Shown: one piece after another, positions 1-64,000 of the stretch | How positions within the stretch are numbered: the first letter of the stretch is position 1 | Layout: each line of letters starts with the position of its first letter | NCBI RefSeq assembly: GCF_000633535.1 | Contig: NZ_AYMR01000005.1 | Span: 62,001-126,000, forward strand | Source of the DNA: Leifsonia aquatica H1aii | Lineage (GTDB): Bacteria > Actinomycetota > Actinomycetes > Actinomycetales > Microbacteriaceae | Direction of reading: 5' to 3' | Length of the DNA stretch: 64,000 nt | Notes under the pieces: model-generated | The model's input: only the letters and a program-made list of their open reading frames with translations | Told to the model about the DNA's origin: nothing | The model's database searches: none | Position numbers and translations under genes: made by a program

Positions 1-464
1 AGATGGGCGTGGTCTTCTCCGGCGCCGACGAGAGCTACGAGCAGCCCGTGGTCACGTTCGGCGAGAAGATCGGCGTCGCGTTCCAGATCATCGACGACGT
101 CATCGACCTCTCGGCCAAGGGCGTCGAAGAGACGGGCAAGACCCCGGGCAACGACCTGCGTGCCGGTGTCGCGACCCTCCCCGTGCTCCGCCTGCGCGAA
201 CGGGCCGCCAGCGACCCCTCCGCGGCCGAGCTGCTCGAGCGCCTCGAGCGCGACGTGATCGGCACCGCGGACGAAGGCCCGGTCACCCCGCAGGCCACCG
301 CCGCGATCGCCGCCCTGCGCGAACACGAGGTCACCCACCAGACCCTGGAGGAGGCCCACCGGTGGGCGCGCGAGGCCGTCGAGGCGCTCGGACCGCTGCC
401 GGACGGCCCCGTCAAGAAGGCGCTCGTCCGATTCGCGGACACGATCGTCGAACGCTCCAGCTGA
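1..464 (+). CDS. Polyprenyl diphosphate synthase, C-terminal part
   Basis: This is the last 153 residues of a trans-isoprenyl diphosphate synthase; the gene begins before the window and the reading frame is set from base 3. The segment holds the second aspartate-rich motif (IIDDVIDL), which binds Mg-diphosphate of the allylic substrate, followed by the conserved GNDLRAGVATLPVL stretch that in this family closes the active site. In actinobacteria such enzymes make the side chain of menaquinone or other long prenyl chains; chain length cannot be judged because the first aspartate-rich region is missing. It ends 19 bp before the ferredoxin reductase gene on the same strand. The family call is firm, the product length unknown. 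Confidence 0.9.
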   Translation, partial: MGVVFSGADESYEQPVVTFGEKIGVAFQIIDDVIDLSAKGVEETGKTPGNDLRAGVATLPVLRLRERAASDPSAAELLERLERDVIGTADEGPVTPQATAAIAALREHEVTHQTLEEAHRWAREAVEALGPLPDGPVKKALVRFADTIVERSS

Positions 465-483
465 TTCACGAAGGACGCAACCT

Positions 484-1866
484 ATGACCAAACTCCGACT
501 GGCCATCGTGGGCGCCGGGCCCGCCGGCATCTACGCCGCGGACATCCTGCTCAAAGCCGAACGCGGCTTCGACGTGTCGATCGACCTGTTCGAGCAGCTC
601 CCGGCTCCCTATGGCCTGGTCCGGTACGGCGTGGCTCCCGACCACCCGCGGATCAAGGGCATCATCACCGCCCTCCGCGACGTGCTCGACCGCGGAGACA
701 TCCGCATCTTCGGCAACGTGACCTTCGGCACCGACATCACCCTCGACGACCTGAAGCGCCACTACAACGCAGTGATCTTCTCCACCGGCGCGGTGCGCGA
801 CGCCGGCCTCGACATCCCGGGCATCGACCTGAAGGGGTCGTACGGCGCCGCGGAGTTCGTCAGCTGGTTCGACGGGCACCCCGACGTACCGCGCACCTGG
901 CCGCTCGAGGCGCAGTCCGTCGCGGTCATCGGCAACGGCAACGTGGCGCTCGACGTCTCGCGCATCCTGGCCAAGCACGCCGAGGACCTGCTGCCGACCG
1001 AGATCCCGGACAACGTGTTCGAGATCCTCAAGGACTCGCCGGTCACCGACGTGCACGTGTTCGGCCGTCGCGGCCCGGCCCAGGTGAAGTTCACCCCGCT
1101 GGAGCTGCGCGAGCTCGGCGAGCTGCGCGATGTCGACATGATCGTCCACGACGAGGACTTCGACTACGACGAGCAGTCGAAGGACGCCATCGCCAGCAAC
1201 AAGCAGGTCATGGTGATCGACCGGGTGCTGCAGCAGTGGCGGCAGCGCGAGGTGGGGTCGGCCTCCCGGCGCCTGCACCTGCAATTCTACGCCAAGCCTC
1301 TCGAGGTCGTCGCCGACGAGGACGGTCGCGTGCGCGCCTTCCGTTACGAGCGCACCGAGCCGGATGGCGAGGGCGGAGTGCGCGGGACCGGCGAGATCCG
1401 CGAGGTCGAGATCCAGGCCCTCTATCGCGCGGTCGGCTACTTCGGATCACCGCTGCCGGAGATCCCGTTCGACGCCGAGCACGGTGTCATCCCGAACCAC
1501 GAGGGCCAGGTGCTCCGCGCCGAGGACAACGAGCGCATGTACGGCGTCTACGCAACGGGGTGGATCAAGCGCGGGCCGGTCGGCCTCATCGGGCACACCA
1601 AGTCCGATGCGATGGAGACCATCAAGCACGTGATCAACGATCAGGGCAACTGGTGGTCCCCGGCCGATCCGGAGGAGGCGTCCGTGGACGCGCTCCTGCG
1701 TGAGCGCGGCGTGGAGTACACCGATCTCGACGGGTGGCACAACCTGGACGAGCACGAGCAGGCCCTGGGCTCCGAGCGCGGGCGTGCCCGGATCAAGGTC
1801 GTGCCGCGCGACGAGATGGTGCGGGTCTCGAACCGGACCGCCGTTTCCGCCTCGTCGGAGGACTGA
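484..1866 (+). CDS. fprA: Ferredoxin/adrenodoxin-type NADP+ reductase (FprA-like)
   Basis: The 460-residue protein has the full length and two dinucleotide sites of the adrenodoxin-reductase family. The FAD site is the N-terminal AIVGAGPAGIYAADIL, the NADP site VAVIGNGNVALDVSRIL sits near residue 145, and the C-terminal block ATGWIKRGPVGLIGHTKSDA is the family's FAD-contacting segment. It transfers electrons between NADPH and a ferredoxin, feeding cytochromes P450 or biosynthetic enzymes. An AAGGA Shine-Dalgarno sequence precedes the ATG by about 9 bp. The short distance to the upstream prenyl synthase suggests co-transcription; no ferredoxin or P450 gene is visible here to name the partner. 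Confidence 0.93.
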   Translation: MTKLRLAIVGAGPAGIYAADILLKAERGFDVSIDLFEQLPAPYGLVRYGVAPDHPRIKGIITALRDVLDRGDIRIFGNVTFGTDITLDDLKRHYNAVIFSTGAVRDAGLDIPGIDLKGSYGAAEFVSWFDGHPDVPRTWPLEAQSVAVIGNGNVALDVSRILAKHAEDLLPTEIPDNVFEILKDSPVTDVHVFGRRGPAQVKFTPLELRELGELRDVDMIVHDEDFDYDEQSKDAIASNKQVMVIDRVLQQWRQREVGSASRRLHLQFYAKPLEVVADEDGRVRAFRYERTEPDGEGGVRGTGEIREVEIQALYRAVGYFGSPLPEIPFDAEHGVIPNHEGQVLRAEDNERMYGVYATGWIKRGPVGLIGHTKSDAMETIKHVINDQGNWWSPADPEEASVDALLRERGVEYTDLDGWHNLDEHEQALGSERGRARIKVVPRDEMVRVSNRTAVSASSED

Positions 1867-1934
1867 GCCCCGGGCGACGTGGGCACGACACGTCGGGAGT
1901 AGGCGTCCGCGACGCGACCTGGCACGCTGGGAGG

Positions 1935-2963
1935 ATGACGCGAGCGCAGGAGTGGCGACCGGATGTGCTCGGCGAGCCGTTCGAGCAGCTGACCCTGCCG
2001 TTGCGCCCGGATAGCGAGGGCGACGTCGTCGCGACCCTGGTGCGGTTCGTGCCGCCGCCGCGGATCGCCGACCTGCGCCCGCATCGCCCGGCCGCCGAGG
2101 TGGACGTGCTCTACGTGCACGGCTGGTCGGACTACTTCTTCCAGAAGGAGCTGGCCCGGTTCTGGCACGATCGCGGCGCCCGCTTCTTCGCGCTCGACCT
2201 GCGCAAGTACGGCCGGAGCCTGCGCGAGGGGCAGACGCCCGGGTTCGTCGACGACCTGGCGACCTACGACGAGGAGATCGCCGCGGCACTCGAGGCGATG
2301 GGCCACGGCGAGGGAGATCGCGAGAGCACCGGCACGGGGGCGCGTGGGCCGGGGCGCCGGCTCCTGCTGCTGGGCCACTCCACCGGCGGCCTCACCCTGA
2401 GCCTGTGGACGCAGCGGCACCCCGGCCGCGCGCACGCGCTCGTGCTCAACAGCCCGTGGCTGGAGTTCCAGGCCGGCGGTCCGGGCCGCGCCGCTCTCGC
2501 GCCGATCATCGACCTGCACGCCCGGCTCGATCCGAAGGCGGCGCTGCCCAACGTCGACCTCGGCTACTACACCCGCTCGGTGTCGAAGACGATGGACGGC
2601 GAGTGGGACTACGACCTGGCCTGGCGGCCGGTCCGTGGTTTCACCGTCCATCCTGCGTGGCTCACCGCTATCCTTGCCGGGCACGCCCGTGTCGCCGCCG
2701 GCCTGTCGCTGGACGTGCCGGTGCTGACGCTGCTGTCGGCACGCTCGGCCCTGTTGCCGTACTGGACCCCGGAGATGACGAAGAGCGATGTCGTGCTGGT
2801 GGTCCAGGACATCGCGGTCCGCGCCCTGAAGCTCGCGCCGACCGTGACCGTCGCGCGCATCGATGGGGCGCTGCACGACGTGTTCCTGTCGAGCGAGCGG
2901 CCGCGCGCCGACGCCTACGCCGAGATGGAGCGCTGGCTCCGCGGGTACGTCAGCGGAAGTTGA
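1935..2963 (+). CDS. Alpha/beta hydrolase (S33/lysophospholipase-like)
   Basis: A 342-residue alpha/beta-fold hydrolase. Visible elements are the oxyanion strand VDVLYVHGWSDY, the LDLRKYGRS motif, the nucleophile elbow GHSTGG with the catalytic serine, and a late GALHDVFLS that supplies the histidine. The pattern resembles serine aminopeptidase S33 or monoacylglycerol-lipase proteins; the substrate is unknown. The ATG at 1935 lies right behind GGGAGG, so spacing is tight, but the coding frame upstream of it overlaps the fprA gene and reads as non-homologous sequence. It converges with the YajQ gene, and the two coding ends overlap by 14 bp. Confidence 0.85.
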   Translation: MTRAQEWRPDVLGEPFEQLTLPLRPDSEGDVVATLVRFVPPPRIADLRPHRPAAEVDVLYVHGWSDYFFQKELARFWHDRGARFFALDLRKYGRSLREGQTPGFVDDLATYDEEIAAALEAMGHGEGDRESTGTGARGPGRRLLLLGHSTGGLTLSLWTQRHPGRAHALVLNSPWLEFQAGGPGRAALAPIIDLHARLDPKAALPNVDLGYYTRSVSKTMDGEWDYDLAWRPVRGFTVHPAWLTAILAGHARVAAGLSLDVPVLTLLSARSALLPYWTPEMTKSDVVLVVQDIAVRALKLAPTVTVARIDGALHDVFLSSERPRADAYAEMERWLRGYVSGS

Positions 2964-3438
2964 CGAACTGCAGGGCCACGTCCAGGTCGGCGCCCTTCAG
3001 CAGGGCCATGGTCGCCTGGAGGTCGTCGCGGCTCTTCGACGAGACGCGCAGCTCGTCGCCCTGGATCTGCGCCTTGACGGACTTGGGTGCCTCGTCGCGG
3101 ATCAGCTTGGTGATCTTCTTCGCGGCGTCCTGCTCGATGCCGTTCTTGAGCCCGATCTCGACGCGGAACTCCTTGCCCGAGGCGTAGGGCTCGCCGGCGT
3201 CGAGCGACCGCAGCGTGATGCCGCGCTTGATCATCTTGGACTCGAGGACCTCGAGGACGGCCTTGACCCGCTCCTCGGTGTTGGCCTTGAGCAGGATCTT
3301 CTCCCCGCTCCACTCGACCGAGGCGCCGACGTTCTTGAAGTCGTAGCGCTGCTCGACCTCCTTGCGGGCCTGGTTGACGGCGTTGTCCGCCTCCATCTTG
3401 TCGACCTTGCTGACGACGTCGAACGTGGAGTCTGCCAC
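2950..3438 (-). CDS. YajQ family nucleotide-binding protein
   Basis: The 162-residue product matches the YajQ family over its whole length: an N-terminal ADSTFDVVSKVD, the central YDFKNV and the C-terminal LQFVNFR. Members bind cyclic di-GMP or RNA-like ligands and act as effectors in some bacteria; the physiological ligand in actinobacteria is not settled. I chose the GTG at 3438 because family members start with MADSxFD and are 162-163 residues long; an ATG three codons upstream at 3447 is possible. It is a single gene, its 3' end overlapping the convergent hydrolase gene. Confidence 0.9.
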   Translation of the reverse strand: MADSTFDVVSKVDKMEADNAVNQARKEVEQRYDFKNVGASVEWSGEKILLKANTEERVKAVLEVLESKMIKRGITLRSLDAGEPYASGKEFRVEIGLKNGIEQDAAKKITKLIRDEAPKSVKAQIQGDELRVSSKSRDDLQATMALLKGADLDVALQFVNFR

Positions 3439-3506
3439 GGTATCCATCCCATTCTCAGAATAAAGCTGTTCAAGCGGTGTTCTCGTGCACTCGAGTCTAC
3501 GGCGGC

Positions 3507-4544
3507 TCAGAGCTGCGCGGTGATCCCGATGACCAGCAGGCTGGTGCCCGCGACGAGGGTGGAGAGGGTCGCGCCGAGCAGGAGGGGGCGCCAGCCGGCA
3601 CGTCGGATGGCGGCGAGATCGGTGGAGAGGCCGATGCCGGCGAGGGCCACGGACACCATGAAGACGCTGGCCGTGACGAGCCCGTCGTGCACGCCGGCGG
3701 GGATCGGGACGAACGTGTTCGCGACGGCGACCAGCAGGAAGCCGATCAGGAACCACGGCACGAGGCCGACGACCCGGCGGGCGGTCATCGGCGTGCCGGC
3801 GTTGGTGCGACGGTTCTCCGCGATCGCCAGGCCGATGCTGATCGGGATGATCATCAGGGTGCGCACGAGCTTCACGACGACGGCGAAACCGAGGGCCGAG
3901 GTCGCGAACAGGCTGGCGGCGGCGACGACCGAGCTGGTGTCGTTGACGGCGGTCCCGGCGAACAGGCCGAACGTGTGGGGGTCCATCCCGAGCGCGTGAC
4001 CGAGGTACGGGAAGACCACTACCGCGATCGCGTTGAACAGGAAGATCGTCGAGACGGCGTAGGCGATCTCGGCGCTGGTCGCTCCGATGATCGGCGAGAC
4101 CGCGGCGATCGCGGAGGCCCCGCAGATGCCGGTTCCGACGCCGATCAGGGTGCGCTCGCGGCGCGGGATGCGCAGGGCGCGGCCGATCAGCCATGCCGCC
4201 AGCAGACACACGACGAGGGAGCTCAGCATCACCGGGAGCGATTCGACGCCGACCACCAGGATGCTCGACAGCGAGAGCTGCACGCCGAGGAGCACCACCG
4301 CCAGCTGCAGGACGAACTTGCCGGAGTAGGCCACGCCGGGGACGAATCGTCCCGTGGGCTTGCGCACGACGGCCACGACCACGCCGATCAGCAGGGCCGG
4401 CAGGGCGCTCCCGAGCGCCGGCACGACACGGGCGATCGCCGTCGCGACCAAGGCGATGGCCACCGTGATGCCGACGCCGGGTGCGACGTCGATCCCGCGG
4501 GTGACGAGACGGGCCGGGAGGGTGCGCACGGGGGAGACGTTCAT
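3507..4544 (-). CDS. YeiH/UPF0324 family membrane transporter (putative sulfate exporter family)
   Basis: A polytopic membrane protein of about 345 residues with some ten hydrophobic segments. The family signature GTGICGASAIAAVSPII is present, as are the conserved AGTAVNDTSSVVAAA block and the C-terminal STDLAAIRRAGWRPLLLG. These are features of the YeiH/UPF0324 family, often labelled putative sulfate exporters though transport has rarely been measured. Start choice is uncertain: ATG codons at 4556 and 4604 also lie in frame; 4544 puts the first hydrophobic segment about 15 residues in. No LysR regulator, the usual neighbour, is adjacent. Confidence 0.85.
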   Translation of the reverse strand: MNVSPVRTLPARLVTRGIDVAPGVGITVAIALVATAIARVVPALGSALPALLIGVVVAVVRKPTGRFVPGVAYSGKFVLQLAVVLLGVQLSLSSILVVGVESLPVMLSSLVVCLLAAWLIGRALRIPRRERTLIGVGTGICGASAIAAVSPIIGATSAEIAYAVSTIFLFNAIAVVVFPYLGHALGMDPHTFGLFAGTAVNDTSSVVAAASLFATSALGFAVVVKLVRTLMIIPISIGLAIAENRRTNAGTPMTARRVVGLVPWFLIGFLLVAVANTFVPIPAGVHDGLVTASVFMVSVALAGIGLSTDLAAIRRAGWRPLLLGATLSTLVAGTSLLVIGITAQL

Positions 4545-4632
4545 TCCATCGAGCATCCCGCGCCCGACCACGACCCGGCCAGCGGTGCGCGGTTGTGGGG
4601 CCACAACCGCGGTTTGTGTGCCGGCGCCGCCC

Positions 4633-4755
4633 TCAGCCCTGGCGGCCCTTGAAGCGCGGGTTGAGCTTGTTGATGACGAAGACCTTCCCCCGGCGCCGCA
4701 CGACCTGGGCTCCTGGCTGGCTCTTGAGGGACTTGAGAGATGCGCGGACTTTCAT
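4633..4755 (-). CDS. rpmJ: 50S ribosomal protein L36, cysteine-free (zinc-independent) paralogue
   Basis: A 40-residue protein, [17 protein letters not shown] onward, ending with [12 protein letters not shown]. It is the C-minus form of L36: the four zinc ligands (three Cys and one His) of the normal protein are absent. An AGGAGG ribosome site lies 6 bp before the ATG. In actinobacteria and other bacteria such cysteine-free ribosomal paralogues replace the zinc-binding forms under zinc shortage and are repressed by Zur. Here a Fur/Zur-like box at 4770-4784 lies just upstream, and the divergent gene is a COG0523-type protein, also a usual Zur target. The identity is firm; Zur control is inferred. 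Confidence 0.92.
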
Positions 4756-4769
4756 AGTGAACCTCCTAT

Positions 4770-4784
4770 TGAGAACGGTTATCG
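4770..4784. promoter_or_regulatory. Candidate Zur operator between rpmJ and the COG0523-like gene
   Basis: The 15 bp TGAGAACGGTTATCG form a 7-1-7 inverted repeat with five of seven arm positions paired; the core GAGAACGGTTATC pairs at five of six arm positions. This spacing is that of Fur-family boxes, and actinobacterial Zur sites have the same GAAAAyrrTTTTC-like layout. It lies 15 bp upstream of the rpmJ ATG, over the likely promoter, and about 50 bp before the divergent gene. A second overlapping dyad, GGTTA with TAACC, occupies 4777-4790. Confidence 0.55.
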
Positions 4785-4831
4785 TTAACCATAGACCCTC
4801 CTTCCGGAGGGTGATCGGACAGGAGACCCCC

Positions 4832-5860
4832 GTGCCCCAGATCGACGTGATCGCCGTCGTCGGACCGCGTTCCCCCGAGCGCCTGCGCTGCGCCAAGCGG
4901 CTCGCCGAGCGCACCCGGCGCGCCTTCATCCCCGCCACCCGGTTGGCGGTGGCCACCGATCCGATCCAGGAGGCTCTGGATCTCGCTCCCTGGGCGACCC
5001 CGGCCGGTGGGGCCGTCATCGAATTCCCGGGCTCGACCTCGGTGATCGAGCTGATCGGCGCGCTCGCCGACCCCGGAGCGCCGACGCGCCTGCTCGCCCT
5101 CGTCTGCGTGGCCGACGCCACGCACCTCGCCGTCGATCTCGCCGACGAGGAGTACGTGACCGCTGTCGACGCCGACGGGGACGTCGAGCACACCGCCCGC
5201 GCGTGGCTGACGGTCACCCAGCTCGAGTACGCGACGACGATCGTGCTCGCGAACGCCGACCGCGTGCCGACCACGCACCGCGACGAACTGCTCGGTCTGC
5301 TCGGACTCATCGCGCCCGACGCGCGGCTGCATGCAGCCGATGCGGACTCGCCCACGGCCGTCCCTGTCGACGGCGTCCCGATGGGGCGCAGCCACGACCG
5401 CGCCGGCTGGACCCGCGCGCTGAGCGGGGACCCGGTGCGCCCGGGCCGCGGAGGGGCGTCGGCGTTCCGTTACGAGAACCTGCGGCCCCTGCATCCGTGG
5501 CGGCTGCACCTGCTGCTCGAGGACCGGTTCGGCTCCGGCGCGTTCGGCACGGTGGTGCGCTCGGCGGGGTTCTGCCGACTGGCGAGCCGACCGGGTGTGG
5601 TGGCCCGCTGGGAGCAGGTCGGCGGGATGTTCGACCTCATCCCGATCGCCGACGCCGTCGCCGCCGGGGACGAGGGCGAGCTACTGTCGATCGGGCAGGA
5701 CCTCTTCATCGTCGGCACCGATCTCGACCGGGAGTCGCTCGCCCGCGCGCTCGACGACGCGGCGCTGCGCGACGACGAACTCCTCGCCGGGGTGACGGAC
5801 TGGCTCACCTACCCCGACCCGTTCCCCGATTGGTTGGTGCCCGGCGGATCGGACCTCTGA
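4832..5860 (+). CDS. COG0523/CobW-like protein with degenerate GTPase motifs
   Basis: The 342-residue protein follows the CobW/COG0523 plan: an N-terminal G-domain-like region of about 215 residues and a C-terminal CobW_C-like domain (from [16 protein letters not shown] to the end). The nucleotide motifs are eroded. The P-loop position reads [11 protein letters not shown] with no GxxxxGKS, the CxCC metal motif is replaced by sequence without cysteine, and the NKxD position reads ANAD. Functional COG0523 members deliver zinc or cobalt using GTP, so this one may only bind metal or a partner protein. GTG at 4832 has AGGAG 6 bp ahead. It is divergent from the cysteine-free rpmJ and probably shares its zinc-responsive control. 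Confidence 0.75.
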
Positions 5861-5876
5861 CCGCGGCCGGTCGCGG

Positions 5877-6191
5877 TCAGTCGATCGTGACGGCGGTGCC
5901 GTACGCGCAGACCTCGACGCCGCCCTGGCCGTAGTCATTGGTCTCGAAGCGGAAGGCGAGGACGGCGTTCGCGCCCTTCGCCTGCGCTTCGTCGGCCAGG
6001 CGCCCCAGCGCCTCGGTGCGCGCGTCGTGCAGCAGGGTGGTGATGCCCTTGAGCTCACCGCCGGCGAGCGATTTGAAGCCGGCGCCGAGGTTCGAGCCGA
6101 GGTTGCGGGAGCGCACGGTGAGTCCGAACACCTCGCCGAGGACGGTGGTCACGGTGTGGCCCGGGATGTCATTGGTCGTCACGATCAGCAT
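5877..6191 (-). CDS. YbjQ/UPF0145 family protein
   Basis: A 104-residue soluble protein whose sequence MLIVTTNDIPGHTV at the start and GANAVLAFRFETND near the end are the conserved blocks of the YbjQ/UPF0145 family (heavy-metal-binding domain family). Members form pentamer-like rings; their biological role is unknown, and metal binding is assigned from the domain name rather than from residues seen here. The ATG at 6191 was chosen over an upstream ATG because family members begin with this motif. It converges with the COG0523-like gene, 16 bp apart. Confidence 0.85.
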   Translation of the reverse strand: MLIVTTNDIPGHTVTTVLGEVFGLTVRSRNLGSNLGAGFKSLAGGELKGITTLLHDARTEALGRLADEAQAKGANAVLAFRFETNDYGQGGVEVCAYGTAVTID

Positions 6192-6237
6192 GGTCCGACC
6201 ATCGCACACCCCGGGTCGGGCATCCAGCCTCCGATAC

Positions 6238-6288
6238 GGGGCACACGACCGCGGGCCTCACGACCGCGGGGCACACGACCGCGGGGCC
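6238..6288. repeat. Short imperfect tandem repeat, CACGACCGCGGG units
   Basis: Three copies of CACGACCGCGGG, two of them preceded by GGGGCA, lie between the UPF0145 gene and the small zinc-ribbon gene. Both genes are on the minus strand, so the array falls in the spacer directly upstream of the UPF0145 gene. No function is evident; such GC-rich units expand by slippage. Confidence 0.6.
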
Positions 6289-6295
6289 GGCCGGG

Positions 6296-6439
6296 TCAGG
6301 CCGTCTGCTCCAACTCGGCGTAGTAGGTCACGTGGCAGCCGTCGCCGGTGCACTCCACGCACACGGTGATCTCCTCACCGTGCTGGACGGGGTCGGCTCC
6401 GGTCCCGTCGCACCGTTCGCAAATCTCCAAGGTCCTCAT
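6296..6439 (-). CDS. 47-residue CxxC zinc-ribbon-like protein
   Basis: A small gene below common length cut-offs. It encodes a 47-residue acidic protein containing CERCDGTGADP near the start and CVECTGDGC near residue 27, followed by H36. The first is a DnaJ-type CxxCxGxG knuckle and the second a variant of it, so the pair can bind one zinc ion. The ATG at 6439 gives the whole motif pair and the TGA is at 6296. Such short proteins are found in actinobacteria but have no assigned role; a zinc-bound adaptor or a relic of a DnaJ zinc domain are both possible. Coding is supported by the regular cysteine spacing. Confidence 0.7.
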   Translation of the reverse strand: MRTLEICERCDGTGADPVQHGEEITVCVECTGDGCHVTYYAELEQTA

Positions 6440-6606
6440 GCCGACGATTCTGCGCCCGGCCACCGACATCCGTGGAAGCGGACGCGGGGTGTCGCCGATC
6501 GGTCCGGCTGGTCGCGATCGGCGGGGCCGGGTCCGTCGAGCGGAGGAGGCGCGAAGTGGTACGACGGTCCGACGACAGCGCCGGGCCGTCCCCGTAGCGT
6601 CGAATC

Positions 6607-6822
6607 ATGCGCATCGTCTACGATCCCGAGCTGGATGTGGCGCACCTCCTGTTCGACGAGGGCGCCCCGATCTCCCCCGCACGCGTCGCGGTCGGCGGAG
6701 TGCCGGCGGGCGGGTATGTGGACGCCGAGTACGACACGGACGGGCGCCTCGTCGGTCTCGAGGTGCTCGGCGCCCAGCGCGTGCTCCCGCCGGAGGTGCT
6801 CGCCGGCGCGGAGCCGGCCTGA
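6607..6822 (+). CDS. DUF2283 domain protein
   Basis: A 71-residue protein beginning MRIVYDPELDVAHLLF, the hallmark of the DUF2283 family, with the later block YDTDGRLVGLEVL. Family members are small beta-rich proteins of unknown role, sometimes next to toxin-antitoxin genes; no such partner is seen here. It lies upstream of the clgR-type regulator on the same strand, separated by 105 bp that contain a triple repeat and palindromes, so co-transcription is uncertain. Confidence 0.8.
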   Translation: MRIVYDPELDVAHLLFDEGAPISPARVAVGGVPAGGYVDAEYDTDGRLVGLEVLGAQRVLPPEVLAGAEPA

Positions 6823-6825
6823 CCG

Positions 6826-6876
6826 CTCGTGGGTTCTGCTCGCGGGTTCTGCTCGTGTGTTCTGCCCTGGGCAGAA
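6826..6876. promoter_or_regulatory. Three 13-bp direct repeats running into a 17-bp palindrome upstream of clgR
   Basis: Units CTCGTGGGTTCTG (6826-6838), CTCGCGGGTTCTG (6839-6851) and CTCGTGTGTTCTG (6852-6864) are contiguous. The last one merges into TTCTGCCCTGGGCAGAA (6860-6876), a perfect dyad with a single central base. The element starts 4 bp after the DUF2283 stop and ends 51 bp before the regulator ATG. The one-base centre argues for a protein-binding site rather than a terminator hairpin. Confidence 0.5.
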
Positions 6877-6877
6877 T

Positions 6878-6890
6878 CGCCGCATGCGGC
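6878..6890. promoter_or_regulatory. Palindrome GCCGCATGCGGC upstream of clgR
   Basis: A perfect 12-bp palindrome at 6879-6890 that also contains the CGC-N5-GCG spacing (6878-6888) described for ClgR sites, although the central bases do not fit the published consensus. It lies about 38 bp before the ClgR-type ATG, where an autoregulatory site would be expected. Function is inferred only. Confidence 0.35.
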
Positions 6891-6927
6891 AGGCGCGGAT
6901 CGGCATCATCCGGCTTAGGCTGACGCC

Positions 6928-7299
6928 ATGCTTCTGCGGCACGCGCTCGGGTCCGTGCTCCGTCGGATCCGGACGGAGCAGGGGACGACGCTGCGCCAGC
7001 TCTCCGAGACCTCGCGCGTGAGCATCCCGTACCTCTCCGAGATCGAGCGGGGCCGCAAGGAGGCGTCGTCCGAGATCCTCGCGGCGCTGTGCCGCGTGCT
7101 GGAGGTGCCGGAGGGTGAGCTGCTGACGCGGGTCGCGGCTGAGTTCGCGCACGCCCAGGCGCCGGCGCAGGCCGCCCAGGTGCTGAGCCTGGTGCCGGAG
7201 CGCGACACCGCACGGCAGCCCGAGACCCTCGTGGCCGCCGCCCCGGAGCCGGTGTCCACCGACACCGCCGCGCCCGCCGCGCTCCTGCTGGTCGCCTGA
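6928..7299 (+). CDS. clgR: XRE-family regulator, ClgR type
   Basis: A 123-residue regulator with an N-terminal Cro/C1 helix-turn-helix (residues 5-60). The segment [30 protein letters not shown] is very close to that of ClgR proteins, which activate clp protease genes in actinobacteria. The C-terminal half is Ala/Pro-rich and the protein ends in hydrophobic residues (AALLLVA), resembling the degradable ends of Clp substrates; ClgR itself is known to be turned over by Clp. The clpP gene lies next door in convergent orientation, which supports the assignment. The ClgR call is by sequence pattern and context. Confidence 0.8.
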
Positions 7300-7320
7300 G
7301 CCGTCGCCCTCCCGCGCCTC

Positions 7321-7370
7321 GCTCTTCCCCTCTCCGTTCCCCGCGGCTCTTCCCCTCTCCGTTCCCCGCG
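7321..7370. repeat. Perfect 25-bp tandem duplication
   Basis: The unit that starts GCTCTTCCCCTCTCC and ends CCCCGCG occupies 7321-7345 and again 7346-7370 without a mismatch. It lies in the clgR-clpP convergent gap, right before the large hairpin. The identity of the copies suggests a recent slippage event. Confidence 0.85.
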
Positions 7371-7373
7371 ATT

Positions 7374-7420
7374 TGGACCGAATGTCGCGAAAGAGCTCTC
7401 TTTTCGCGACATTCGGTCCA
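7374..7420. terminator. 19-bp perfect hairpin between convergent clgR and clpP
   Basis: The left arm TGGACCGAATGTCGCGAAA (7374-7392) is fully complementary to 7402-7420, with a 9-base loop. Its place between convergent genes suits a bidirectional terminator, but no T-run follows either side. It shares the word GACATTCGG with the repeats at 8339-8392, so it may belong to an intergenic palindrome family. Three CATCGCGG units follow at 7421-7444. Confidence 0.6.
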
Positions 7421-7453
7421 CATCGCGGCATCGCGGCATCGCGGGGGACCGCG

Positions 7454-8014
7454 TCAGCGCGCGAGCGCGCTCGTCGTCCCGACCACGGCATCCACGAAGC
7501 CGTAGTCCAGCGCCTCGTCGGCGGTGAACCAGCGGTCGCGGTCGCCGTCCTCGACAATCTGCTCGACCGTGCGGCCGGTCTGCTCGCTCGTCAGCTGGGC
7601 CATCCGGCGCTTGAAGTGCAGGATCTGGTTGGCCTGGGTCTGGATGTCGGCGCTCGTGCCGCCGAAGCCGCCGTGCGGCTGGTGCATCACCACGGACGCG
7701 TTCGGCAGCGCATAGCGCTTGCCCCGTGCCCCCGACGACAGCAGGAACTGGCCCATCGAGGCGGCGAAGCCGAGCGCGACCGTCGCCACGTCGGCCCGCA
7801 CGAAATTCATCGTGTCGTAGATGGCGAAGCCGGCGGTGATCGAGCCGCCGGGGGAGTTGATGTAGAGGTAGATGTCCTTGTCCGAGGCGATCGAGTCCAG
7901 CAACAGCAGCCGGGCGCACACCTCGTTGGCCGTCTCGTCGGTCACCTCGCTGCCGAGGAAGACGATCCGCTCTTCCAGCAGACGCTGGACCGGGGAGTTC
8001 ATATCGGTGTCCAT
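7454..8014 (-). CDS. clpP: ATP-dependent Clp protease proteolytic subunit
   Basis: A 186-residue ClpP serine protease. The catalytic Ser86 is in [11 protein letters not shown], His111 in MHQPHGG, and the aspartate lies in the [14 protein letters not shown] block; INSPGGS forms the oxyanion region. ClpP assembles as a 14-mer and degrades proteins fed by ClpX or ClpC in the cytosol. There is no long propeptide, and the ATG at 8014 has AGGATGAGG just ahead; an ATG four codons later is an alternative. Most actinobacteria carry two or more clpP genes, usually in tandem. Here only one copy is present and no clpX follows, so this may be a stand-alone paralogue controlled by the adjacent ClgR-type protein. 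Confidence 0.95.
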
Positions 8015-8202
8015 GGCCTCATCCTGCGACGGCCCCGCGCGCCTGTCGCCGGCTTCTGCCGGGCGCGAATTCGCCGCCGGCAGACGCGGACGGCGAGAGT
8101 GGGAGTGGGCTGGACGCGGTCTGATTTCGCGACCGGGCACTGGACCAGTATTCTTATGTGGCGCCTTCGGTCAGCAGCTGACTGGTGGTCGGGAGCGCGA
8201 AC

Positions 8203-8284
8203 GGCGAGTTACCCAAGCGGCCAAAGGGATCTGACTGTAAATCAGACTGCTCAGCATTCGGGGGTTCGAATCCCTCACTCGCCA
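8203..8284 (+). tRNA. tRNA-Tyr (GTA)
   Basis: An 82-nt class II tRNA with a 7-bp acceptor stem (GGCGAGT with ACTCGCC), an anticodon loop CTGTAAA presenting GTA at 8237-8239, a long variable arm (CTGCTCAGCATTCGG region) and the T-loop GGTTCGAATCC. The discriminator base A is followed by CCG, so the CCA end is added after transcription. A strong hairpin follows. Confidence 0.95.
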
Positions 8285-8294
8285 CCGAGAACGA

Positions 8295-8320
8295 CCCCCG
8301 GTCCCCCCGACCGGGGGTTT
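8295..8320 (+). terminator. Rho-independent terminator after tRNA-Tyr
   Basis: CCCCCGGT (8295-8302) pairs with ACCGGGGG (8310-8317) over a C-rich 7-base loop, followed by TTT. It lies 10 bp after the tRNA. Confidence 0.8.
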
Positions 8321-8338
8321 CGTCGTCCAGGGCGGCGC

Positions 8339-8392
8339 ACATTCGGCACGAATGCGCGTTCTGGGGCGTTGATACCCGACATTCGGCACGAA
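8339..8392. repeat. Two 14-bp direct repeats ACATTCGGCACGAA, 40 bp apart
   Basis: Copies at 8339-8352 and 8379-8392 are identical and each is followed by a GCGCG-containing stretch. Each unit is itself partly palindromic (TTCGGCACGAA). They lie just upstream of the inositol-phosphatase-like gene and could be a protein-binding pair, or remnants of the palindrome family seen at 7374-7420, with which the longer word GACATTCGG is shared. Confidence 0.5.
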
Positions 8393-8419
8393 GGTGCGCG
8401 CCGTGCCAGGGTGGGGAAC

Positions 8420-9235
8420 ATGGCCTCCTCCTCTGCTGAGCTCCGCGACATCGCCGTGTCCATCGCCAAGCGGGCGGCGACGCTCGCGCAGCAGCGACGG
8501 CGCGACGGGGTCGAGATCGCCGCGTCGAAGTCGTCCGTGTCGGACATCGTGACGCGGGCCGACCGCGAGGCCGAGGATCTGATCCGCGGAGCGCTCGCGG
8601 CGGCCCGGCCGGCCGACGGGTTCTTCGGCGAGGAGTCCGGCGGCGACGGCGGGACGAGCGGGCTCACCTGGGTGGTCGACCCGATCGACGGCACGGTGAA
8701 CTACGCATACGGCATCCCGGACTACGCGGTGAGCATCGCGGTCGTGGAGGGCGATCCGGATCCGGCCACCTGGCGCACCCTCGCCGGGGCGGTCGTGAAC
8801 CCGGAGTCGGGCGAGGTATTCGCCGCCGCAGCGGGCGCGGGCGCCACCCGCAACGGGGAGGCTCTGCGGGTCAACGAGGGGGTCCGGCTCCCCCTCGCCC
8901 TGGTGGGGACCGGTTTCAGCTACGACGCCGGCGAGCGACGACGCCAGGCGGAGTTCGTGGCCCGGCTGATCGGTGAGGTGCGCGACATCCGGCGGATCGG
9001 CTCCGCGGCCCTGGACCTGTGCGGTCTCGCCGCCGGCCGGCTCGACGCGTACTACGAGCGCGGCCTGAACCCGTGGGATCACGCGGCGGGGGCGCTCGTG
9101 GCACGGGAGGCGGGGGCGCGGGTCGGGGGCCTCGACGGCGGCCGGGAGGGGCGGCGATTGCTGCTCGCGGCGGCTCCCAGACTGTATGACGCGATCGAGC
9201 CTCTGGTGCAGGAGTTCTACGCCGGCTGGGAGTGA
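8420..9235 (+). CDS. Inositol monophosphatase family protein
   Basis: A 271-residue Mg-dependent phosphatase. The metal ligands are visible: GEES at residues 70-73, DPIDGT at 87-92, and NPWDHAAG near residue 220. Family members dephosphorylate inositol phosphates, histidinol phosphate or 3'-phosphoadenosine 5'-phosphate. The sequence does not tell these apart; in actinobacteria inositol phosphate or histidinol phosphate are common substrates. The ATG at 8420 is 28 bp after the second direct repeat. It stands alone between the tRNA and the peptidase gene. Confidence 0.9.
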   Translation: MASSSAELRDIAVSIAKRAATLAQQRRRDGVEIAASKSSVSDIVTRADREAEDLIRGALAAARPADGFFGEESGGDGGTSGLTWVVDPIDGTVNYAYGIPDYAVSIAVVEGDPDPATWRTLAGAVVNPESGEVFAAAAGAGATRNGEALRVNEGVRLPLALVGTGFSYDAGERRRQAEFVARLIGEVRDIRRIGSAALDLCGLAAGRLDAYYERGLNPWDHAAGALVAREAGARVGGLDGGREGRRLLLAAAPRLYDAIEPLVQEFYAGWE

Positions 9236-9319
9236 CGACGCGCCGGCGACGCCCTCTCGCACGGCCGCCCTTCCCGCCTCGACTGGCGTGATGGTTACCG
9301 ATTTGTTACTTTTGGTCGA

Positions 9320-10246
9320 GTGCGCCCCCGAACCGACCACAGCGCCGGCACGTCCGAGCCGGGCGCTCCGCTGACCCGCCGGGCCGCTCGGGAGGCGCGC
9401 GAGGCCGAGGAGGCCCAGCGCAGAACCACCGCCCGACTCGCCGCACTGCGGGCATCAGCACTGCGGGCATCAGTGCTGCGGAATCGCCCCGGCCGCGACG
9501 GCAGCGCGTCCGCGTCGGGCTCCGGTCGCGCCACGCGCGGCGTCAGCCTCATCGCGATGCTGGCCGTTCTCGGCATCGGCGTCGCGACCTCCCTCCCCGC
9601 CATGGCCCTCCTCACGGAGGAGCAGGTGCGGGCCAACGCCGTCGCGGAGGCCTTCCCGGGCGCAGGCGGCTCCGGGACGACCGAGGTGCAGGCACTGGAC
9701 CGCGTCGAGTCCGACCAGATCGCGGTCGTCGACAGGGAGAGCCCCGAGGTAACAGCGGCCGAGCAGCTGGCCGCCCTGCGCTCGATGCGCATCGCGAACA
9801 CCTTCACGAACAACCCGCGCGGCGCCATCCAGTGGCCGTTCCCCGTCGGTGTCCCGATCTCGTCCGGCTTCGGCCCGCGGGTCGCCCCGACGGCCGGCGC
9901 CTCGACCAATCACCTCGGTGTCGACTTCACGCCGGGCGATGGCGTCCCGATCCAGATCATCGCCGACGGCGTGGTGCGGGAGGTCGTGCTCGGCGACAAC
10001 GGCGGCTGCGGCGTCAACGTGACGATCGACCACATGATCGACGGTGCGCTCGTGAGCAGCAAGTACTGCCACATGCAGCGCGGCTCGGTGCAGGTGCAGG
10101 TGGGTCAGGCCGTGAAGGTCGCCGACATCGTCGGCAAGGTCGGCAACACAGGCGTCTCCACCGGCGCGCATCTCCACCTGGAGATCCGCCTCAACGGAAC
10201 AGAGCCGGTCGACCCCTACGCGTGGCTGAAAGCCAACGCGTCCTGA
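9320..10246 (+). CDS. M23 (LytM) family peptidase, membrane-anchored
   Basis: The 308-residue protein has an Arg/Ala-rich cytoplasmic N-terminus (residues 18-75), one membrane helix at about 76-97, a linker, and a C-terminal LytM domain from about residue 170. The zinc ligands are complete: His198 and Asp202 in NHLGVDF and His286 in GAHLHLE; His251 in the YCHM segment is the second catalytic histidine. It should cut peptidoglycan cross-links or peptides outside the cell, or act as an amidase activator. The start is a GTG at 9320. Two near-identical nine-base units encoding RASALRASVLR are seen around residue 45. Confidence 0.9.
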   Translation: MRPRTDHSAGTSEPGAPLTRRAAREAREAEEAQRRTTARLAALRASALRASVLRNRPGRDGSASASGSGRATRGVSLIAMLAVLGIGVATSLPAMALLTEEQVRANAVAEAFPGAGGSGTTEVQALDRVESDQIAVVDRESPEVTAAEQLAALRSMRIANTFTNNPRGAIQWPFPVGVPISSGFGPRVAPTAGASTNHLGVDFTPGDGVPIQIIADGVVREVVLGDNGGCGVNVTIDHMIDGALVSSKYCHMQRGSVQVQVGQAVKVADIVGKVGNTGVSTGAHLHLEIRLNGTEPVDPYAWLKANAS

Positions 10247-10280
10247 GCCGACCGGCTCACCACGTCATCGCGTGGTCGCG

Positions 10281-12017
10281 TCAGATCAGCCAGGCCGTCG
10301 TGTCCCGGGGGAGGCTGCGTCCGTCGAGCGGGCCGCTCGCCAGCAGCAGGTCGCCGTCGGGCAGCTCCAGCGGCTCCTCACGGAGGTTGGCCACGACCGT
10401 GACGACACCCGTCCGGAACGCGAGCGTGTCCGGCCCCAGGTCGAACCAGTCCAGCTCGCCGAACGCGAGGTCGTGGGCGCGGCGCGCGGCCAGTGCCTCC
10501 TGGTACATGGTCAGCGTCGAGCCCGGCACGCCCTCCTGCGAGGATCGGGTGTAGGTCGCCCACGAGGCGGGCTGCGGCAGCCAGCTCTGCGCGCCGGGGC
10601 CGAACCCGTACGACGGGTCCGTTCCCTCCCACGGGATCGGGACGCGGCAGCCGTCGCGGCCGTAGCGCTCGCCGTTCGTGCGGAACCACGTCGGGTCCTG
10701 GCGGGCGTCGTCGGGAAGGTCGATGGCCTCGGGGAGGCCGAGCTCCTCGCCGTTGTAGAGGTAGGCGGAGCCGGGCAGCGCGAGCATGAGCGCGGTGGCG
10801 GCCCGGGCGCGGTTGAGCGCGAAGGCCGGATCGGGCAGCCCCGTGGTCTTCGGGCCGATGCCGTGCCCCTGCAGGTTCTCGCCCGTGAGGGCGAGCCGGG
10901 TGGCGTGGCGCACGACGTCGTGGTTCGACAGCACCCACGTGCTCGGCGCGCCCACGCTCCCGAAGACCGAGATCGAGCGGTCGATCACGGTGCGCAGGGC
11001 CGCCGCGTCCCACGGGGTCTCGAGGTAGCCGAAGTTGAAGGTCTGCTGCATCTCGTCCGGGCGCACCCAGCGCACCAGCTTCTCCAGCGGCTCCACCCAG
11101 GCTTCGCCGCACAGCACGCGGTCGCCCTCGTACTCCTCCAGGACCCGGTGCCAGTCCCGGTAGATGTCGTGCACGCCGTCCTGGGCGAAGTACGGCGGGG
11201 TCGGCGGCTCGTCACCGGCGTGACCCTCGATGCCCGGTTCGAGCGCGACGGAACCCGCGCCTCCGCCCATGCTGCCCATGTTCTCGGGCGGCGTGTAGTC
11301 GGGGAGGCCGGCCTCCTTGATCATGCCGTGGGCGACATCCACGCGGAAGCCGTCGACGCCGCGGTCGAGCCAGAAGCGCAGGATGCCGCGGAACTGCTCA
11401 CGCACCCACGGGTTGGTCCAGTCGAAGTCGGGCTGCGACTTGTCGAACAGGTGGAGGTACCACTGGCCGGGGGTGCCGTCCGCCTCCGCGATGCGGGTCC
11501 AGGCGGCGCCGCCGAAGATCGACTCCCAATTGTTCGGCGGCAGCTCGCCGTGCTCGCCCTTGCCGTCGCGGAAGAGGTAGCGCGCGCGCTCCTCGCTGCC
11601 CGGGGCGGCGGCCAGCGCCTCCTGGAACCACACGTGGTCGCTGGAGGAGTGGTTCGGGACGATGTCGATGATGACGCGCAGGCCCAGCTCGTGTGCGGTC
11701 GCGAGCATGGTGTTGAAGTCCGCGAGCGTGCCGAACAGCGGGTCGACGTCGCGGTAGTCGGCGACGTCATATCCGGCGTCGCGCTGCGGCGAGGTCTGGA
11801 ACGGCGACAGCCAGACCGCGTCGACGCCGAGGGCGCGAAGCGCGGGAAGGCGGTGGGTGATGCCCGGGAGGTCGCCGATCCCGTCACCGTCGGCGTCCGC
11901 GAACGAGCGCGGGTAGACCTGGTAGATGACGGCGGAGCGCCACCATTCGCGGCCGGCGGTGCCCGGTTCGAAGGCGGAGCGGGAGTCGGGGGTGTTCGTA
12001 GCGGTGATGGCCGTCAC
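10281..12017 (-). CDS. GH13 alpha-glucosidase
   Basis: A 578-residue cytoplasmic alpha-amylase-family enzyme. Catalytic residues of the clan are all present: nucleophile Asp227 in GFRVDVAHG, acid/base Glu305 in LCGEAWVEP, and Asp367 in VLSNHDVVRH; region I reads DIVPNHSS. Length and the absence of a signal peptide fit alpha-glucosidases or oligo-1,6-glucosidases that hydrolyse maltose-type or isomaltose-type oligosaccharides. The GTG start overlaps the TGA of the upstream lacI gene by 4 bp, so translation is likely coupled and the repressor controls both. It converges with the M23 peptidase gene. Confidence 0.92.
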   Translation of the reverse strand: MTAITATNTPDSRSAFEPGTAGREWWRSAVIYQVYPRSFADADGDGIGDLPGITHRLPALRALGVDAVWLSPFQTSPQRDAGYDVADYRDVDPLFGTLADFNTMLATAHELGLRVIIDIVPNHSSSDHVWFQEALAAAPGSEERARYLFRDGKGEHGELPPNNWESIFGGAAWTRIAEADGTPGQWYLHLFDKSQPDFDWTNPWVREQFRGILRFWLDRGVDGFRVDVAHGMIKEAGLPDYTPPENMGSMGGGAGSVALEPGIEGHAGDEPPTPPYFAQDGVHDIYRDWHRVLEEYEGDRVLCGEAWVEPLEKLVRWVRPDEMQQTFNFGYLETPWDAAALRTVIDRSISVFGSVGAPSTWVLSNHDVVRHATRLALTGENLQGHGIGPKTTGLPDPAFALNRARAATALMLALPGSAYLYNGEELGLPEAIDLPDDARQDPTWFRTNGERYGRDGCRVPIPWEGTDPSYGFGPGAQSWLPQPASWATYTRSSQEGVPGSTLTMYQEALAARRAHDLAFGELDWFDLGPDTLAFRTGVVTVVANLREEPLELPDGDLLLASGPLDGRSLPRDTTAWLI

Positions 12018-13120
12018 CTCTCGTTCGGGCTGTCGGCGGACAGCGCTGGCTGTGTGGGGGACGGGGGCGCCGTGCTGGTGCGCACGACGAGATCGGCGGC
12101 CACCGGGACGGTGACCGGGAGGTCGGAGTCGGGGCTACCGGCTTCGAGATCCTCGGCGGCCGCACGTGCTCCCGGGCGTCGTCGCCCGCTCTCCACGTTG
12201 CGCAGGAGCAGCGCGACGGCCTCTTCGCCCTGCAGCTCGGGGTGCTGGGCGATCGTGGTCAGCCCGAAGAACGCGGCGAGGGAATGGTCGTCCACCCCGA
12301 TCACGGAGAGGTCGCCCGGCACCGACAGGCCGAGGTCGCGCGCGGCCAGGATGCAGCCGATGGCCATCTCGTCCGACGCGGCGAAGATCGCGCTCGGCCG
12401 GGCCTCGGGATCCGCGAGAAGCTCGAGGGCGGCAGCGTGGCCGCCCGGGAGGGTGAAGTCGGCGCCTCGATAGTGGGCGGGATCGGGTTCGATCCCCGCG
12501 TCGCGCAGGGCGGCCTCGTAGCCGTGCCGGCGGTTCGTGGGGGTGTGGAACTCGAGGTCGTACTCCTCGTTGCCGCCGATGTGGGCGATGCGGCGGTGTC
12601 CGAGGCCGATCAGGTGCTCGGTGGCCATCCGCCCGATGGCCACGTCGTCGATGGTGACCGCGCTCGCCCCGGGGAGGGGGCCCCCGACACCGGCGATGGG
12701 CTTGCCGAGCGAGAGCAGCCGGCCGACCTCGTCGCCGTCGAGGGCGAGGGCGACCGCGATCACGGCATCCACGCGATTGCGCAGCAGGTGGTGGTCGAAG
12801 ACGCGTCGGCGCTCGCCGTCGTCGCCGCTGAGGTTGTAGAGCGTGAGGTCGTACCCGCGCCGCAGCAGCGCCCGCTCGGCGCCCTCGATGACGGAGGTGA
12901 AGAACCACCGGTTCAGGTGCGGGACGACGATGCCGACGTTGCGGGCCCGCCCCGAGGCGAGGCTCGACGCATCGGAGGAGACGACGTAACCGAGGGAGGC
13001 GGCGACCTCGGCGACCCGGGTGCGGGTGCGCTCCGAGACGGGGCCGTTGCCGCTGAGAGCGCGGGACACCGTGGCGGTCGAGACGCCGGCGAGGCGCGCG
13101 ACGTCGTCGATGCCGGGCAT
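12014..13120 (-). CDS. LacI-family repressor of the alpha-glucosidase operon
   Basis: A 368-residue regulator with an N-terminal LacI helix-turn-helix (IDDVARLAGVSTATVSRALSG, residues 4-24) including the hinge-preceding ASSLASGRAR segment, then a periplasmic-binding-protein-like sugar domain. The last 40 residues are a Pro/Ser-rich tail beyond the usual family end. It is the first gene of a two-gene operon with the GH13 enzyme, overlapping by GTGA. A LacI-type dyad lies about 100 bp upstream at 13219-13232, suggesting autoregulation with an alpha-glucoside as inducer. Confidence 0.93.
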   Translation of the reverse strand: MPGIDDVARLAGVSTATVSRALSGNGPVSERTRTRVAEVAASLGYVVSSDASSLASGRARNVGIVVPHLNRWFFTSVIEGAERALLRRGYDLTLYNLSGDDGERRRVFDHHLLRNRVDAVIAVALALDGDEVGRLLSLGKPIAGVGGPLPGASAVTIDDVAIGRMATEHLIGLGHRRIAHIGGNEEYDLEFHTPTNRRHGYEAALRDAGIEPDPAHYRGADFTLPGGHAAALELLADPEARPSAIFAASDEMAIGCILAARDLGLSVPGDLSVIGVDDHSLAAFFGLTTIAQHPELQGEEAVALLLRNVESGRRRPGARAAAEDLEAGSPDSDLPVTVPVAADLVVRTSTAPPSPTQPALSADSPNER

Positions 13121-13218
13121 CGGACCCCTTCCTCGGTTCCGTGGAGGCCGCCGCTGGACGCGTGGCCGGTCGGTCGAGTGACCGACGGATCGAGTCTAGC
13201 GGCGGCTCCTCCGCGGAA

Positions 13219-13232
13219 TGGAAGCGTTTTCA
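13219..13232. promoter_or_regulatory. LacI-type operator upstream of the lacI/alpha-glucosidase operon
   Basis: TGGAAGCGTTTTCA is a dyad around the central CG typical of LacI/GalR operators (TGxAAxCGxTTxCA). It lies 99 bp upstream of the lacI start and covers the stop codon (13230-13232) of the neighbouring LAxTG surface-protein gene. Confidence 0.65.
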
Positions 13233-14780
13233 GTGCCCGCGCCGGAGGGACGCTCGCCCGTGGCGGTCCCCGGGAGCCCGGCGGCCGCGCCGGACGGTGA
13301 CGAGGGCGATGCCGGTCAGCAGGGCGAGCGCGGCGGCTCCGGCTCCGAGGAGGTCGGGCCTCCCATCGGATCCGGTGCGGGCGAGCGCCGTCGCCGGCGC
13401 CGGTGTGGGGGAGCCCGTCGTCGCCGAGCCGTCGGTGCCGGACGACGGGGACGGCGCGGGTGTCGCGCCCGACGACGGAGGCGGTGTGCCCGTCCCGCCG
13501 CCGGGGCGGACCGGCGCGGCCGTGAAGGTGTTGGTCACGGTCACCTGCACCGGCCCGTCGCCCGCGGTGATGGGGATCGCCCCGGCGGGCGCGTAGGCCA
13601 CCGCCGACGCGCCGCGCGCGTCGGTCTCGGTCACCACGCAGACCGCTCCGACCGGGATGCGGGGGAAGACGTGTGTCTCACCCGCGGCGATGCTCGCCGT
13701 GAGTGGAGATCCGGGGACGGCCGCGCCGTCGACGGTGCAGGCGACCGCGATCGGGAAGCCGCCGGCGGGGGCCGGGGCGGAGCCGTCCACCCGCTTGGTG
13801 ACGGCGAGGTCGCGCGCCTCCTGCCCGCTGGCGACTCCGCCGGCCGAGACGTAGGAGACCGCGGCCTGATCTGAGCCGACGCCGTCGCCGCGGACGCTGT
13901 TCTCGAAGACGGTGCCGTCCGGAGTCCCGGCCGGCACGCTCAGCTGGTAGTAGACGACGTAGGTGCTCTGCGGGTCGGGGTCGTGCACGGTGAGCTGGAA
14001 GGTGGGCGCTGCGAGGGTCGCGGTGTACGTGCCCGGTCCGGTGCCCTCGGTCAGGCGCACCGACGACCCCGACCAGTCGCCACCGTTCCAGTCGGCGTCG
14101 GCCACCCGCTCGATGGAGAGGGACGCCGGGAGGAGGGAGAGCCGGGCGTCGTAGGTGTCGGTGACCGTCACCTCCGCTCCGTCGTGCATCAGCAGGTCGC
14201 CGGGCAGATAGACGAGCCAGCCGAGGCTGCCGTCCGCGTTCTGCCAGCCGCCCTTGGCGAGAGCCGTCGGCGGGGAGGTCGCTGCGCCGCCCGTCCCCTC
14301 TCCGATGCCGCCGTTCGGGACGGTCACCGTGTAGACGGTGCCGTCGGAGGTCTGGAACAGGAGGGTGCTGCCCGAGGTCTGCACCGCGCTCGCGTAGAAG
14401 AAGAGGGTCCCCGTGATGTCGGTGTGGGAGGACACGTAGTCGCCGAGGGTGCAGTCGAACGAGTCGGAGTCGACCGTGCAGGTCCCGACCTCCGCCCCGG
14501 AGGCGTCCTTCAGGGTGAAGGCGGACGTGTACCCGTGGACGGGGGAGGGGAAGGAGACGGAGAACGTGTCGCCCGGAGCGGCCGTGGCCGGCAGCGCCCA
14601 GGCCACGTCGACGCGGAACATCTGACCGACGGTGAGGGGCACCGACGGGTCGCCCGGGTCGGGCGATGAGATGGTGATGGAGGTGACCGGGTCGGTCTCG
14701 GCGGCGATGGCGGGCAGCGAGGGGAGCAGGGCGAGCGCCGCGACTCCCAGGGCGGCGAGTGCGGATCTGAAGACGGGCAT
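13230..14780 (-). CDS. LAxTG-type cell-wall surface protein
   Basis: A 516-residue exported protein: a signal peptide (residues 1-27, ending AIAA), an adhesin-like beta-rich region (about 30-310), a DUF5979/Cna-B-like domain (about 322-420), a Pro/Ser/Thr-rich spacer (420-475), then LARTG, a hydrophobic helix and an Arg-rich tail. LAxTG is the motif recognised by class E sortases of high-GC actinobacteria, so the protein should be linked to the wall. Blocks such as PLTVGQ, GTCTV and CTLG align with the LAxTG protein at 59205-61505, marking a paralogous pair. Its coding end covers the operator of the next operon. Confidence 0.82.
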   Translation of the reverse strand: MPVFRSALAALGVAALALLPSLPAIAAETDPVTSITISSPDPGDPSVPLTVGQMFRVDVAWALPATAAPGDTFSVSFPSPVHGYTSAFTLKDASGAEVGTCTVDSDSFDCTLGDYVSSHTDITGTLFFYASAVQTSGSTLLFQTSDGTVYTVTVPNGGIGEGTGGAATSPPTALAKGGWQNADGSLGWLVYLPGDLLMHDGAEVTVTDTYDARLSLLPASLSIERVADADWNGGDWSGSSVRLTEGTGPGTYTATLAAPTFQLTVHDPDPQSTYVVYYQLSVPAGTPDGTVFENSVRGDGVGSDQAAVSYVSAGGVASGQEARDLAVTKRVDGSAPAPAGGFPIAVACTVDGAAVPGSPLTASIAAGETHVFPRIPVGAVCVVTETDARGASAVAYAPAGAIPITAGDGPVQVTVTNTFTAAPVRPGGGTGTPPPSSGATPAPSPSSGTDGSATTGSPTPAPATALARTGSDGRPDLLGAGAAALALLTGIALVTVRRGRRAPGDRHGRASLRRGH

Positions 14781-14925
14781 CGGGCTTCCTTGCGGTGGTG
14801 ACGGGGAGGCGCGGGTCGCCTCCCCTCATCACTGAGACCGACCGCCGGCCTCTTCATGACGCAATTAGTGAATATTTCTCAATTCGCGAGGCGTCCGGCG
14901 GCGGCACAGGCCGGGCGGGACGGGC

Positions 14926-15798
14926 TCAGGCCACCCAGTGCGACGGACGGCTGAGCCCGGTGGGGAGCAGCGTCCCGGCGTCTCCGGTCGCGGCGGTCAC
15001 CTGTGTCTGGGTGACGAAGAGGGCGTCGCGCAGGTCGGCGCCGTCGAGGCGGGCGTCACGCAGGTCGGCGCCGAGTAGCTCCGCCGCCGACAGGTCGGCC
15101 CCGCGCAGGTCGGCGGCGATCAGGAGGGCTCCGCGCAGTTCGGCCGCGCGCAGGTCCAGACCGCGCAGGTCGGCCCCCAGCAGGTCGGCACCGGGGCGCA
15201 GGCGGGTGGCGGCCACACGGGACCGCCCGGGGGCTCCGGCGTGCGTCCGGGTCGGCGTCCGCTTCGGTTCACGCGTCGCCGCCTCGCGGGTCAGCCGTGC
15301 GGCCTCCCGCAACAGCGCGGCGGCGGGCGCCCGCAGCGTGTCGACGTCGAGCTCCCGGAGGTGCTCGGGAGTGCCGTCGGCGGCCGCGCGCACGTCGCGC
15401 TCGGCCGCCCGGAGGCGGGGGTGGAGGCTCGCGGCCGCCGGGAGCCGCAGCGCCTCGCGCAGGTACCAGAGCAGCTCGTGCAGCTGCCGGACGATCGGGA
15501 AGACGGCGAACATCCCGTCGCGGGTCGCGCCGCCGTCGTGCCAGGTCGCGCCGTCGAAGGTGTGCTGGGTGACGTGCTGGCCCGCCCCGAAGCAGTCGAA
15601 CACGGTGCAGCCCTTGAACCCGCGGTCGCGCAGGTGCGGGTGGATGCGGCAGCGGAAGTCGTCGTCGAGGTTGTCGCAGGGGTCGCCCGCCGCCTTGTCG
15701 ACGGCGAAGTCGGCCGACTTCGCGAACGCGAGCGCCACGCAGCACAGGCCGGCGCAGTTCGTGCAATCGGCGGAGAGCGATCGTGCCGCGGAATCCAT
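14926..15798 (-). CDS. Pentapeptide-repeat protein with a cysteine-rich N-terminus
   Basis: A 290-residue two-part protein. Residues 8-75 form a Cys-rich block (CTNCAGLCC, then CDNL, CRIHPHL, CTVFDCFG) resembling YkgJ-type metal or zinc/iron-sulfur binding folds. From about residue 200 there are roughly a dozen pentapeptide units of the A(D/E)L(R/L)G type, which fold as a right-handed beta helix. In other bacteria such helices mimic DNA or act as scaffolds; the role of this combination is not known. The ATG at 15798 places the first cysteines at residue 11; an in-frame upstream ATG exists but encodes non-conserved sequence. It is divergent from a small membrane-protein gene. Confidence 0.8.
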   Translation of the reverse strand: MDSAARSLSADCTNCAGLCCVALAFAKSADFAVDKAAGDPCDNLDDDFRCRIHPHLRDRGFKGCTVFDCFGAGQHVTQHTFDGATWHDGGATRDGMFAVFPIVRQLHELLWYLREALRLPAAASLHPRLRAAERDVRAAADGTPEHLRELDVDTLRAPAAALLREAARLTREAATREPKRTPTRTHAGAPGRSRVAATRLRPGADLLGADLRGLDLRAAELRGALLIAADLRGADLSAAELLGADLRDARLDGADLRDALFVTQTQVTAATGDAGTLLPTGLSRPSHWVA

Positions 15799-15888
15799 CC
15801 CTCCACAGTACGGGTCGCGCAGTGGCAGGTGCCGTGGACGAGCGACGGGGACCATGCCAAGATCGAGGGAATCGATCGAGGGGGACCG

Positions 15889-16377
15889 ATGTCGACGAAC
15901 CAGATGGCTCCGCCGGAGCTCTCGACGCTGCCCGGGGCGGCGATCCTGCTCCGCCTCCGGCGCCTGGTGCTCTGCGTGATCGTGGCCGCACTGGTCTATG
16001 CGCTGATGACCCAGGGATCGCGTGGCTACTGCGCCGACCTGGGGGAGGTGGAGAGTCCGAGCGGGGACGGATCGGTCTCCGCCGTGAGTTCCTGCGTCTC
16101 CCTCGACCTGCGCCCGAGCCCGCTGGTGTTCATCGCGCTGGCGGTGGTCGTGTTCGCGGCCATGGGACGCGTGCTGCGGTCGGCTCTGACCGTCCCGCGA
16201 GCGATCCAGATCATCGATCGGGCCGCGATCGTCGCCGTGTCGGTCGCGGCACTGTCGTGGCTGATCAGCGTCGTGTGGTTCGCCCTCATCCCGATCGAGA
16301 CCTGGAACGGCGGCGGTTCGTTCTGGTTCCCTTTCCCGTTCGGGGCCGTGGACCTCAGTTCGAGCACCACCGGCTGA
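15889..16377 (+). CDS. Small membrane protein, three or four helices, unknown function
   Basis: A 162-residue protein not assigned to a family. Hydrophobic helices lie at about residues 24-42, 78-96 and 108-132, with a loop of around 30 residues between the first two that carries two cysteines (YCAD and SSCVS) and could form an extracellular disulfide. The layout resembles DUF2975-type membrane proteins, but I would not insist. The ATG at 15889 follows a GAGGGGG run. It is divergent from the pentapeptide gene and followed by the aldo/keto reductase gene after 102 bp. Confidence 0.65.
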   Translation: MSTNQMAPPELSTLPGAAILLRLRRLVLCVIVAALVYALMTQGSRGYCADLGEVESPSGDGSVSAVSSCVSLDLRPSPLVFIALAVVVFAAMGRVLRSALTVPRAIQIIDRAAIVAVSVAALSWLISVVWFALIPIETWNGGGSFWFPFPFGAVDLSSSTTG

Positions 16378-16479
16378 CGCGCGGCGTCATCTGTGCGCCC
16401 TTTCACCGTCCTCCGGAATTTCGTCCGGGCTGGCGCGTTACGGTCAGCAGACCGACACGACACGACCACGGAGATCCCC

Positions 16480-17436
16480 ATGACTGCATCCCGCCGCCGC
16501 ATCGGCGCCTCTGACCTCGACGTCTTCCCGCTCTCGCTCGGCGGCAACGTCTTCGGCTGGACCGCCGACCGCGACACCTCGTTCGCTGTGCTGGACGCGT
16601 ACACCGCCGCCGGCGGCAACTTCGTCGACACGGCGGACGGCTACTCGGCCTGGGTCCCGGGGAACACCGGGGGCGACTCGGAGCGCATCCTGGGCCAGTG
16701 GTTCGATGCCCGCGGCAACCGCGAGGACGTCGTGCTCGCGACCAAGGTGAGCCAGCACCCCGACTTCAAGGGACTCGCGGCCGACAACATCCGTCGCGCC
16801 GCCGACGCGTCCCTCGAGCGTCTCGGCAGCGAGTACATCGACCTCTACTACGCCCACTTCGACGACGAGACGGTGCCGCTGGAGGAGACCGTCGCCGCGC
16901 TCTCCGGACTCGTCGACGCGGGCAAGGTCCGCTACATCGGCATCTCGAACTACAGCCCCGAGCGCATCGAGGAGTGGTTCCGTATCACCGAGGCGGAGGG
17001 CCTGCACCGTGCCGTCGCGCTGCAGCCGCACTACAACCTGGTCGAGCGCTCCTACGAGCAGACGTACCGCCCGATCGCGGAGCGGGAGAACCTCGGCGTC
17101 TTCCCGTACTTCGCACTCGCCGCCGGCTTCCTCACCGGCAAGTACCGCGACGGTGTGACCGTCGACAGCGCCCGCGCCGCCGGTGCGGCGAAGTATCTCG
17201 ACGAGACCGGTCGCGCCGTGCTGACCGCCCTCGACGAGGTCGCCGCCGCTCACGACGTGTCGGTCGCCTCCGTCGCGCTGGCGTGGCTCGCCGCCCAGCC
17301 GACGGTGACCGCGCCGATCGCCAGCGCGCGCACGCTCGATCAGCTCCCCGACCTGCTCGCGTCGGTCTCCCTCGAGCTGACGGCGGACGAACTCGACGCC
17401 CTCGACGGGGCGTCCCAGGCGGCCCGGGCCGCCTGA
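16480..17436 (+). CDS. Aldo/keto reductase
   Basis: A 318-residue NADPH-dependent TIM-barrel oxidoreductase. Family blocks are present: GGNVFGWTAD near the start, the catalytic Asp/Tyr segment FVDTADGYS, the lysine in VLATKVSQ, and the ISNYSPERIEEW helix; the C-terminal region (TVTAPIASARTLDQL) supplies the cofactor's phosphate site. It reduces aldehydes or ketones; the physiological substrate is unknown. The ATG at 16480 has GAGATCC upstream, a weak ribosome site. Nothing in the neighbourhood indicates a pathway. Confidence 0.92.
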   Translation: MTASRRRIGASDLDVFPLSLGGNVFGWTADRDTSFAVLDAYTAAGGNFVDTADGYSAWVPGNTGGDSERILGQWFDARGNREDVVLATKVSQHPDFKGLAADNIRRAADASLERLGSEYIDLYYAHFDDETVPLEETVAALSGLVDAGKVRYIGISNYSPERIEEWFRITEAEGLHRAVALQPHYNLVERSYEQTYRPIAERENLGVFPYFALAAGFLTGKYRDGVTVDSARAAGAAKYLDETGRAVLTALDEVAAAHDVSVASVALAWLAAQPTVTAPIASARTLDQLPDLLASVSLELTADELDALDGASQAARAA

Positions 17437-17544
17437 CCGGTCCGGGCGTCAGTCGCGTCCACGGTGGTCGGAAGCACCCCCGCGGTGATGGTATCCTCGT
17501 ACGGTTGCCAAAATCGTTCGGGCCTTCCGGCCAGGACCGGCTTC

Positions 17545-17616
<72 letters not shown>

Positions 17617-17645
17617 CCGTCTCCCCGTCACGCGGTGGAGGCTGC

Positions 17646-17719
17646 GGCGGGGTAGCTCAGGTGGTTAGAGCACACGGCTCATAATCGTGGTGTCGCGGGT
17701 TCGAGTCCCGCCCTCGCTA
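17646..17719 (+). tRNA. tRNA-Met (CAT), elongator type
   Basis: A 74-nt tRNA with acceptor GGCGGGG paired with CCTCGCT through two G-U pairs, D-arm TAGCTCAGGTGGTTAGAGCA, anticodon loop CTCATAA with CAT at 17680-17682, and T-arm GCGGGTTCGAGTCCCGC. The first acceptor pair is not the C-A mismatch of initiators, so it is an elongator Met tRNA (or a tRNA-Ile whose C34 becomes lysidine, which cannot be excluded). Confidence 0.9.
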
Positions 17720-17727
17720 CAGACACA

Positions 17728-17765
17728 GACGAAACGGCAGTCCGAAAACGGACTGCCGTTCGTCG
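17728..17765 (+). terminator. Hairpin terminator after tRNA-Met
   Basis: AACGGCAGTCCG (17733-17744) pairs perfectly with CGGACTGCCGTT (17749-17760) over an AAAA loop; the pairing extends outward with GACGA/TCGTC around a one-base bulge. It follows the tRNA by 13 bp. Confidence 0.8.
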
Positions 17766-17812
17766 TTGCCGGCCATGTGACGGCGCCGCCGGATCGCCCC
17801 GTCGAGCGGTGG

Positions 17813-18553
17813 CTACTTCAGCGCCTGCCGGATCGTCTTCGCGTCGGACTTCGCCTTCGTGAGTGCCGTGCGGGCCGCGGTGATGGCGGCCTTCTCGGAG
17901 GCCAGCACCGAGTGGTTGGCGTTGTAGGCGGACGGGGTGACGGCGAGGGCCGCGGAGTCGACCCCGCCGGCGTCGTGCGCGGCGGTCTTCGTCTGCGAGC
18001 TCATGTCGCTGAGGTCGGCCTGCAGCGCCGCGGTCGACTTCGCCTTGTCCTTGCCGGAGAGGAGTCCGGCCAGCGTCGACTGCTCCTTCGTGAGCGTGGT
18101 GGTCGTAGAGCTCGTGATCCGGTCGGAGTCGGAGGCGAGCCGTGCCTGCGGGAGGGCGACGGCGAGGACGCGGTAGGTGTCGAAGACGGCCTTGAGGTCG
18201 GTCTGCGCCTGGCCGACCGTGGTGTCGGCGGCGATGCGCGCGGCCGACGACTTCATGGCTGCGAGGTCGGCGTTGAGGGTGCCGAGGATGGTGGAGCGAT
18301 CGCTGGAGGAGAGGCTCTTGTCCGCGGTGACCTTCGTGATCGCGGCGGAGAGCTTGTTCTCGCGGTCGGTCGTCGCCTTGGCGCCGGCTGCCTGCACCTG
18401 GGCGAGCGTCTTGGGCGCGTGGGCGGCGGAGCTCGCGGTGGGAGCAGGCGACGGGGTCGAGGTGGTGTCGGCGAAGGCCGGGACGGCGAGGAGGGAGAGG
18501 CACGCGACACCGGCCGAAGCGACGGTGGCGAGTGCGAGGGAACGGGCGGTCAT
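17813..18553 (-). CDS. Secreted Ala/Lys-rich helical protein
   Basis: A 246-residue protein with a clear signal peptide (residues 1-29, ending PAFA before DTTSTP), a short Pro/Ser/Thr linker, and a long Ala/Lys/Asp/Ser-rich region that should be nearly all alpha helix, with heptad-like spacing typical of coiled coils. Cysteine is absent from the mature part. No catalytic motif is seen, and I do not recognise a family; related Ala-rich secreted proteins are common in actinobacteria. The gene stands alone, with its 3' end facing the tRNA terminator. Confidence 0.75.
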   Translation of the reverse strand: MTARSLALATVASAGVACLSLLAVPAFADTTSTPSPAPTASSAAHAPKTLAQVQAAGAKATTDRENKLSAAITKVTADKSLSSSDRSTILGTLNADLAAMKSSAARIAADTTVGQAQTDLKAVFDTYRVLAVALPQARLASDSDRITSSTTTTLTKEQSTLAGLLSGKDKAKSTAALQADLSDMSSQTKTAAHDAGGVDSAALAVTPSAYNANHSVLASEKAAITAARTALTKAKSDAKTIRQALK

Positions 18554-18678
18554 GGGGACTCCTTTTCGGGGCGCGGGTGCCGGAGGACGTACCGACATCC
18601 AGCAGCCTGCGTCAGCCATGTTCGGGCGAGGTAAACCGTGCGTTCGCGTCCGGTACGGCCGCGTCGTGCCGATGCGCC

Positions 18679-20283
18679 TCAGGTGAAGCTCAGCACCTCG
18701 TCGCCCCACCCCGCCCGGATCCCGGCGTCGAGGTCGTCCACGATCGCATCGTGCCGGTCGATGACGAGCGTCGCACGCGCGGCGGCGGGGTCGTACGCCG
18801 GCCAGCCGCCACCGTCGGCGACGATGTCCGGTGCGCCTCCGCAGGCGAAGGCCAGCCAGCGTGCCTGCAGGCGTGCCGAGAGGGCGCGACCGGTCGCGCG
18901 GCCGCCGAGTCTGAAGGTGATGTCCTTCGGCCCGCCGTCCAGGTTCCCCCAGACGTACGGCAGCTCGGTGGCGTGGGTGGCCCCGATCCCGAGCAGCTTG
19001 AGCATGGGGGTGGCGTAGTCGAAGCGGTAGAGCCACACCGGGGCGATCGCGGCGTGACCCTCTGCGGCCCACACCGTCGGCATCCGGAAGCCGATGTCAC
19101 GCGCGACGGCGAGGCCGACCGCGTGCGCGCGCAGGCCCTCGTAGGCGTCGAGGACCTGCTCCCGGGAGGGGATCTCCACGTCGGGGTTCTCCTCGGCGAT
19201 CCGGGCGACCATCGCGGTGAGCTTGTCATCCGTGATCGGGATCAACGGCGACTTCATGAACTTGAAGAGGGCGGCTTCGTCCTTGTTGGTGCCGATGATC
19301 AGGGGGACGGGGTGCCCGCGGCCGTCGCGCAGCACGGTGATCGGATGCTCGGGGAGGATGTCGCCGTCGACCACCGGGGCGAATGCGAGGGTGCCGGGCT
19401 CCTCGGACGGGACCGCCGCGTAGACAATGGCGGCCGCGTCCACGATCGCATCGGCGGGCAGCTCGCGCATCCGCCGGATGTCGCCGTCGGCGATGTCCAG
19501 CTGGCGGAGCATCCGGGTGGCGACGGCGCGGGAGCGCTCGGTCCCGTACATCGACGACACCGGCGAGCTCTCCGCGATGGCCCGGTGGAAGAGACCGGCC
19601 GCGGACGGCGTGGCCAGCAGGGAGGTCACCAGGCCGCCTCCCGCGGACTCGCCGAAGACCGTGACGTGCTCGGGATCGCCGCCGAACGCGCCGATGTTCT
19701 GCCGGACCCATTCGAGCGCGAGCAGGACGTCGCGCAGGGCGAGGTTGGAGTCGAACCGCTCCTCCTCGGTCGCGTACGAGGTGAGGTCGAGGAACCCCAG
19801 AGCGCCCACCCGGTAGTTGACCGTCACCAGCACCACCTCGCCGGTGGAGACGAAGGCGGAGCCGTCGAACAGCGGCTGGCTGGAGGCCCCGAAGGTGTAG
19901 GCGCCGCCGTGCAGCCACACCATCACCGGGAGCGGCTCGGCGGCATCGGCGGCCGAGCGCCAGACGTTGAGCCGGAGGCAGTCCTCGTCCATCACCGCGT
20001 CCGGTCCGAGCGGCACCGCCGGGTTGCGGAGCTGCGGCGACACGGGGCCGTACGCGGTCGCGTCGGCGACGCCGTCCCACGGGGCGGCCGGTCGCGGTGC
20101 ACGCCAGCGGAGTGGGCCGACCGGGGCCTCGGCGTAGCGGATCCCCTTCCAGGACAGGGTCGTGCCCGTCCGCCCGCCGCGCACGACGCCGGCGCGCGTG
20201 GCGACGAGGGTGTCCGTGTCGTCGGCGGTCGTGTCGTCGGCGGCCGTGGCGTCGGCGGCCGTGTGGCTGGAGTCCTGGGTCAT
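18679..20283 (-). CDS. Type B carboxylesterase
   Basis: A 534-residue esterase of the carboxylesterase/cholinesterase family. Hallmarks are KGIRYAEAPVGPLRW, EDCLRLNVW, the oxyanion loop WLHGGAYTFG and the nucleophile FGESAGG. It hydrolyses carboxylic esters in the cytosol, since no signal peptide is present. The first 25 residues are a degenerate repeat (AADATAADDTTADDTD) coded by GTCGTCGGCGG-type units around 20215-20270 and are unlikely to be part of the fold, so translation could begin later. The downstream stop lies 126 bp from the secreted helical protein's start. Confidence 0.9.
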   Translation of the reverse strand: MTQDSSHTAADATAADDTTADDTDTLVATRAGVVRGGRTGTTLSWKGIRYAEAPVGPLRWRAPRPAAPWDGVADATAYGPVSPQLRNPAVPLGPDAVMDEDCLRLNVWRSAADAAEPLPVMVWLHGGAYTFGASSQPLFDGSAFVSTGEVVLVTVNYRVGALGFLDLTSYATEEERFDSNLALRDVLLALEWVRQNIGAFGGDPEHVTVFGESAGGGLVTSLLATPSAAGLFHRAIAESSPVSSMYGTERSRAVATRMLRQLDIADGDIRRMRELPADAIVDAAAIVYAAVPSEEPGTLAFAPVVDGDILPEHPITVLRDGRGHPVPLIIGTNKDEAALFKFMKSPLIPITDDKLTAMVARIAEENPDVEIPSREQVLDAYEGLRAHAVGLAVARDIGFRMPTVWAAEGHAAIAPVWLYRFDYATPMLKLLGIGATHATELPYVWGNLDGGPKDITFRLGGRATGRALSARLQARWLAFACGGAPDIVADGGGWPAYDPAAARATLVIDRHDAIVDDLDAGIRAGWGDEVLSFT

Positions 20284-20305
20284 GGCATGCTCCGTTCCGC
20301 AGTGA

Positions 20306-20977
20306 TCATCTCGCCAGAGCGGCGACGACGTGGGAGATCTGGACGGCCGCGAGGATTGCGAAGAGGACCGTCATGATGATGGCGTTGTGGGCGATCAGCT
20401 CGGCCTTGAGCCGGGCCAGACCGCTCTCGATGGCTCGCGAACCCGTGGAGGCGAGGAGCGTCGGGAGCAGGATCCCGAGGGAGGCCGCCAGCGCGAAGAC
20501 CGCGCTGAGCAGGACGGCCAGGGCGATGCCCAGGTCAGCCGCTCCGATCAGCGCGCCCGCCTTGAGCTCGAGCGGGATGTTCTTCGCGTTCGTCACGGCC
20601 ATCACGGCGCCGAGGCCGAAGGTCTTCGCGGCCGACATGTCGTCGATCGCCCGCAGCCAGCCCGGGGCGACGGCCGCGCCCGACTTCGGCCGGGTGAGCC
20701 AGCTGGCGATGGCCAGGCCGAGGAAGCCGACCGACAACAGGATGCCGAGCACCAGCACGATGACATCGTCGTTCGCGGAGCCTCCCGCGCCCGCACCGGT
20801 GGTCGTCAACGCGGCGACCACGGTGAACGCGAACGACACGAGGACGGACGCCCCCACGTACGCGAAGCCGTTCACGCGCGCCCGCGGCGAGAGCAGGATG
20901 GCGATGATCGCCGCGATCGGCAGCGGGCTGATGATGATGCCGGCCGCGAGTGGGATCAGCTGTTCCAGGTCGTGCAT
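20306..20977 (-). CDS. GAP family (Sap/SfLAP) membrane protein
   Basis: A 223-residue integral membrane protein with six predicted helices. The first helices carry AAGIIISPLPIAAIIAILLS, and a central hydrophilic stretch precedes the conserved AVTNAKNIPLELKAG block. This matches the GAP (glycopeptidolipid-addressing) family, mycobacterial members of which take part in lipid transport across the membrane, and which is structurally close to LysE exporters. The cargo here is unknown. It lies 22 bp upstream of the esterase gene on the same strand and is probably co-transcribed with it. Confidence 0.8.
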   Translation of the reverse strand: MHDLEQLIPLAAGIIISPLPIAAIIAILLSPRARVNGFAYVGASVLVSFAFTVVAALTTTGAGAGGSANDDVIVLVLGILLSVGFLGLAIASWLTRPKSGAAVAPGWLRAIDDMSAAKTFGLGAVMAVTNAKNIPLELKAGALIGAADLGIALAVLLSAVFALAASLGILLPTLLASTGSRAIESGLARLKAELIAHNAIIMTVLFAILAAVQISHVVAALAR

Positions 20978-21109
20978 GGCGGGCGGCTCCTCCGGGCGGT
21001 CGATGCGGTGCTCACGCTAGGGGAGGCCGGATCGGGCTCTCTCGGGATGGTCGGTATTCGCGACGGAGCACCGCCGCGACGGAGCACCGGCGCGCGAGGG
21101 CGGCGTCGG

Positions 21110-22936
21110 TCAGGGGAGGGCGACCTGGAGGCGGGCGTCGCCCTGCATCGCGGTCAGGCTCACCGAGAGCGACCGCCTCCGGAGCTGTCGCAGACCGTAG
21201 CCGTCCGTCGGGTCAGCGGGGATCGGGCCCGTCGAGCGCACGTCCAGGACCACGCGGCCGGGGCCGGGACGGCTGTCCGTGATCGGTGTCAGCCGCAGAG
21301 CGATCGTCGCGCGGGGCTCCGCCGCGTGCCGCGCGACATTGGTGAGCGCCTCCGACAGGGCGTCGACCGCCAGCGCTCGCCGGGCCGGGTCCGCGTCGAG
21401 CACCTCCCACGCACCGTCGTCGACGTGGAGCGTCAGGTCCAGCGCGTATCGCCAGGCCGCGACGATGCTCTCGACGGCGTCCCGGGCGGACGGCTGGTCG
21501 GTCGGCCGCTCGTCGTCGAGCAGCGCCACGATCCGGGTGATCGCCTCCCGTGCGTCGGAGTCTCGTGCGTCGGAGTCTGAGTCGGAGTCGGATTCGGAGC
21601 CGGAGCCGGAGCCGGAGGCGGGGGACGGGGCGCGGGCGAGCGTGAGCGCGGCGGACACGCACGCGGCCTGCACCTCGACGTGCAGCAGGTGGGCGACGCG
21701 GCGGCGGGCGAGGACGAGACGATTGCGCTCGCGCAGCGCCAGAGCGTAGGCGTCGTCGACCGCGCGCGCCGCGGCGGCCTCGGCCGTGCCGAAGCGGCGC
21801 AGGGCGGCACGGGCGATCGCCACGAGGGAGACGAACAGCGGGTAGGCGAGCACATGCACCACGGGCACGGCGACGACGCCCGTGATCGACAGGATCGCTG
21901 CCGAGCTCCCCGCGATCGCCGCCCCGGTGACGGCTGCGGCGCCGACGAGGACCGCCGTGCGCGATCGTGGCCGCGTCCGCCGCCACAGAACCGTCGCGGC
22001 GGTGTTGCCGGCCGCGGCGACCAGCACCACGGCGAGCAGCGCGACGAGCACAGCGGCCAGGGGGAAGCGACCCGCCGCGAACGGGACCCACAGGCTCGCG
22101 TACGCGATGCCCGTGATCCACACGGGTGCGGGATGCAGTCGGATCGGGCCCAGGCGCCCTCGGGCGGCGGCGCCCGCGGGCGCAGCGGTGGTGGTGGCGG
22201 TGGCGCGGACATCGGGTGCGACCGGCGAGAGCGCGTCGACCGGGGCGACCGGCGCGACCTCCGACTCGTCATGGAGGGCATGGCTGAGGGGGCGGATCAC
22301 CTCCTCGGAGAGCCGCCGGACCGTGGCGGCGGCATCCTCGGGTCCCGCCGTCCTCCCGTGTCCGGCCGACAGGTGGGCGTCGACGGCGCCGCGCACCGTG
22401 GCGAGTGTCTCGCGCGTGAGCTCCGCGACATCCCGATGGTCGCGGGCCCGCTGCTCGGAGAGCGCCTGTCGTACCGTTCGCAGCCGAGCGGTCGCCGCCC
22501 GCTGCCGCCGGGTGGTGGTCACGAGCTGCGCGACGACGGTCAGCAGGACCGTCGCGCCGACCAGGTTGGTCGCGATCCGCGCACCGAGCGGGCCGTCGTA
22601 CAGCGTCGTGCCCGACCAGGCGGCCAGACCCGCGAGGAGCAGGGGGCGCAGCACGCCGATCAGCGCGAGGGAGACGATGACCGCGCCGACCCGGGCCTTC
22701 CGCGAGCGCATCCGGCGCTCGATGCGCGCGCAGAGGAGGCCCGTCACCCCGAGCATCACGTGCACGAGGAGAGCGAACCCGAACCCCAGCAGCCGGCCGC
22801 GGGCGTCCGTCGCCGCGTCATAGCCGCCGAGCACCGTCACCGCGAGGGGGAGGGTGGCCAGCCACGACCACCGGGAGAAGAACTGCCCGCTCCCGGCGAG
22901 ATCGATCCAGGGCCGCAGCACGCCGACTCCGCTCAC
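21110..22936 (-). CDS. Two-component sensor kinase-like protein with a Ser-Asp repeat insert
   Basis: A 608-residue membrane protein. Hydrophobic helices occur in two groups (about residues 25-130 and 275-370). A dimerisation-like helix carries a candidate phospho-accepting His in AHLLHVEVQAACVS, and a C-terminal ATP-binding-like domain begins at LSEALTNVARHAA; its G-boxes are weak (GPIPADPTDGYGLRQLRRR). Between the two lies a low-complexity insert SGSGSGSESDSDSDSDARD, which is odd inside a kinase core. GTG at 22936 overlaps the TGA of the upstream response regulator by 4 bp, so the pair is a translationally coupled two-component system. Signal and targets are unknown. Confidence 0.75.
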   Translation of the reverse strand: MSGVGVLRPWIDLAGSGQFFSRWSWLATLPLAVTVLGGYDAATDARGRLLGFGFALLVHVMLGVTGLLCARIERRMRSRKARVGAVIVSLALIGVLRPLLLAGLAAWSGTTLYDGPLGARIATNLVGATVLLTVVAQLVTTTRRQRAATARLRTVRQALSEQRARDHRDVAELTRETLATVRGAVDAHLSAGHGRTAGPEDAAATVRRLSEEVIRPLSHALHDESEVAPVAPVDALSPVAPDVRATATTTAAPAGAAARGRLGPIRLHPAPVWITGIAYASLWVPFAAGRFPLAAVLVALLAVVLVAAAGNTAATVLWRRTRPRSRTAVLVGAAAVTGAAIAGSSAAILSITGVVAVPVVHVLAYPLFVSLVAIARAALRRFGTAEAAAARAVDDAYALALRERNRLVLARRRVAHLLHVEVQAACVSAALTLARAPSPASGSGSGSESDSDSDSDARDSDAREAITRIVALLDDERPTDQPSARDAVESIVAAWRYALDLTLHVDDGAWEVLDADPARRALAVDALSEALTNVARHAAEPRATIALRLTPITDSRPGPGRVVLDVRSTGPIPADPTDGYGLRQLRRRSLSVSLTAMQGDARLQVALP

Positions 22937-23580
22937 GACGGGTCGGGGTGCCGGTGCCCGAACGTGCTCGTGTACAGCGTGACCGCGAGCACGCGCGGGT
23001 TCGTGTTCGGGCGTGCGGAGAGCCCCAGCCGGTCGAAGGTGCGTGCCACGAGCCGTTCGACAGCGCGGGTGGACCGCCCGGTCCGCCGGGCGATCTCCTC
23101 GTTGGAGTGCCCCTCGACCATCAACGCCAGCACACCCAGCTGGGCTCTGCTCAGGGTCGACAGCGCGTTGCCCGGCGGAGGGGCGACGCTCTCGGCCGCG
23201 CCGTGGCGTGCGGAAGCGTCGACCGCCGCGATGAGCTGCTCCGTCGAGTCGACGGCGTTCTTCGCGATCACGGTGGCGTCGCGCATCACGGTCGCACGCG
23301 GGGCCGCCGCGGGCGGGTAGTTCGTCAGGAACACGATCGGGAGCGCAGGCGCCACCCGGCGGAGGATGGTCGCCAGTTCGGCCCCGTCGGGCCGGGAGCC
23401 CAGATCGATGTCCGTCACGACGACATCCGGATCGAAGGCGCGCGCCGCCGCGAGCGCCGCGGCGGCATCGGCATGGTCGGACACGACGAACCCGGCGTCA
23501 CGGAGTGTGCGAGCGAGCAGGACCCTCACGATCCGCTGGTCCTCGACGAGCAGCACGCGCCGGGTCGGGTCAGCACTCAC
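22933..23580 (-). CDS. LuxR-type response regulator
   Basis: A 215-residue regulator. The receiver domain (residues 8-125) has the acidic pocket VEDQ, the phospho-acceptor Asp57 in VVVTDIDLG, and the lysine in VIAKNAV. The C-terminal LuxR-like helix-turn-helix (about 140-205) reads LSRAQLGVLALMVEGHSNEEIARRTGRS. The last motif differs slightly from the canonical TNKEIA, but the fold is clear. It is the first gene of the pair with the membrane kinase and overlaps it by GTGA. The receiver begins only eight residues in, so the start is well placed. Confidence 0.9.
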   Translation of the reverse strand: MSADPTRRVLLVEDQRIVRVLLARTLRDAGFVVSDHADAAAALAAARAFDPDVVVTDIDLGSRPDGAELATILRRVAPALPIVFLTNYPPAAAPRATVMRDATVIAKNAVDSTEQLIAAVDASARHGAAESVAPPPGNALSTLSRAQLGVLALMVEGHSNEEIARRTGRSTRAVERLVARTFDRLGLSARPNTNPRVLAVTLYTSTFGHRHPDPS

Positions 23581-23702
23581 GGCCTCAGGATAGCGAGCGG
23601 ATCCCCGTCACGGAGCGCAATGCCGCCGTGACGCGCGCGCCGGTCTCCCGTAGGGTCGGTGCGCCCGCCGGCGAAGCACGTCCGGCGCTGAAGGAGAGAT
23701 GG

Positions 23703-24047
23703 ATGAGCGACTACTTCGACCGCGAGGCCGACCGGACCTACACCCGGGTCTACAAGAACGAGACCCCCGACATCCTGAAGGCGTTCGCCGCCTTCGACGA
23801 GACGGTCTTCGCCTCGGAGGGCCGCGCCATCCCACTGAAGTTCCGGGAGCTCATCGCGGTCGCGGTGGGCATCACGACGCAGTGCGTGTACTGCATCGAC
23901 ACGCATTCGCAGCGGGCCGTCGCCGCCGGGGCGACCGAGCAGGAGCTGGCGGAGGCCGCCTGGGTCGCAACGGCCATCCGGGCGGGCGGTGGCTTCGCCC
24001 ACGGCCGCCTGGCGTTCAAGTTCGGCGAGGCCGCCCACTCCCACTGA
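23703..24047 (+). CDS. Carboxymuconolactone decarboxylase/AhpD-like protein
   Basis: A 114-residue all-helical protein with the redox motif CVYCIDTHSQRAVAAGAT, where CxxC and the following His match AhpD-type hydroperoxidase components; the later AAWVATAIRAGGGFAHG is also family-typical. It may reduce peroxides with a thiol donor or act in an unrelated decarboxylation; the CxxC speaks for the redox role. The ATG at 23703 follows a strong AAGGAGAG, with a competing out-of-frame ATG just ahead. It stands as a single gene. Confidence 0.87.
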   Translation: MSDYFDREADRTYTRVYKNETPDILKAFAAFDETVFASEGRAIPLKFRELIAVAVGITTQCVYCIDTHSQRAVAAGATEQELAEAAWVATAIRAGGGFAHGRLAFKFGEAAHSH

Positions 24048-24141
24048 CCTCACCCCTGGCATCCAGCTGTCGCGACGCGCCGTCCGCGCTCCGGACCAGG
24101 CGGCGTGTCGTGACCACTGGATGGTCGGGTGGGTTGAGGGG

Positions 24142-24528
24142 TCAGCGGGCGGAGAGGGGCGCGAAGAGGTTGACCAGGTTGCCCTCGGGGTCGGTGATCA
24201 GCAGCGACCGGTTGCCCCAGGGCATGTCGCTCGGCTCCAGCACGATCGGGACGCCGGCCGCGCGCAGTGCCGCGAACGCCGCATCCACGTCGTCAGGACC
24301 GTCGACGCGGAAGTCCAGGCAGACGGAGTGGTTGGCGCCGGCCCGCATCCCGCTGTCGCCCATCGCAGCCACGGTCTGCGTGCTCGCGATGGCGAGGGTG
24401 CCCGATGGCGTCCTCAGCTCCGCGAAGAGGGGGTGGATGCGCTCGGCGGCGACACCGGTCACCTGCTCGTAGAACGCGACCGTCCCGTCGACGTCATCGG
24501 TGAAGATGCGGGTCGCTGCGAGGTTCAT
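24142..24528 (-). CDS. VOC (glyoxalase-fold) protein
   Basis: A 128-residue protein of the vicinal oxygen chelate superfamily with two beta-alpha-beta-beta-beta halves. The first is RIFTDDVDGTVAFYEQVTG, the second ends in GNRSLLITDPEGNLVNLF. Superfamily metal ligands are partly recognisable (the DPEGN glutamate). Members are dioxygenases, glyoxalases or antibiotic-binding resistance proteins; no substrate can be assigned. I prefer the ATG at 24528 with GAAAGGA upstream over an ATG six codons earlier. Confidence 0.85.
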   Translation of the reverse strand: MNLAATRIFTDDVDGTVAFYEQVTGVAAERIHPLFAELRTPSGTLAIASTQTVAAMGDSGMRAGANHSVCLDFRVDGPDDVDAAFAALRAAGVPIVLEPSDMPWGNRSLLITDPEGNLVNLFAPLSAR

Positions 24529-24630
24529 GCGGGTCGGTCCTTTCATCGGGGAGCGCCGCCTCGGCGCCCGATCTCGACGCTAGGCCGCCTTGCGGTCAGC
24601 TCCCGGCCGCAATAGCGGTCGGGACGTGGA

Positions 24631-24927
24631 TCAGACGGCCGCCGTCCGGATCCTGACCTCGCGCTCCATGCGCTTCTCGTGCCGCTGCCGCCCCTTCACG
24701 GCCTCGGCCTCGCGGCTCTTCGGCGGCGCGTTCGTCACCAGCTGGTCGAGCATCCGCCGGGTGGCCTGCGCGATCTCGTCGATCGCCTGGTCGAACGCCG
24801 GGGTGTTCGCGCGCGAGGGATGCGTCGACCCGCTGACCTTGCGGACGAACTGGAGGGCGGCCTCCCGCACCTCGTCGTCGGTCGTCGGCGGCTCGAAGTT
24901 GTGGAGGCAGCGGATGTTGCGGCACAT
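24631..24927 (-). CDS. DUF2277 family protein
   Basis: A 98-residue protein starting MCRNIRCLHNFEPPTTDDEV, which is the invariant beginning of the DUF2277 family, and continuing with REAALQFVRKVSG and a basic C-terminus. Family members are small helical proteins of unknown role, found across actinobacteria and proteobacteria. It lies upstream of the VOC gene on the same strand (103 bp apart) and downstream of an SRPBCC gene, possibly one transcript. Confidence 0.87.
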   Translation of the reverse strand: MCRNIRCLHNFEPPTTDDEVREAALQFVRKVSGSTHPSRANTPAFDQAIDEIAQATRRMLDQLVTNAPPKSREAEAVKGRQRHEKRMEREVRIRTAAV

Positions 24928-24993
24928 GCGGCGACGATAGTCCCGATCGTCGCTCGGCGCAGCCCTCCCCGCGTCGGAATGCCGGCGGCCGGC

Positions 24994-25386
24994 TCAGGCC
25001 TTCGCGCGCAGGTTCTGCGCGATCGCGGCGAGCGACCCGTCGAGCGCTTCCTGCATGCCGGGGAACTCGGCCGTGGTGTGGATGCTGAGCTCCACGCCGT
25101 CGTCGGTCAGCCGCAGCGACCCGTGGTAGTCGTGCGGGCCCGGAGCGGACCACGTCACGGTGCGGGCGGCGTCGTCGACGTCGAACCGCGCCTGCGAGGT
25201 GACGGTCTCGTCCTCGCCGTCACGGTCGGCGTCGACGTGCGCCGTGGTCTCGACGGTGCCGTCGGGGAGTTCGTGCGCGTCGGTCATGCGCGGGAAGTAG
25301 GCGGGGAGGTTCTCCGGATCGGAGATGTAGTCGAAGTACTCGTCGGCGTCGCCGTCGAGTGCGCGGGTCGCGGTGTAGGTGGGCAT
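24994..25386 (-). CDS. SRPBCC (polyketide cyclase-like) protein
   Basis: A 130-residue START/Bet v1-like protein. It opens with MPTYTATRALDGDADEYFDYISDPENLPAYFP, the typical first strand and helices of the fold, and ends with the long amphipathic C-terminal helix MQEALDGSLAAIAQNLRAKA. Such proteins bind hydrophobic ligands in a deep cavity; function ranges from lipid transport to cyclases. The ATG at 25386 fits the fold start; the frame extends upstream but without conserved sequence. It precedes the DUF2277 gene by 66 bp. Confidence 0.85.
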   Translation of the reverse strand: MPTYTATRALDGDADEYFDYISDPENLPAYFPRMTDAHELPDGTVETTAHVDADRDGEDETVTSQARFDVDDAARTVTWSAPGPHDYHGSLRLTDDGVELSIHTTAEFPGMQEALDGSLAAIAQNLRAKA

Positions 25387-25439
25387 GACGTGACGGTACG
25401 TCGCGGGTCGGCTCCGCGGGACCCATTGACGCGACGCGC

Positions 25440-25895
25440 TCACGGGTGTCGCGATGGGCTCGGAGCTGCCAGAGGGCGCTCAGCCTGGAAACGTGTTCGC
25501 GATCGTCGCCGATTGTCGGCGGTGAGACGGATGGCGCACTGCAGATACGCAGCAGCGATCGCCAGAGACACGACGGCACTCAGCCACACCGCACAGGCCG
25601 GTTGTCGTGCCGAGATCGACAAAGTGCTGATTGATTGGACGAAGAACCATCCTGACAGCGCGAAACCAGCCGGCGCATTGGCCGTCATCCGCCACCACGC
25701 GCGGGGCGCATCGGACTCGTTCTCGCCCCGAAACACTCGAGTGAGGACCAACACCACGAGCAGGACGATTGCGACGCTCGCGACGACACCCCACTCCAGC
25801 AGAGCGACGGTCCCGACAGCGATGCCGACGAGCATCGCCAGGGCGTACCCGATGATGATCAGTATCGCTTTGGTCGCACCGTTGCGTACTCGCAT
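25440..25895 (-). CDS. Four-helix membrane protein paired with the secreted protein at 25898
   Basis: A 151-residue protein with four hydrophobic segments (about 8-28, 33-53, 75-92 and 98-118), a charged loop between helices 2 and 3 (RVFRGENESDAPRAWWR), and a basic tail rich in Arg, Ser and Pro. No family is recognised. The ATG at 25895 lies 2 bp after the stop of the secreted-protein gene, so both are co-translated. This suggests a functional pair such as an exported protein with its anchor, or a secreted effector with an immunity protein; the sequence itself does not decide. Codon use is less GC-biased than in the flanking genes. Confidence 0.65.
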   Translation of the reverse strand: MRVRNGATKAILIIIGYALAMLVGIAVGTVALLEWGVVASVAIVLLVVLVLTRVFRGENESDAPRAWWRMTANAPAGFALSGWFFVQSISTLSISARQPACAVWLSAVVSLAIAAAYLQCAIRLTADNRRRSRTRFQAERPLAAPSPSRHP

Positions 25896-25897
25896 GG

Positions 25898-26818
25898 TCA
25901 GTTCACGACCACGTACTCGTAGTAGTTGCAGTACGTGAAACCGCAATTGTAGAACGTTGCTTTGACGCGCTTCTGTTGATAGTGGGCGCTGCTGACTGCG
26001 TCGCGAAGCCGTGCGCCTCCCGGACAAAGAAGCGTGGTCATGTAGTTGAGACCGGGGACCAGGTTACAAATCGCCCCCATCGTCTGGTAGGTGCTCCACA
26101 TCCGCTCGACGTCCGCGCGTGAATACGTGTAGGTCGTGGTGATCACCGAAGGATCTGCGACAACAGGAAACGCCGCATCGGCGCTGAAGTCGACAACCTG
26201 CGTCAACGTATCGCCCGACACTTCGTAGTGCGTGGCGACCGCCGTTCCTCGCGAATCTCGTGCCCATGGCGCGGCGATCTCGACGACGAATGAGCCTTCA
26301 GCGTTCGCGGCGGTCACCGAGCCATCGGCATTCAGCGTCAGGGTCGTGCCTCCGGCTCGTTCGAACACGTAGTCGTACGAGTGCGGTGCCGAGGCCTCCT
26401 CGATGACGGTGTTGATCCGAACACCTCCGTCGTCGCCGATGACCGGCACCGTCGTCGAGCCGTTGCGATTGTCAAAGGCCACCACGCCGGGAATCTGGGA
26501 CGTTGACGCTGCGCTGGCCTGCCCAGCGAACGGAAGAGAGATCCGAAGCTGGTCGCCGCCCTCACCGACTCGTACTCCGTCCTCCGCATTGACCGGCACG
26601 GTCAGTGCCACCCCATCCACTCGCGACTCCACAGCCGCGGTCGGCGACGAGGAGAACTCCGCCGCCCGGCTCAGCGTTTCCGGGGCAGCTTCTTGAACAG
26701 CCGCGACAGCGGCCGACGAGCCTGAAGCAGACGTATCGTCCGCTGCAAAAGCGGTGAGCATCCCGCTGACGGTGCCGGCCCCGATCACCAATGTCAGAGC
26801 CTTCACGTATCCACGCAT
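25898..26818 (-). CDS. Secreted protein with a cysteine-containing C-terminal domain
   Basis: A 306-residue exported protein. Residues 1-26 form a signal peptide (ending AFAADD), followed by an Ala/Ser-rich part. A beta-rich domain (about 70-235) ends with FSADAAFPVVADPSV, a boundary block found in many actinobacterial exported proteins ahead of differing C-terminal domains. The last 75 residues, YTYSRADVERMWSTYQ onward, hold four cysteines (AICNL, LLCPG, FYNCG, TYCNYY), probably two disulfides. The start at 26818 has GGGGGAATG at a good distance; an ATG two codons earlier is too close to it. A 4-TM protein gene follows directly. Function unknown. Confidence 0.7.
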   Translation of the reverse strand: MRGYVKALTLVIGAGTVSGMLTAFAADDTSASGSSAAVAAVQEAAPETLSRAAEFSSSPTAAVESRVDGVALTVPVNAEDGVRVGEGGDQLRISLPFAGQASAASTSQIPGVVAFDNRNGSTTVPVIGDDGGVRINTVIEEASAPHSYDYVFERAGGTTLTLNADGSVTAANAEGSFVVEIAAPWARDSRGTAVATHYEVSGDTLTQVVDFSADAAFPVVADPSVITTTYTYSRADVERMWSTYQTMGAICNLVPGLNYMTTLLCPGGARLRDAVSSAHYQQKRVKATFYNCGFTYCNYYEYVVVN

Positions 26819-26824
26819 AGTCAT

Positions 26825-27110
26825 TCCCCCTGTTCGACATTGAACGGAATCGCGATGCGGCCAACTGCCCAAATTCATGGCCAGTCGAAGGCTACCTGCG
26901 ACCCTCTGCCTCTAGTCCGCCCGACCGGTGCCCAAAGCGTAGGGGGCGCAGCCACCGGCAGCCAGCTCTCCTGCTTGGATTGCGTAGTCAGAGCCGAATA
27001 GTTCAGCCCTTGAGCTCTGCAACGTCAGTAGCCTGCTCTGTCGTCGTGGGTTGGAGGGTTCTCCCGTCGGAGGCGTAGCCGAAGCACTCGCCGTAGGCCC
27101 CGTCACATGA
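26825..27110. other. Non-coding gap with lower GC content
   Basis: About 290 bp between the start of the secreted-protein gene and the terminator of the LTD/CBM gene. I find no convincing gene; open frames here lack ribosome sites and family motifs. Base composition is visibly less GC-rich than the flanks, matching the secreted/membrane pair to its left, so the promoter of that pair must lie in its left end. Confidence 0.5.
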
Positions 27111-27112
27111 AC

Positions 27113-27147
27113 GGTGGCCGGCTCCCGCACTGCGGGAGCCGGCCACC
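27113..27147. terminator. Strong hairpin at the 3' end of the LTD/CBM gene
   Basis: GGTGGCCGGCTCCCGCA (27113-27129) is the exact complement of 27131-27147, giving a stem of about 15 bp with a tight loop. It lies 18 bp past the stop of the minus-strand gene and should stop its transcription. Confidence 0.8.
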
Positions 27148-27164
27148 GGCGCGGGCGTGCGCGC

Positions 27165-29861
27165 TCAGCCGATGAGCTTCCAGGCGGCGTACTGCGCCGT
27201 CGGGCTCGGTGCGACACCGGAGGTGTACCACTGGGCCTGGTAGCTGCGGCCCTGGTAGACGACCTTCTCGCCGCCGTAGTAGATCGTCGCGGCGCTCCAC
27301 GCGGGCAGGCCGCCCGGGGTGGTCGGGACGACGACCTCGCTCCACGGGCCGCCGATGCCGCCCGGGGTCTGGCCCCGGGTGTACCAGAGCGCCGTGAACG
27401 TGCGGCCCTGGTACACGACCTTCTCGCCGGCAGTGAAGGGGCGGGTCACCGTCCAGACGGCGGTGCCGTTGGCGGTCTTCGCGATCTCGGACCACGCGCC
27501 GGCCTTGTTCGCTCCCGGAGTCTCGCCCGAGGTGTACCAGAGCGCCTGGAACACGGACCCGTTGTAGCTCACCTGATCGCCGTTGACGTAGACCTTCTTC
27601 TTGTCCCAGGCGTCCGGACCCTTCGGCACACCTTGCTCGCCGAGGTGGAGGTCGCAGTCGATCCGGCCGCTGTACAGGGCGTGGCCCTCGGTGGCGCTGC
27701 CGGTGCCGGTGCCGTAGATGCCGTCATCGGACCAGACGACCTCCTTGGTTCCGCCGACGCACGTCGAGTTGGGCGCCAGCGCGAAGCCCTCGAGGTTGTC
27801 GACGGGCAGGCCGGCCGGCTTGCTGTAGACCACGTCCGGGACGATCGCGCCGGTGCTGCTGACCTTCAGCACGGTCGAGGCCACCCCGCAGGTGTTGTCG
27901 CACAGCGCCCAGATCCGCTGGGTGTCGGCGTCGAACGCGACGTCCATCACGTGGCCCATGCCGGTGTCGGCCACCGAGACCCGGTGGAAGGTCCCGTCGG
28001 AGTTCAGTGCGTAGGCGTAGAGCTTGCCGTCGTTCTCCAGGGCCGCGAAGTACAGGCCGGTGCCGTGCTTCGGATAGTTCGCCGGGATGTAGGTCTTCCC
28101 GGTCGACTGGTCGACGAAGCCGTTCGCCGTCAGGTAGCTGTCGGGCACGAACGTGACGCCCTCGAAGCCGAGGTTGGCCTCCGTCTTGTTGCCGGCGTGC
28201 AGCTCCGGGAACTCGGCCGTCAGGTCCCACTGCTGGGTCGCGACCAGCTGGGTGCCCGCCTGCGCGGGGTCGAAGCGCAGGATGGAGTTGAGCGGGATGG
28301 TGTTGGCCGCGTTGTTGCGCTCGGTGGTGACGTAGAGGGCGCCGTCCGGTCCGACGGTCATCCCCTCGGAGTCCGGCTGGTTGGTCGCAGTGTCGGTGCT
28401 GCCCGGGAAGAAGATCTGCTTGCCGGCGCCCCAGCCGTTGCTGGTGTCGGCGACCCAGAGGCCGTCCTGCTTCACCATCCGGAACACCCAGGATTTGTTC
28501 TTGACGCTGTAGAGCACGTTCGCGTTGCTCGGGTCGAAGACCAGCCCGCTGACGTCGCGGCCCTCGGGGCCGGTCGTGGTCGTCCAGGCGCACTGCTTGT
28601 CCGAGACGGCGACGTCGGCGCTGCCGGGCCACGCGGCGGGGCTCAGGGCGGTGGCGGGGAGGGTGCCGGTGCCGGACGGCGCCTCCGGCTGACACTTCAG
28701 GGTCGGGCCGCCCGGGGTGCCACCGTCGGCGGGGTTGGTGAGCGGGGTCTTGCAGGCGTCGGCGTTGGAGGCGCCGAAGCTCTTGTCCTTCACCGAGACG
28801 AAGGTGCCGGTGCCGTCCGGGCAGCGGGCGAAGGCGCCCGCGCCGAAGTTGTTGCCCTCGTCGGTGCCGGCCTCGCCTGCGGTGTAGTCGACCGAGTCGA
28901 CGAGGGTTCCTGCGGTGCCGTTCGCGCCGTCCGGCAGGTACAGCTTGACGCTGTCGCCGCTGCTGCCCAGACCCTTGGTCGAGGAGAAGTAGACGTAGCC
29001 GTGCGCGGGGACGACCGTGGTCGCGGTGCCGTCGGCCCGCTTCGCCGAGAACGTGGTGGCGGCGCTCGCGGCGCCGCTGTCGATCTGCAGCCAACCGGCG
29101 ATGCTCACGTCGGTGGAGCCGCTGTTGAACAGCTCGATCGCGTCGCCCACCGGGGTGGCGCCGTTGTCGGAGGAGACTTCGTTGATGTGGATGCCCGCCC
29201 ACTCCGGGGTGGTGCCTCCACCGGTGGGGGCGAAGCGACTCGTGCCCGGAGAGCCGATGTCGCCGGTGGTCGACTTCCGGGACGCTTCGGCGTCGCCCAC
29301 CGCGGAGAGCTGCCACTGCGACGCATCGTTGGCGCCGAGGGCCGCTGCCGTCTTCGGCACGCCCGCGACACCCTGGGTGCGCGGGCCCTTGACCGTGCCG
29401 GTGCCCTGGTCGTTGTAGGTGAGCCGATCGACCAGGTTCGCGACCGGGTCAGAGCCGTCGAAGAGGTTGATCTCGTCCGCGCGGCCGAGGTTCGTCGTGT
29501 TCCCCGCGAGGATCTTCACGTCGGCGCCGAGGCCCCACTCGCTGCGGAAAGTCGCGTCCGTCGACTCCGTGACGATCGCCGACTGCCCGACGGCGAGCGT
29601 GCCGAGGCCGTCCAGCGGCACGGTCCCGGGAGCCCGGCTGTCGTCGTCGAAGGACCAGCCCGCGAGGCTGACCGGCGCAGACCCGAGGTTGGTGATCTCG
29701 AAGTACTCGCCGGAGGAGTTCAGCGGGTTGTACATCCACTCGGTGATGCGGACGGAGGGGGCGTCCGCAGCGCTGGCCGCGGTCGGGAGCGCGATGGCGA
29801 GGACGCCGGCGGTCGCCGCCGCGGCGAGGGCCGCGACGGTGCGCGAGATGTGAAGTCTCAT
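27165..29861 (-). CDS. Exported modular protein: two lamin-tail domains, esterase-like-phytase-type region, three CBM5/12 modules
   Basis: An 898-residue secreted protein. Signal peptide 1-31 (ends ASAADA). Two lamin-tail (LTD) domains follow: the first at about 33-160 (ITEWMYNPLNSSGEYFEITN), the second at about 222-345 (HINEVSSDNG, DAIELFNSG). A propeller-like region from about 415 to 730 (DVSGLVFDP, DSEGMTVGPDGALYVTTER, DNLEGFALAP) resembles the esterase-like activity of phytase family. At the C-terminus three repeats of about 50 residues each carry a core like VYQGRTFTALWYT, the pattern of chitin-binding CBM5/12 modules. It probably works on, or is held at, insoluble polysaccharide outside the cell. 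Substrate and catalytic activity are unproven. Confidence 0.85.
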   Translation of the reverse strand: MRLHISRTVAALAAAATAGVLAIALPTAASAADAPSVRITEWMYNPLNSSGEYFEITNLGSAPVSLAGWSFDDDSRAPGTVPLDGLGTLAVGQSAIVTESTDATFRSEWGLGADVKILAGNTTNLGRADEINLFDGSDPVANLVDRLTYNDQGTGTVKGPRTQGVAGVPKTAAALGANDASQWQLSAVGDAEASRKSTTGDIGSPGTSRFAPTGGGTTPEWAGIHINEVSSDNGATPVGDAIELFNSGSTDVSIAGWLQIDSGAASAATTFSAKRADGTATTVVPAHGYVYFSSTKGLGSSGDSVKLYLPDGANGTAGTLVDSVDYTAGEAGTDEGNNFGAGAFARCPDGTGTFVSVKDKSFGASNADACKTPLTNPADGGTPGGPTLKCQPEAPSGTGTLPATALSPAAWPGSADVAVSDKQCAWTTTTGPEGRDVSGLVFDPSNANVLYSVKNKSWVFRMVKQDGLWVADTSNGWGAGKQIFFPGSTDTATNQPDSEGMTVGPDGALYVTTERNNAANTIPLNSILRFDPAQAGTQLVATQQWDLTAEFPELHAGNKTEANLGFEGVTFVPDSYLTANGFVDQSTGKTYIPANYPKHGTGLYFAALENDGKLYAYALNSDGTFHRVSVADTGMGHVMDVAFDADTQRIWALCDNTCGVASTVLKVSSTGAIVPDVVYSKPAGLPVDNLEGFALAPNSTCVGGTKEVVWSDDGIYGTGTGSATEGHALYSGRIDCDLHLGEQGVPKGPDAWDKKKVYVNGDQVSYNGSVFQALWYTSGETPGANKAGAWSEIAKTANGTAVWTVTRPFTAGEKVVYQGRTFTALWYTRGQTPGGIGGPWSEVVVPTTPGGLPAWSAATIYYGGEKVVYQGRSYQAQWYTSGVAPSPTAQYAAWKLIG

Positions 29862-29954
29862 AACGACGGAAACTATCGATGCCGCCCGTACGAGGGGGGA
29901 AGCGACGGTGAACGGGAGGAGAACGCGCGGGGCGGGCCGGGGAGGGGTGCGGCG

Positions 29955-30962
29955 TCAGGCGGGGCAGCCGCAGCTGCACCGCACCACCAGCTCGCCGGGG
30001 AGGACCGTGTGCGTCGGCAGGCGCGAGGGGGTGGCGATCTGGGCGAGCAGCCCGTCGACCGCGGTGTGCGCGATCCGATCGACCGGCTGACGGTAGGAGG
30101 TGATCGACGGCACGGCGTAGGCGGTGGAGAGGGCGCCGTCGAATGAGGCGACGGCGAGGTCCCCCGGCACCCGCACGCCGAGATCCGCGCACGCCCGGAA
30201 CGCACCGGAGGCCTGGATGTCGGACGACACGAACAGGGCCGTGGGCGGCTCGCCGCCGGCCCGCTCGAGCAGCTCGCGCATCGCCGCGTATCCGCCGTCC
30301 TCGGTGAAGTCCGCCCGGGCGAGCAGGGCGTCGGGGTCGGAGGCGACCGGAGTGACGAGCTCGCGCCATGCGAGCACGCGCTCGTCGGCCGACTCGGTGC
30401 CGACGCGTCCGCCGATGCAGGCGACCGCGGTGTGGCCGTGCTGGAAGAGATGCTCGACGGCCGCAGTGACCCCGGCACGGTTGTCGACCGCGACCGAGGA
30501 GACGGGCAGGCGGTCGGGGACGCGGTCGAGGACCATGACGGGCGTATTCACCTCCGCGAGCCGGGTGAGGGTCTGCAGGGAGTGCGAGGAGATCACCATG
30601 ATGCCGTCGACGCGGCGGTCGACGAAGGTCTCGATGTAGCGGGTCTCGCGCGCCGGGTCGTCGGCGCTGATGCCGACGGCCAGTGTGTTGCCCGTCGCGA
30701 AGAGCGCCTCTTCGATGGCGGTGGCCAGCTCGCCGAAGAAGCGGTTCACCGCCGAAGGCAGCAGCAGGCCGATGGTCCGCGTGGACGCGCCGCGCAGAGC
30801 CTGGGCGATGGAGTTGGGCCGGTAGTCGAGCTCCTGGATGGCCCGCTCGATTCGGGCGCGCGCCTCGGCCGAGACCGGGCGCGGCCCGTCGTTGAGCACA
30901 TAGCTGACCAGTGCAGGCGACACGTTCGCCATCCTCGCCACATCCGCTCGCGTCGCCGCCAT
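29955..30962 (-). CDS. LacI-family repressor of the nucleoside uptake operon
   Basis: A 335-residue regulator: helix-turn-helix TRADVARMANVSPALVSYVLN at residues 4-24, hinge region ALRGASTRTIG, then the effector domain (about 60-330). The protein ends VVRCSCGCPA, three cysteines in a tail where the family usually has none or one. The ATG at 30962 starts the HTH properly; an upstream ATG adds an unlikely extension into the operator region. It is divergent from the nucleoside hydrolase/ECF/ribokinase operon, and two matching palindromes lie between them. The natural effector is predicted to be a nucleoside or ribose derivative. Confidence 0.92.
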   Translation of the reverse strand: MAATRADVARMANVSPALVSYVLNDGPRPVSAEARARIERAIQELDYRPNSIAQALRGASTRTIGLLLPSAVNRFFGELATAIEEALFATGNTLAVGISADDPARETRYIETFVDRRVDGIMVISSHSLQTLTRLAEVNTPVMVLDRVPDRLPVSSVAVDNRAGVTAAVEHLFQHGHTAVACIGGRVGTESADERVLAWRELVTPVASDPDALLARADFTEDGGYAAMRELLERAGGEPPTALFVSSDIQASGAFRACADLGVRVPGDLAVASFDGALSTAYAVPSITSYRQPVDRIAHTAVDGLLAQIATPSRLPTHTVLPGELVVRCSCGCPA

Positions 30963-31009
30963 GCCCCCGCCCTTCGCCCGCGTCACCGTTGATGCAACGA
31001 TAACGCCTA

Positions 31010-31023
31010 TCAACACGTGTTGC
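31010..31023. promoter_or_regulatory. LacI-type operator O1 (CAACACGTGTTG)
   Basis: CAACACGTGTTG at 31011-31022 is a perfect 12-bp palindrome with a central CG, the pattern of LacI-family sites. It lies 48 bp upstream of the repressor's own start. A GTTG-ATG-CAAC half-site arrangement around 30989 may be a further weak copy. Confidence 0.7.
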
Positions 31024-31056
31024 ATCCTTCCGCGCCATCCGCTACGTTTGCCTCGT

Positions 31057-31070
31057 CAACTCGTGTTGAA
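31057..31070. promoter_or_regulatory. LacI-type operator O2 (TCAACTCGTGTTGA)
   Basis: TCAACTCGTGTTGA repeats the O1 pattern with one mismatch between arms. It lies 46 bp from O1 (centre to centre), between O1 and the operon, immediately before the AAGGAG ribosome site of the leader ORF, so repressor bound here would block the operon promoter. Confidence 0.7.
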
Positions 31071-31083
31071 TGAAGGAGTTCAG

Positions 31084-31122
31084 ATGACAAAGACGCCGTC
31101 GACGGTTGGCACTGCCGCATGA
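31084..31122 (+). CDS. Leader peptide (12 residues) overlapping the nucleoside hydrolase start
   Basis: An ATG at 31084 placed 6 bp behind a strong AAGGAG opens a 12-codon frame (MTKTPSTVGTAA) whose TGA overlaps the ATG of the hydrolase gene as ATGA. The hydrolase has no ribosome site of its own, so its translation would depend on ribosomes ending here. There is no regulatory codon run, so coupling rather than attenuation is the simpler reading. It could also be chance sequence. Confidence 0.5.
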   Translation: MTKTPSTVGTAA

Positions 31123-32066
31123 GCCGCCCCATCGTCCTCGATTGCGATCCGGGGCATGACGACGCGGTCGCGCTGTTCATGGCCCTCGCCTCGCCCGAGG
31201 TGGATCTGCGGCTGATCACGACTTGCGCGGGCAACCAGCGCCCCGACAAGACGTTCGCCAACGCACGCAAGCTGCTCGCCCTGGCTGGACGCGAGGAGGT
31301 GCCCGTCGCACAGGGCGCGCCGAAGCCGATCCGGCGCGAGCTCATCATCGCCGACTACGTGCACGGCGAATCCGGGCTCGACGGAGCCCAGCTCCCGGAG
31401 CCCACGGTCGCCGCGGGGACCGAGCATGCGCTCGATGCGCTCACCCGGCTGCTCCGCGAGAGCGACCAGCCGGTCACGATCGTGGCCACCGGCCCACTCA
31501 CGAACGTCGCGATCCTCCTCCTGGCCCACCCCGAGCTCAGCGACCGGATCGCCGGCATCTCCCTGATGGGCGGCGCCTGCTTCGGCGGCAACTACACGCC
31601 GAACGCCGAGTTCAACATCTACGTGGATCCGGAGGCGGCCGACATCGTCTTCTCCTCCGGCGTCGAGATCGCGATGTTCGGGCTGGACGTGACCCACAAG
31701 GCCCAGATCTTCCAGGAGGAGATCGACGCGATCACCGCGCTCGGCACGCGCACCGGAGAGGTCTTCGGCGGCCTCCTGGAGTTCTACGGCCGCAGCAACA
31801 CCCTGCCCTTCCTCGCCCCCGAGGGCCATGTCGAGGGACTGCACATGCACGATCCCTGCGCCATGGCGTACCTCATCGATCCGTCGTTGTTCACGATGGT
31901 GCCGGCGAGGGTCGATGTCGTCACGGCCGACGGCCCCGCCCTGGGAGCCACGGTCGTCGACTACAACCGCACCACCGGGAAGAGCCCCAACGCACTGGTC
32001 GGGTTCGACGTCGAACGCGAACGGTTCGTGCAGCTCATCCACTCCTCGCTGGCGACCTTCGCCTGA
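31119..32066 (+). CDS. Inosine-uridine-preferring type nucleoside hydrolase
   Basis: A 315-residue enzyme with the Ca-binding signature DCDPGHDDA at residues 8-16, the second family motif VATGPLTNVAILL, the GGACFGGNYTPNAEFNIY block that lines the ribose pocket, and the C-terminal HMHDPCAMAYL with the last metal aspartate. It cleaves ribonucleosides to free base and ribose in the cytosol. Purine or pyrimidine preference cannot be read from the sequence. It is the first full gene of an operon that ends with ribokinase, which would phosphorylate the ribose it releases. Confidence 0.93.
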   Translation: MSRPIVLDCDPGHDDAVALFMALASPEVDLRLITTCAGNQRPDKTFANARKLLALAGREEVPVAQGAPKPIRRELIIADYVHGESGLDGAQLPEPTVAAGTEHALDALTRLLRESDQPVTIVATGPLTNVAILLLAHPELSDRIAGISLMGGACFGGNYTPNAEFNIYVDPEAADIVFSSGVEIAMFGLDVTHKAQIFQEEIDAITALGTRTGEVFGGLLEFYGRSNTLPFLAPEGHVEGLHMHDPCAMAYLIDPSLFTMVPARVDVVTADGPALGATVVDYNRTTGKSPNALVGFDVERERFVQLIHSSLATFA

Positions 32067-32104
32067 GCGCACCCCTCTCACCCCCACTCGAAAGGCCCAC
32101 CATC

Positions 32105-32740
32105 ATGTCCAAGTTCGCCGACGCGGTGAAGCGCGACTTCTCGCTCATCGCACTGCTCCTCATCCCGGTCTGCGTCGCGATCAACATCGTCGGGTTCCAG
32201 TTCTGCCAGCTGCTGCGCCTGCCGATCTTCCTCGACTCGATCGGGACGATCCTCGCCGGCGCCGTCGCCGGGCCGTGGATCGGCGCCATCACCGGGCTGC
32301 TGACGAACGCCATCAACGGCATCTTCAACCCGGTCTACTTCCCCTACGCGCTTACCTCCATCGCGGTCGGCATCGCGGCAGGACTGCTGGCTCGCAAGGG
32401 GATGTTCACCAAGGTCTGGAAGGTGATCGTGTCCGGGCTGGTCATCACCCTGGTGTCGACCATCTGCTCCGGCTTCATCACGGCCATCGTCTTCGGCGGC
32501 GCGACCGGCGGCACCGGCTCCATCATCACCGCCACCCTGCTCGCGGCCGGCAACAACATCTTCACGAGCGTGTTCTCGGTGCAGATCTTCCAGGAGATCG
32601 CCGACAAACTGATCTCGGTCTTCGTGGTCTACATCGTCATCAAGGGGATGCCGTCGCGCTACCTGACGAAGGTCAAGTACGGCGCCCAGTACATCCGGGC
32701 GCCGAAGAAGCGGGCGCGGGCCACCGCGCCGGTCGCGTGA
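32105..32740 (+). CDS. ECF transporter substrate-binding (S) membrane subunit
   Basis: A 211-residue membrane protein with six hydrophobic segments. The segment AGAVAGPWIGAITGLLTNAINGIFNPVYF has the small-residue pattern and glycines typical of S components, which bind the substrate with high affinity and pair with the EcfT/A/A' module. The C-terminus is Lys/Arg-rich and cytoplasmic. It is followed directly by the T and two A genes, so the module is dedicated rather than shared. Because the operon starts with a nucleoside hydrolase and ends with ribokinase, the substrate is predicted to be a nucleoside; this is inference, as S components of different vitamins look alike. Confidence 0.85.
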   Translation: MSKFADAVKRDFSLIALLLIPVCVAINIVGFQFCQLLRLPIFLDSIGTILAGAVAGPWIGAITGLLTNAINGIFNPVYFPYALTSIAVGIAAGLLARKGMFTKVWKVIVSGLVITLVSTICSGFITAIVFGGATGGTGSIITATLLAAGNNIFTSVFSVQIFQEIADKLISVFVVYIVIKGMPSRYLTKVKYGAQYIRAPKKRARATAPVA

Positions 32741-33492
32741 GCATGGGGGCCGCGATCAGGGGCCTGTACCCCGGGACCAAGTTCATCGCCGCGCTGTTCC
32801 TCGGCGCCAGCGCGTTCGTCGTGCCGACCTATTGGTACGGCTACGCCGCCTTCGTCCTCTGCATCGTGCTCGGCTTCGTCACCGGCGAGGGCGTCGGATA
32901 CGTGAAGACGATCCGCAACACGCTGCTGGTGCTCGTGATCTTCATGTTCGCGATCCGGGTGCTGTTCAGCGGCGGGAGCCACGTCTACTGGGCGTGGGGC
33001 AACCTCAGCGTGACGCAGGAGAGCCTCGACGCCGCGCTCACGATCGTCGCGGGCGTGCTGGCTCTCGGCTCCGCGCTGCTGCTGTTCTTCCGGATCACAC
33101 CGGTGAAGGACATCACGGCCGCGCTCGAGAACGCGGGGTTGCCGCCGTCGGGCACCTACGTCGTGCTCTCCGCGATCCAGATGATCCCCGAGATGCGCAA
33201 GCAGTCCGGCACGATCATGGACGCGCAGAAGACGCGCGGCGTGGAGACGGAGGGGAAGCTGATGACCCGCGTCAAAGCCTTCATCCCCACCCTCGGCCCG
33301 CTCGTGCTCTCCTCCATCGCGAGCACCGAGGAGCGCGTCATCACCCTCGAGTCGCGCGCCTTCACCGCGCGGGTGCCCAAGACCCGCCTGTACACCGTGA
33401 CGAAGCGACGGGTGGATGTCGTCATCCAGGTCGTCCTGATCGCCGTCTTCGTCCTCCTCCTCGCCGGAAGGATCGCCCTGTGGCTGCTGTAG
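32737..33492 (+). CDS. ecfT: ECF transporter transmembrane (T) subunit
   Basis: A roughly 250-residue membrane protein with several N-terminal helices and a long cytoplasmic helical region. The conserved EcfT coupling motif appears as IMDAQKTRGVETEG, near residue 165, where the Ala-Arg-Gly core contacts the ATPases; a second relaxed copy is the TLESRAFTARVPKTR segment. It links the S subunit to the two ATPases. The GTG at 32737 overlaps the S gene stop by 4 bp; an ATG at 32743 is an equal candidate. The downstream ATPase gene overlaps its 3' end by 13 bp. Confidence 0.88.
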   Translation: MSMGAAIRGLYPGTKFIAALFLGASAFVVPTYWYGYAAFVLCIVLGFVTGEGVGYVKTIRNTLLVLVIFMFAIRVLFSGGSHVYWAWGNLSVTQESLDAALTIVAGVLALGSALLLFFRITPVKDITAALENAGLPPSGTYVVLSAIQMIPEMRKQSGTIMDAQKTRGVETEGKLMTRVKAFIPTLGPLVLSSIASTEERVITLESRAFTARVPKTRLYTVTKRRVDVVIQVVLIAVFVLLLAGRIALWLL

Positions 33493-34346
33493 AACTCCAC
33501 GACGTCACGTTCACCTATGCGACCGCGGAGACCCCGGCGGTCTCCGGGGTGTCCCTCGCGGTCGAGCCGGGCGAGCTCTGCGCGCTCGTCGGACCGAACG
33601 GCGCGGGCAAGACCACGATCTGCAACATCGTGCGCGGGTTCATCCCGAAGTTCCACACCGGCGAGCTCGCGGGATCGGTCCGCATCCTCGGCGAGGACGC
33701 GGCCGACAGCGATCTCGGCCTGCTGGGGCTGTCGATCGGCTTCGTCTTCCAGAACCCGTTCGTGCAGATCAGCGGCGCCAAGGACACCGTGTTCGAGGAG
33801 GTCGCCTTCGGTCTCGAGAACCTGGGCGTCGAGGTCGGCGAGATCCGCCGACGGGTGGAGGAGACGCTCCGGCTGATCAGCATCGAGCACCTGCGCGACA
33901 AGAACCCCGTCGAGCTCTCGGGCGGGCAGAAGCAGCGCGTCGCCTTCGCATCGACCCTCGCCATGGACCCGCCGATCTTCGTGATCGACGAGCCGACGTC
34001 CCAGCTCGACCCGCAGGGCACCGAGGAGATCTTCCGGATCATCGGTCTGCTCAAGGAGCGCGGCAAGACGATCATCCTGGTCGAGCACAAGATGGAGCTG
34101 GTGGCCGAGCACGCCGATCGGGTCGTGGTGCTCGACGGCGGTCGCGTGGTGATGTCGGGCACGCCGTCGGCGGTGTTCTCGTCGCCGGAGCTCGCCCGCC
34201 ACCGCGTCGCCTACCCGCAGTACGCGGGCGCCGGCCTGGCTCTGCGCGACGCCGGGGTGCCGGTCGGGCGCATCCCGGTGACCCGGCGGCAGGCCCTCGA
34301 CGAGTTCAGGCCGTTGCGCCCCCAGACGGAAGGAGCGGTGGCATGA
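33480..34346 (+). CDS. ECF transporter ATP-binding subunit A
   Basis: A 288-residue ABC ATPase with Walker A GPNGAGKTT at residues 38-46, Q-loop FQNPFVQ, a perfect signature LSGGQKQRVAFAS, Walker B IFVIDEPTSQLDP and the switch histidine in ILVEHKMEL. The GTG start at 33480 lies inside the end of the T gene. With its partner A' it forms the ATP-hydrolysing pair of the transporter. The C-terminal 50 residues beyond the ABC domain are typical of EcfA proteins. Confidence 0.92.
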   Translation: MAAVELHDVTFTYATAETPAVSGVSLAVEPGELCALVGPNGAGKTTICNIVRGFIPKFHTGELAGSVRILGEDAADSDLGLLGLSIGFVFQNPFVQISGAKDTVFEEVAFGLENLGVEVGEIRRRVEETLRLISIEHLRDKNPVELSGGQKQRVAFASTLAMDPPIFVIDEPTSQLDPQGTEEIFRIIGLLKERGKTIILVEHKMELVAEHADRVVVLDGGRVVMSGTPSAVFSSPELARHRVAYPQYAGAGLALRDAGVPVGRIPVTRRQALDEFRPLRPQTEGAVA

Positions 34347-35167
34347 GCGACCTCATCCGGTTCGACGACGTCAGCTTCGCCTACCCCAACGGCCATGTGG
34401 CGATCGAGAACGTCTCGCTCGCCATCGGCGCCGGGGAGGCGGTCGCCATCGTCGGGCAGAATGGCGCGGGCAAGACCTCGACCGCCAAGCTGATGAACGG
34501 GCTGTTCCGGCCGACCACCGGCACCGTGACCGTCGGCGGGGAATCGACGGCGACGCGCACCACCGCCCAGGTGGCGAGGACGGTCGGGTACGTCTTCCAG
34601 AACCCGGACGACCAGATCTTCCACAACGACGTCTACAGCGAGATCGAGTTCGGCCCCAAGACGCTGGGCTTCACCGGGGACGACCTCGAGAAGCGCGTGT
34701 ACGACGCGGCGGAGCTGGCGGGCATCGGCGAACTCCTCGACGAGAACCCGTACAACCTGCCGTTCTCGACGCGGAAGTTCGTCGCGATCGCCTCGACGCT
34801 CGCGATGGGCTGCGAGGCCTACATCCTCGACGAGCCCACCGCCGGGCAGGACCTCGCCGGGATGGAGACGATCGGGCGGATCGTCGCCTCCCTCCGTGAG
34901 CAGGGGCGGGCCATCGTCACCATCACGCACGACATGCAGTTCGTGGTCGACAACTTCGAGCGCGTCGTGGTCATGGCCAACAAGAGGGTGGTCGCCGACG
35001 CGGGCAAGCGCGAGATCTTCTGGAACCACGCGGTGCTCGACGAGGCCATGCTCAAGCAGCCGTACCTCTCGGAGCTGGCGCACGACCTGGGCGTGCGCGG
35101 CGACGTGCTGGAACTGTCCGAGTTCGTGCGCGCATTCGGCCGGTCGGAGGCGGTGACCGGTGCCTGA
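34343..35167 (+). CDS. ECF transporter ATP-binding subunit A', with altered signature motif
   Basis: A 274-residue ABC ATPase that starts by ATGA overlap with the A subunit. Walker A (GQNGAGKTS), Q-loop (FQNPDDQIFHNDV), Walker B (AYILDEPTAGQD) and the switch histidine (VTITHDMQF) are intact, but the signature position reads LPFSTRKFVAIAS instead of LSGGQxxR. In a heterodimer this leaves one composite site with a degenerate signature and the other normal, an asymmetry known from some ABC transporters. The replacement is a clean substitution in an otherwise normal gene, so it is not decay. Confidence 0.9.
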   Translation: MSDLIRFDDVSFAYPNGHVAIENVSLAIGAGEAVAIVGQNGAGKTSTAKLMNGLFRPTTGTVTVGGESTATRTTAQVARTVGYVFQNPDDQIFHNDVYSEIEFGPKTLGFTGDDLEKRVYDAAELAGIGELLDENPYNLPFSTRKFVAIASTLAMGCEAYILDEPTAGQDLAGMETIGRIVASLREQGRAIVTITHDMQFVVDNFERVVVMANKRVVADAGKREIFWNHAVLDEAMLKQPYLSELAHDLGVRGDVLELSEFVRAFGRSEAVTGA

Positions 35168-36125
35168 CGCGCCTGTCGTCGTCGTCGCGAGCCTCAATGT
35201 CGACCTCACCGCCGTGGCCGCGCGCATCCCGGGTGTGGGGGAGACGATCATCGGCTCGGCGTTCGCGACCTCCCGAGGAGGCAAGGGAGGGAACCAGGCC
35301 GTCTCCCTCGCCCGGCTCGGCGTCCCGACCGTGCCGATCGCGTGCGTCGGCGACGACGACGCCGGTCAGGCGTATCGGGACGCTCTGGCCGAAGAGGGGA
35401 TGCCGACCGTGCACGTCCGCACGGTGACCGGGGAACCGACGGGGACCGCGCTCATCACGGTGAGCGACGCGGGGGAGAACAACATCGTGGTCGTTCCCGG
35501 TGCGAATGCCCGGCTGACCGCCGCCGACGCCGACGCGGCTGCGGGCACCCTTGCGGCGGCGCGCGTCGTGCTCGGCCAGCTGGAGGTGCCCGTGGCCGCG
35601 ACCGCCCGCGCGTTCGCGATCGGACGGCGCTCCGGTGCGATCACCGTCCTCAACCCGGCACCGGCCGGGCCGGACATCGCGGCACTGCTCCGCGACACGG
35701 ACGTCCTCGTTCCGAACGAGGTCGAGTTCGCCCAGCTCGTCGGGTGCGACGGATCGGACGACGCCGCCCTCCGGCGCGCCTGCGCCTCCCTCTTCGCACA
35801 CGGCATCCGCTGGATGGTCGTCACGCTCGGCGAGCGCGGCCTCGCCCTCGTCGGCCCGGACTCCCTCACCCGGATGCCGGCGCTGCCGGTCCAGGCGGTC
35901 GACACCACCGCGGCCGGCGACTCGTTCGTGGCCGGTCTCGTGAGCGTGCTGGCCGAGCGTGGCGATCTCGAACGCGAGACGCTGCTGCGCGCCTGCGAAC
36001 GCGGGACCCGCGTCGCGGCGCGCACCGTCCAGCGGCGAGGCGCCCAGCCGTCGCTGCCCTGGGCGGCCGAGCTGGAGGACGACCTGTCCGCGTCCCCCAC
36101 CGAGCGGGTGGTCCTCCAGCGCTGA
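35160..36125 (+). CDS. rbsK: Ribokinase
   Basis: A 321-residue PfkB-family sugar kinase. The N-terminal SLNVDLTAVAARIPGVGETI and GGKGGNQAVSLARLG are typical of ribokinases, and the catalytic DTTAAGDSF with its aspartate base lies near residue 250. GTG at 35160 overlaps the previous gene by 8 bp. It makes ribose 5-phosphate from ribose, the expected next step after the nucleoside hydrolase at the head of the operon. A hairpin terminator follows directly. Confidence 0.92.
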   Translation: MPDAPVVVVASLNVDLTAVAARIPGVGETIIGSAFATSRGGKGGNQAVSLARLGVPTVPIACVGDDDAGQAYRDALAEEGMPTVHVRTVTGEPTGTALITVSDAGENNIVVVPGANARLTAADADAAAGTLAAARVVLGQLEVPVAATARAFAIGRRSGAITVLNPAPAGPDIAALLRDTDVLVPNEVEFAQLVGCDGSDDAALRRACASLFAHGIRWMVVTLGERGLALVGPDSLTRMPALPVQAVDTTAAGDSFVAGLVSVLAERGDLERETLLRACERGTRVAARTVQRRGAQPSLPWAAELEDDLSASPTERVVLQR

Positions 36126-36128
36126 GGC

Positions 36129-36159
36129 CGGCGGCACCCGAGAATCGCGGGTGCCGCCG
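36129..36159 (+). terminator. Terminator of the nucleoside/ECF/ribokinase operon
   Basis: CGGCGGCACCCG (36129-36140) pairs fully with CGGGTGCCGCCG (36148-36159) over a 7-base loop, four bases after the ribokinase stop. No T-run follows. Confidence 0.65.
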
Positions 36160-36186
36160 CCGCCCGCACGGCGGTAGCCTTCGAGC

Positions 36187-38589
36187 GTGGCGGACGGCGA
36201 GACGGAACGACGCGGCCGCGCGACGGGCGCACGCGTCGCCGACTGGCTGCGTCGTCACGACCCCGGTCTCAACGCGCTGCGCCGAGCCGGGCGGGCGGCG
36301 ATCGTCATGCCCTTGCTGTTCCTCCTGGGCGGCCGCGTGCTCGGGAGCCCGGATGTCGCCCTGTTCGCGGCGTTCGGCACCTTCGCGATGCTCCTGTTCG
36401 TCGACTTCGGCGGCCCCTTACGCGAACGGGTGCAGGCGCAGGTCGCGCTCGCCGTGGTCGGCGCGGTGCTCGTCTGCCTCGGGACGCTCGCGTCGGACCC
36501 GGCCTGGTGGTCGGCGGTCGCGATGGCGGTGGTCGGGCTCGCGGTGCTCTTCGCCGGGTCGGTGAGTTCCGTCACGGCGTCGGCCGGCACGTCGCTGCTG
36601 CTGGCGTTCATCCTGCCGGTGATGCTGCCGGGCGGCATCGCGGTCCTGGGGCCGCGCCTGCTCGGCTGGGGGATCGCCGCGGTGGTGAGCATCGTGGCGA
36701 TCACCGTGCTGTGGCCGGCGCCGACCCGGGAGCCGCTGCGCGGCCCGGCCGTGGAAGCGTGCCGTGCGCTCGCGGCCCGGCTGCGCGCCGAGACGGCCTT
36801 CCTGCGCGGCGGTGCGGAGCTCGACCTCGCGGGCGAGCGCGACCGCACCCGGGCCGTCGCAGACGACGCCGTGGCCACCGTGCACCGGGCCTTCCTCGCG
36901 ACGCCGTACCGACCGACGGGGTTGAGCACGCCGGCGCGCACCATCGTGCGGCTGGTGGACGAGCTCGCCTGGCTGAACGCGGTCATCGCCCAGTTCGATC
37001 GACTGGGCCGGATGCCGTCGACGGCCCCCGAACCGGTGCACGAGGCCGCCTGGGCCGTGAAGAACGCCGCCGCGGACGTGCTCGACGAGAGCGCGGTCGC
37101 GCTCGCCGAGCACGGCGGCGACCCGGCCGCCCTGGACGACGCGCTCCACCGGCTCGCCGTGGCCCGCGCCGCCGTGGAGTCGGCGATGCTCGCGCAGCCG
37201 CCCTCCTCTCGTGCACCCGCTCGGGCAGCGGCTCCCTCGGCCGTCGGGGCCGTGCCGCCGGACGGTGCGCCGAACGGGGCCTCCGATCCGGGCGGCTGGA
37301 TGATCACGGCGCTCGACCCGGGCTTCCGGGCGCAGGAGCTCGCCTACGCCGTCGCCACCGTCGGCGGCACCATCGCCCTCACCGCTCGAGCCGAGCGGCG
37401 GACATGGTGGCAGCGGATGCTCGGCCGGCAGCCCGGTGACCTGCCCGGCCCGCTCGCCGCCGCCGCGGAGCGGGCGAGCGGTTTCGTCGGCTGGAACTCG
37501 GTGTGGCTCCGCAACAGCATCCGCGGGGCGATCGGGCTCGGACTCGCGGTGCTGCTGGCGAAGCTCACCGGCGTCGAGCACTCGTTCTGGGTCGTGCTCG
37601 GAACGCTCTCCGTCCTCCGCTCGAACGCGCTGAGCACCGGGCAGACGGCGGTCCGGGGCGTGCTCGGGACGGTCGTCGGCGTCATCGTCGGCGCCGCCGC
37701 GCTGTTTCTGATCGGCGGCAACCCCGTCGTCCTCTGGATCGTGCTGCCCGTCGCAGTCCTGGTGGCGGGCGTCGCCCCGGCGACCATCTCGTTCCTGGCC
37801 GGGCAGGCGGCGTTCACCATCGTGATCGTCCTGCTGTTCAACATCATCGCGCCGACCGGGTGGAGCGTCGGGCTGTCCCGCATCGAGGATGTCGCGCTCG
37901 GGTGCGGGGTCAGCCTCGTCGTCGGCGTGCTGTTCTGGCCGCGCGGTGCCTCGGCGGCCCTGCGCAGCGCGCTCGCCGACGCCTATCGTGAGGGGATGCG
38001 CTATCTGCGCGCCGTGGTCGACTCCGCGATCGGGGCGCAGGAGGCTCCGGCCGGTGCGGCGGACGCACGCAGCCGGTCGGTGCGAGCGGCGGCGGCGTCC
38101 CGTCGCCTCGACGACGCCTTCCGCACCTACCTCGCCGAGCGCGGCACCAAGCGTCGTCCGCTCGCCGAGGTGTCGGCGTCCGTCAGCGGGGTGGCCGGCG
38201 TGCGCCTGGCGGGCGACGCCATCCGCGAGCTCTGGGACGGCCAGGAGATCGCGGGACGGGGCACCGCCGAGGCCGCCCGGATGCTCGACGCGACGATCGT
38301 GCGCCTCGAACGCTGGTACGACGGACTCGCCGCACAGCTGGCCGCGCGCGAGCCGCTCCCGCGTCCGGCGCCGAAGGATCCGTCGGCTCCGACGCGACTC
38401 GCGGTCGCGGTCGCGGACGATCTCGAGTCCGGCGGCCCCGACGCCCGGGGCACGGCCGTGCGGGTCATCTGGACCGCGGACTACCTGGAGGTCGTCCGCC
38501 GGCTGCAGGCCGCCATCGTGCCGCGGGCGCAGGCGCCGACGTGGACGCGGACGCCGACGCAGACGCGGGAGTCGAGGGACGGTGCCTGA
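36187..38589 (+). CDS. FUSC family membrane protein
   Basis: An 800-residue protein with two clusters of membrane helices (about residues 38-180 and 435-570) separated by a large cytoplasmic helical region, and a soluble C-terminal part. The second cluster contains SVWLRNSIRGAIGLGLAVLL and the later TGWSVGLSRIEDVALGCG block. This is the aromatic-acid exporter/fusaric-acid-resistance (FUSC) architecture. The substrate is unknown. The start is a GTG at 36187. The C-terminal tail after residue 775 is a Thr/Arg-rich repeat encoded by simple DNA and probably not folded. Confidence 0.85.
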   Translation: MADGETERRGRATGARVADWLRRHDPGLNALRRAGRAAIVMPLLFLLGGRVLGSPDVALFAAFGTFAMLLFVDFGGPLRERVQAQVALAVVGAVLVCLGTLASDPAWWSAVAMAVVGLAVLFAGSVSSVTASAGTSLLLAFILPVMLPGGIAVLGPRLLGWGIAAVVSIVAITVLWPAPTREPLRGPAVEACRALAARLRAETAFLRGGAELDLAGERDRTRAVADDAVATVHRAFLATPYRPTGLSTPARTIVRLVDELAWLNAVIAQFDRLGRMPSTAPEPVHEAAWAVKNAAADVLDESAVALAEHGGDPAALDDALHRLAVARAAVESAMLAQPPSSRAPARAAAPSAVGAVPPDGAPNGASDPGGWMITALDPGFRAQELAYAVATVGGTIALTARAERRTWWQRMLGRQPGDLPGPLAAAAERASGFVGWNSVWLRNSIRGAIGLGLAVLLAKLTGVEHSFWVVLGTLSVLRSNALSTGQTAVRGVLGTVVGVIVGAAALFLIGGNPVVLWIVLPVAVLVAGVAPATISFLAGQAAFTIVIVLLFNIIAPTGWSVGLSRIEDVALGCGVSLVVGVLFWPRGASAALRSALADAYREGMRYLRAVVDSAIGAQEAPAGAADARSRSVRAAAASRRLDDAFRTYLAERGTKRRPLAEVSASVSGVAGVRLAGDAIRELWDGQEIAGRGTAEAARMLDATIVRLERWYDGLAAQLAAREPLPRPAPKDPSAPTRLAVAVADDLESGGPDARGTAVRVIWTADYLEVVRRLQAAIVPRAQAPTWTRTPTQTRESRDGA

Positions 38590-38725
38590 CGGACGGATCG
38601 CCCTGGTTCCGCGTGCATGTCAGTGACAGACTGTCGATGCACCTCTCATCGGATCGACAGCCCGTACAACAAGCGCGTTCGACCCGCGGCCTAGCATCGC
38701 GGTGACCTATCGAGGAGTGATACCC

Positions 38726-40105
38726 ATGAGCAGCATCGAACGTGACGTCGTCATCATCGGAGCTGGGGCGTCCGGCCTGACCGCCGCGACCGACCTGAAG
38801 AAGGCGGGCCTGACCGTCGCCGTGCTCGAAGCGCGCGACCGGGTCGGCGGCCGGCTGTGGACAGACGACATCGACGGGGCGACCCTCGAGATCGGTGGAC
38901 AGTGGGTCTCGCCGGACCAGGACGCCCTCATCGACACGCTGGCCGAGCTCGGACTCGAGACCTACGAGCGGTACCGCGAGGGTATCAACGTCTACCTCGG
39001 CGAGGGAGGCGAGCGGCGCACGTTCGAAGGCGAGATCTTCCCGGTCGCCCCGACCACCGAGCGCGAGATCGTGAGCCTCATCGACCGGCTCGACGCCCTC
39101 GTCTCCGAGATCGACCCCGACCGGCCGTGGGACCACCCGCAGGCGAAGGAGCTCGACGAGATCTCGTTCCGCCGCTGGCTGGAGACCCAGACGGAGGATG
39201 AGGAGGCTCGGCGCAACATCGGCATGTTCATCGCGGGCGCCATGCTGACGAAGCCCGCCCACGCGTTCTCCGCCCTGCAGGCGCTGTTGATGGCCGCCAG
39301 CGCGGGCAGCTTCTCCCACCTGGTCGATGCCGACTTCATCCTGGACAAGCGCGTCAAGGGCGGCCTGCAGCAGGTGCCGCTGCTGCTCGCCGAGCGTCTG
39401 GGCGACGACGTCTTCCTGAACGCGCCCGTGCGCACGCTGCGGTGGAGCGACGAGGGCGTCGTCGCGATCGCCGACGGCGTGGAGGTGCGCGCGCGTCGCG
39501 TCATCCTCGCCGTCCCGCCGGTGCTGATCAGCCGCATCTCGTACGAGCCGCCGCTCCCGCGCCGCCAGCAGCAGATGCACCAGCACCTGTCGATGGGCTT
39601 CGTCATCAAGGTGCACGCCGTCTACGAGACGCCCTTCTGGCGTGAGGACGGCCTCTCCGGCACCGCGTTCAGCCCCTATGAGCTCGTGCACGAGGCCTAC
39701 GACAACAGCTACCACGGCGACCCGCGCGGCACGCTCGTCGGCTTCGTCTCCGACGAGGCGGCCGACGACGTCTTCCGCCAGTCCCCGGAGGAGCGCAAGG
39801 CGCGCATCCTGGAGTCGCTGTCGCACTACTACGGCGAGAAAGCGCTCAGCCCGGTCGTCTACTACGAGAGCGACTGGGGCAGCGAGGAGTGGACGCGCGG
39901 CGCCTACGCCGCCAGCTTCGACATGGGCGGCCTCGCCCGCTACGGCTCCGATCTGCGCGCTCCGGTCGGCCCCGTGCACTTCTCGTGCAGCGACATGGCC
40001 GGCCGCGGCTACCAGCACGTGGACGGCGCGATCCGCGTCGGCCGCGAGACCGCCGCGGCGATCATCGCCTCCCTCACCACCGCAGGAGCCGCTTCGGCCT
40101 CCTGA
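38726..40105 (+). CDS. Flavin-containing amine oxidase
   Basis: A 459-residue FAD-dependent monoamine oxidase family protein. The FAD site is DVVIIGAGASGLTAATDL, followed by VLEARDRVGGRLWTDD and GGQWVSPDQD; the C-terminal region has the MAGRGYQHVDGAIRVGRETA block that binds the flavin isoalloxazine. It oxidises an amine (putrescine, tyramine or similar) to an aldehyde plus ammonia and peroxide. The ATG at 38726 has GAGGAG 8 bp ahead. It converges with the amidase gene, and a shared hairpin lies between them. A PLP transaminase/aldehyde dehydrogenase operon 11 kb away could use such aldehydes, but this is only a possibility. Confidence 0.9.
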   Translation: MSSIERDVVIIGAGASGLTAATDLKKAGLTVAVLEARDRVGGRLWTDDIDGATLEIGGQWVSPDQDALIDTLAELGLETYERYREGINVYLGEGGERRTFEGEIFPVAPTTEREIVSLIDRLDALVSEIDPDRPWDHPQAKELDEISFRRWLETQTEDEEARRNIGMFIAGAMLTKPAHAFSALQALLMAASAGSFSHLVDADFILDKRVKGGLQQVPLLLAERLGDDVFLNAPVRTLRWSDEGVVAIADGVEVRARRVILAVPPVLISRISYEPPLPRRQQQMHQHLSMGFVIKVHAVYETPFWREDGLSGTAFSPYELVHEAYDNSYHGDPRGTLVGFVSDEAADDVFRQSPEERKARILESLSHYYGEKALSPVVYYESDWGSEEWTRGAYAASFDMGGLARYGSDLRAPVGPVHFSCSDMAGRGYQHVDGAIRVGRETAAAIIASLTTAGAASAS

Positions 40106-40186
40106 GCTCAGACCGCGTGCGGCCCGTCGTGGATGGTCGCACGCCCCCTCCGCCACCGGCCCCCAGAGCCGTGCGGAGACGCGGAG

Positions 40187-40212
40187 CGGGCCGGCATCGT
40201 GGAGCCGGCCCG
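40187..40212 (+). terminator. Hairpin between the amine oxidase and amidase genes
   Basis: CGGGCCGGC (40187-40195) pairs with GCCGGCCCG (40204-40212) over an 8-base loop, followed by TTCTGTGTT. The right arm and tail match the terminator at 42412-42443 on the other strand (GCCGGCCCGTTCTGTGT). Confidence 0.65.
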
Positions 40213-40239
40213 TTCTGTGTTGCGCGGGCCGAGACGCGG

Positions 40240-41325
40240 CTACGCCGTGGTGTGCGTCCCGACCAGCTCCTGCACCGCCTTCTCGACCGCCGCGAACTCG
40301 TCCTGCTTGCGCGCCACGAGCTCGAGAGCGTCGAGGCCGACGGTGAGGAGGTCCTCCGTCAGCGCGCCCGGGTCGGCGAACTTGTGGCTGGCGTCGCCGG
40401 TGAGGCCGCCCTCGAGGGCGAGCCGGCCGACCAGGCCGAGCTTGAGCACCTTCGTGCCCTTCGCGAAGCTGACCTTGTCGAAGTCGACCCAGACGATGTT
40501 CGGCCGCGTCGTCGACTCGAACGCGTAGCGCTTGTTGGTGAGGTCGAGCACCACCTGCCAGATCGTCTGCGACGCGTCCGGCTTGCCAGGCTCCGGAGTG
40601 CGGAACGGCTGGGCGGCGTTGCGGATGATGCTGAACATGGCCGCCATCGCATCGATCTGCGTCTTCGGCTGCACCTGGTGCGCGATGTAGTACGAGGCCC
40701 GCGCGAACCGGTCGCTCGCCAGCGTCGATCCCGGGAGCGGCGTGTCGCCGCCGAGCCCCGCGACCTGCTGCACGAGTTCGAGCTGCTTGTCGAACGTGGG
40801 GGAGTTCGTCATGACCTGGTAGTCGCGGCTGTGGTAGACCGTCGGCGTGCCGTCGGTGTACTCGATGATCGCCGAGTCGCCGGTGGCGTCGTTGATGGCG
40901 AGGTGCAGCGTCGGCACGATGTGACCGGTGGGATCGAAGAGCTGTGCGATCGCGACCTGGGAGGTGTTCGTCCACTCGACGGCCTCGGCGACGGTCGCGA
41001 AGTTGTCGAGGTAGTACTGCAGCCAGACGGCCTGGCTCAGCTGCACGGCGCCGGCGGCGGGCGTGCCGTAGTCCGACTCCGCGAGCCACAGGATGTGACC
41101 GGCGAAGCCCTCTTCGTTCATCCCGTCGGTCGCGATCAGGTCGAAGGCGGTCGCGACGACGCTGCCGTACTTCGCCGTCCAGGTGAGGGCGCCGTCCACT
41201 CCGTCCGTGCGCTGGATGCCGCGCGGCAGCTTCCAGAGGTTCGTCAGGAGGTCCAGGTGGAAATCCATGTTCCGCCCGACGATCACCGATCCGTTGGCGT
41301 CCGGCCAGACCACTCGTGTGCACAT
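40240..41325 (-). CDS. Linear amide C-N hydrolase, choloylglycine hydrolase family
   Basis: A 361-residue Ntn hydrolase. After removal of Met1 the Cys2 of MCTRVVW becomes the nucleophile; the second active-site region is GRNMDFHLDL, and an NLWKLPRGIQR segment lines the pocket in related penicillin V acylases and bile-salt hydrolases. It cleaves linear amides; in soil actinobacteria N-acyl compounds such as penicillin V or N-acyl homoserine lactones have been reported as substrates of relatives. No signal peptide is seen, so it acts inside the cell. The start at 41325 is fixed by the need for Cys2. It converges with the amine oxidase gene. Confidence 0.88.
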   Translation of the reverse strand: MCTRVVWPDANGSVIVGRNMDFHLDLLTNLWKLPRGIQRTDGVDGALTWTAKYGSVVATAFDLIATDGMNEEGFAGHILWLAESDYGTPAAGAVQLSQAVWLQYYLDNFATVAEAVEWTNTSQVAIAQLFDPTGHIVPTLHLAINDATGDSAIIEYTDGTPTVYHSRDYQVMTNSPTFDKQLELVQQVAGLGGDTPLPGSTLASDRFARASYYIAHQVQPKTQIDAMAAMFSIIRNAAQPFRTPEPGKPDASQTIWQVVLDLTNKRYAFESTTRPNIVWVDFDKVSFAKGTKVLKLGLVGRLALEGGLTGDASHKFADPGALTEDLLTVGLDALELVARKQDEFAAVEKAVQELVGTHTTA

Positions 41326-41578
41326 CGATCGCGTCCGTTCTCTCGTTCCGCCCCGGCGACTCGGGGCCGGGCACTCCCCATCCTGCTGGTGGCGGGCCCG
41401 GGACCGAATAGGGAGAATTCTGCGGCCCTCGCGTCGCGTCCGCTTGTGGGAACCGGGTGATCCCGGGCTTCCTGCGCATCCCGCATCCAGGCTTCTAGGA
41501 TCTGGAGTGCATTGTGCAGATGTGAAATTATAAACTCTACACCGGGACAAAGGTGTCCGATGTGGGAGGAAAGACGCG

Positions 41579-42271
41579 ATGAAGAACGTATTCAAGCGAT
41601 CGATCGCGACCGTGGGCTCTGTGTTGGCGACCGCCGTACTGGTCATCTCGGCGGCGGTCCCGGCCCAGGCACGCTCGGATGTCGATCTCGACGGGATTCG
41701 ATCCCGGTTGTCAGATGCCGGAGTGGACGCTGCAACACAAGATCGACTCGTGGCCAAGCTTCTCGCAGGAGGGACGTGGGATTCTGTCAGCGGAGCACAG
41801 CCGGTGACCGAGACCACGGTCATCACCGGCGATCGAGAGATCACCACACGCGTGTACGCCGACGGGTCTCCGATCGTGTCCTCCATCGAGATTCCACGGG
41901 CAGGAGTCGACGATCGAGCGGGCCGCACGGTCTCGGGTTGCCGAGAGGCGTCAGGTGCAGGCAACTTCCCGTTCTACGACTGTCGGGTCCAGACGAACAC
42001 CGCCCTCTACACGATCACGTTTCTCTCCGACGGCCGGAGGAGTTCCATCGGTCAGGCTCAGGTCTCGAACTACAGGCAGATCGGTTACTGGACGGGCGCC
42101 GCGACCGTGAACTCGACCGGCTTCAACCTCGTGCGGCGTGACCAGAGTGGTTCCTCTCCGGCTCACGTTCAAGGCACGCTCTACGTGACGTTCCTTCTCG
42201 GCAGCGGTTCGGGTGTCTACAACCTCTCGTTCTACGTGAGGGACATGTCCCGCTGGGATTCGACACCGTGA
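41579..42271 (+). CDS. Secreted protein of unknown function
   Basis: A 230-residue exported protein with signal peptide 1-30 (ending VPAQA), then a region with TWDSVSGAQPVTETTVITGDREITTRVYADGSPI and a C-terminal beta-rich domain with one cysteine pair (SGCREAS and FYDCRVQ), probably a disulfide. No family is recognised. A GGAGGAAAG ribosome site precedes the ATG. The DNA is less GC-rich than the flanks, with A/T at many third positions. A 41-residue membrane peptide gene overlaps its stop codon, the same design as the pair at 25440-26818. Confidence 0.7.
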   Translation: MKNVFKRSIATVGSVLATAVLVISAAVPAQARSDVDLDGIRSRLSDAGVDAATQDRLVAKLLAGGTWDSVSGAQPVTETTVITGDREITTRVYADGSPIVSSIEIPRAGVDDRAGRTVSGCREASGAGNFPFYDCRVQTNTALYTITFLSDGRRSSIGQAQVSNYRQIGYWTGAATVNSTGFNLVRRDQSGSSPAHVQGTLYVTFLLGSGSGVYNLSFYVRDMSRWDSTP

Positions 42272-42396
42272 TGGATATCATCCACGGCCTCGTCATCGTC
42301 GGGGTGATTGGCGGAATCGCCGGCGTTTTCGTCGCAGGCCTGGTCGTCATCGTCCTCCTCATCCGCCGTGCGTCGCGGCGACAGCCGCGGGGGTGA
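42271..42396 (+). CDS. 41-residue single-helix membrane peptide
   Basis: A small frame starting with an ATG that overlaps the TGA of the secreted-protein gene by one base. It encodes a short N-terminus (MDIIHG), one long hydrophobic helix of about 27 residues (LVIVGVIGGIAGVFVAGLVV and onward to LL) and a basic tail IRRASRRQPRG, which by the positive-inside rule lies in the cytoplasm. Overlap and composition support a real gene. It may anchor, export or give immunity against the secreted protein; no evidence favours one of these. Shorter than usual gene-calling limits. Confidence 0.6.
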   Translation: MDIIHGLVIVGVIGGIAGVFVAGLVVIVLLIRRASRRQPRG

Positions 42397-42411
42397 CGAC
42401 CCACACACACA

Positions 42412-42443
42412 GAACGGGCCGGCCCGAAGGAGCCGGCCCGTTC
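42412..42443. terminator. Bidirectional terminator between the membrane peptide and the MFS gene
   Basis: GAACGGGCCGGC (42412-42423) pairs without mismatch with GCCGGCCCGTTC (42432-42443). It lies between convergent genes, 15 bp after the peptide stop. Confidence 0.8.
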
Positions 42444-42472
42444 CGGGAAGGGACCTCGCTGGTCGCCCGGGG

Positions 42473-43957
42473 CTACTTCGTCGCGTGCTCCAGCTCGCTG
42501 AAGTCGTCGACGCCGGCTTCGGCCGCCTCGCGTCGGCGGGCGCGCAGCGACGGCGCGGCCAGCGCGGCGATGATCGCGATGGCCCCGACGCCCGCCGAGA
42601 CCCAGAACCCGATCGTGAAGGCGTCGTCGGTGGGGGCGCCCTGGGGTGTGACGTTGGAGGAGATCACCGCCGCGATGACGGCCGTGCCGATGCTGCTGCC
42701 GACGGTGCGGATGACGGTGTTGGCGCTGATCGCCTCACCGGTCTGGGCGGCCGGGACGCTCTCCACGATCGCGTTGGAGATCGCCGCGAGCGCCATCCCG
42801 ATGCCGAGGCCCGTGAGGATGCCGGAGACGATGATCTGCCACTCCGCGCTGTGCCCGAGCGCCGGGATGAGGAAGGCGACGGCCACGGCGACACCGCCGA
42901 TGATCATGGGGATCTTCGGGCCGATCTTGCGGATCAGGACACCGGCGACGACACCCGCGATGACCATCGCGACGACGGTCGGGAGCAGGTAGAGGCCGGA
43001 GTCGCTCACGGACTTGCCGAACCCGTAGCCGAGCACGGTGGGCAGCTGGAGCAGGGTGGGAACCAGGATGAACGTGCCGAACATCGCGAAGCCGAACGCC
43101 AGGGCGACGATGTGCGAGGTCCAGACGCCGCGGTGGCGGAAGAGGCGCATGTCGATCAGCGGCTCCTTGACCCGCAGCTCGACGAAGACGAACACGATCA
43201 GAGCGATGCCGCCGAGGATGAGCAGGCCGATGGTCTTGCCGTCGCCCCAGCCCCACTTCTCGCCCTCGCTGATGGCCAGGAGGACGGCCACGAGGCCGAT
43301 CGAGAGGATGATGGTCCCGATCCAGTCGAGTCGGCCCGGCGTCCGCACCGGGGACTCCGGGATGCCGAAGATCGCGCCGAGCAGGGCGATGACGACGAGG
43401 ACGGCCGGGAACCAGAACAGCCAGTGCCACGACAGCGCGTCCACGATCGGGCCGGCCGCCACGATGCCGACGCCCGCGCCGATGCCGAAGATGGCGGAGA
43501 GCAGGCCGATCGTCACGCTGACGCGGTCCTTCGGCAGTTCGTCGCGCACGATGCCGATCGACAGCGGCATGACGGCGCCGGCGGCCCCCTGCAGGATGCG
43601 TCCGACGATGAGCACGCCGAGGTTCGGGGCGAGCGCCGCCAGCACCGTCCCCGCGAGCAGGAGCACGAGCACGACGATGATGACCTTGCGCTTGCCGACC
43701 ATGTCGCCCAGTCGCCCGAGGATCGGCGTCAGCACCGCGGCGGAGAGCAGGTAGGCCGTCAGGACCCAGCTCGCGTCGGTCGTCGCGACGCCCAGGTCCT
43801 TTCCGATCGTGCCCAGGGCGGGCGCGACGAGCGACTGGAGCACCGCGAACGAGAGTCCGCCGAGCGAGAGGAACAGGATGATCGCGGTTCCGCGCGACCG
43901 CTTCGCTCGCGAAGACGGCACCGAGCCCGTTGCGGTGCTCGGAAGGGTGTCGGACAT
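42473..43957 (-). CDS. MFS drug exporter, DHA2 family
   Basis: A 494-residue transporter with 14 predicted helices. The DHA2 signature ASWVLTAYLLSAAVLTPILGRLGDMVGKRK comes early, with the motif C-like block IFGIGAGVGIVAAGPIVD. It exports drugs or toxic metabolites with proton exchange. A cytoplasmic basic/acidic C-terminal tail follows the last helix. The gene is divergent from a TetR regulator, with an inverted repeat in the 117-bp gap, which makes substrate-induced expression likely. The start is the ATG at 43957 with GAGGAGTTCC ahead. Confidence 0.92.
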   Translation of the reverse strand: MSDTLPSTATGSVPSSRAKRSRGTAIILFLSLGGLSFAVLQSLVAPALGTIGKDLGVATTDASWVLTAYLLSAAVLTPILGRLGDMVGKRKVIIVVLVLLLAGTVLAALAPNLGVLIVGRILQGAAGAVMPLSIGIVRDELPKDRVSVTIGLLSAIFGIGAGVGIVAAGPIVDALSWHWLFWFPAVLVVIALLGAIFGIPESPVRTPGRLDWIGTIILSIGLVAVLLAISEGEKWGWGDGKTIGLLILGGIALIVFVFVELRVKEPLIDMRLFRHRGVWTSHIVALAFGFAMFGTFILVPTLLQLPTVLGYGFGKSVSDSGLYLLPTVVAMVIAGVVAGVLIRKIGPKIPMIIGGVAVAVAFLIPALGHSAEWQIIVSGILTGLGIGMALAAISNAIVESVPAAQTGEAISANTVIRTVGSSIGTAVIAAVISSNVTPQGAPTDDAFTIGFWVSAGVGAIAIIAALAAPSLRARRREAAEAGVDDFSELEHATK

Positions 43958-43972
43958 GGAACTCCTCGATAT

Positions 43973-44034
43973 GTAAACAGATGCTGACTTACCGAGTATG
44001 CGCGGTGTATATCGCTATGTCAACATCTGTATAC
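43973..44034. promoter_or_regulatory. Inverted repeat in the TetR/MFS intergenic region
   Basis: GTAAACAGATG (43973-43983) is mirrored by CATCTGTATAC (44024-44034) with one mismatch in 11. The arms are 40 bp apart and flank the space where both divergent promoters must lie; the right arm also holds TGTATACA, a palindrome. Likely binding sites of the TetR protein. Confidence 0.55.
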
Positions 44035-44074
44035 ATCGACTGGAACGGGATAGGTTGGCCGTGGAGGAAGAGAC

Positions 44075-44740
44075 ATGATGGACCACGCACCGGCCGTTCC
44101 CGGCACCGTCGCCGACGAGATCCCGGAGGAGCTCGACGGACAGCCCCGCCCGTCCCGCGACGCGACCGCGACGCGGAGCGCACTGGTGCGGGCGGCGCGT
44201 CGCCGGTTCGCCACCGACGGCTACCGGGCGACGACGGTACGCCAGATCGCGGCGGACGCCGGGGTGAACGTCGCATTGATCAACCGCTACTTCGAGTCGA
44301 AGGAGGGGCTGTTCGAGGCGTGCATGCGACGGACGTCGAGCGAACTGGATGCGGCCACCCCGACGCCGGCACCGGGGGTCGACATCGCGCGCCTCATCGC
44401 GCACGTCGTCAACACCCCCGACGGCGACGACCCGCTGCAGCTGCTCCTGCTGCTGCGCTCCTCCGGGGACGAGAACGCCGACCGGATCCGGCGGAAGACC
44501 CTCGAGCACTTCACCGAGGGCCTGGCGGCGAAGGCGGGGTGGCGGCCCGACGATCCGGCCAGCGCACCCGTCCTCCTGCGCGCCCAGCTCGCGATCGCGA
44601 CGATGCTGGGCGTAGTGATGCTGCGCACCTCCGCCGCCGTCGAACCGGTCGCCTCCGCCGGGATGGCCGAGCTGGAGGGCCCGCTCGGCCAGATCTTCGA
44701 GATCCTGCTGGCCGAGGGCGGCGAGCAGCGAGGGAGCTGA
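44075..44740 (+). CDS. TetR-family repressor of the MFS exporter
   Basis: A 221-residue regulator with the N-terminal TetR helix-turn-helix (residues 30-77): ALVRAARRRFATDGYRATTVRQIAADAGV and ALINRYFESKEGLFEAC. The C-terminal ligand domain is Leu-rich and variable. Its position divergent from a DHA2 exporter is the classic arrangement in which the pump's substrate releases the repressor. The ATG at 44075 is chosen because of GAGGAAGAGAC ahead; an ATG one codon later is possible. Confidence 0.92.
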   Translation: MMDHAPAVPGTVADEIPEELDGQPRPSRDATATRSALVRAARRRFATDGYRATTVRQIAADAGVNVALINRYFESKEGLFEACMRRTSSELDAATPTPAPGVDIARLIAHVVNTPDGDDPLQLLLLLRSSGDENADRIRRKTLEHFTEGLAAKAGWRPDDPASAPVLLRAQLAIATMLGVVMLRTSAAVEPVASAGMAELEGPLGQIFEILLAEGGEQRGS

Positions 44741-44761
44741 TCCGGCGCTGCGGGTGCGTTT

Positions 44762-45688
44762 CTACTCCAGCGCGCGGATGCTCCACGACGCGGTCGCGGA
44801 CCCGCCCGGCTGCAGCACGACGAGGTCGGTGCCGGAGTTGAAGGCGTCCGGCGGGCAGGTCATCGGCTCGACGGCGAGGCCGATGCGGTCGAGGGCCGGG
44901 TCGGGCTGGTCGGCGGTGTGGATCTGCACCCACGGGCAGGCCTCGTCCCACACCATCTCGACCCCCGAGCCGTCGGCGGCGCGCAGGGCGACGGTCGCGA
45001 TGCCGTCGGCGCCGCGGCTCAGGCCGGTGAACGCGTGGTCGATGAACGTGTCGCCGATGCGGCGCGGGGTGCGGAAGTCGAAGGCGCCACCCTCTGCTGT
45101 AGCGACGGGGGCCAGCTCCGACGGGATGAGGCGCACGTCGTCCACCAGCAGGACCTCCTCGGCGGGGAGGCTGAGCGTCCAGTCGTCCACCCGGCCGTCG
45201 CCGGCGACGAGGTACGGGTGGGGTGCGGTGCCCCAGGGTGCGGCGGTCGGCCCGGTGTTGGTGGCGGTGACGGCCGTGTGCAGGCCGCCCTCGTCGAGGC
45301 TGAACGCGACCGAGATCTCCACGCGGTGCGGGTAGCCGGCCTGCGCCTCGATCGTGGCGGAGAAGGTGACGCTGCTGCCGGAGCGGTCGACGGCGACGAA
45401 GTCGAGCCAGGCGGCGAGGCCGTGCAGCGCGTGACCGCGCCCCGGCTCGGTGAGGGCGAGCTGCTGCTCGACCCCGGCGAAGGTGTACCGGCCGTCGACC
45501 ACCCGGTTCGGCCACGGGGCGAGGGTGGCGCCGCGGAAGGCGGGGCGCACCTCGTCGGCGGCGTACGGGACCACCAGGGCGCGGCCCTTGTGCTCCAGGG
45601 TGCGCAGCGAGGCGCCGACGGAGGCGATGGTGGCGTGGTAGTCCCCGGCGCTCAAGCCGAAGTGGGTGCCGGAGATCGGAGTGGTCAT
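44762..45688 (-). CDS. Aldose 1-epimerase (GalM-like)
   Basis: A 308-residue mutarotase-family protein. Conserved stations: ATLAPWPNRVVDGRYTF early, HALHGLAAW with the catalytic histidine, APWGTAPHPYLV with the second histidine, and the acidic catalytic position in LAVEPMTCPPDAFNSG. It interconverts alpha and beta anomers of glucose, galactose or a related sugar. The start at 45688 places the conserved first strand correctly. It lies between two divergent units and has no sugar operon next to it. Confidence 0.88.
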   Translation of the reverse strand: MTTPISGTHFGLSAGDYHATIASVGASLRTLEHKGRALVVPYAADEVRPAFRGATLAPWPNRVVDGRYTFAGVEQQLALTEPGRGHALHGLAAWLDFVAVDRSGSSVTFSATIEAQAGYPHRVEISVAFSLDEGGLHTAVTATNTGPTAAPWGTAPHPYLVAGDGRVDDWTLSLPAEEVLLVDDVRLIPSELAPVATAEGGAFDFRTPRRIGDTFIDHAFTGLSRGADGIATVALRAADGSGVEMVWDEACPWVQIHTADQPDPALDRIGLAVEPMTCPPDAFNSGTDLVVLQPGGSATASWSIRALE

Positions 45689-45797
45689 CCGCCCATTGTG
45701 GCGGTGCCGGGTGACCGGACACAAAACCGGACGGCGGGGCAACATCCCGGAAACGTGCGGAAATCTCGGGGTAACGCCCGCCCGCTAGCGTCGGCGC

Positions 45798-47506
<1,709 letters not shown>

Positions 47507-47513
<7 letters not shown>

Positions 47514-48433
47514 GCCGCATCGCCTCGTCGCTGTTCTGGATCGGCCGCTACATCGAGCGCAGCGACGGCACCGCCCGCATCCTCGATGTGCACCTGCAAC
47601 TGCTCCTCGAGGACCCGTGGATCGACGAGGACACCGCCTGCCGCTCGCTGCTCGGGGTGATGGGCAGCAGCGCCCCGGAGGGTGTGCTGGTGCGGGAGGA
47701 CGTGCTGCGCATCCTCGCCGTCGACCGCGGTGCCCCCGCCTCCATCGTCTACTCGCTCGCCGCCGCCCGCGAGAACGCCCGCCGCGCCCGGGAGATCGTC
47801 TCGACCGAGCTGTGGGAGTGCCTCAACACGACGGCGGCGCGCATGCCGCGGCGGGTCACCAGCGACAAGGTGCACGAGTTCTTCACCTGGGTCCGCGATC
47901 GCACGGCGCTCGCCGTGGGGATCATGGAGTCGGGGGCCAGCCGCGACGAGGCGTGGCACTTCTTCACCCTGGGCCGCAGCCTGGAGCGGGCGGACATGAC
48001 CGCGCGGCTGCTCGCCACCCGGTCGCTCACCGAGGCCAGCGGCCCCAGCTGGACGACCATCCTGCGCTCGTGCGGCGCCTACGAGGCGTACCTGCGGACG
48101 TACCGCGGTGTCCCGTCGGCGCGCAACGCGGCCGAGTTCCTGCTGCACGACCGCCTCTTCCCGCGCTCGATCCTGTACTCGGTCACCCGTGGGGTGGACA
48201 GCCTGCGCGACATCGAGCCGCGCACCGAGCGCGCCGGGGTCTCCGACCGGGCGGTGCGGCTGCTCGGGCAGGTGCAGAGCGAGCTGGAGTTCCGGTCGGT
48301 CGCCGACGTGCTCGACGACCTGCCCTCGTACATGTCCGCGATCCAGGACGCGACCAGTGCGGCGACCGCCGCCGTCACCCAGCGCTACTTCCCGGAGCAC
48401 GCGGCGCCCAGCTGGATCGGAGAGAAGGTATGA
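47507..48433 (+). CDS. Alpha-E domain protein
   Basis: A 308-residue all-helical protein of the alpha-E family, starting MLSRIASSLFWIGRYIERSDGTARI, the invariant beginning of that family, with WECLNTTAARMP and the AWHFFTLGRSLERADMTARLL block further on. Alpha-E proteins occur next to permuted ATP-grasp enzymes and transglutaminases and are thought to work with them in peptide-bond formation or transfer; no activity has been assigned to the domain. AGGAGG at a 7-bp distance precedes the ATG inside the end of the ATP-grasp gene. It overlaps the next gene by ATGA. Confidence 0.9.
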
Positions 48434-49275
48434 AGCGCCTCCGGGTCACGCACTCGACCGGCTACCGCTACGACGGCGAGGTGACCGCGTCGTACAACGA
48501 GGCGCGCATGCTGCCGCTCTCGGGGGAGCGGCAGCTGGTGCTGCACGCCTCCCTCGACGTGCAGCCGGTGTCGTCGCACCACCAGTACACCGACTACTGG
48601 GGCACCCGCGTGCTGGCGTTCGACGTGCTCGACCCGCACCGCGAGCTCACGATCACCGCGAGCAGCCTGGTGGAGGTGCTGGAGGCGCCGCACCCCGCGG
48701 CCGGGCTCGGCTGGGCGGAACTGGCGGAGGCGGTGCAGCGGTCGGGGGAGTGTGTGCAGCAGCTCAGGCAGACCCGGCTGACCACGCCTCCGGAGTCCCT
48801 CGCCGTGCGTGCCGCAGAGGTGGCGGCCTCGGCGGCCGACCCGTGCGCGGCGGCCCGCGCCATCGTCGCCGCCGTCGGCGAGGGGATGGAGTACGTCCCC
48901 GGTGTGACCGGCGTGCGCACGACCGCTGCAGAGGCGTGGGACTCGCGGAGCGGTGTCTGCCAGGACATCGCGCACGTCGCCATCGGCGCGCTCCGGTCGG
49001 CGGGCATCCCGGCGCGCTACGTGTCGGGCTATCTGCACCCGAAGGCGGAGGCGGCGATCGGGGAGACCGTCACGGGTGAGTCGCACGCGTGGGTCGAATG
49101 GTTCTGCGGCGGCTGGCACGGCTTCGACCCGACGAACGGCATCGACATCGGCGACCGCCACGTGCGCGTCGGCCACGGCCGCGACTACACCGACGTCACC
49201 CCGCTGCGCGGCGTCTTCGCCGGCAGCAGCGGCTCGGAGCTGTTCGTGTCGGTGTCGATCACCCGGGAGGCGTGA
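48430..49275 (+). CDS. Transglutaminase-like cysteine protein
   Basis: A 281-residue protein. The N-terminal domain (MKRLRVTHSTGYRYDGEVTASYNEARMLP) is the transglutaminase-associated beta sandwich; the core has the triad Cys177 in SGVCQDIAH, His219 in GESHAWVEW and Asp233 in GWHGFDPTNG. The family includes peptidases and amide transferases; together with the ATP-grasp and alpha-E proteins it could cut or transfer the peptide product. No signal peptide, so it acts in the cytoplasm. It is the last gene of the operon. Confidence 0.9.
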   Translation: MKRLRVTHSTGYRYDGEVTASYNEARMLPLSGERQLVLHASLDVQPVSSHHQYTDYWGTRVLAFDVLDPHRELTITASSLVEVLEAPHPAAGLGWAELAEAVQRSGECVQQLRQTRLTTPPESLAVRAAEVAASAADPCAAARAIVAAVGEGMEYVPGVTGVRTTAAEAWDSRSGVCQDIAHVAIGALRSAGIPARYVSGYLHPKAEAAIGETVTGESHAWVEWFCGGWHGFDPTNGIDIGDRHVRVGHGRDYTDVTPLRGVFAGSSGSELFVSVSITREA

Positions 49276-49298
49276 CCCGGCTGCCTCCTCCACCCCCT

Positions 49299-49355
49299 CG
49301 AAGTTCACGTCGTTGTGCTCATTCGGGCGGAATGAGCGCAACCACGTGAACTTCG
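49299..49355. repeat. 26-bp-arm intergenic palindrome
   Basis: The left arm (49299-49324, beginning CGAAGTTCACGT and ending GCTCATTC) is complementary to the right arm (49330-49355) at 24 of 26 positions, over a 5-base loop. It lies between the convergent ends of the transglutaminase and PucR genes. Too long and too GC-rich with no T-run to be an ordinary terminator, it resembles a repetitive extragenic palindrome. Confidence 0.7.
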
Positions 49356-49393
49356 GCGGACGCGTGGGCCGCGCAGGCGGCGCAGCCGCGCCG

Positions 49394-50866
49394 CTACGCG
49401 GTGGCGCGCAGCGCGGCGTAGAGGTCGGCGCGGGCGGCGAAGCCGCTGAGGTCGCGTCCGAGCAGACGCTCGGCCTCGGCGACGCGGGCTCGCAGGGTGT
49501 GGCGGTGGATGCCGAGGCGGCGGGCGGCGATGTCGTAGACGCCGTCGCTGTCGAGCCAGGTGCGCAGCAGGTCGGTCAGCCCCGGATCGGCGGCGGTGAG
49601 CGGGGCGAGGGCGGTCTGGGCGACGGCGCGCGCGTCGGGCGTCTGCAGTAGGGCGAGCATCCCCGCCGCCGCGACGTCGTCGAACGACGGGACCGGTGCT
49701 TTGGGTGTCGCCCGCTGCCGCGCCACCTCGGCCTGCGCCCGAGCGGTCGGGAGGTCGGCGAGGGCGGTCGGGGCGGAGGTGCCGCCGCGCAGGTCGAAGC
49801 GGGCCGCCGTGGTCGCGGCGATCGCGGTGGCGGGGCCGGTGTCGGCCTCCGACTCGACGAGCACGAGCTCCTGTCCGTCGCGGGCGAAGAAGCCGTCCAC
49901 GTGCGACTCCAGCCAGTCCGCCGCCGCCGTGAGGGCCGTCCCGCCGAGCACGGTGACGCGCACGGGAGCCTCTGGGAGCGGCCCGAGCACCGGCTCGGCG
50001 ATGGACTCGGCGAGCGCGCGCTCTCCCGAGATCAGGGCCCGCCAGACGGCGGTGCGCAGGCGGGCGCGGGCCGCATCCGTCGCCCGGCTCTGCTCGAGGG
50101 CGAGCCCGGCCAGGGCGACGACGCCGGTGACCACCTGCTGGGCGGAGGGGTCCAGTCCCTCGGAGCCGATCGCGAGCACCCCGCGCAGTCGGCCGGCGGC
50201 GCCGAGCGTCTGCAGGGCGAACGCGCCCGCGTCGGTGGCGACCGAGCCGGCGGCCCGGCGGCGACTGCGCAGCAGCGGGTCGGCGGCGGCGATCAGCGCG
50301 TCGCGGGAGGCCGCGGTCAGGGCGCCGGAGGGCGAGACGCGATCCAGCGCTCCGTCCGCGCCGATCAGGGCGACCGGCCGCTCGATCTGGCGTGCCAGCT
50401 CCGTGAGCACGGCGGCGAGCGGGTCCGGGCGGAGCGCGGCGAGCGAGATGGCGCGGGAGGCGCGCAGCGCCCAGGTGCTGCGCGCGTAGGCGTCGGCGGC
50501 GACGCGGTCGGCGACGAACCGGGCGATCGCGATGAACGGCGTGCGGTACGGCACCTCGAAGAGGGGGAGCCCGTGCCGCGCGCACGCCTCGACGAGGGCC
50601 TCCGGCGTCCCGGCGCGCACCACCTCGGTGCCGAAGCCGAGCCCGGCGACCCCGTGCGCGGCGAGCCGGGCGACGTACGGGTCGACGTCGTCGGGCGTCC
50701 CGGTGATGAGCAGCACCTGGCCGGGCGCGAGGAACGGCGTGGGATCGGGCAGGTCGGAGCTGTGCGCCCAGGTCACCGGCGTCTCGGGGTCGCCGAGCCC
50801 GGGCGGGGTGAGCAGGGTGAGGTCCAGCTCGGGTCGTGCGAGGAGCTGGGCGAGGGTCGCGGGCAT
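49394..50866 (-). CDS. PucR-family regulator of the GABA operon
   Basis: A 490-residue regulator with an N-terminal PucR sensor-like domain (about residues 1-120), a GAF-like middle, and a C-terminal helix-turn-helix of the HTH_30/PucR type (LLRTWLDSDGVYDIAARRLGIHRHTLRARVAEAERLLGRD). PucR-type proteins respond to purine or amine catabolites. The gene is divergent from gabT with 95 bp between starts; the palindrome TGTCCAGGACA in that gap is a plausible site. It probably activates the operon when GABA or a related amine is present. Confidence 0.9.
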   Translation of the reverse strand: MPATLAQLLARPELDLTLLTPPGLGDPETPVTWAHSSDLPDPTPFLAPGQVLLITGTPDDVDPYVARLAAHGVAGLGFGTEVVRAGTPEALVEACARHGLPLFEVPYRTPFIAIARFVADRVAADAYARSTWALRASRAISLAALRPDPLAAVLTELARQIERPVALIGADGALDRVSPSGALTAASRDALIAAADPLLRSRRRAAGSVATDAGAFALQTLGAAGRLRGVLAIGSEGLDPSAQQVVTGVVALAGLALEQSRATDAARARLRTAVWRALISGERALAESIAEPVLGPLPEAPVRVTVLGGTALTAAADWLESHVDGFFARDGQELVLVESEADTGPATAIAATTAARFDLRGGTSAPTALADLPTARAQAEVARQRATPKAPVPSFDDVAAAGMLALLQTPDARAVAQTALAPLTAADPGLTDLLRTWLDSDGVYDIAARRLGIHRHTLRARVAEAERLLGRDLSGFAARADLYAALRATA

Positions 50867-50920
50867 CGGCGCCTTCCGATCTGACAGGGTGTCGAATCCG
50901 ACTTCACGAATTGTACGCGT

Positions 50921-50931
50921 TGTCCAGGACA
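50921..50931. promoter_or_regulatory. Palindrome TGTCCAGGACA between pucR and gabT
   Basis: A perfect 11-bp dyad (odd centre) situated 31 bp before the gabT ATG and 55 bp before the PucR start, with GTTG and AGCG flanks extending the symmetry loosely. Its place suggests a regulator site; the partner is presumed to be the adjacent PucR protein. Confidence 0.45.
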
Positions 50932-50961
50932 GCGTGGCGCAGCTCTCCCTACGATGCCGCC

Positions 50962-52323
50962 ATGACCATCACCGACACCGCCATCACGACACCCGTCGGC
51001 GGACCGTCGCTCCCGCAGGAGCGCCGGCTCGTCACCCCGATCCCCGGACCGGAGTCGCGCAAGCGCTCCGAGCGCAAGGCCCGCGCCGTGGCCGCCGGTG
51101 TCGGTGCCACCATCCCTGTCTACACCGTCGCCGCGGGTGGGGGGGTCATCGTCGACGTCGACGGCAACTCCCTCATCGACCTCGGCTCGGGCATCGCCGT
51201 CACGGGCGTCGGCAACTCGGCCCCGCGCGTGGTCGAGGCCGTCACGACCCAGGTCGCCGCGTTCACGCACACCTGCTTCACCGTCGCCCCGTACGACTCC
51301 TACGTCGACGTCGCCGAGGCGCTCAACCGCCTCACCCCCGGCGACCACGACAAGCGCAGCGCCCTCTTCAACTCCGGCGCCGAGGCGGTGGAGAACGCGG
51401 TCAAGATCGCCCGCCACTACACCGGCAAGCAGGCCGTCGTCGCGTTCGACCACGCCTACCACGGCCGCACGAACCTCACGATGGGCCTGACGGCGAAGAA
51501 CCAGCCGTACAAGAACGGCTTCGGCCCGTTCGCCCCCGAGATCTACCGCGCCCCGCTGAGTTACCCGCTGCGCGACGGCGGCCTCTCCGGCGCCGAGGCC
51601 GCGAAGCGCGCCATCACGATGATCGAGAAGCAGATCGGCGCGAGCAACCTCGCCGCGATCATCATCGAGCCGATCCAGGGCGAGGGCGGCTTCATCGTCC
51701 CGGCCGACGGCTTCCTCCCGGCCCTGCAGGAGTGGGCGAGCGCCAACGGCGTCGTCTTCATCGCGGACGAGGTGCAGACCGGCTTCGCCCGCACCGGCAC
51801 CATGTTCGCCTCCGAGCAGTTCGGCCTCGTGCCCGACCTCATCGTCACCGCCAAGGGCATCGCCGGCGGCCTGCCCCTGTCGGCCGTCACTGGACGCGCC
51901 GAGATCATGGACGCGCCGCACGTCGGCGGCCTCGGCGGCACCTACGGCGGCAACCCGCTCGCCTGCGTCGCCGCCCTCGCCGCGATCGAGACCTACGAGC
52001 AGGACGGCCTGGTCGAGCGCGCCCGCCAGATCGGCGACATCCTCTTCGAGAAGCTCGGCGCCCTGCGCGACGCCGACCCGCGCGTCGCCGAGGTGCGCGG
52101 CCGCGGCGCGATGGTCGCCATCGAGCTGGTCGACCCCGAGACCGGGGAGCCGGACGCCGCGCTGACCTCGAAGGTCGCTGCGGCCGCCCACGCTGCCGGC
52201 GTGGTGCTGCTCAACTGCGGCACGTACGGCAACGTCATCCGCTTCCTGCCGCCGCTGAGCATCCCCGACCACCTCCTCATCGAGGGGCTGGACGTCGTCG
52301 CGGAGGCGGTGGCCAACGCATGA
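50962..52323 (+). CDS. gabT: 4-aminobutyrate aminotransferase
   Basis: A 453-residue class III PLP transaminase. The catalytic lysine is in LIVTAKGIAGGLPLSA, the cofactor aspartate in FIADEVQTGFARTG, and the FNSGAEAVENAVKIAR block binds the phosphate. Sequence and neighbourhood (succinate-semialdehyde dehydrogenase next) fit GABA transaminase: GABA plus 2-oxoglutarate gives succinic semialdehyde plus glutamate. ATGA overlap leads into gabD. The start at 50962 matches the usual N-terminus of actinobacterial GabT, which has a 40-residue extension before the conserved SRKRSERKARA. Confidence 0.95.
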   Translation: MTITDTAITTPVGGPSLPQERRLVTPIPGPESRKRSERKARAVAAGVGATIPVYTVAAGGGVIVDVDGNSLIDLGSGIAVTGVGNSAPRVVEAVTTQVAAFTHTCFTVAPYDSYVDVAEALNRLTPGDHDKRSALFNSGAEAVENAVKIARHYTGKQAVVAFDHAYHGRTNLTMGLTAKNQPYKNGFGPFAPEIYRAPLSYPLRDGGLSGAEAAKRAITMIEKQIGASNLAAIIIEPIQGEGGFIVPADGFLPALQEWASANGVVFIADEVQTGFARTGTMFASEQFGLVPDLIVTAKGIAGGLPLSAVTGRAEIMDAPHVGGLGGTYGGNPLACVAALAAIETYEQDGLVERARQIGDILFEKLGALRDADPRVAEVRGRGAMVAIELVDPETGEPDAALTSKVAAAAHAAGVVLLNCGTYGNVIRFLPPLSIPDHLLIEGLDVVAEAVANA

Positions 52324-53807
52324 GCGCTGTCGACACCGCCCCCGACCTGACAGCACGCGAGAGCGAGCTGCTCGCCCGCATCCCCGACGGCCTGTTCATC
52401 GCGGGCCGCTGGGAGGCCGGCTCCCGCGACCCGATTCAGGTCCAGGACCCGGCGACCGGCCGCGTCATCAAGCGCATCGCCAACGCGACCCCGGAGGACG
52501 GCCTCCGTGCTCTGGCCGCGGCCGACGAGGCGGCGGAGGCGTGGGCGGCGACCCCGCCCCGCACCCGCGCCGAGATCCTGCGCCGTGCCTTCGACCTGCT
52601 GCAGGAGCGTCGCGACGACTTCGCACTGCTGATGACGCTCGAGATGGGCAAGCCGCTGGCCGAGGCCAACGGTGAGGTCACCTACGGCGGCGAGTTCCTG
52701 CGCTGGTTCTCCGAGGAGGCCGTGCGCATCGCCGGCCGCTACGGCTCGAACCCCGAGGGCACCGGCACCATGGTGGTCTCGCAGCGTCCGGTCGGCCCGA
52801 GCTTCTTCATCACGCCGTGGAACTTCCCGCTGGCGATGGCGACGCGCAAGATCGCCCCGGCCCTGGCCGCCGGCTGCACCGTCGTCGTGAAGCCCGCCGA
52901 GCTCACCCCGCTCACCACGCTGTTCTTCGCCCAGCTGCTCGCCGACGCCGGCGTGCCGGCCGGTGTCGTCAACGTCATCCCGACGTCGACCTCGGGCGCC
53001 GTCTCGGCCCCGATCATCGCCGACCCGCGCCTGCGCAAGCTCTCGTTCACCGGCTCGACCCCGGTCGGCCGCGCGCTGCTCGCCCAGGCCGGGCAGAACG
53101 TGCTGCGCACCTCGATGGAGCTCGGCGGCAACGCCCCGTTCGTCGTCTTCGAGGACGCCGACCTCGGCAAGGCGGTCGAGGGCGCCATGCTGGCGAAGTT
53201 CCGCAACATGGGCCAGGCCTGCACCGCGGCGAACCGCTTCATCGTGCACGAGTCGATCGCCGAGGAGTTCGCGGCCCGCGTCACCGAGCGCGTGACCGCC
53301 CTGCGCGTCGGCCGCGGCACCGAGGAGGGCGTCACCCTCGGCCCGCTCATCGACGACCGCGCGGTCGCCTCGATGACCGCCCTGGTGGAGGACGCCGTCT
53401 CGCGCGGCGCCCGCGTGCGCACCGGAGGCACCGCCCCCGAGGGCGACGGCTTCTTCTTCGAGCCCACCGTCATCACCGACATCCAGCCCGGCAGCGAGAT
53501 CCTCCGCGAGGAGATCTTCGGCCCGATCCTGGCCATCACGACCTTCTCCACCGAGGAGGAGGCCGTGGCGCGGGCCAACGAGACCGAGTACGGACTTGTC
53601 GGCTACGTGTTCACGCAGGACCTCGCCCGCGGCCAGCGCCTGATCGACAGCGTCGACACCGGAATGATGGGCCTCAACACCGGCCTTGTCTCCAACGCCG
53701 CCGCGCCGTTCGGCGGTGTGAAGCAGTCGGGCCTCGGCCGCGAGGGCGGTCTCGAGGGCATCCACGAGTACCTGAGCACCAAGTACACGCTCATCCCGGC
53801 GAGCTGA
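52320..53807 (+). CDS. gabD: Succinate-semialdehyde dehydrogenase
   Basis: A 495-residue NAD(P)-dependent aldehyde dehydrogenase with catalytic Cys301 in NMGQACTAANRF and Glu267 in MELGGNAPF; the cofactor region is FITPWNFPLAMATRKIAPAL and FTGSTPVGRAL. It oxidises succinic semialdehyde from the GabT reaction to succinate. The start overlaps gabT by ATGA, and the gene ends 1 bp before the universal stress protein gene. Length and motifs are those of GabD1/GabD proteins. Confidence 0.93.
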   Translation: MSAVDTAPDLTARESELLARIPDGLFIAGRWEAGSRDPIQVQDPATGRVIKRIANATPEDGLRALAAADEAAEAWAATPPRTRAEILRRAFDLLQERRDDFALLMTLEMGKPLAEANGEVTYGGEFLRWFSEEAVRIAGRYGSNPEGTGTMVVSQRPVGPSFFITPWNFPLAMATRKIAPALAAGCTVVVKPAELTPLTTLFFAQLLADAGVPAGVVNVIPTSTSGAVSAPIIADPRLRKLSFTGSTPVGRALLAQAGQNVLRTSMELGGNAPFVVFEDADLGKAVEGAMLAKFRNMGQACTAANRFIVHESIAEEFAARVTERVTALRVGRGTEEGVTLGPLIDDRAVASMTALVEDAVSRGARVRTGGTAPEGDGFFFEPTVITDIQPGSEILREEIFGPILAITTFSTEEEAVARANETEYGLVGYVFTQDLARGQRLIDSVDTGMMGLNTGLVSNAAAPFGGVKQSGLGREGGLEGIHEYLSTKYTLIPAS

Positions 53808-53808
53808 C

Positions 53809-54678
53809 ATGACCGCCACGACTCCACCGCGCATCCTCGTCGGCTACACGGCGACGCCGGCCGGCGAGGACGCCCTCGCCGCGGCGGCGGCCCTTGCGGG
53901 CTCGATCGGTGCGCGGCTGGACGTCGTGGTGGTCCTGCCCATGAACTCGCGGCCGTCGATCGTTCCGAACGATCCCGGCTACGACGCCCTCCTGCGCGAC
54001 ACCGCGGAGGGCTGGCTGGCGGATGCCCGCACCCGCATCCCCGAATCGGTGCCCTCCCGCGAGCGGGTCGTCTACGGCGACTCCCTCGCGGGCGGGCTCC
54101 TCACAGCCGCCGAGGCAGGCCGTGCCGCGCTCATCGTCGTGGGTGCAGCGCGGGACGGCCTGCTCGGTCGCTTCACGGTCGGCTCGGTGGCGGGATCCCT
54201 GCTGCACGCCTCGCCGATCCCGGTCATGCTGGCCCCGCAGGGGTCGCGCGAGACCGCGGCCCCGCTCCAGCGCGTCACCGGCATGGTCGGCACCCGAGAG
54301 GGCGCGGACGCCGTGCTCGCCACGAGCGCGCGCCTCTCCGCCGCCGGCCGGGCACCGCTCCGCCTCGTGTCGCTGCTCGCCCTCGACCTCCCCGGTGTGG
54401 ACGCGGCGAAGGCCCGCGTGGGCGAGCACCACGCCGCGACCGTTCTCGAGGAGGCCCGCGCCGAGCTCCCCGAGGGCGTCGAGGCCACGGCCTCCGTCTC
54501 TCCCGGCGATAGCATCTCGCACGCCGTCGCCTCCCTCGAGTGGCGACCCGGCGAGGTCGTCGTCGTCGGCTCCAGCCGCCTCGCGCAGCAGAGCCGGCTG
54601 TTCCTCGGCACCACCGCGGCCACCATGCTGCGCGAACTGCCCGTCCCGATGATCGTCGTGCCCCGCGCGGGCCACTAG
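53809..54678 (+). CDS. Universal stress protein, two tandem Usp domains
   Basis: A 289-residue protein of two Usp folds. The first ends in VVGAARDGLLGRFTVGSVAGSLL, with the GxxGxxxxxxxxxG(S/T) ATP motif, the second in VVVGSSRLAQQSRLFLGTTAAT, where the motif is relaxed. Such tandem Usp proteins often accompany amino-acid permeases in actinobacteria and may sense ATP to gate them. It lies between gabD (1 bp) and the permease gene (12 bp), clearly one operon. Confidence 0.9.
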   Translation: MTATTPPRILVGYTATPAGEDALAAAAALAGSIGARLDVVVVLPMNSRPSIVPNDPGYDALLRDTAEGWLADARTRIPESVPSRERVVYGDSLAGGLLTAAEAGRAALIVVGAARDGLLGRFTVGSVAGSLLHASPIPVMLAPQGSRETAAPLQRVTGMVGTREGADAVLATSARLSAAGRAPLRLVSLLALDLPGVDAAKARVGEHHAATVLEEARAELPEGVEATASVSPGDSISHAVASLEWRPGEVVVVGSSRLAQQSRLFLGTTAATMLRELPVPMIVVPRAGH

Positions 54679-54690
54679 GAGTACCACCGA

Positions 54691-56211
54691 ATGAGCACCC
54701 GCAGCGCCGCGGAATCCACCGAGACCGGCTCGACCCGCACCGCGAAGGGTCTGAGCGCCGGCTCCGTCGGCCTGATCGGCGCCGTCGTCATCGGCATCTC
54801 CTGCATCGCGCCCGCGTACACGCTGACCGGTGCGCTCGGTCCCACCGTGTCCGAGGTGGGCGTCCATCTGCCCGCGATCTTCCTGGTCGGCTTCCTGCCG
54901 ATGCTGCTGGTCGCGTTCGGCTACCGCGAGCTCAACAACGCGATGCCGGACTCCGGAACCTCGTTCACCTGGGCGACCCGCGCATTCGGCCCGTATCTCG
55001 GCTGGATGGGAGGCTGGGGCCTCATCGCCGCGACGGTGGTGGTGCTCTCGAACCTGGCGGGCATCGCCGTCGACTTCCTCTACCTGCTGCTGTCGCAGGT
55101 GTTCCACAACCCGGCGATCGCCGACCTCTCGAAGAACCCGTTCATCAACGTCGCGACCTGCCTGGCCTTCATGGCCGTCGCGACCCTGATCTCGTACCGC
55201 GACATGCAGACCACGCAGAAGGTGCAGTACGTGCTGGTGGGGTTCCAGCTGCTCGTGCTGGTGCTCTTCGGCGTGGTCGCCTTCGTCCACGTGGCGAACG
55301 GCACGGCCTTCGACGCCACCCCGCCGAGCCTCGAGTGGTTCAACCCGTTCGGCGTCCCGTCGTTCTCGGCCTTCGCCGCCGGACTCTCCCTCTCCATCTT
55401 CATCTTCTGGGGCTGGGATGTGACCCTCACGATGTCGGAGGAGACCAAGGGCTCGCGGTCGACGCCCGGACGCGCCGCGACGCTCACGGTCGTCATCATC
55501 GTGGTGGCCTACCTGTTCGTCTCGATGGCCGCGATCTCCTTCGCCGGCACGGGGGAGGGCGGCATCGGGCTGGGCAACCCCGACATCCAGGAGAACGTCT
55601 TCTTCGCTCTCGCGGGCCCGGTGCTCGGCCCGCTCGCCATCCTCATGTCGATCGCGGTGCTCTCCAGCTCTGCGGCCTCCCTGCAGTCGACCGCGGTCTC
55701 CCCGGCGCGCACGCTTCTGGCGATGGGGCACTACGGCGCCCTGCCCGCCCGCTTCGCCCGGGTCAGCCCGCGATTCATGACCCCCGGCTACTCGACCGTC
55801 GTGTCGGCGGTCGTCGCCAGCGTCTTCTACGCCGTCATGCGGTTCATCAGCGAGGACGTGCTGTGGGACACCATCACGACGCTCGGGATGATGATCTGCT
55901 TCTACTACGGCATCACGGCGTTCGCGTGCGTGTGGTTCTTCCGTCGGAAGTGGTTCACTTCGCTCCGCAACGCCTTCTTCACGCTGGTGTGCCCGCTCAT
56001 CGGCGGCGTCATCCTCAGCGTGCTGTTCGTCACCACGCTGATCGACAGCATGGACCCGGCCTACGGCAGCGGCTCGAACGTCGCCGGCGTGGGGCTGGTG
56101 TTCATCCTGGGGATGGTCATCCTGCTGTCCGGCGTCGTGGTGATGCTCGTGATGCGCCGCCGGCTCCCGGCCTTCTTCCGCGGAGAGACCCTCCCGCGCG
56201 CGGAAGCCTGA
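54691..56211 (+). CDS. APC-family amine/GABA permease
   Basis: A 506-residue transporter of the amino acid-polyamine-organocation superfamily, with 12 helices. Helix 1 carries the substrate-binding break GAVVIGISCIAPAYTLTGALG, and the AGWEAG-like EGG-WGL block YLGWMGGWGLIAATVVVLS follows. It imports amino acids or amines by proton coupling; in this operon GABA, putrescine or a related compound is the likely cargo. A GAGTACCACCGA sequence precedes the ATG, a modest ribosome site. Confidence 0.9.
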   Translation: MSTRSAAESTETGSTRTAKGLSAGSVGLIGAVVIGISCIAPAYTLTGALGPTVSEVGVHLPAIFLVGFLPMLLVAFGYRELNNAMPDSGTSFTWATRAFGPYLGWMGGWGLIAATVVVLSNLAGIAVDFLYLLLSQVFHNPAIADLSKNPFINVATCLAFMAVATLISYRDMQTTQKVQYVLVGFQLLVLVLFGVVAFVHVANGTAFDATPPSLEWFNPFGVPSFSAFAAGLSLSIFIFWGWDVTLTMSEETKGSRSTPGRAATLTVVIIVVAYLFVSMAAISFAGTGEGGIGLGNPDIQENVFFALAGPVLGPLAILMSIAVLSSSAASLQSTAVSPARTLLAMGHYGALPARFARVSPRFMTPGYSTVVSAVVASVFYAVMRFISEDVLWDTITTLGMMICFYYGITAFACVWFFRRKWFTSLRNAFFTLVCPLIGGVILSVLFVTTLIDSMDPAYGSGSNVAGVGLVFILGMVILLSGVVVMLVMRRRLPAFFRGETLPRAEA

Positions 56212-56305
56212 GTCCGGCCCGTCACCGGCGCGCGAGACGTGGCGGGTGCAGGTCGTGCTGCATCCGCCACGTCACGTCACGTCATCGGTTCATCGGGTCA
56301 TCGGG

Positions 56306-57742
56306 TCAGATCGCCCCCATCGGGGCGTGGTCGTGGGTCGCCGGTGCCGTCGTGCGGCTGCGCGGCCCGCGGATGAGCCCGATCGCGATGCCCGCGGCCA
56401 GCACCATCCCGACCGCGGCGGCGAGGAACACCACGGAGTACCCGGCGGTCAGGTCGACCGGCTTCGCTCCGTCGGTCGTGAGGGCCGCGGCGTAGAGGGC
56501 GGTGAAGACCGACAGCCCGATCGAGCCGCCGATCTGCATCGCCGAGTTGGCGGTGGCGGAGGCCGCACCGGCGTCGTGCGCTGCGACCCCGCTCAGTGCC
56601 AGGTTCTGCAGCGGCACGAACACGCAAGCCATGCCGACGCCCATGACCACCAGGGCCGGGAGCACCTGCGCGACGTACGAGCCGTCGGCCGTCAGACGGC
56701 TCAGGTAGACCAGTCCGATCGCGACGATCAGCGGACCGGCGATCAGCAGCGGCCGGGCGCCGATGCGGCCGAGCAGGCGCGTCGCCACGGGGGCGACGGC
56801 CATGATCGCCACGGTGAGCGGGAGGCTGGCCAGCCCGGACTCCAGCGGCCGCATTCCGAGCACCAGCTGCAGGTGCAGCGTCAGATAGAGGGTGGCGCCG
56901 ATCATGACGCTGCCCGCCACCGCCTGGATGAGGAATGCACCGCCGCGGACGCGGTCCAGCACGACCCGCAGCGGCAGGAGCGGCTGGGCGACGCGACGCT
57001 CGATCAGCACGAAGGCGACGAGAAGGACGACGCCTCCGGTGAGGAACCCGATGGTGTCCAGCCGGGCCCAGCCGTTCTCGGCGAGGCTGAAGCCGTAGAC
57101 CAGTGCGCCGAGGCCGAGGGTGACGGTGACGACGCCCCACCAGTCGTAGCGGTTGCGCCCCTCGGCGCGGCTCTCGGTCAGCACGAGGGCCCCGCCGACG
57201 AGCCCGACGGCCACGAAGAAGAGGTTCACGAGCAGGCACCAGCGCCAGTCGGCGAACTCGGTGAGCACGCCGCCGAGGAGCAGGCCGACCGCCGCTCCGG
57301 CGCCCGCGATCGTGCCGAAGACGGCGAAGGCGGTGTTCCGCTCGCGTCCGCTCGGGAAGGTCACCGTGAGCAGGGCCAGGGCAGCCGGCGCGAGCAGTGC
57401 GGCGAAGACGCCCTGGAGGGCGCGGGCGCCGATCAGCTCGATGCCGTTCTGGGCGAGTCCGCCGATCGCGGAGGCGATGCCGAACCCGACCATCCCGACC
57501 AGGTAGGTGCGCTTGCGGCCCCAGTAATCGGCGATGCGGCCACCGAGCAGCAGCAGGGCGCCGAACGCCAGCGCGTACGCGGTCACCACCCACTGCCGCT
57601 CGGTGTCGGAGAGGCCGAGTGCGACCTGCGCTTGCGGCAGCGCGATGTTCACGATGGTGCCGTCGAGCACGACGACGAGCTGGGTGAGCGAGAGGACGGC
57701 GAGGGCGAGCCACGGGTGCGGCTGGCGGACGACGCGGGACAT
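56306..57742 (-). CDS. MFS drug exporter, DHA2 family (14 helices)
   Basis: A 478-residue transporter. The N-terminal ALAVLSLTQLVVVLDGTIVNIALPQAQVAL and motif A (GGRIADYWGRKRTYLVG) are those of EmrB/QacA-type exporters, and motif C GTIAGAGAAVGLLLGGVLTE follows. Substrates are likely drugs or dyes. The true start is the ATG at 57742 with GGAGG upstream; the long frame beyond it is not part of the gene. A TetR or MarR regulator is not seen nearby. The DHA2 protein at 42473-43957 is only distantly similar. Confidence 0.92.
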   Translation of the reverse strand: MSRVVRQPHPWLALAVLSLTQLVVVLDGTIVNIALPQAQVALGLSDTERQWVVTAYALAFGALLLLGGRIADYWGRKRTYLVGMVGFGIASAIGGLAQNGIELIGARALQGVFAALLAPAALALLTVTFPSGRERNTAFAVFGTIAGAGAAVGLLLGGVLTEFADWRWCLLVNLFFVAVGLVGGALVLTESRAEGRNRYDWWGVVTVTLGLGALVYGFSLAENGWARLDTIGFLTGGVVLLVAFVLIERRVAQPLLPLRVVLDRVRGGAFLIQAVAGSVMIGATLYLTLHLQLVLGMRPLESGLASLPLTVAIMAVAPVATRLLGRIGARPLLIAGPLIVAIGLVYLSRLTADGSYVAQVLPALVVMGVGMACVFVPLQNLALSGVAAHDAGAASATANSAMQIGGSIGLSVFTALYAAALTTDGAKPVDLTAGYSVVFLAAAVGMVLAAGIAIGLIRGPRSRTTAPATHDHAPMGAI

Positions 57743-58013
57743 GGAGGAACCTCCGGAGTCTTGTGAGGGATGCCGGAGGTTTCGAGCCTCGGACCGGCGG
57801 GACGACGCCCGGCGGCCGCATCGACCGCGTGGCCGATCAGGCCTCCACTCTATCCCGGGCCCCTGACACTGTTGCCCGCCCACCCGCCCGGCCTCGCCCG
57901 CCTCCCAGCCCCGGCCCGGACAGGCCGAGCGCGGTCCTGCGGTACGTCGGCGGTGCGGCGAGCGGCGGCAGACGTACCGGGACGGCGCACTCGCGGTCGG
58001 TAGCATCGGTCGG

Positions 58014-58688
58014 GTGCGCCTCCTCCTGCTCTCCTCCGGCCTCGGTGCGGTCCCCGCGTTCCTGGAGGAGGCGACCGGGAGGTCGGGACCGCTCCGCATC
58101 GCGTACGTGCCGGATGCCGCGCTGCCCCTCCCGGACGCCGCGCTGCCGGATGCCGCGCGTCCAGAGCCCGGTGCGCCGTTCGCGAGCGAGGAGCGGGACC
58201 GGCTCGCCGCCCTCGGCCACGACGTGGAGGTCGTCCGCGTGGGAGGGGCTCCGCTCGCTCGGATCGAGAGCGCCCTCGACCGGGTGGATGCCGTGTACGT
58301 CGCCGGGGGAAACACGTTCGTGCTGCTCCATGCCCTGCGCTCCCGTGGAGCGGACGCCGCCATCGTCCGCCGGGTGCGCGCGGGCCTGCCGTACGTCGGT
58401 CTGAGCGCGGGATCGGTGGTGGCCGGTCCGACGATCGCGCCCATCGCCCCCATGGACGACGCGAGCGAGGCTCCCGGTCTCTCCGACCTCGCCGCGCTAG
58501 GGCTCGTCGACGTGGTCGTCGTCCCGCATGCGGACGGCCTGTCGTATCCACGCACCGTGATCGACCGGATCGTGGCGGAGTCCGGCGCCACCCATCCGCT
58601 GCGCCTGCTGACGGACGAGGAGGCGCTCCTCGTGGACGACGCCGGGACTCACCTCGTCCCCTCACGCCTCACGCCCCCGCGCGTCTGA
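58014..58688 (+). CDS. S51-type peptidase E-like protein
   Basis: A 224-residue class I glutamine-amidotransferase-like fold protein. The nucleophile serine is in YVGLSAGSVVAGPT, and AVYVAGGNTFVLLHAL is the conserved strand before it, as in peptidase E (dipeptidase E), which hydrolyses Asp-X dipeptides. A catalytic histidine candidate is in VVPHADG. The start is a GTG at 58014. Residues 36-52 carry a DAALP repeat (PDAALPLPDAALPDAA). Confidence 0.85.
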   Translation: MRLLLLSSGLGAVPAFLEEATGRSGPLRIAYVPDAALPLPDAALPDAARPEPGAPFASEERDRLAALGHDVEVVRVGGAPLARIESALDRVDAVYVAGGNTFVLLHALRSRGADAAIVRRVRAGLPYVGLSAGSVVAGPTIAPIAPMDDASEAPGLSDLAALGLVDVVVVPHADGLSYPRTVIDRIVAESGATHPLRLLTDEEALLVDDAGTHLVPSRLTPPRV

Positions 58689-58733
58689 CGCACACCGCGG
58701 CCCGCGCGCCGCGGCTGCGCGCCCCGCCCGCGC

Positions 58734-58884
58734 GCCGCGGCCTGCGAGGTGCGAGTTGTTGCGGTTATTCCGCGCTTTTACACGCAACGACTCGCCCTTC
58801 GCTCGCCGCCCTTCGTGCCGCGGCCTGCGAGGTGCGAGTTGTTGCGGGTATTCCGGGCTCTTACCCGCAACTACTCACCCTTCG
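58734..58884. repeat. Duplicated 68-bp hairpin element
   Basis: Two 68-bp copies (58734-58801 and 58817-58884) share GCCGCGGCCTGCGAGGTGCG and CCCTTCG ends with a few internal differences. Each can fold: copy 1 pairs GCGAGTTGTTGCG with CGCAACGACTCGC (one mismatch), copy 2 pairs a 17-base arm ending GCGGGTA with TACCCGC and onward (two mismatches). Inner changes are partly compensatory, so the stems seem to be kept. A GC-rich direct repeat (CCCGCGCGCCGCGGC) precedes copy 1. No gene is seen in 58689-59204. Confidence 0.8.
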
Positions 58885-59204
58885 CGGCGCAGTTCGCGCG
58901 CACCTTCCGCTCGGGGCAGTCGCGCGCTGCCCTCCGCCCGCCACCCTTCGCGCTTCGCGCGGCGGCAGCGGGAGGGATGGGAGCGCCGATCCGTGCGCGG
59001 AAGGAACGTGCCGGGAATACTTCCGGGACTACCGAGCCGGAGCGGGCAACCGGGAGAAACCGCTGGGCCACTGCTGAGAAAGCCTCGCGGGGGCACTGGA
59101 CATCGCCGCGCGGACACGGTCTACCCCCATTTGTCTGGTCGGCTTGTGGGCGTGCGCTGCAGCACCGCCAGAGTGCTGCGCCGGAACGAAGAACGAGGTC
59201 TCCG
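58885..59204. other. Upstream region of the LAxTG stalk protein gene, no gene seen
   Basis: Open frames here have no ribosome site or recognisable domain. A hairpin GCAGCAC-CGCCAGA-GTGCTGC (about 59158-59178) lies shortly before the gene's ATG and might act in the leader. The promoter of the surface-protein gene must lie here. Confidence 0.45.
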
Positions 59205-61505
59205 ATGAAGATTCCCCTTTCGCTCTCCCTGATCGCCGCCGGAAGCGGCCTGGCTCTCGCCGCCGCTGCGGTGGTGGTCGTCTCGCCGGTCGCGGCCGCC
59301 GAACGCGGCGGCGTCGACCCGGCCTCCGTCCAGATCGCGCGCAGCCCCGCGGGCGGCGCCGATACCCCCTTGACCGTCGGCGATTCCGTCCTGGTCACGG
59401 CCTCCTGGTCCGTGCCGGACGGCACGCGCGCGGGTCACCGCTTCACGCTCGCCCTCCCCGGCGTCTTCTCGACCGTCAACGTGACGCCGTTCGCGCTGGA
59501 GACGGTGTCGGGCGAGTCGATGGGCGACTGCACCGTCACCGGCGCGCCGCCCGTGCTCGCGTGCACCCTGAACGCGTCGGTCGAGGGCAAGAGCGATGTG
59601 CACGGCACGCTCTGGGCCACCGTCCGGGCGAGCAAGGCCACCGACGCGACCGCGGTGGATGTCGTCGCCGACGGGGAGGTGACGAGGTCGGTGCCGCTGC
59701 CGGGCGGCGGAGGGATCGCCGAGCGCGGCACCGGAACCGAACCGTCGGGTCCACCGAACGCGACGCCGGTCATCACCCGGTTCCACAAGTCGGGCACGAA
59801 CTACTTGGCGGACGGTCAGGGGCTGTGGTGGCAGGTGTCGGTGCCGTCGAGCGAATGGCCGGACGACGGAGTGTCGCCGCTGACGATCGTCGACCGGATC
59901 GGCGACGGTTCCCCCCACCGGTTCCTCGAGCCGACGACGTACCCCGCACCGCAGTGGCGGCCGTACCTCGAGCAGAGCTGCGACACCGATCCGGCGCGGT
60001 ACCCGCGCGTGGTGGGGGACAGGTCCCTCGCCCGCTGGACCGTCTCGCCCGACGGCCTCACGATGACCATCGAGGTGGACCGGGCGCTCGCGCAGAAGGC
60101 CGGACTCGAGGGGGCCTGCGCGATCCGCGTGAACTACATCACGCGGCCGGTGGGCGATGTGCGTGCCGGCGACGCCTTCCGCAACAACGCCACCATCGGC
60201 CGGCTCGTCGCGACGAGCACGATCGTCCTCTCCGGCTCCGGCGGAGGCACCGCGGGCGGCGACGAGGTGGGCCGGTTCTCGGTCTCGAAGTCCGTGATCG
60301 GGGCCGCGGCCGAGGTCGTGGATCCGAGCACCGCGTTCCTCGCCCACTACACCGCCGCCGGGTACTCCGACGGCACCGCGAGCCTGACGCTCGACGGTGC
60401 GGCGGCCTTCTCGCCGTGGTACCGGGCGGGGACGCGGGTGGTCATCGGCGAGGTCAACCTGCCGCCGATCTCAGGTGTGACCTGGGGCGACGTGACGATC
60501 GTGGTGGACGGGGTCGCGCGCGGTCCGGGTGCGGAGATCCTCATCGTCGGCGGCCAGACCATCCAGGTGGAGGTGGTGAACACCGCCGAGAAGGCGCAGC
60601 CGCAGACGGGCGGGTTCACGATCGCCAAGGAGCTCATCGGTGAGGCACGCGAACAGGTGCCGGACGATTCCCTGTTCGCCGTCGAATACCTCTACCCGGA
60701 TGGGGAGGGGGAAGAGGTCCGCGGCGAGCTGCTCCTCGCCGCGGATGGCACGGCCGAGCGGGTGACGGGAGTCCCCGCGGGAGCGGATGTCACCGTGCGG
60801 GAGCTGACGCCGCCGCGCGTGGACGGGGTCGACTGGGCCCCGCCGGCGTTCACGGCGAACGGGGTGCCGGAGGGCGACCGTCTCGTCCTCACAGTCTCGG
60901 CCGGCGGCGACGTCCCTGTCGTGCTGACGAACACCGCGGAACGCGTGCCGGAGCCGGAGACGCCGGTGGTGCCGGAGCCGGAGACGCCGGTGGTGCCGGA
61001 GCCGGAGACGCCGGTCGTGCCGGAACCGGAGCCGGAGACGCCGGTGGTGCCGGAGCCGGAGACGCCGGTCGTGCCGGAACCGGAGCCGGAGACGCCGGTG
61101 GTGCCGGAGCCGGAGACGCCGGTGGTGCCGGAGCCGGAGACGCCGGTGGTGCCGGAGCCGGAGACACCCGTCGTCCCCGTGCCGGAGTCCGAGCCGGAGC
61201 CCGAGTCCGAGCAGCCGGGCGGTCCGGAGCGCGAAGTCCCGGAGCCGCAACCGGACCCGGAGCCGCTACCGGACCCGGAGCCCGGGCCGGAGCCCGGGCC
61301 GGAGCCCGGTCCGGCACCCGAGCCGCGGGACCCGAAAGCACCGGGTGCGGACGACCGCCGTGTGATCCCGGCGGCGACCACCACGCTGGCCTCCACCGGC
61401 ACGCAGCTCGCACCCGCGGTGGCCGGCGGCCTGGCGATCCTGGCCCTCGGCGGCCTGGCGATCGCGATCGACCTCCGACGCCGGCGCGCGGCGGTCGACG
61501 GCTGA
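59205..61505 (+). CDS. LAxTG-type surface protein with Pro-Glu repeat stalk
   Basis: A 766-residue exported protein. Signal peptide 1-32 (ends VAAAER); an adhesin-like region (about 35-345) homologous to the N-terminal part of the protein at 13230-14780; two DUF5979/Cna-B-like domains (about 360-470 and 472-580, beginning FSVSKSV and FTIAKELIG); nine PETPVV-containing repeats (about 585-665); a PEPGPEPGPEP stretch; then LASTG, a helix and a basic tail. LASTG fits the LAxTG motif of class E sortases. The Pro-Glu stalk would hold the domains away from the wall. The repeat count may vary between strains because the DNA units are nearly identical. Confidence 0.85.
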   Translation: MKIPLSLSLIAAGSGLALAAAAVVVVSPVAAAERGGVDPASVQIARSPAGGADTPLTVGDSVLVTASWSVPDGTRAGHRFTLALPGVFSTVNVTPFALETVSGESMGDCTVTGAPPVLACTLNASVEGKSDVHGTLWATVRASKATDATAVDVVADGEVTRSVPLPGGGGIAERGTGTEPSGPPNATPVITRFHKSGTNYLADGQGLWWQVSVPSSEWPDDGVSPLTIVDRIGDGSPHRFLEPTTYPAPQWRPYLEQSCDTDPARYPRVVGDRSLARWTVSPDGLTMTIEVDRALAQKAGLEGACAIRVNYITRPVGDVRAGDAFRNNATIGRLVATSTIVLSGSGGGTAGGDEVGRFSVSKSVIGAAAEVVDPSTAFLAHYTAAGYSDGTASLTLDGAAAFSPWYRAGTRVVIGEVNLPPISGVTWGDVTIVVDGVARGPGAEILIVGGQTIQVEVVNTAEKAQPQTGGFTIAKELIGEAREQVPDDSLFAVEYLYPDGEGEEVRGELLLAADGTAERVTGVPAGADVTVRELTPPRVDGVDWAPPAFTANGVPEGDRLVLTVSAGGDVPVVLTNTAERVPEPETPVVPEPETPVVPEPETPVVPEPEPETPVVPEPETPVVPEPEPETPVVPEPETPVVPEPETPVVPEPETPVVPVPESEPEPESEQPGGPEREVPEPQPDPEPLPDPEPGPEPGPEPGPAPEPRDPKAPGADDRRVIPAATTTLASTGTQLAPAVAGGLAILALGGLAIAIDLRRRRAAVDG
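60957..61170. repeat. DNA repeat array encoding the PEPETPVV stalk
   Basis: Nine 24- or 30-bp units of the type CCGGAGCCGGAGACGCCGGT, all in phase with the reading frame; the 30-bp form adds one PE codon pair. Near identity at synonymous sites indicates recent expansion. Downstream 61180-61330 continues with degenerate CCGGAGCC units. Confidence 0.9.
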
Positions 61506-61521
61506 CGCGAGCCGTCACACG

Positions 61522-61562
61522 ACGAGAATGCGCCGGATCGCGATGATCCGGCGCATTCTCGT
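61522..61562. terminator. 18-bp perfect hairpin between convergent genes
   Basis: ACGAGAATGCGCCGGATC (61522-61539) is fully complementary to 61545-61562 with a 5-base loop. It lies 17 bp after the surface-protein stop and 26 bp before the GH1 stop, a bidirectional terminator by position. Confidence 0.75.
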
Positions 61563-61587
61563 GCGCGCTGCGGGAGGCCGGGTCTGG

Positions 61588-62760
61588 TCAGAGACCGTTC
61601 GCGCGGGCGACGCCGCCGAGCCAGCCGAGGCTCGGCTTCGGGGTGCGCACGAAGGTCTCCCTGTCGACCGCGATGAGACCGAAGGTCGGGCGGTAGCCGC
61701 TGGCCCATTCATAGTTGTCGAGTGCGCTCCAGTGCAGGTAGCCCTCGATGCGCACGCCGTCCTCCATCACCGCGTGCAGCTCGCGGAGGGCTGCGTCGGT
61801 GTAGGCGATGCGGCGCTCGTCATCGGCGGTCGCGATGCCGTTCTCGGTGATCATGACCGGCACTCCGCCGGAGAGCTCCCACGCGCTGCGCGCACCCTCG
61901 GCGGCCGCCGGCGGGTAGAACTCCCAGCCGGTCAGCGTGGTCTCGACGCCGTCCTCGACCGGCAGCGGGCCCGACGGCCCGATGAAGGTGCGGGTGTACG
62001 CCTGCACGCCCACGAAGTCGTCCCCGGCCGAGTTCTCGAGGTACCAGTCGTCGCGCGGGTGGCCGTACTCGCGCAGCTTCTCCTCGGAGCCCGGTTCACC
62101 GGTGGCGCGGAAGGCCTGGGTGGCGATCGTCCAGCCCGACTTCAGGCCGCCGACCTGCGAGAGCACCTCGCGCGAGCGGTGGTGCGAGTCGAGCAGCGCG
62201 TCCGCGACGCCGAGGTCCGGGTTCGGGAGGCCGTACGCCACCAGATTCGAGGCGTCCTCGCCGCCGGCGAGCATGGCGGCGATGTTCGGCTCGTTGATCG
62301 TGCAGACGTACTCGACGCCGTCCGAGACGATCGGGAGCGCGAGTTCGGTGTACCGGGCGAACAGGTCGGCGGCGTCGGGCGCGCGCCAGAAGCCGTCGCG
62401 CTCGAACCAGCGCGGCACGGTGAAGTGCATGAGCGTGACGACCGGCTTCAGCCCGAACTCGTGGCACGCATCCACCATCCGGCGGTAGTGGTCGATCTCG
62501 GCGCGGGAGACGAAGCCGCGCTCCGGCTCGATCCGTGCCCACTCCACGCTGAACCGGTAGCTGTCGAGTCCGGCGTCGGCGAGGAGCTTCATGTCCTCGC
62601 GGTAGCGGTGGTAGCTGTCCATCGCGTCGCCCGACGGCTCGACGATGGTGGTCCCGGGGGTGTGCTCGTGCACCCACCAGTTGCTGTTGATGTTGTTGCC
62701 CTCGACCTGGTGGGCGGCGGTGGAGGCGCCCCAGAGGAAGCCGTCGGGGAAGGTGAGCAC
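61588..62760 (-). CDS. GH1 beta-glucosidase-type glycosidase
   Basis: A 390-residue family 1 glycosidase. Acid/base Glu157 is in CTINEPN and the nucleophile Glu306 in VMITENG; the N-terminal FPDGFLWGASTAAHQVEG is the family signature. At 390 residues it is shorter than the usual 440-480. The start is GTG at 62760 with AGGAGAA at 5 bp. It cleaves beta-glucosides or beta-galactosides in the cytosol. It lies downstream of an alpha/beta hydrolase and an oligopeptide-type ABC ATPase on the same strand, suggesting uptake and cleavage of an oligosaccharide by a Dpp/Opp-like transporter. Confidence 0.93.
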   Translation of the reverse strand: MLTFPDGFLWGASTAAHQVEGNNINSNWWVHEHTPGTTIVEPSGDAMDSYHRYREDMKLLADAGLDSYRFSVEWARIEPERGFVSRAEIDHYRRMVDACHEFGLKPVVTLMHFTVPRWFERDGFWRAPDAADLFARYTELALPIVSDGVEYVCTINEPNIAAMLAGGEDASNLVAYGLPNPDLGVADALLDSHHRSREVLSQVGGLKSGWTIATQAFRATGEPGSEEKLREYGHPRDDWYLENSAGDDFVGVQAYTRTFIGPSGPLPVEDGVETTLTGWEFYPPAAAEGARSAWELSGGVPVMITENGIATADDERRIAYTDAALRELHAVMEDGVRIEGYLHWSALDNYEWASGYRPTFGLIAVDRETFVRTPKPSLGWLGGVARANGL

Positions 62761-62806
62761 AGTTCTCCTTGTCGTGCGGATGGTGGTGAGATCGGGGCTG
62801 TCGGGG

Positions 62807-63667
62807 TCAGACACCGGGGGAGGCGAGGAACGCGTCGAGGACTTCGAGGGTGGCCTCCGGTGCTTCGACCTGCGGCGAGTGCGCGCCGCCGGGGATGACG
62901 GCGTAGCGCGCGCCCAGCCGTTCGGCCATGTCGTGCTGGTCGGCGATCGGCCATTTGTCGTCGTGCTCGCCGTGCGCCACGAGCACCGGGACTCCGGTCG
63001 CCCGCAGTGCGTCGGTCGTGTCCTCCTCGGAGCGGAGGATCTCGGCGCCGGCGAGCAGGTTCTCGCTCGACGTGTGCGCCGCCCGCAGCCGCAGGAAGGC
63101 CAGCTCGGGCTCCAGTGCGTCGTCGGGCACCCCGCGCGTGTGCGGGTTGTCCCGGTACCAGAGCCCGATCGAGCCGGACGCCGCGACCGTGTCGGTCGTC
63201 TCCTGGTGGCGTCCTGGCCAGCCGTGCGGACCGGAGCACAGCAGGGTGAGCGAGGCGAATGCGGCGGGGGAGGCGATGACCGCCGCCCGCGCGACGACCC
63301 CGCCGAAGCTGTGCCCGAGCAGGTGCACCGGCCGCCCGCCGCCGACGAGTCCGGCGGCTTCGACCGCGTCGGCGGCGAAGGCGTCGAGCGTGTAGGCATC
63401 GAGTCCCGCGGGCGACTCCGAGTCCGCCTGGCCCCGCTGACTGTATGCCCAGACGTCCCAGCCGCGCCCCGCGAGCAGCGGCAGGAAGGTGCGGAAATCC
63501 TCCTTCGACCCGGTGAAGCCGGGCACGATCAGCACTGTCCCGCGGCTCTCCCCCTGCGCCGCCGCGTGGAACGCCGTCAGCGTGCCGATCCGCGCCGGGA
63601 GGCCGACGACGTCGACCCCCGGCGGCACCGGCAGAGCGCCGAACGGCGGCAGGGCAGCGACGGTCAC
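62807..63667 (-). CDS. Alpha/beta hydrolase
   Basis: A 286-residue hydrolase with oxyanion strand VLIVPGFTGSKEDF, nucleophile GHSFGG, acid in AHGEHDDKWP and histidine in IPGGAHSPQ. The substrate is unknown. GTG at 63667 overlaps the TGA of the ABC ATPase by 4 bp, and 46 bp separate it from the GH1 gene, so all three are one transcript. It may remove acyl groups from the sugar substrate that the GH1 enzyme cleaves; this is a guess from the neighbours. Confidence 0.87.
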   Translation of the reverse strand: MTVAALPPFGALPVPPGVDVVGLPARIGTLTAFHAAAQGESRGTVLIVPGFTGSKEDFRTFLPLLAGRGWDVWAYSQRGQADSESPAGLDAYTLDAFAADAVEAAGLVGGGRPVHLLGHSFGGVVARAAVIASPAAFASLTLLCSGPHGWPGRHQETTDTVAASGSIGLWYRDNPHTRGVPDDALEPELAFLRLRAAHTSSENLLAGAEILRSEEDTTDALRATGVPVLVAHGEHDDKWPIADQHDMAERLGARYAVIPGGAHSPQVEAPEATLEVLDAFLASPGV

Positions 63668-64000
63668 GCGAGCGCCTCCCGGGTCTTCGCCGGGTTCGGC
63701 ACCGCGTCGAGCAGGGCGATCGTGTACGGATCGGTGGGATGCTGCAGCACCTCTGCGGTCCGCCCGCGCTCGACCACGCGCCCGCTGTTCAGCACCATGA
63801 TGTCGTCCGTCACGAGCCGGGCGGAGAGCAGGTCATGTGTGATGTAGAGCAGTGAGACGCCCCAGCGCTCCCGCAGCTCCTCCAGCAGGGCGAGCACGCC
63901 GGCGCGCAGCGTCACGTCGAGCATCGACACCGGCTCGTCGGCGATCAGCACTTGCGGATCGCTCGCCAGGGCGCGGGCGATCACGACGCGCTGCCGCTGA
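63664..64000 (-). CDS. Dipeptide/oligopeptide-type ABC ATPase, C-terminal part
   Basis: The gene runs off the right end; its last 111 residues are visible. The end of the signature helix (QRQRVVIARALAS), Walker B and D-loop (LIADEPVSMLDVTLRAGVL), the switch histidine (LLYITHD) and the oligopeptide-type C-terminal extension (LQHPTDPYTIALLDAVPNP) are present. That last motif is characteristic of Dpp/Opp ATPases. Such transporters carry peptides or oligosaccharides; the GH1 gene downstream points to a glycoside. Confidence 0.9.
   Translation of the reverse strand, partial: QRQRVVIARALASDPQVLIADEPVSMLDVTLRAGVLALLEELRERWGVSLLYITHDLLSARLVTDDIMVLNSGRVVERGRTAEVLQHPTDPYTIALLDAVPNPAKTREALA

Follow-up and report, generated by a model that had tools for sequence, protein, structure and literature searches.

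ECF transporters are known mainly for the uptake of trace vitamins and metals. In the 64-kb window of Leifsonia aquatica H1aii analyzed here (the whole stretch of 64,000 nucleotides), the genes of one such transporter stand between those of a nucleoside hydrolase (NH) and a ribokinase, which raises the question of what the transporter carries. From the sequence, we propose, with a probability of approximately 0.77, that the operon is inducible and supports growth on ribonucleosides, uridine and cytidine being the likeliest. A nucleoside as the predicted class of substrate is well supported; the narrowing to pyrimidine ribonucleosides is moderately supported. We infer the substrate, the direction of transport and the inducer of the operon, for which ribose is our candidate.

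Table 1. Predicted features of the operon and its control region, in window coordinates. NH, nucleoside hydrolase; S, T, A and A′, subunits of the ECF transporter.
Feature	Coordinates	Strand	Basis
LacI-type repressor (RbsR-like)	29955..30962	-	Pfam Peripla_BP_3 E 2.5e-33, LacI HTH 6e-13
Predicted operator 1, TCAACACGTGTTGCAT	31010..31025		Pattern search
Predicted operator 2, TCAACTCGTGTTGAAT	31056..31071		Pattern search
12-codon leader ORF, good Shine-Dalgarno	31084..31122	+	By eye
Group I NH, closest to RihA	31119..32066	+	Pfam IU_nuc_hydro E 3.4e-98
ECF S component (substrate binding, predicted)	32105..32740	+	PF12822 / ECF_trnsprt E 6.2e-10
ECF T component, CbiQ-type	32743..33492 (alternative start GTG 32737)	+	PF02361 E 1e-20
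ECF ATPase A	33480..34346	+	ABC_tran E 1.6e-26; canonical Walker A and LSGGQ
ECF ATPase A′	34343..35167	+	ABC_tran E 1e-23; LPFSTRK in place of signature motif
Ribokinase	35160..36125	+	Pfam PfkB E 3.9e-61

An open reading frame check of the window revealed seven genes with intact frames at the position marked by the first-pass annotation (Table 1). The repressor gene is on the minus strand and diverges from six genes that run in the same direction, in the order NH, S, T, A, A′ and ribokinase. All seven had clear Pfam matches, which bears out the gene set that had been read from the sequence. The close packing described there was also confirmed: the T/A, A/A′ and A′/RbsK genes overlap, and gaps of 38 and 2 bases separate NH from S and S from T, the latter becoming a 4-base overlap if T starts at GTG 32737. 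The span originally given, 29955..36159, is correct at its start, but the operon ends at 36125 and not at 36159. The next gene, which starts at 36187 and encodes a FUSC-family membrane protein, lies outside the operon. By its gene content (S, T and both ATPases), the operon is predicted to specify a group I ECF transporter, one that has a module to itself. The host assembly contains eight NH genes, four T-type genes and one PF12822 S gene. Two WhiB genes mark it as actinobacterial; of 14 control genomes, C. glutamicum was the one with a match to this family.

A comparison with S families, as suggested by the first-pass annotation, gave a divided result. The S component exceeded the cut-off of PF12822 (39.8 versus 30.7 bits), the weakest Pfam assignment in the operon, but did not reach that of the nearest named family, NF045596 of NCBIfam (CD3073 family putative ECF transporter S component; 126.8 versus 180 bits). 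Against the PDB, a profile of 27 S rows gave E 8.6e-7 with the folate S component (5d3m) and E 9.4e-8 with 5d0y. No substrate signature was found when conserved residues of the S clade were compared with relatives lacking nucleoside-enzyme neighbors: N27, P40, D44, G47, T48, G56, P57, D167 and K168 were largely common to relatives in other contexts, and Pro21 and Gly99 were more clade-biased than the other conserved residues. Riboswitch clues to the ligand were sought with Rfam at gathering score in eight loci (L009-L016); the only matches were a c-di-GMP-I site behind the L013 operon and a tRNA in L010.

The enzymes at either end of the transporter genes were more readily assigned. The NH matched RihA, the pyrimidine-preferring NH of Escherichia coli, in the PDB (3g5i; E 1.2e-98) and scored 389.4 bits against the RihA equivalog of NCBIfam, whose cut-off of 433 was not reached. 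It has the group I motifs: an N-terminal DxDxxxDD, a His before the last Ca-binding Asp, and Val/Ile-His in the β3-α3 loop. Roles for these motifs are given in part by PMC8910321. The NH starts directly at its catalytic domain and no signal peptide is visible by eye; the enzyme is therefore predicted to be cytoplasmic, and its substrate would have to be taken up first. The kinase matched PDB ribokinases with an E value of 6.2e-52, aligned with E. coli ribokinase (1gqt, 1rkd; E 7e-51) over almost its full length, and contains GGKGGNQA and DTTAAGD motifs. Its score against TIGR02152 (ribokinase), 289.7 bits, was narrowly under the cut-off of 299.65; NH, S and ribokinase are all below their NCBIfam cut-offs.

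To place the operon among its relatives, homologs of S were drawn from four sources: named genomes (8 loci), 150 genomes of the host family (11 with a match, own included), 396 genomes of the host phylum (5 with a match, own included), and 299 genomes of the phylum of L015, searched by NF045596 (27 with a match). Leaving out the own genome and two repeats, the neighborhood set comprised 53 loci. A locus was considered linked if an NH (tblastn >80 bits) or uridine-phosphorylase-type gene lay within 6 kb of S. Some loci were on short contigs, so an absent neighbor is weaker evidence than a present one. On this basis, 23 of the 53 loci, from Actinomycetota and Bacillota, were linked: 13 by an NH only, six by a phosphorylase only and four by both, where both phosphorylase queries were taken from counted loci, L010 and L016, whose phosphorylases Pfam had first named. 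A ribokinase-like gene occurred near S in 11 of the 53 loci, each of which also had an NH or phosphorylase. This linkage supports the original proposal of an S component for a nucleoside, with a hydrolase and ribokinase alongside.

The gene order varied among the linked loci. The order LacI-RbsK-NH-S-T-A-A′ was found in L013 (Alicyclobacillus), L124 (G574) and L127 (G671), two of which have a phosphorylase behind the gene set. The window has the same seven genes in a different order, and in L130 the order is S-T-A-A′-NH-RbsK. Such re-assembly of the same parts points to a shared pathway and is hard to explain otherwise. The nearest relative, L042, is 75% identical to the window in S, 79% in NH and 58% in LacI. 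Eight genomes surveyed hold 10 NH genes, with none in two genomes and only one in three; in the genomes of L013 and L015, the single NH is, by its coordinates, that of the operon. None of 11 fetched loci above the NF045596 cut-off had an NH (>80 bits) or phosphorylase within 6 kb, so the cargo of the CD3073 family proper may be a different one. One of these loci, L119, had a weak NH-like match of 54.7 bits, below the threshold, at a distance of 3.5 kb.

The S tree contained 53 rows, the window and 52 others, with L135 absent. The window S grouped with that of L042 and then with an S of Leptotrichiaceae (Fusobacteriota; 99/85), which has no NH or phosphorylase neighbor. The wider clade, of 27 rows and moderate support (88/85), included 20 with a nucleoside enzyme, counting the window. 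With the window left out, 19 of 26 clade members were linked versus 4 of 27 outside (Fisher p 2.3e-5, a value that ignores relatedness, uses a clade read off the same tree, and counts the off-tree L135 among the 27). Seven of the 26 clade members have an ECF module without an NH or phosphorylase within 6 kb, which counts against the proposed role. On the tree, 10 changes suffice to explain the nucleoside-enzyme label; 500 shuffles averaged 17.7 and never gave so low a number. S is patchy in the host family (11 of the 150 genomes, own included) and, after L042, its closest sequence found is from Fusobacteriota, which suggests horizontal transfer.

Which nucleosides are carried depends in part on the NH. 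According to PMC8910321, all group I NHs hydrolyze pyrimidine nucleosides, and purine cleavage needs two tyrosines in helix α8, at RihB positions 223 and 227. The aligned residues of the window NH are Y223 and N227, one of the two tyrosines; those of the sister NH of L042, about 78-79% identical, are F and T. This pattern leans to uridine and cytidine as the substrates of the NH. Among nine NHs scanned, window included, the best NCBIfam match was RihA in seven and RihC or UriH in the others, none reaching its cut-off. The transporter might still carry purine or broad-range nucleosides and not pyrimidines in particular: enzymes of both families, NH and phosphorylase, can be broad, the window NH has one purine-related tyrosine, and the aligned NHs of linked loci are diverse (31-42% identity to the window NH, except 78% for the L042 sister). 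A point against the main proposal is that three linked NHs have another residue in place of the catalytic His that precedes the last Asp (Asn in L124 and L127, Pro in L058) and may therefore act differently. Given the predominance of RihA matches and the lack of both tyrosines in L042, we consider the purine or broad-range alternative doubtful. Uridine and cytidine are the best guess because the NH and uridine phosphorylase share uridine and because only one of the two purine-linked tyrosines is present.

S could instead carry free ribose, in which case other carriers would bring in the nucleosides from which the NH adds to the same ribose pool. The ribokinase and RbsR-like repressor would be consistent with this, as would L058, in which a sugar-type ABC importer and RbsD adjoin the S gene. 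Nevertheless, 10 of the 53 loci, six of them without an NH, have a uridine-phosphorylase-type gene no more than 6 kb from S, and in L010 and L016 the distance is at most 60 bases. The encoded enzyme does not use free ribose as a substrate, making free ribose an improbable cargo. In the seven loci whose phosphorylases were scanned, the best match was the uridine phosphorylase model TIGR01718, and only the L128 enzyme exceeded its cut-off (285.6 versus 280.3); for L046 and L047, the phosphorylases matched PNP_UDP_1. A further candidate role is the salvage of a vitamin or modified riboside, such as queuosine, nicotinamide riboside or a folate-like compound. The hydrolase QueK is a member of the IUNH family, and its route, queuosine salvage, ends at TGT. 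In PMC11130926, QueK is a queuosine-type nucleoside hydrolase, and one of the two QrtTs of Clostridioides difficile transports preQ1, queuine and the nucleoside queuosine. This pair resembles the window in combining a PF12822 S component with a nucleoside hydrolase, and is the only precedent found for an ECF system with such an enzyme; the match of the S profile to a folate S component also fits salvage. However, the QrtT/QueK system serves tRNA modification and depends on TGT, whereas the window operon would serve carbon supply. A TGT gene gave no matches in the own genome versus 14 of 14 control genomes, which renders queuosine salvage unlikely in this organism. Moreover, the ribokinase and LacI repressor indicate bulk ribose catabolism, and no vitamin-pathway family was seen among the neighbor proteins scanned, a chosen part of all neighbors. 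Overall, we judge vitamin or modified-riboside salvage very improbable.

With ribonucleosides as the cargo, the S component would bind the nucleoside on the outer side of the membrane, and a T-A-A′ module dedicated to S would use ATP to bring it into the cell, as in the known ECF mechanism. The cytoplasmic NH would then split the nucleoside into base and ribose, and ribokinase would convert ribose to ribose-5-phosphate for central metabolism; the freed base would enter salvage or leave the cell. The LacI-type repressor would hold the operon via two operators and be released probably by ribose or a ribose derivative.

The uridine operon of Corynebacterium glutamicum, uriR-rbsK1-uriT-uriH, encodes a LacI-type repressor, a ribokinase, a dedicated transporter, UriT, and a uridine-preferring NH. 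The window operon has the same design, but UriT is a single-protein carrier whereas the window encodes a four-subunit, ATP-driven ECF system. Against the NCBIfam UriR and UriH models, the window proteins scored 133.4 and 260.2 bits, far below the respective cut-offs of 550 and 450. In Bifidobacterium, RbsR-controlled ribonucleoside operons with a hydrolase, a ribokinase and the transporters rihT, rihP and iunT have been predicted (PMC4746261). The RbsR2 and RbsR3 regulons resemble the window operon in having an RbsR-like LacI repressor, a ribokinase, a ribonucleoside hydrolase and transporters predicted to carry nucleosides; the main text of that study contains neither 'ECF' nor 'energy-coupling', and the reported RbsR2/RbsR3 operator motif, TGATAAAACGTTTTATCA, is another than that at the window operon. 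The host genome has comparable loci. A raw scan of its seven other NH loci (L064-L070) detected the NH in all seven, ribokinase-like matches in at least four, LacI-like matches in three, one ABC ATPase match (L064), and no S or T match in any. The pairing of NH and ribokinase is thus not peculiar to the ECF operon, which, given these loci, looks like an ECF version of a common plan and not a new kind of transporter. Conversely, the three other T loci of the genome had no NH or phosphorylase match in the 14-16 kb read. The suggestion of an undescribed transporter specificity therefore holds in part: among the papers listed by searches of the open-licence literature, no title or abstract opening describes ECF-type uptake of uridine or of any other standard nucleoside, an earlier prediction elsewhere being possible, but the nucleoside queuosine is carried by one C. 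difficile QrtT (PMC11130926).

The two ATPases of the module differ. In the window, A has a complete Walker A, LSGGQ and Walker B, and A′ retains Walker A and DEPT and lacks LSGGQ. In 34 related loci, two ATPases lay no more than 6 kb from S; in 33 of these, A′ lacked the signature (LPYSLRK, LSLSERK and similar variants) and A kept LSGG[QE]. A′ was chosen as the best match to the window A′, a choice that favors like motifs. The sole exception, L119 of the CD3073 group, has LSGGQ and LSIGQ. The signature is missing from A′ in the window and in every one of the 25 clade loci that have a module. Elsewhere in the genome, the three further ECF loci yielded five ATPase domains, each with LSGGQ or LSGGG intact. 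From the geometry of the ABC dimer, loss of one signature is expected to affect one ATP site, and one of the two sites should therefore be degenerate. If so, this would be a natural system in which to study the number of ATPs required per ECF cycle. We give even odds to the broader proposal that a widespread ECF subfamily is dedicated to importing pyrimidine ribonucleosides as a carbon source, and not for vitamin supply, and is powered by an asymmetric ATPase pair with one canonical ATP site. If true, an S family whose present name goes no further than 'CD3073 family putative' would gain a substrate, and the folate and cobalt labels that such genes attract from family models would call for caution.

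The best NCBIfam match of the repressor was RbsR (196.5 bits; cut-off 382). Its start at ATG 30962 is more likely than ATG 31025, as the latter falls within operator 1. No sigma-70 consensus promoter was found at 30900-31150. The stop codon of the leader ORF overlaps the NH start codon, and translational coupling is possible; this ORF was not seen in L042, whose NH has its own Shine-Dalgarno. A palindromic candidate operator adjoins the repressor gene, as is looked for in a local LacI-type repressor. In exact-match searches of the 4.58 Mb assembly, the core CAACNCGTGTTG was present only at operators 1 and 2, and the reversed control pattern had no match. L042 carries CAACACGTATTG and CAACACGTGTTG in the matching LacI-NH interval, with the core kept but for one change. 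Based on the uniqueness of the core and the candidate sites kept in L042, the repressor is probably local to its own operon.

By motif reading, the LSGGQ signature is absent from the A' ATPase of the window operon and from that of 33 of the 34 related loci with two ATPases within 6 kb of the S gene, A' having been chosen as the best match to the window A', with like motifs favoured. The single exception, L119, belongs to the group of CD3073 (NCBIfam NF045596), the nearest named family of the window S component. Where A' of the same ECF subfamily is without the signature, the partner ATPase A retains it. The remaining ECF systems of L. aquatica H1aii differ from the window A': the signature was present, as LSGGQ or LSGGG, in all five ATPase domains found. 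At three CD3073-type loci (L120, L121, L122), the S gene is followed by a T-sized gene and then a fused A-A' gene; behind these at L120 lies a 2-thiouracil desulfurase-like gene (weak match, below cut-off).

Among the other nucleoside hydrolase (NH) loci of L. aquatica H1aii, the stretches read contained ribokinase-like matches at L064, L066, L068, and L069, and LacI-like matches at L064, L068, and L069. No match to an ECF S or T component occurred in the stretches read at these four loci.

Features at the window operon and related loci
Feature	Locus	Position	Strand	Placement
A' ATPase	window	34343-35167	+	
Leader ORF, 12 codons	window	31084-31122		ahead of NH
Probably secreted protein, 898 residues	window	27165-29861	-	adjoins operon
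Amidohydrolase	L042 (nearest relative)	10870-12312	+	between A' and ribokinase-like gene
BtpA-type TIM barrel	L043	3844-4608	-	NH side of ECF module
PRAI-type TIM barrel	L057	4466-5167	-	NH side of ECF module

L043 and L057 each have a PfkB kinase as well as their TIM-barrel gene, and these neighbours hint at a different riboside pathway. The top NCBIfam match of the L042 amidohydrolase was Xaa-Pro dipeptidase, far below cut-off. At L123, an amidohydrolase gene adjoins a phosphorylase gene.

The window leader ORF has a good Shine-Dalgarno sequence, and its stop overlaps the NH start codon (ATGA); none was seen before NH in L042. The large protein beside the operon carries a phytase-like domain, and it also has two stretches of lamin-tail type and three of CBM5/12 type.
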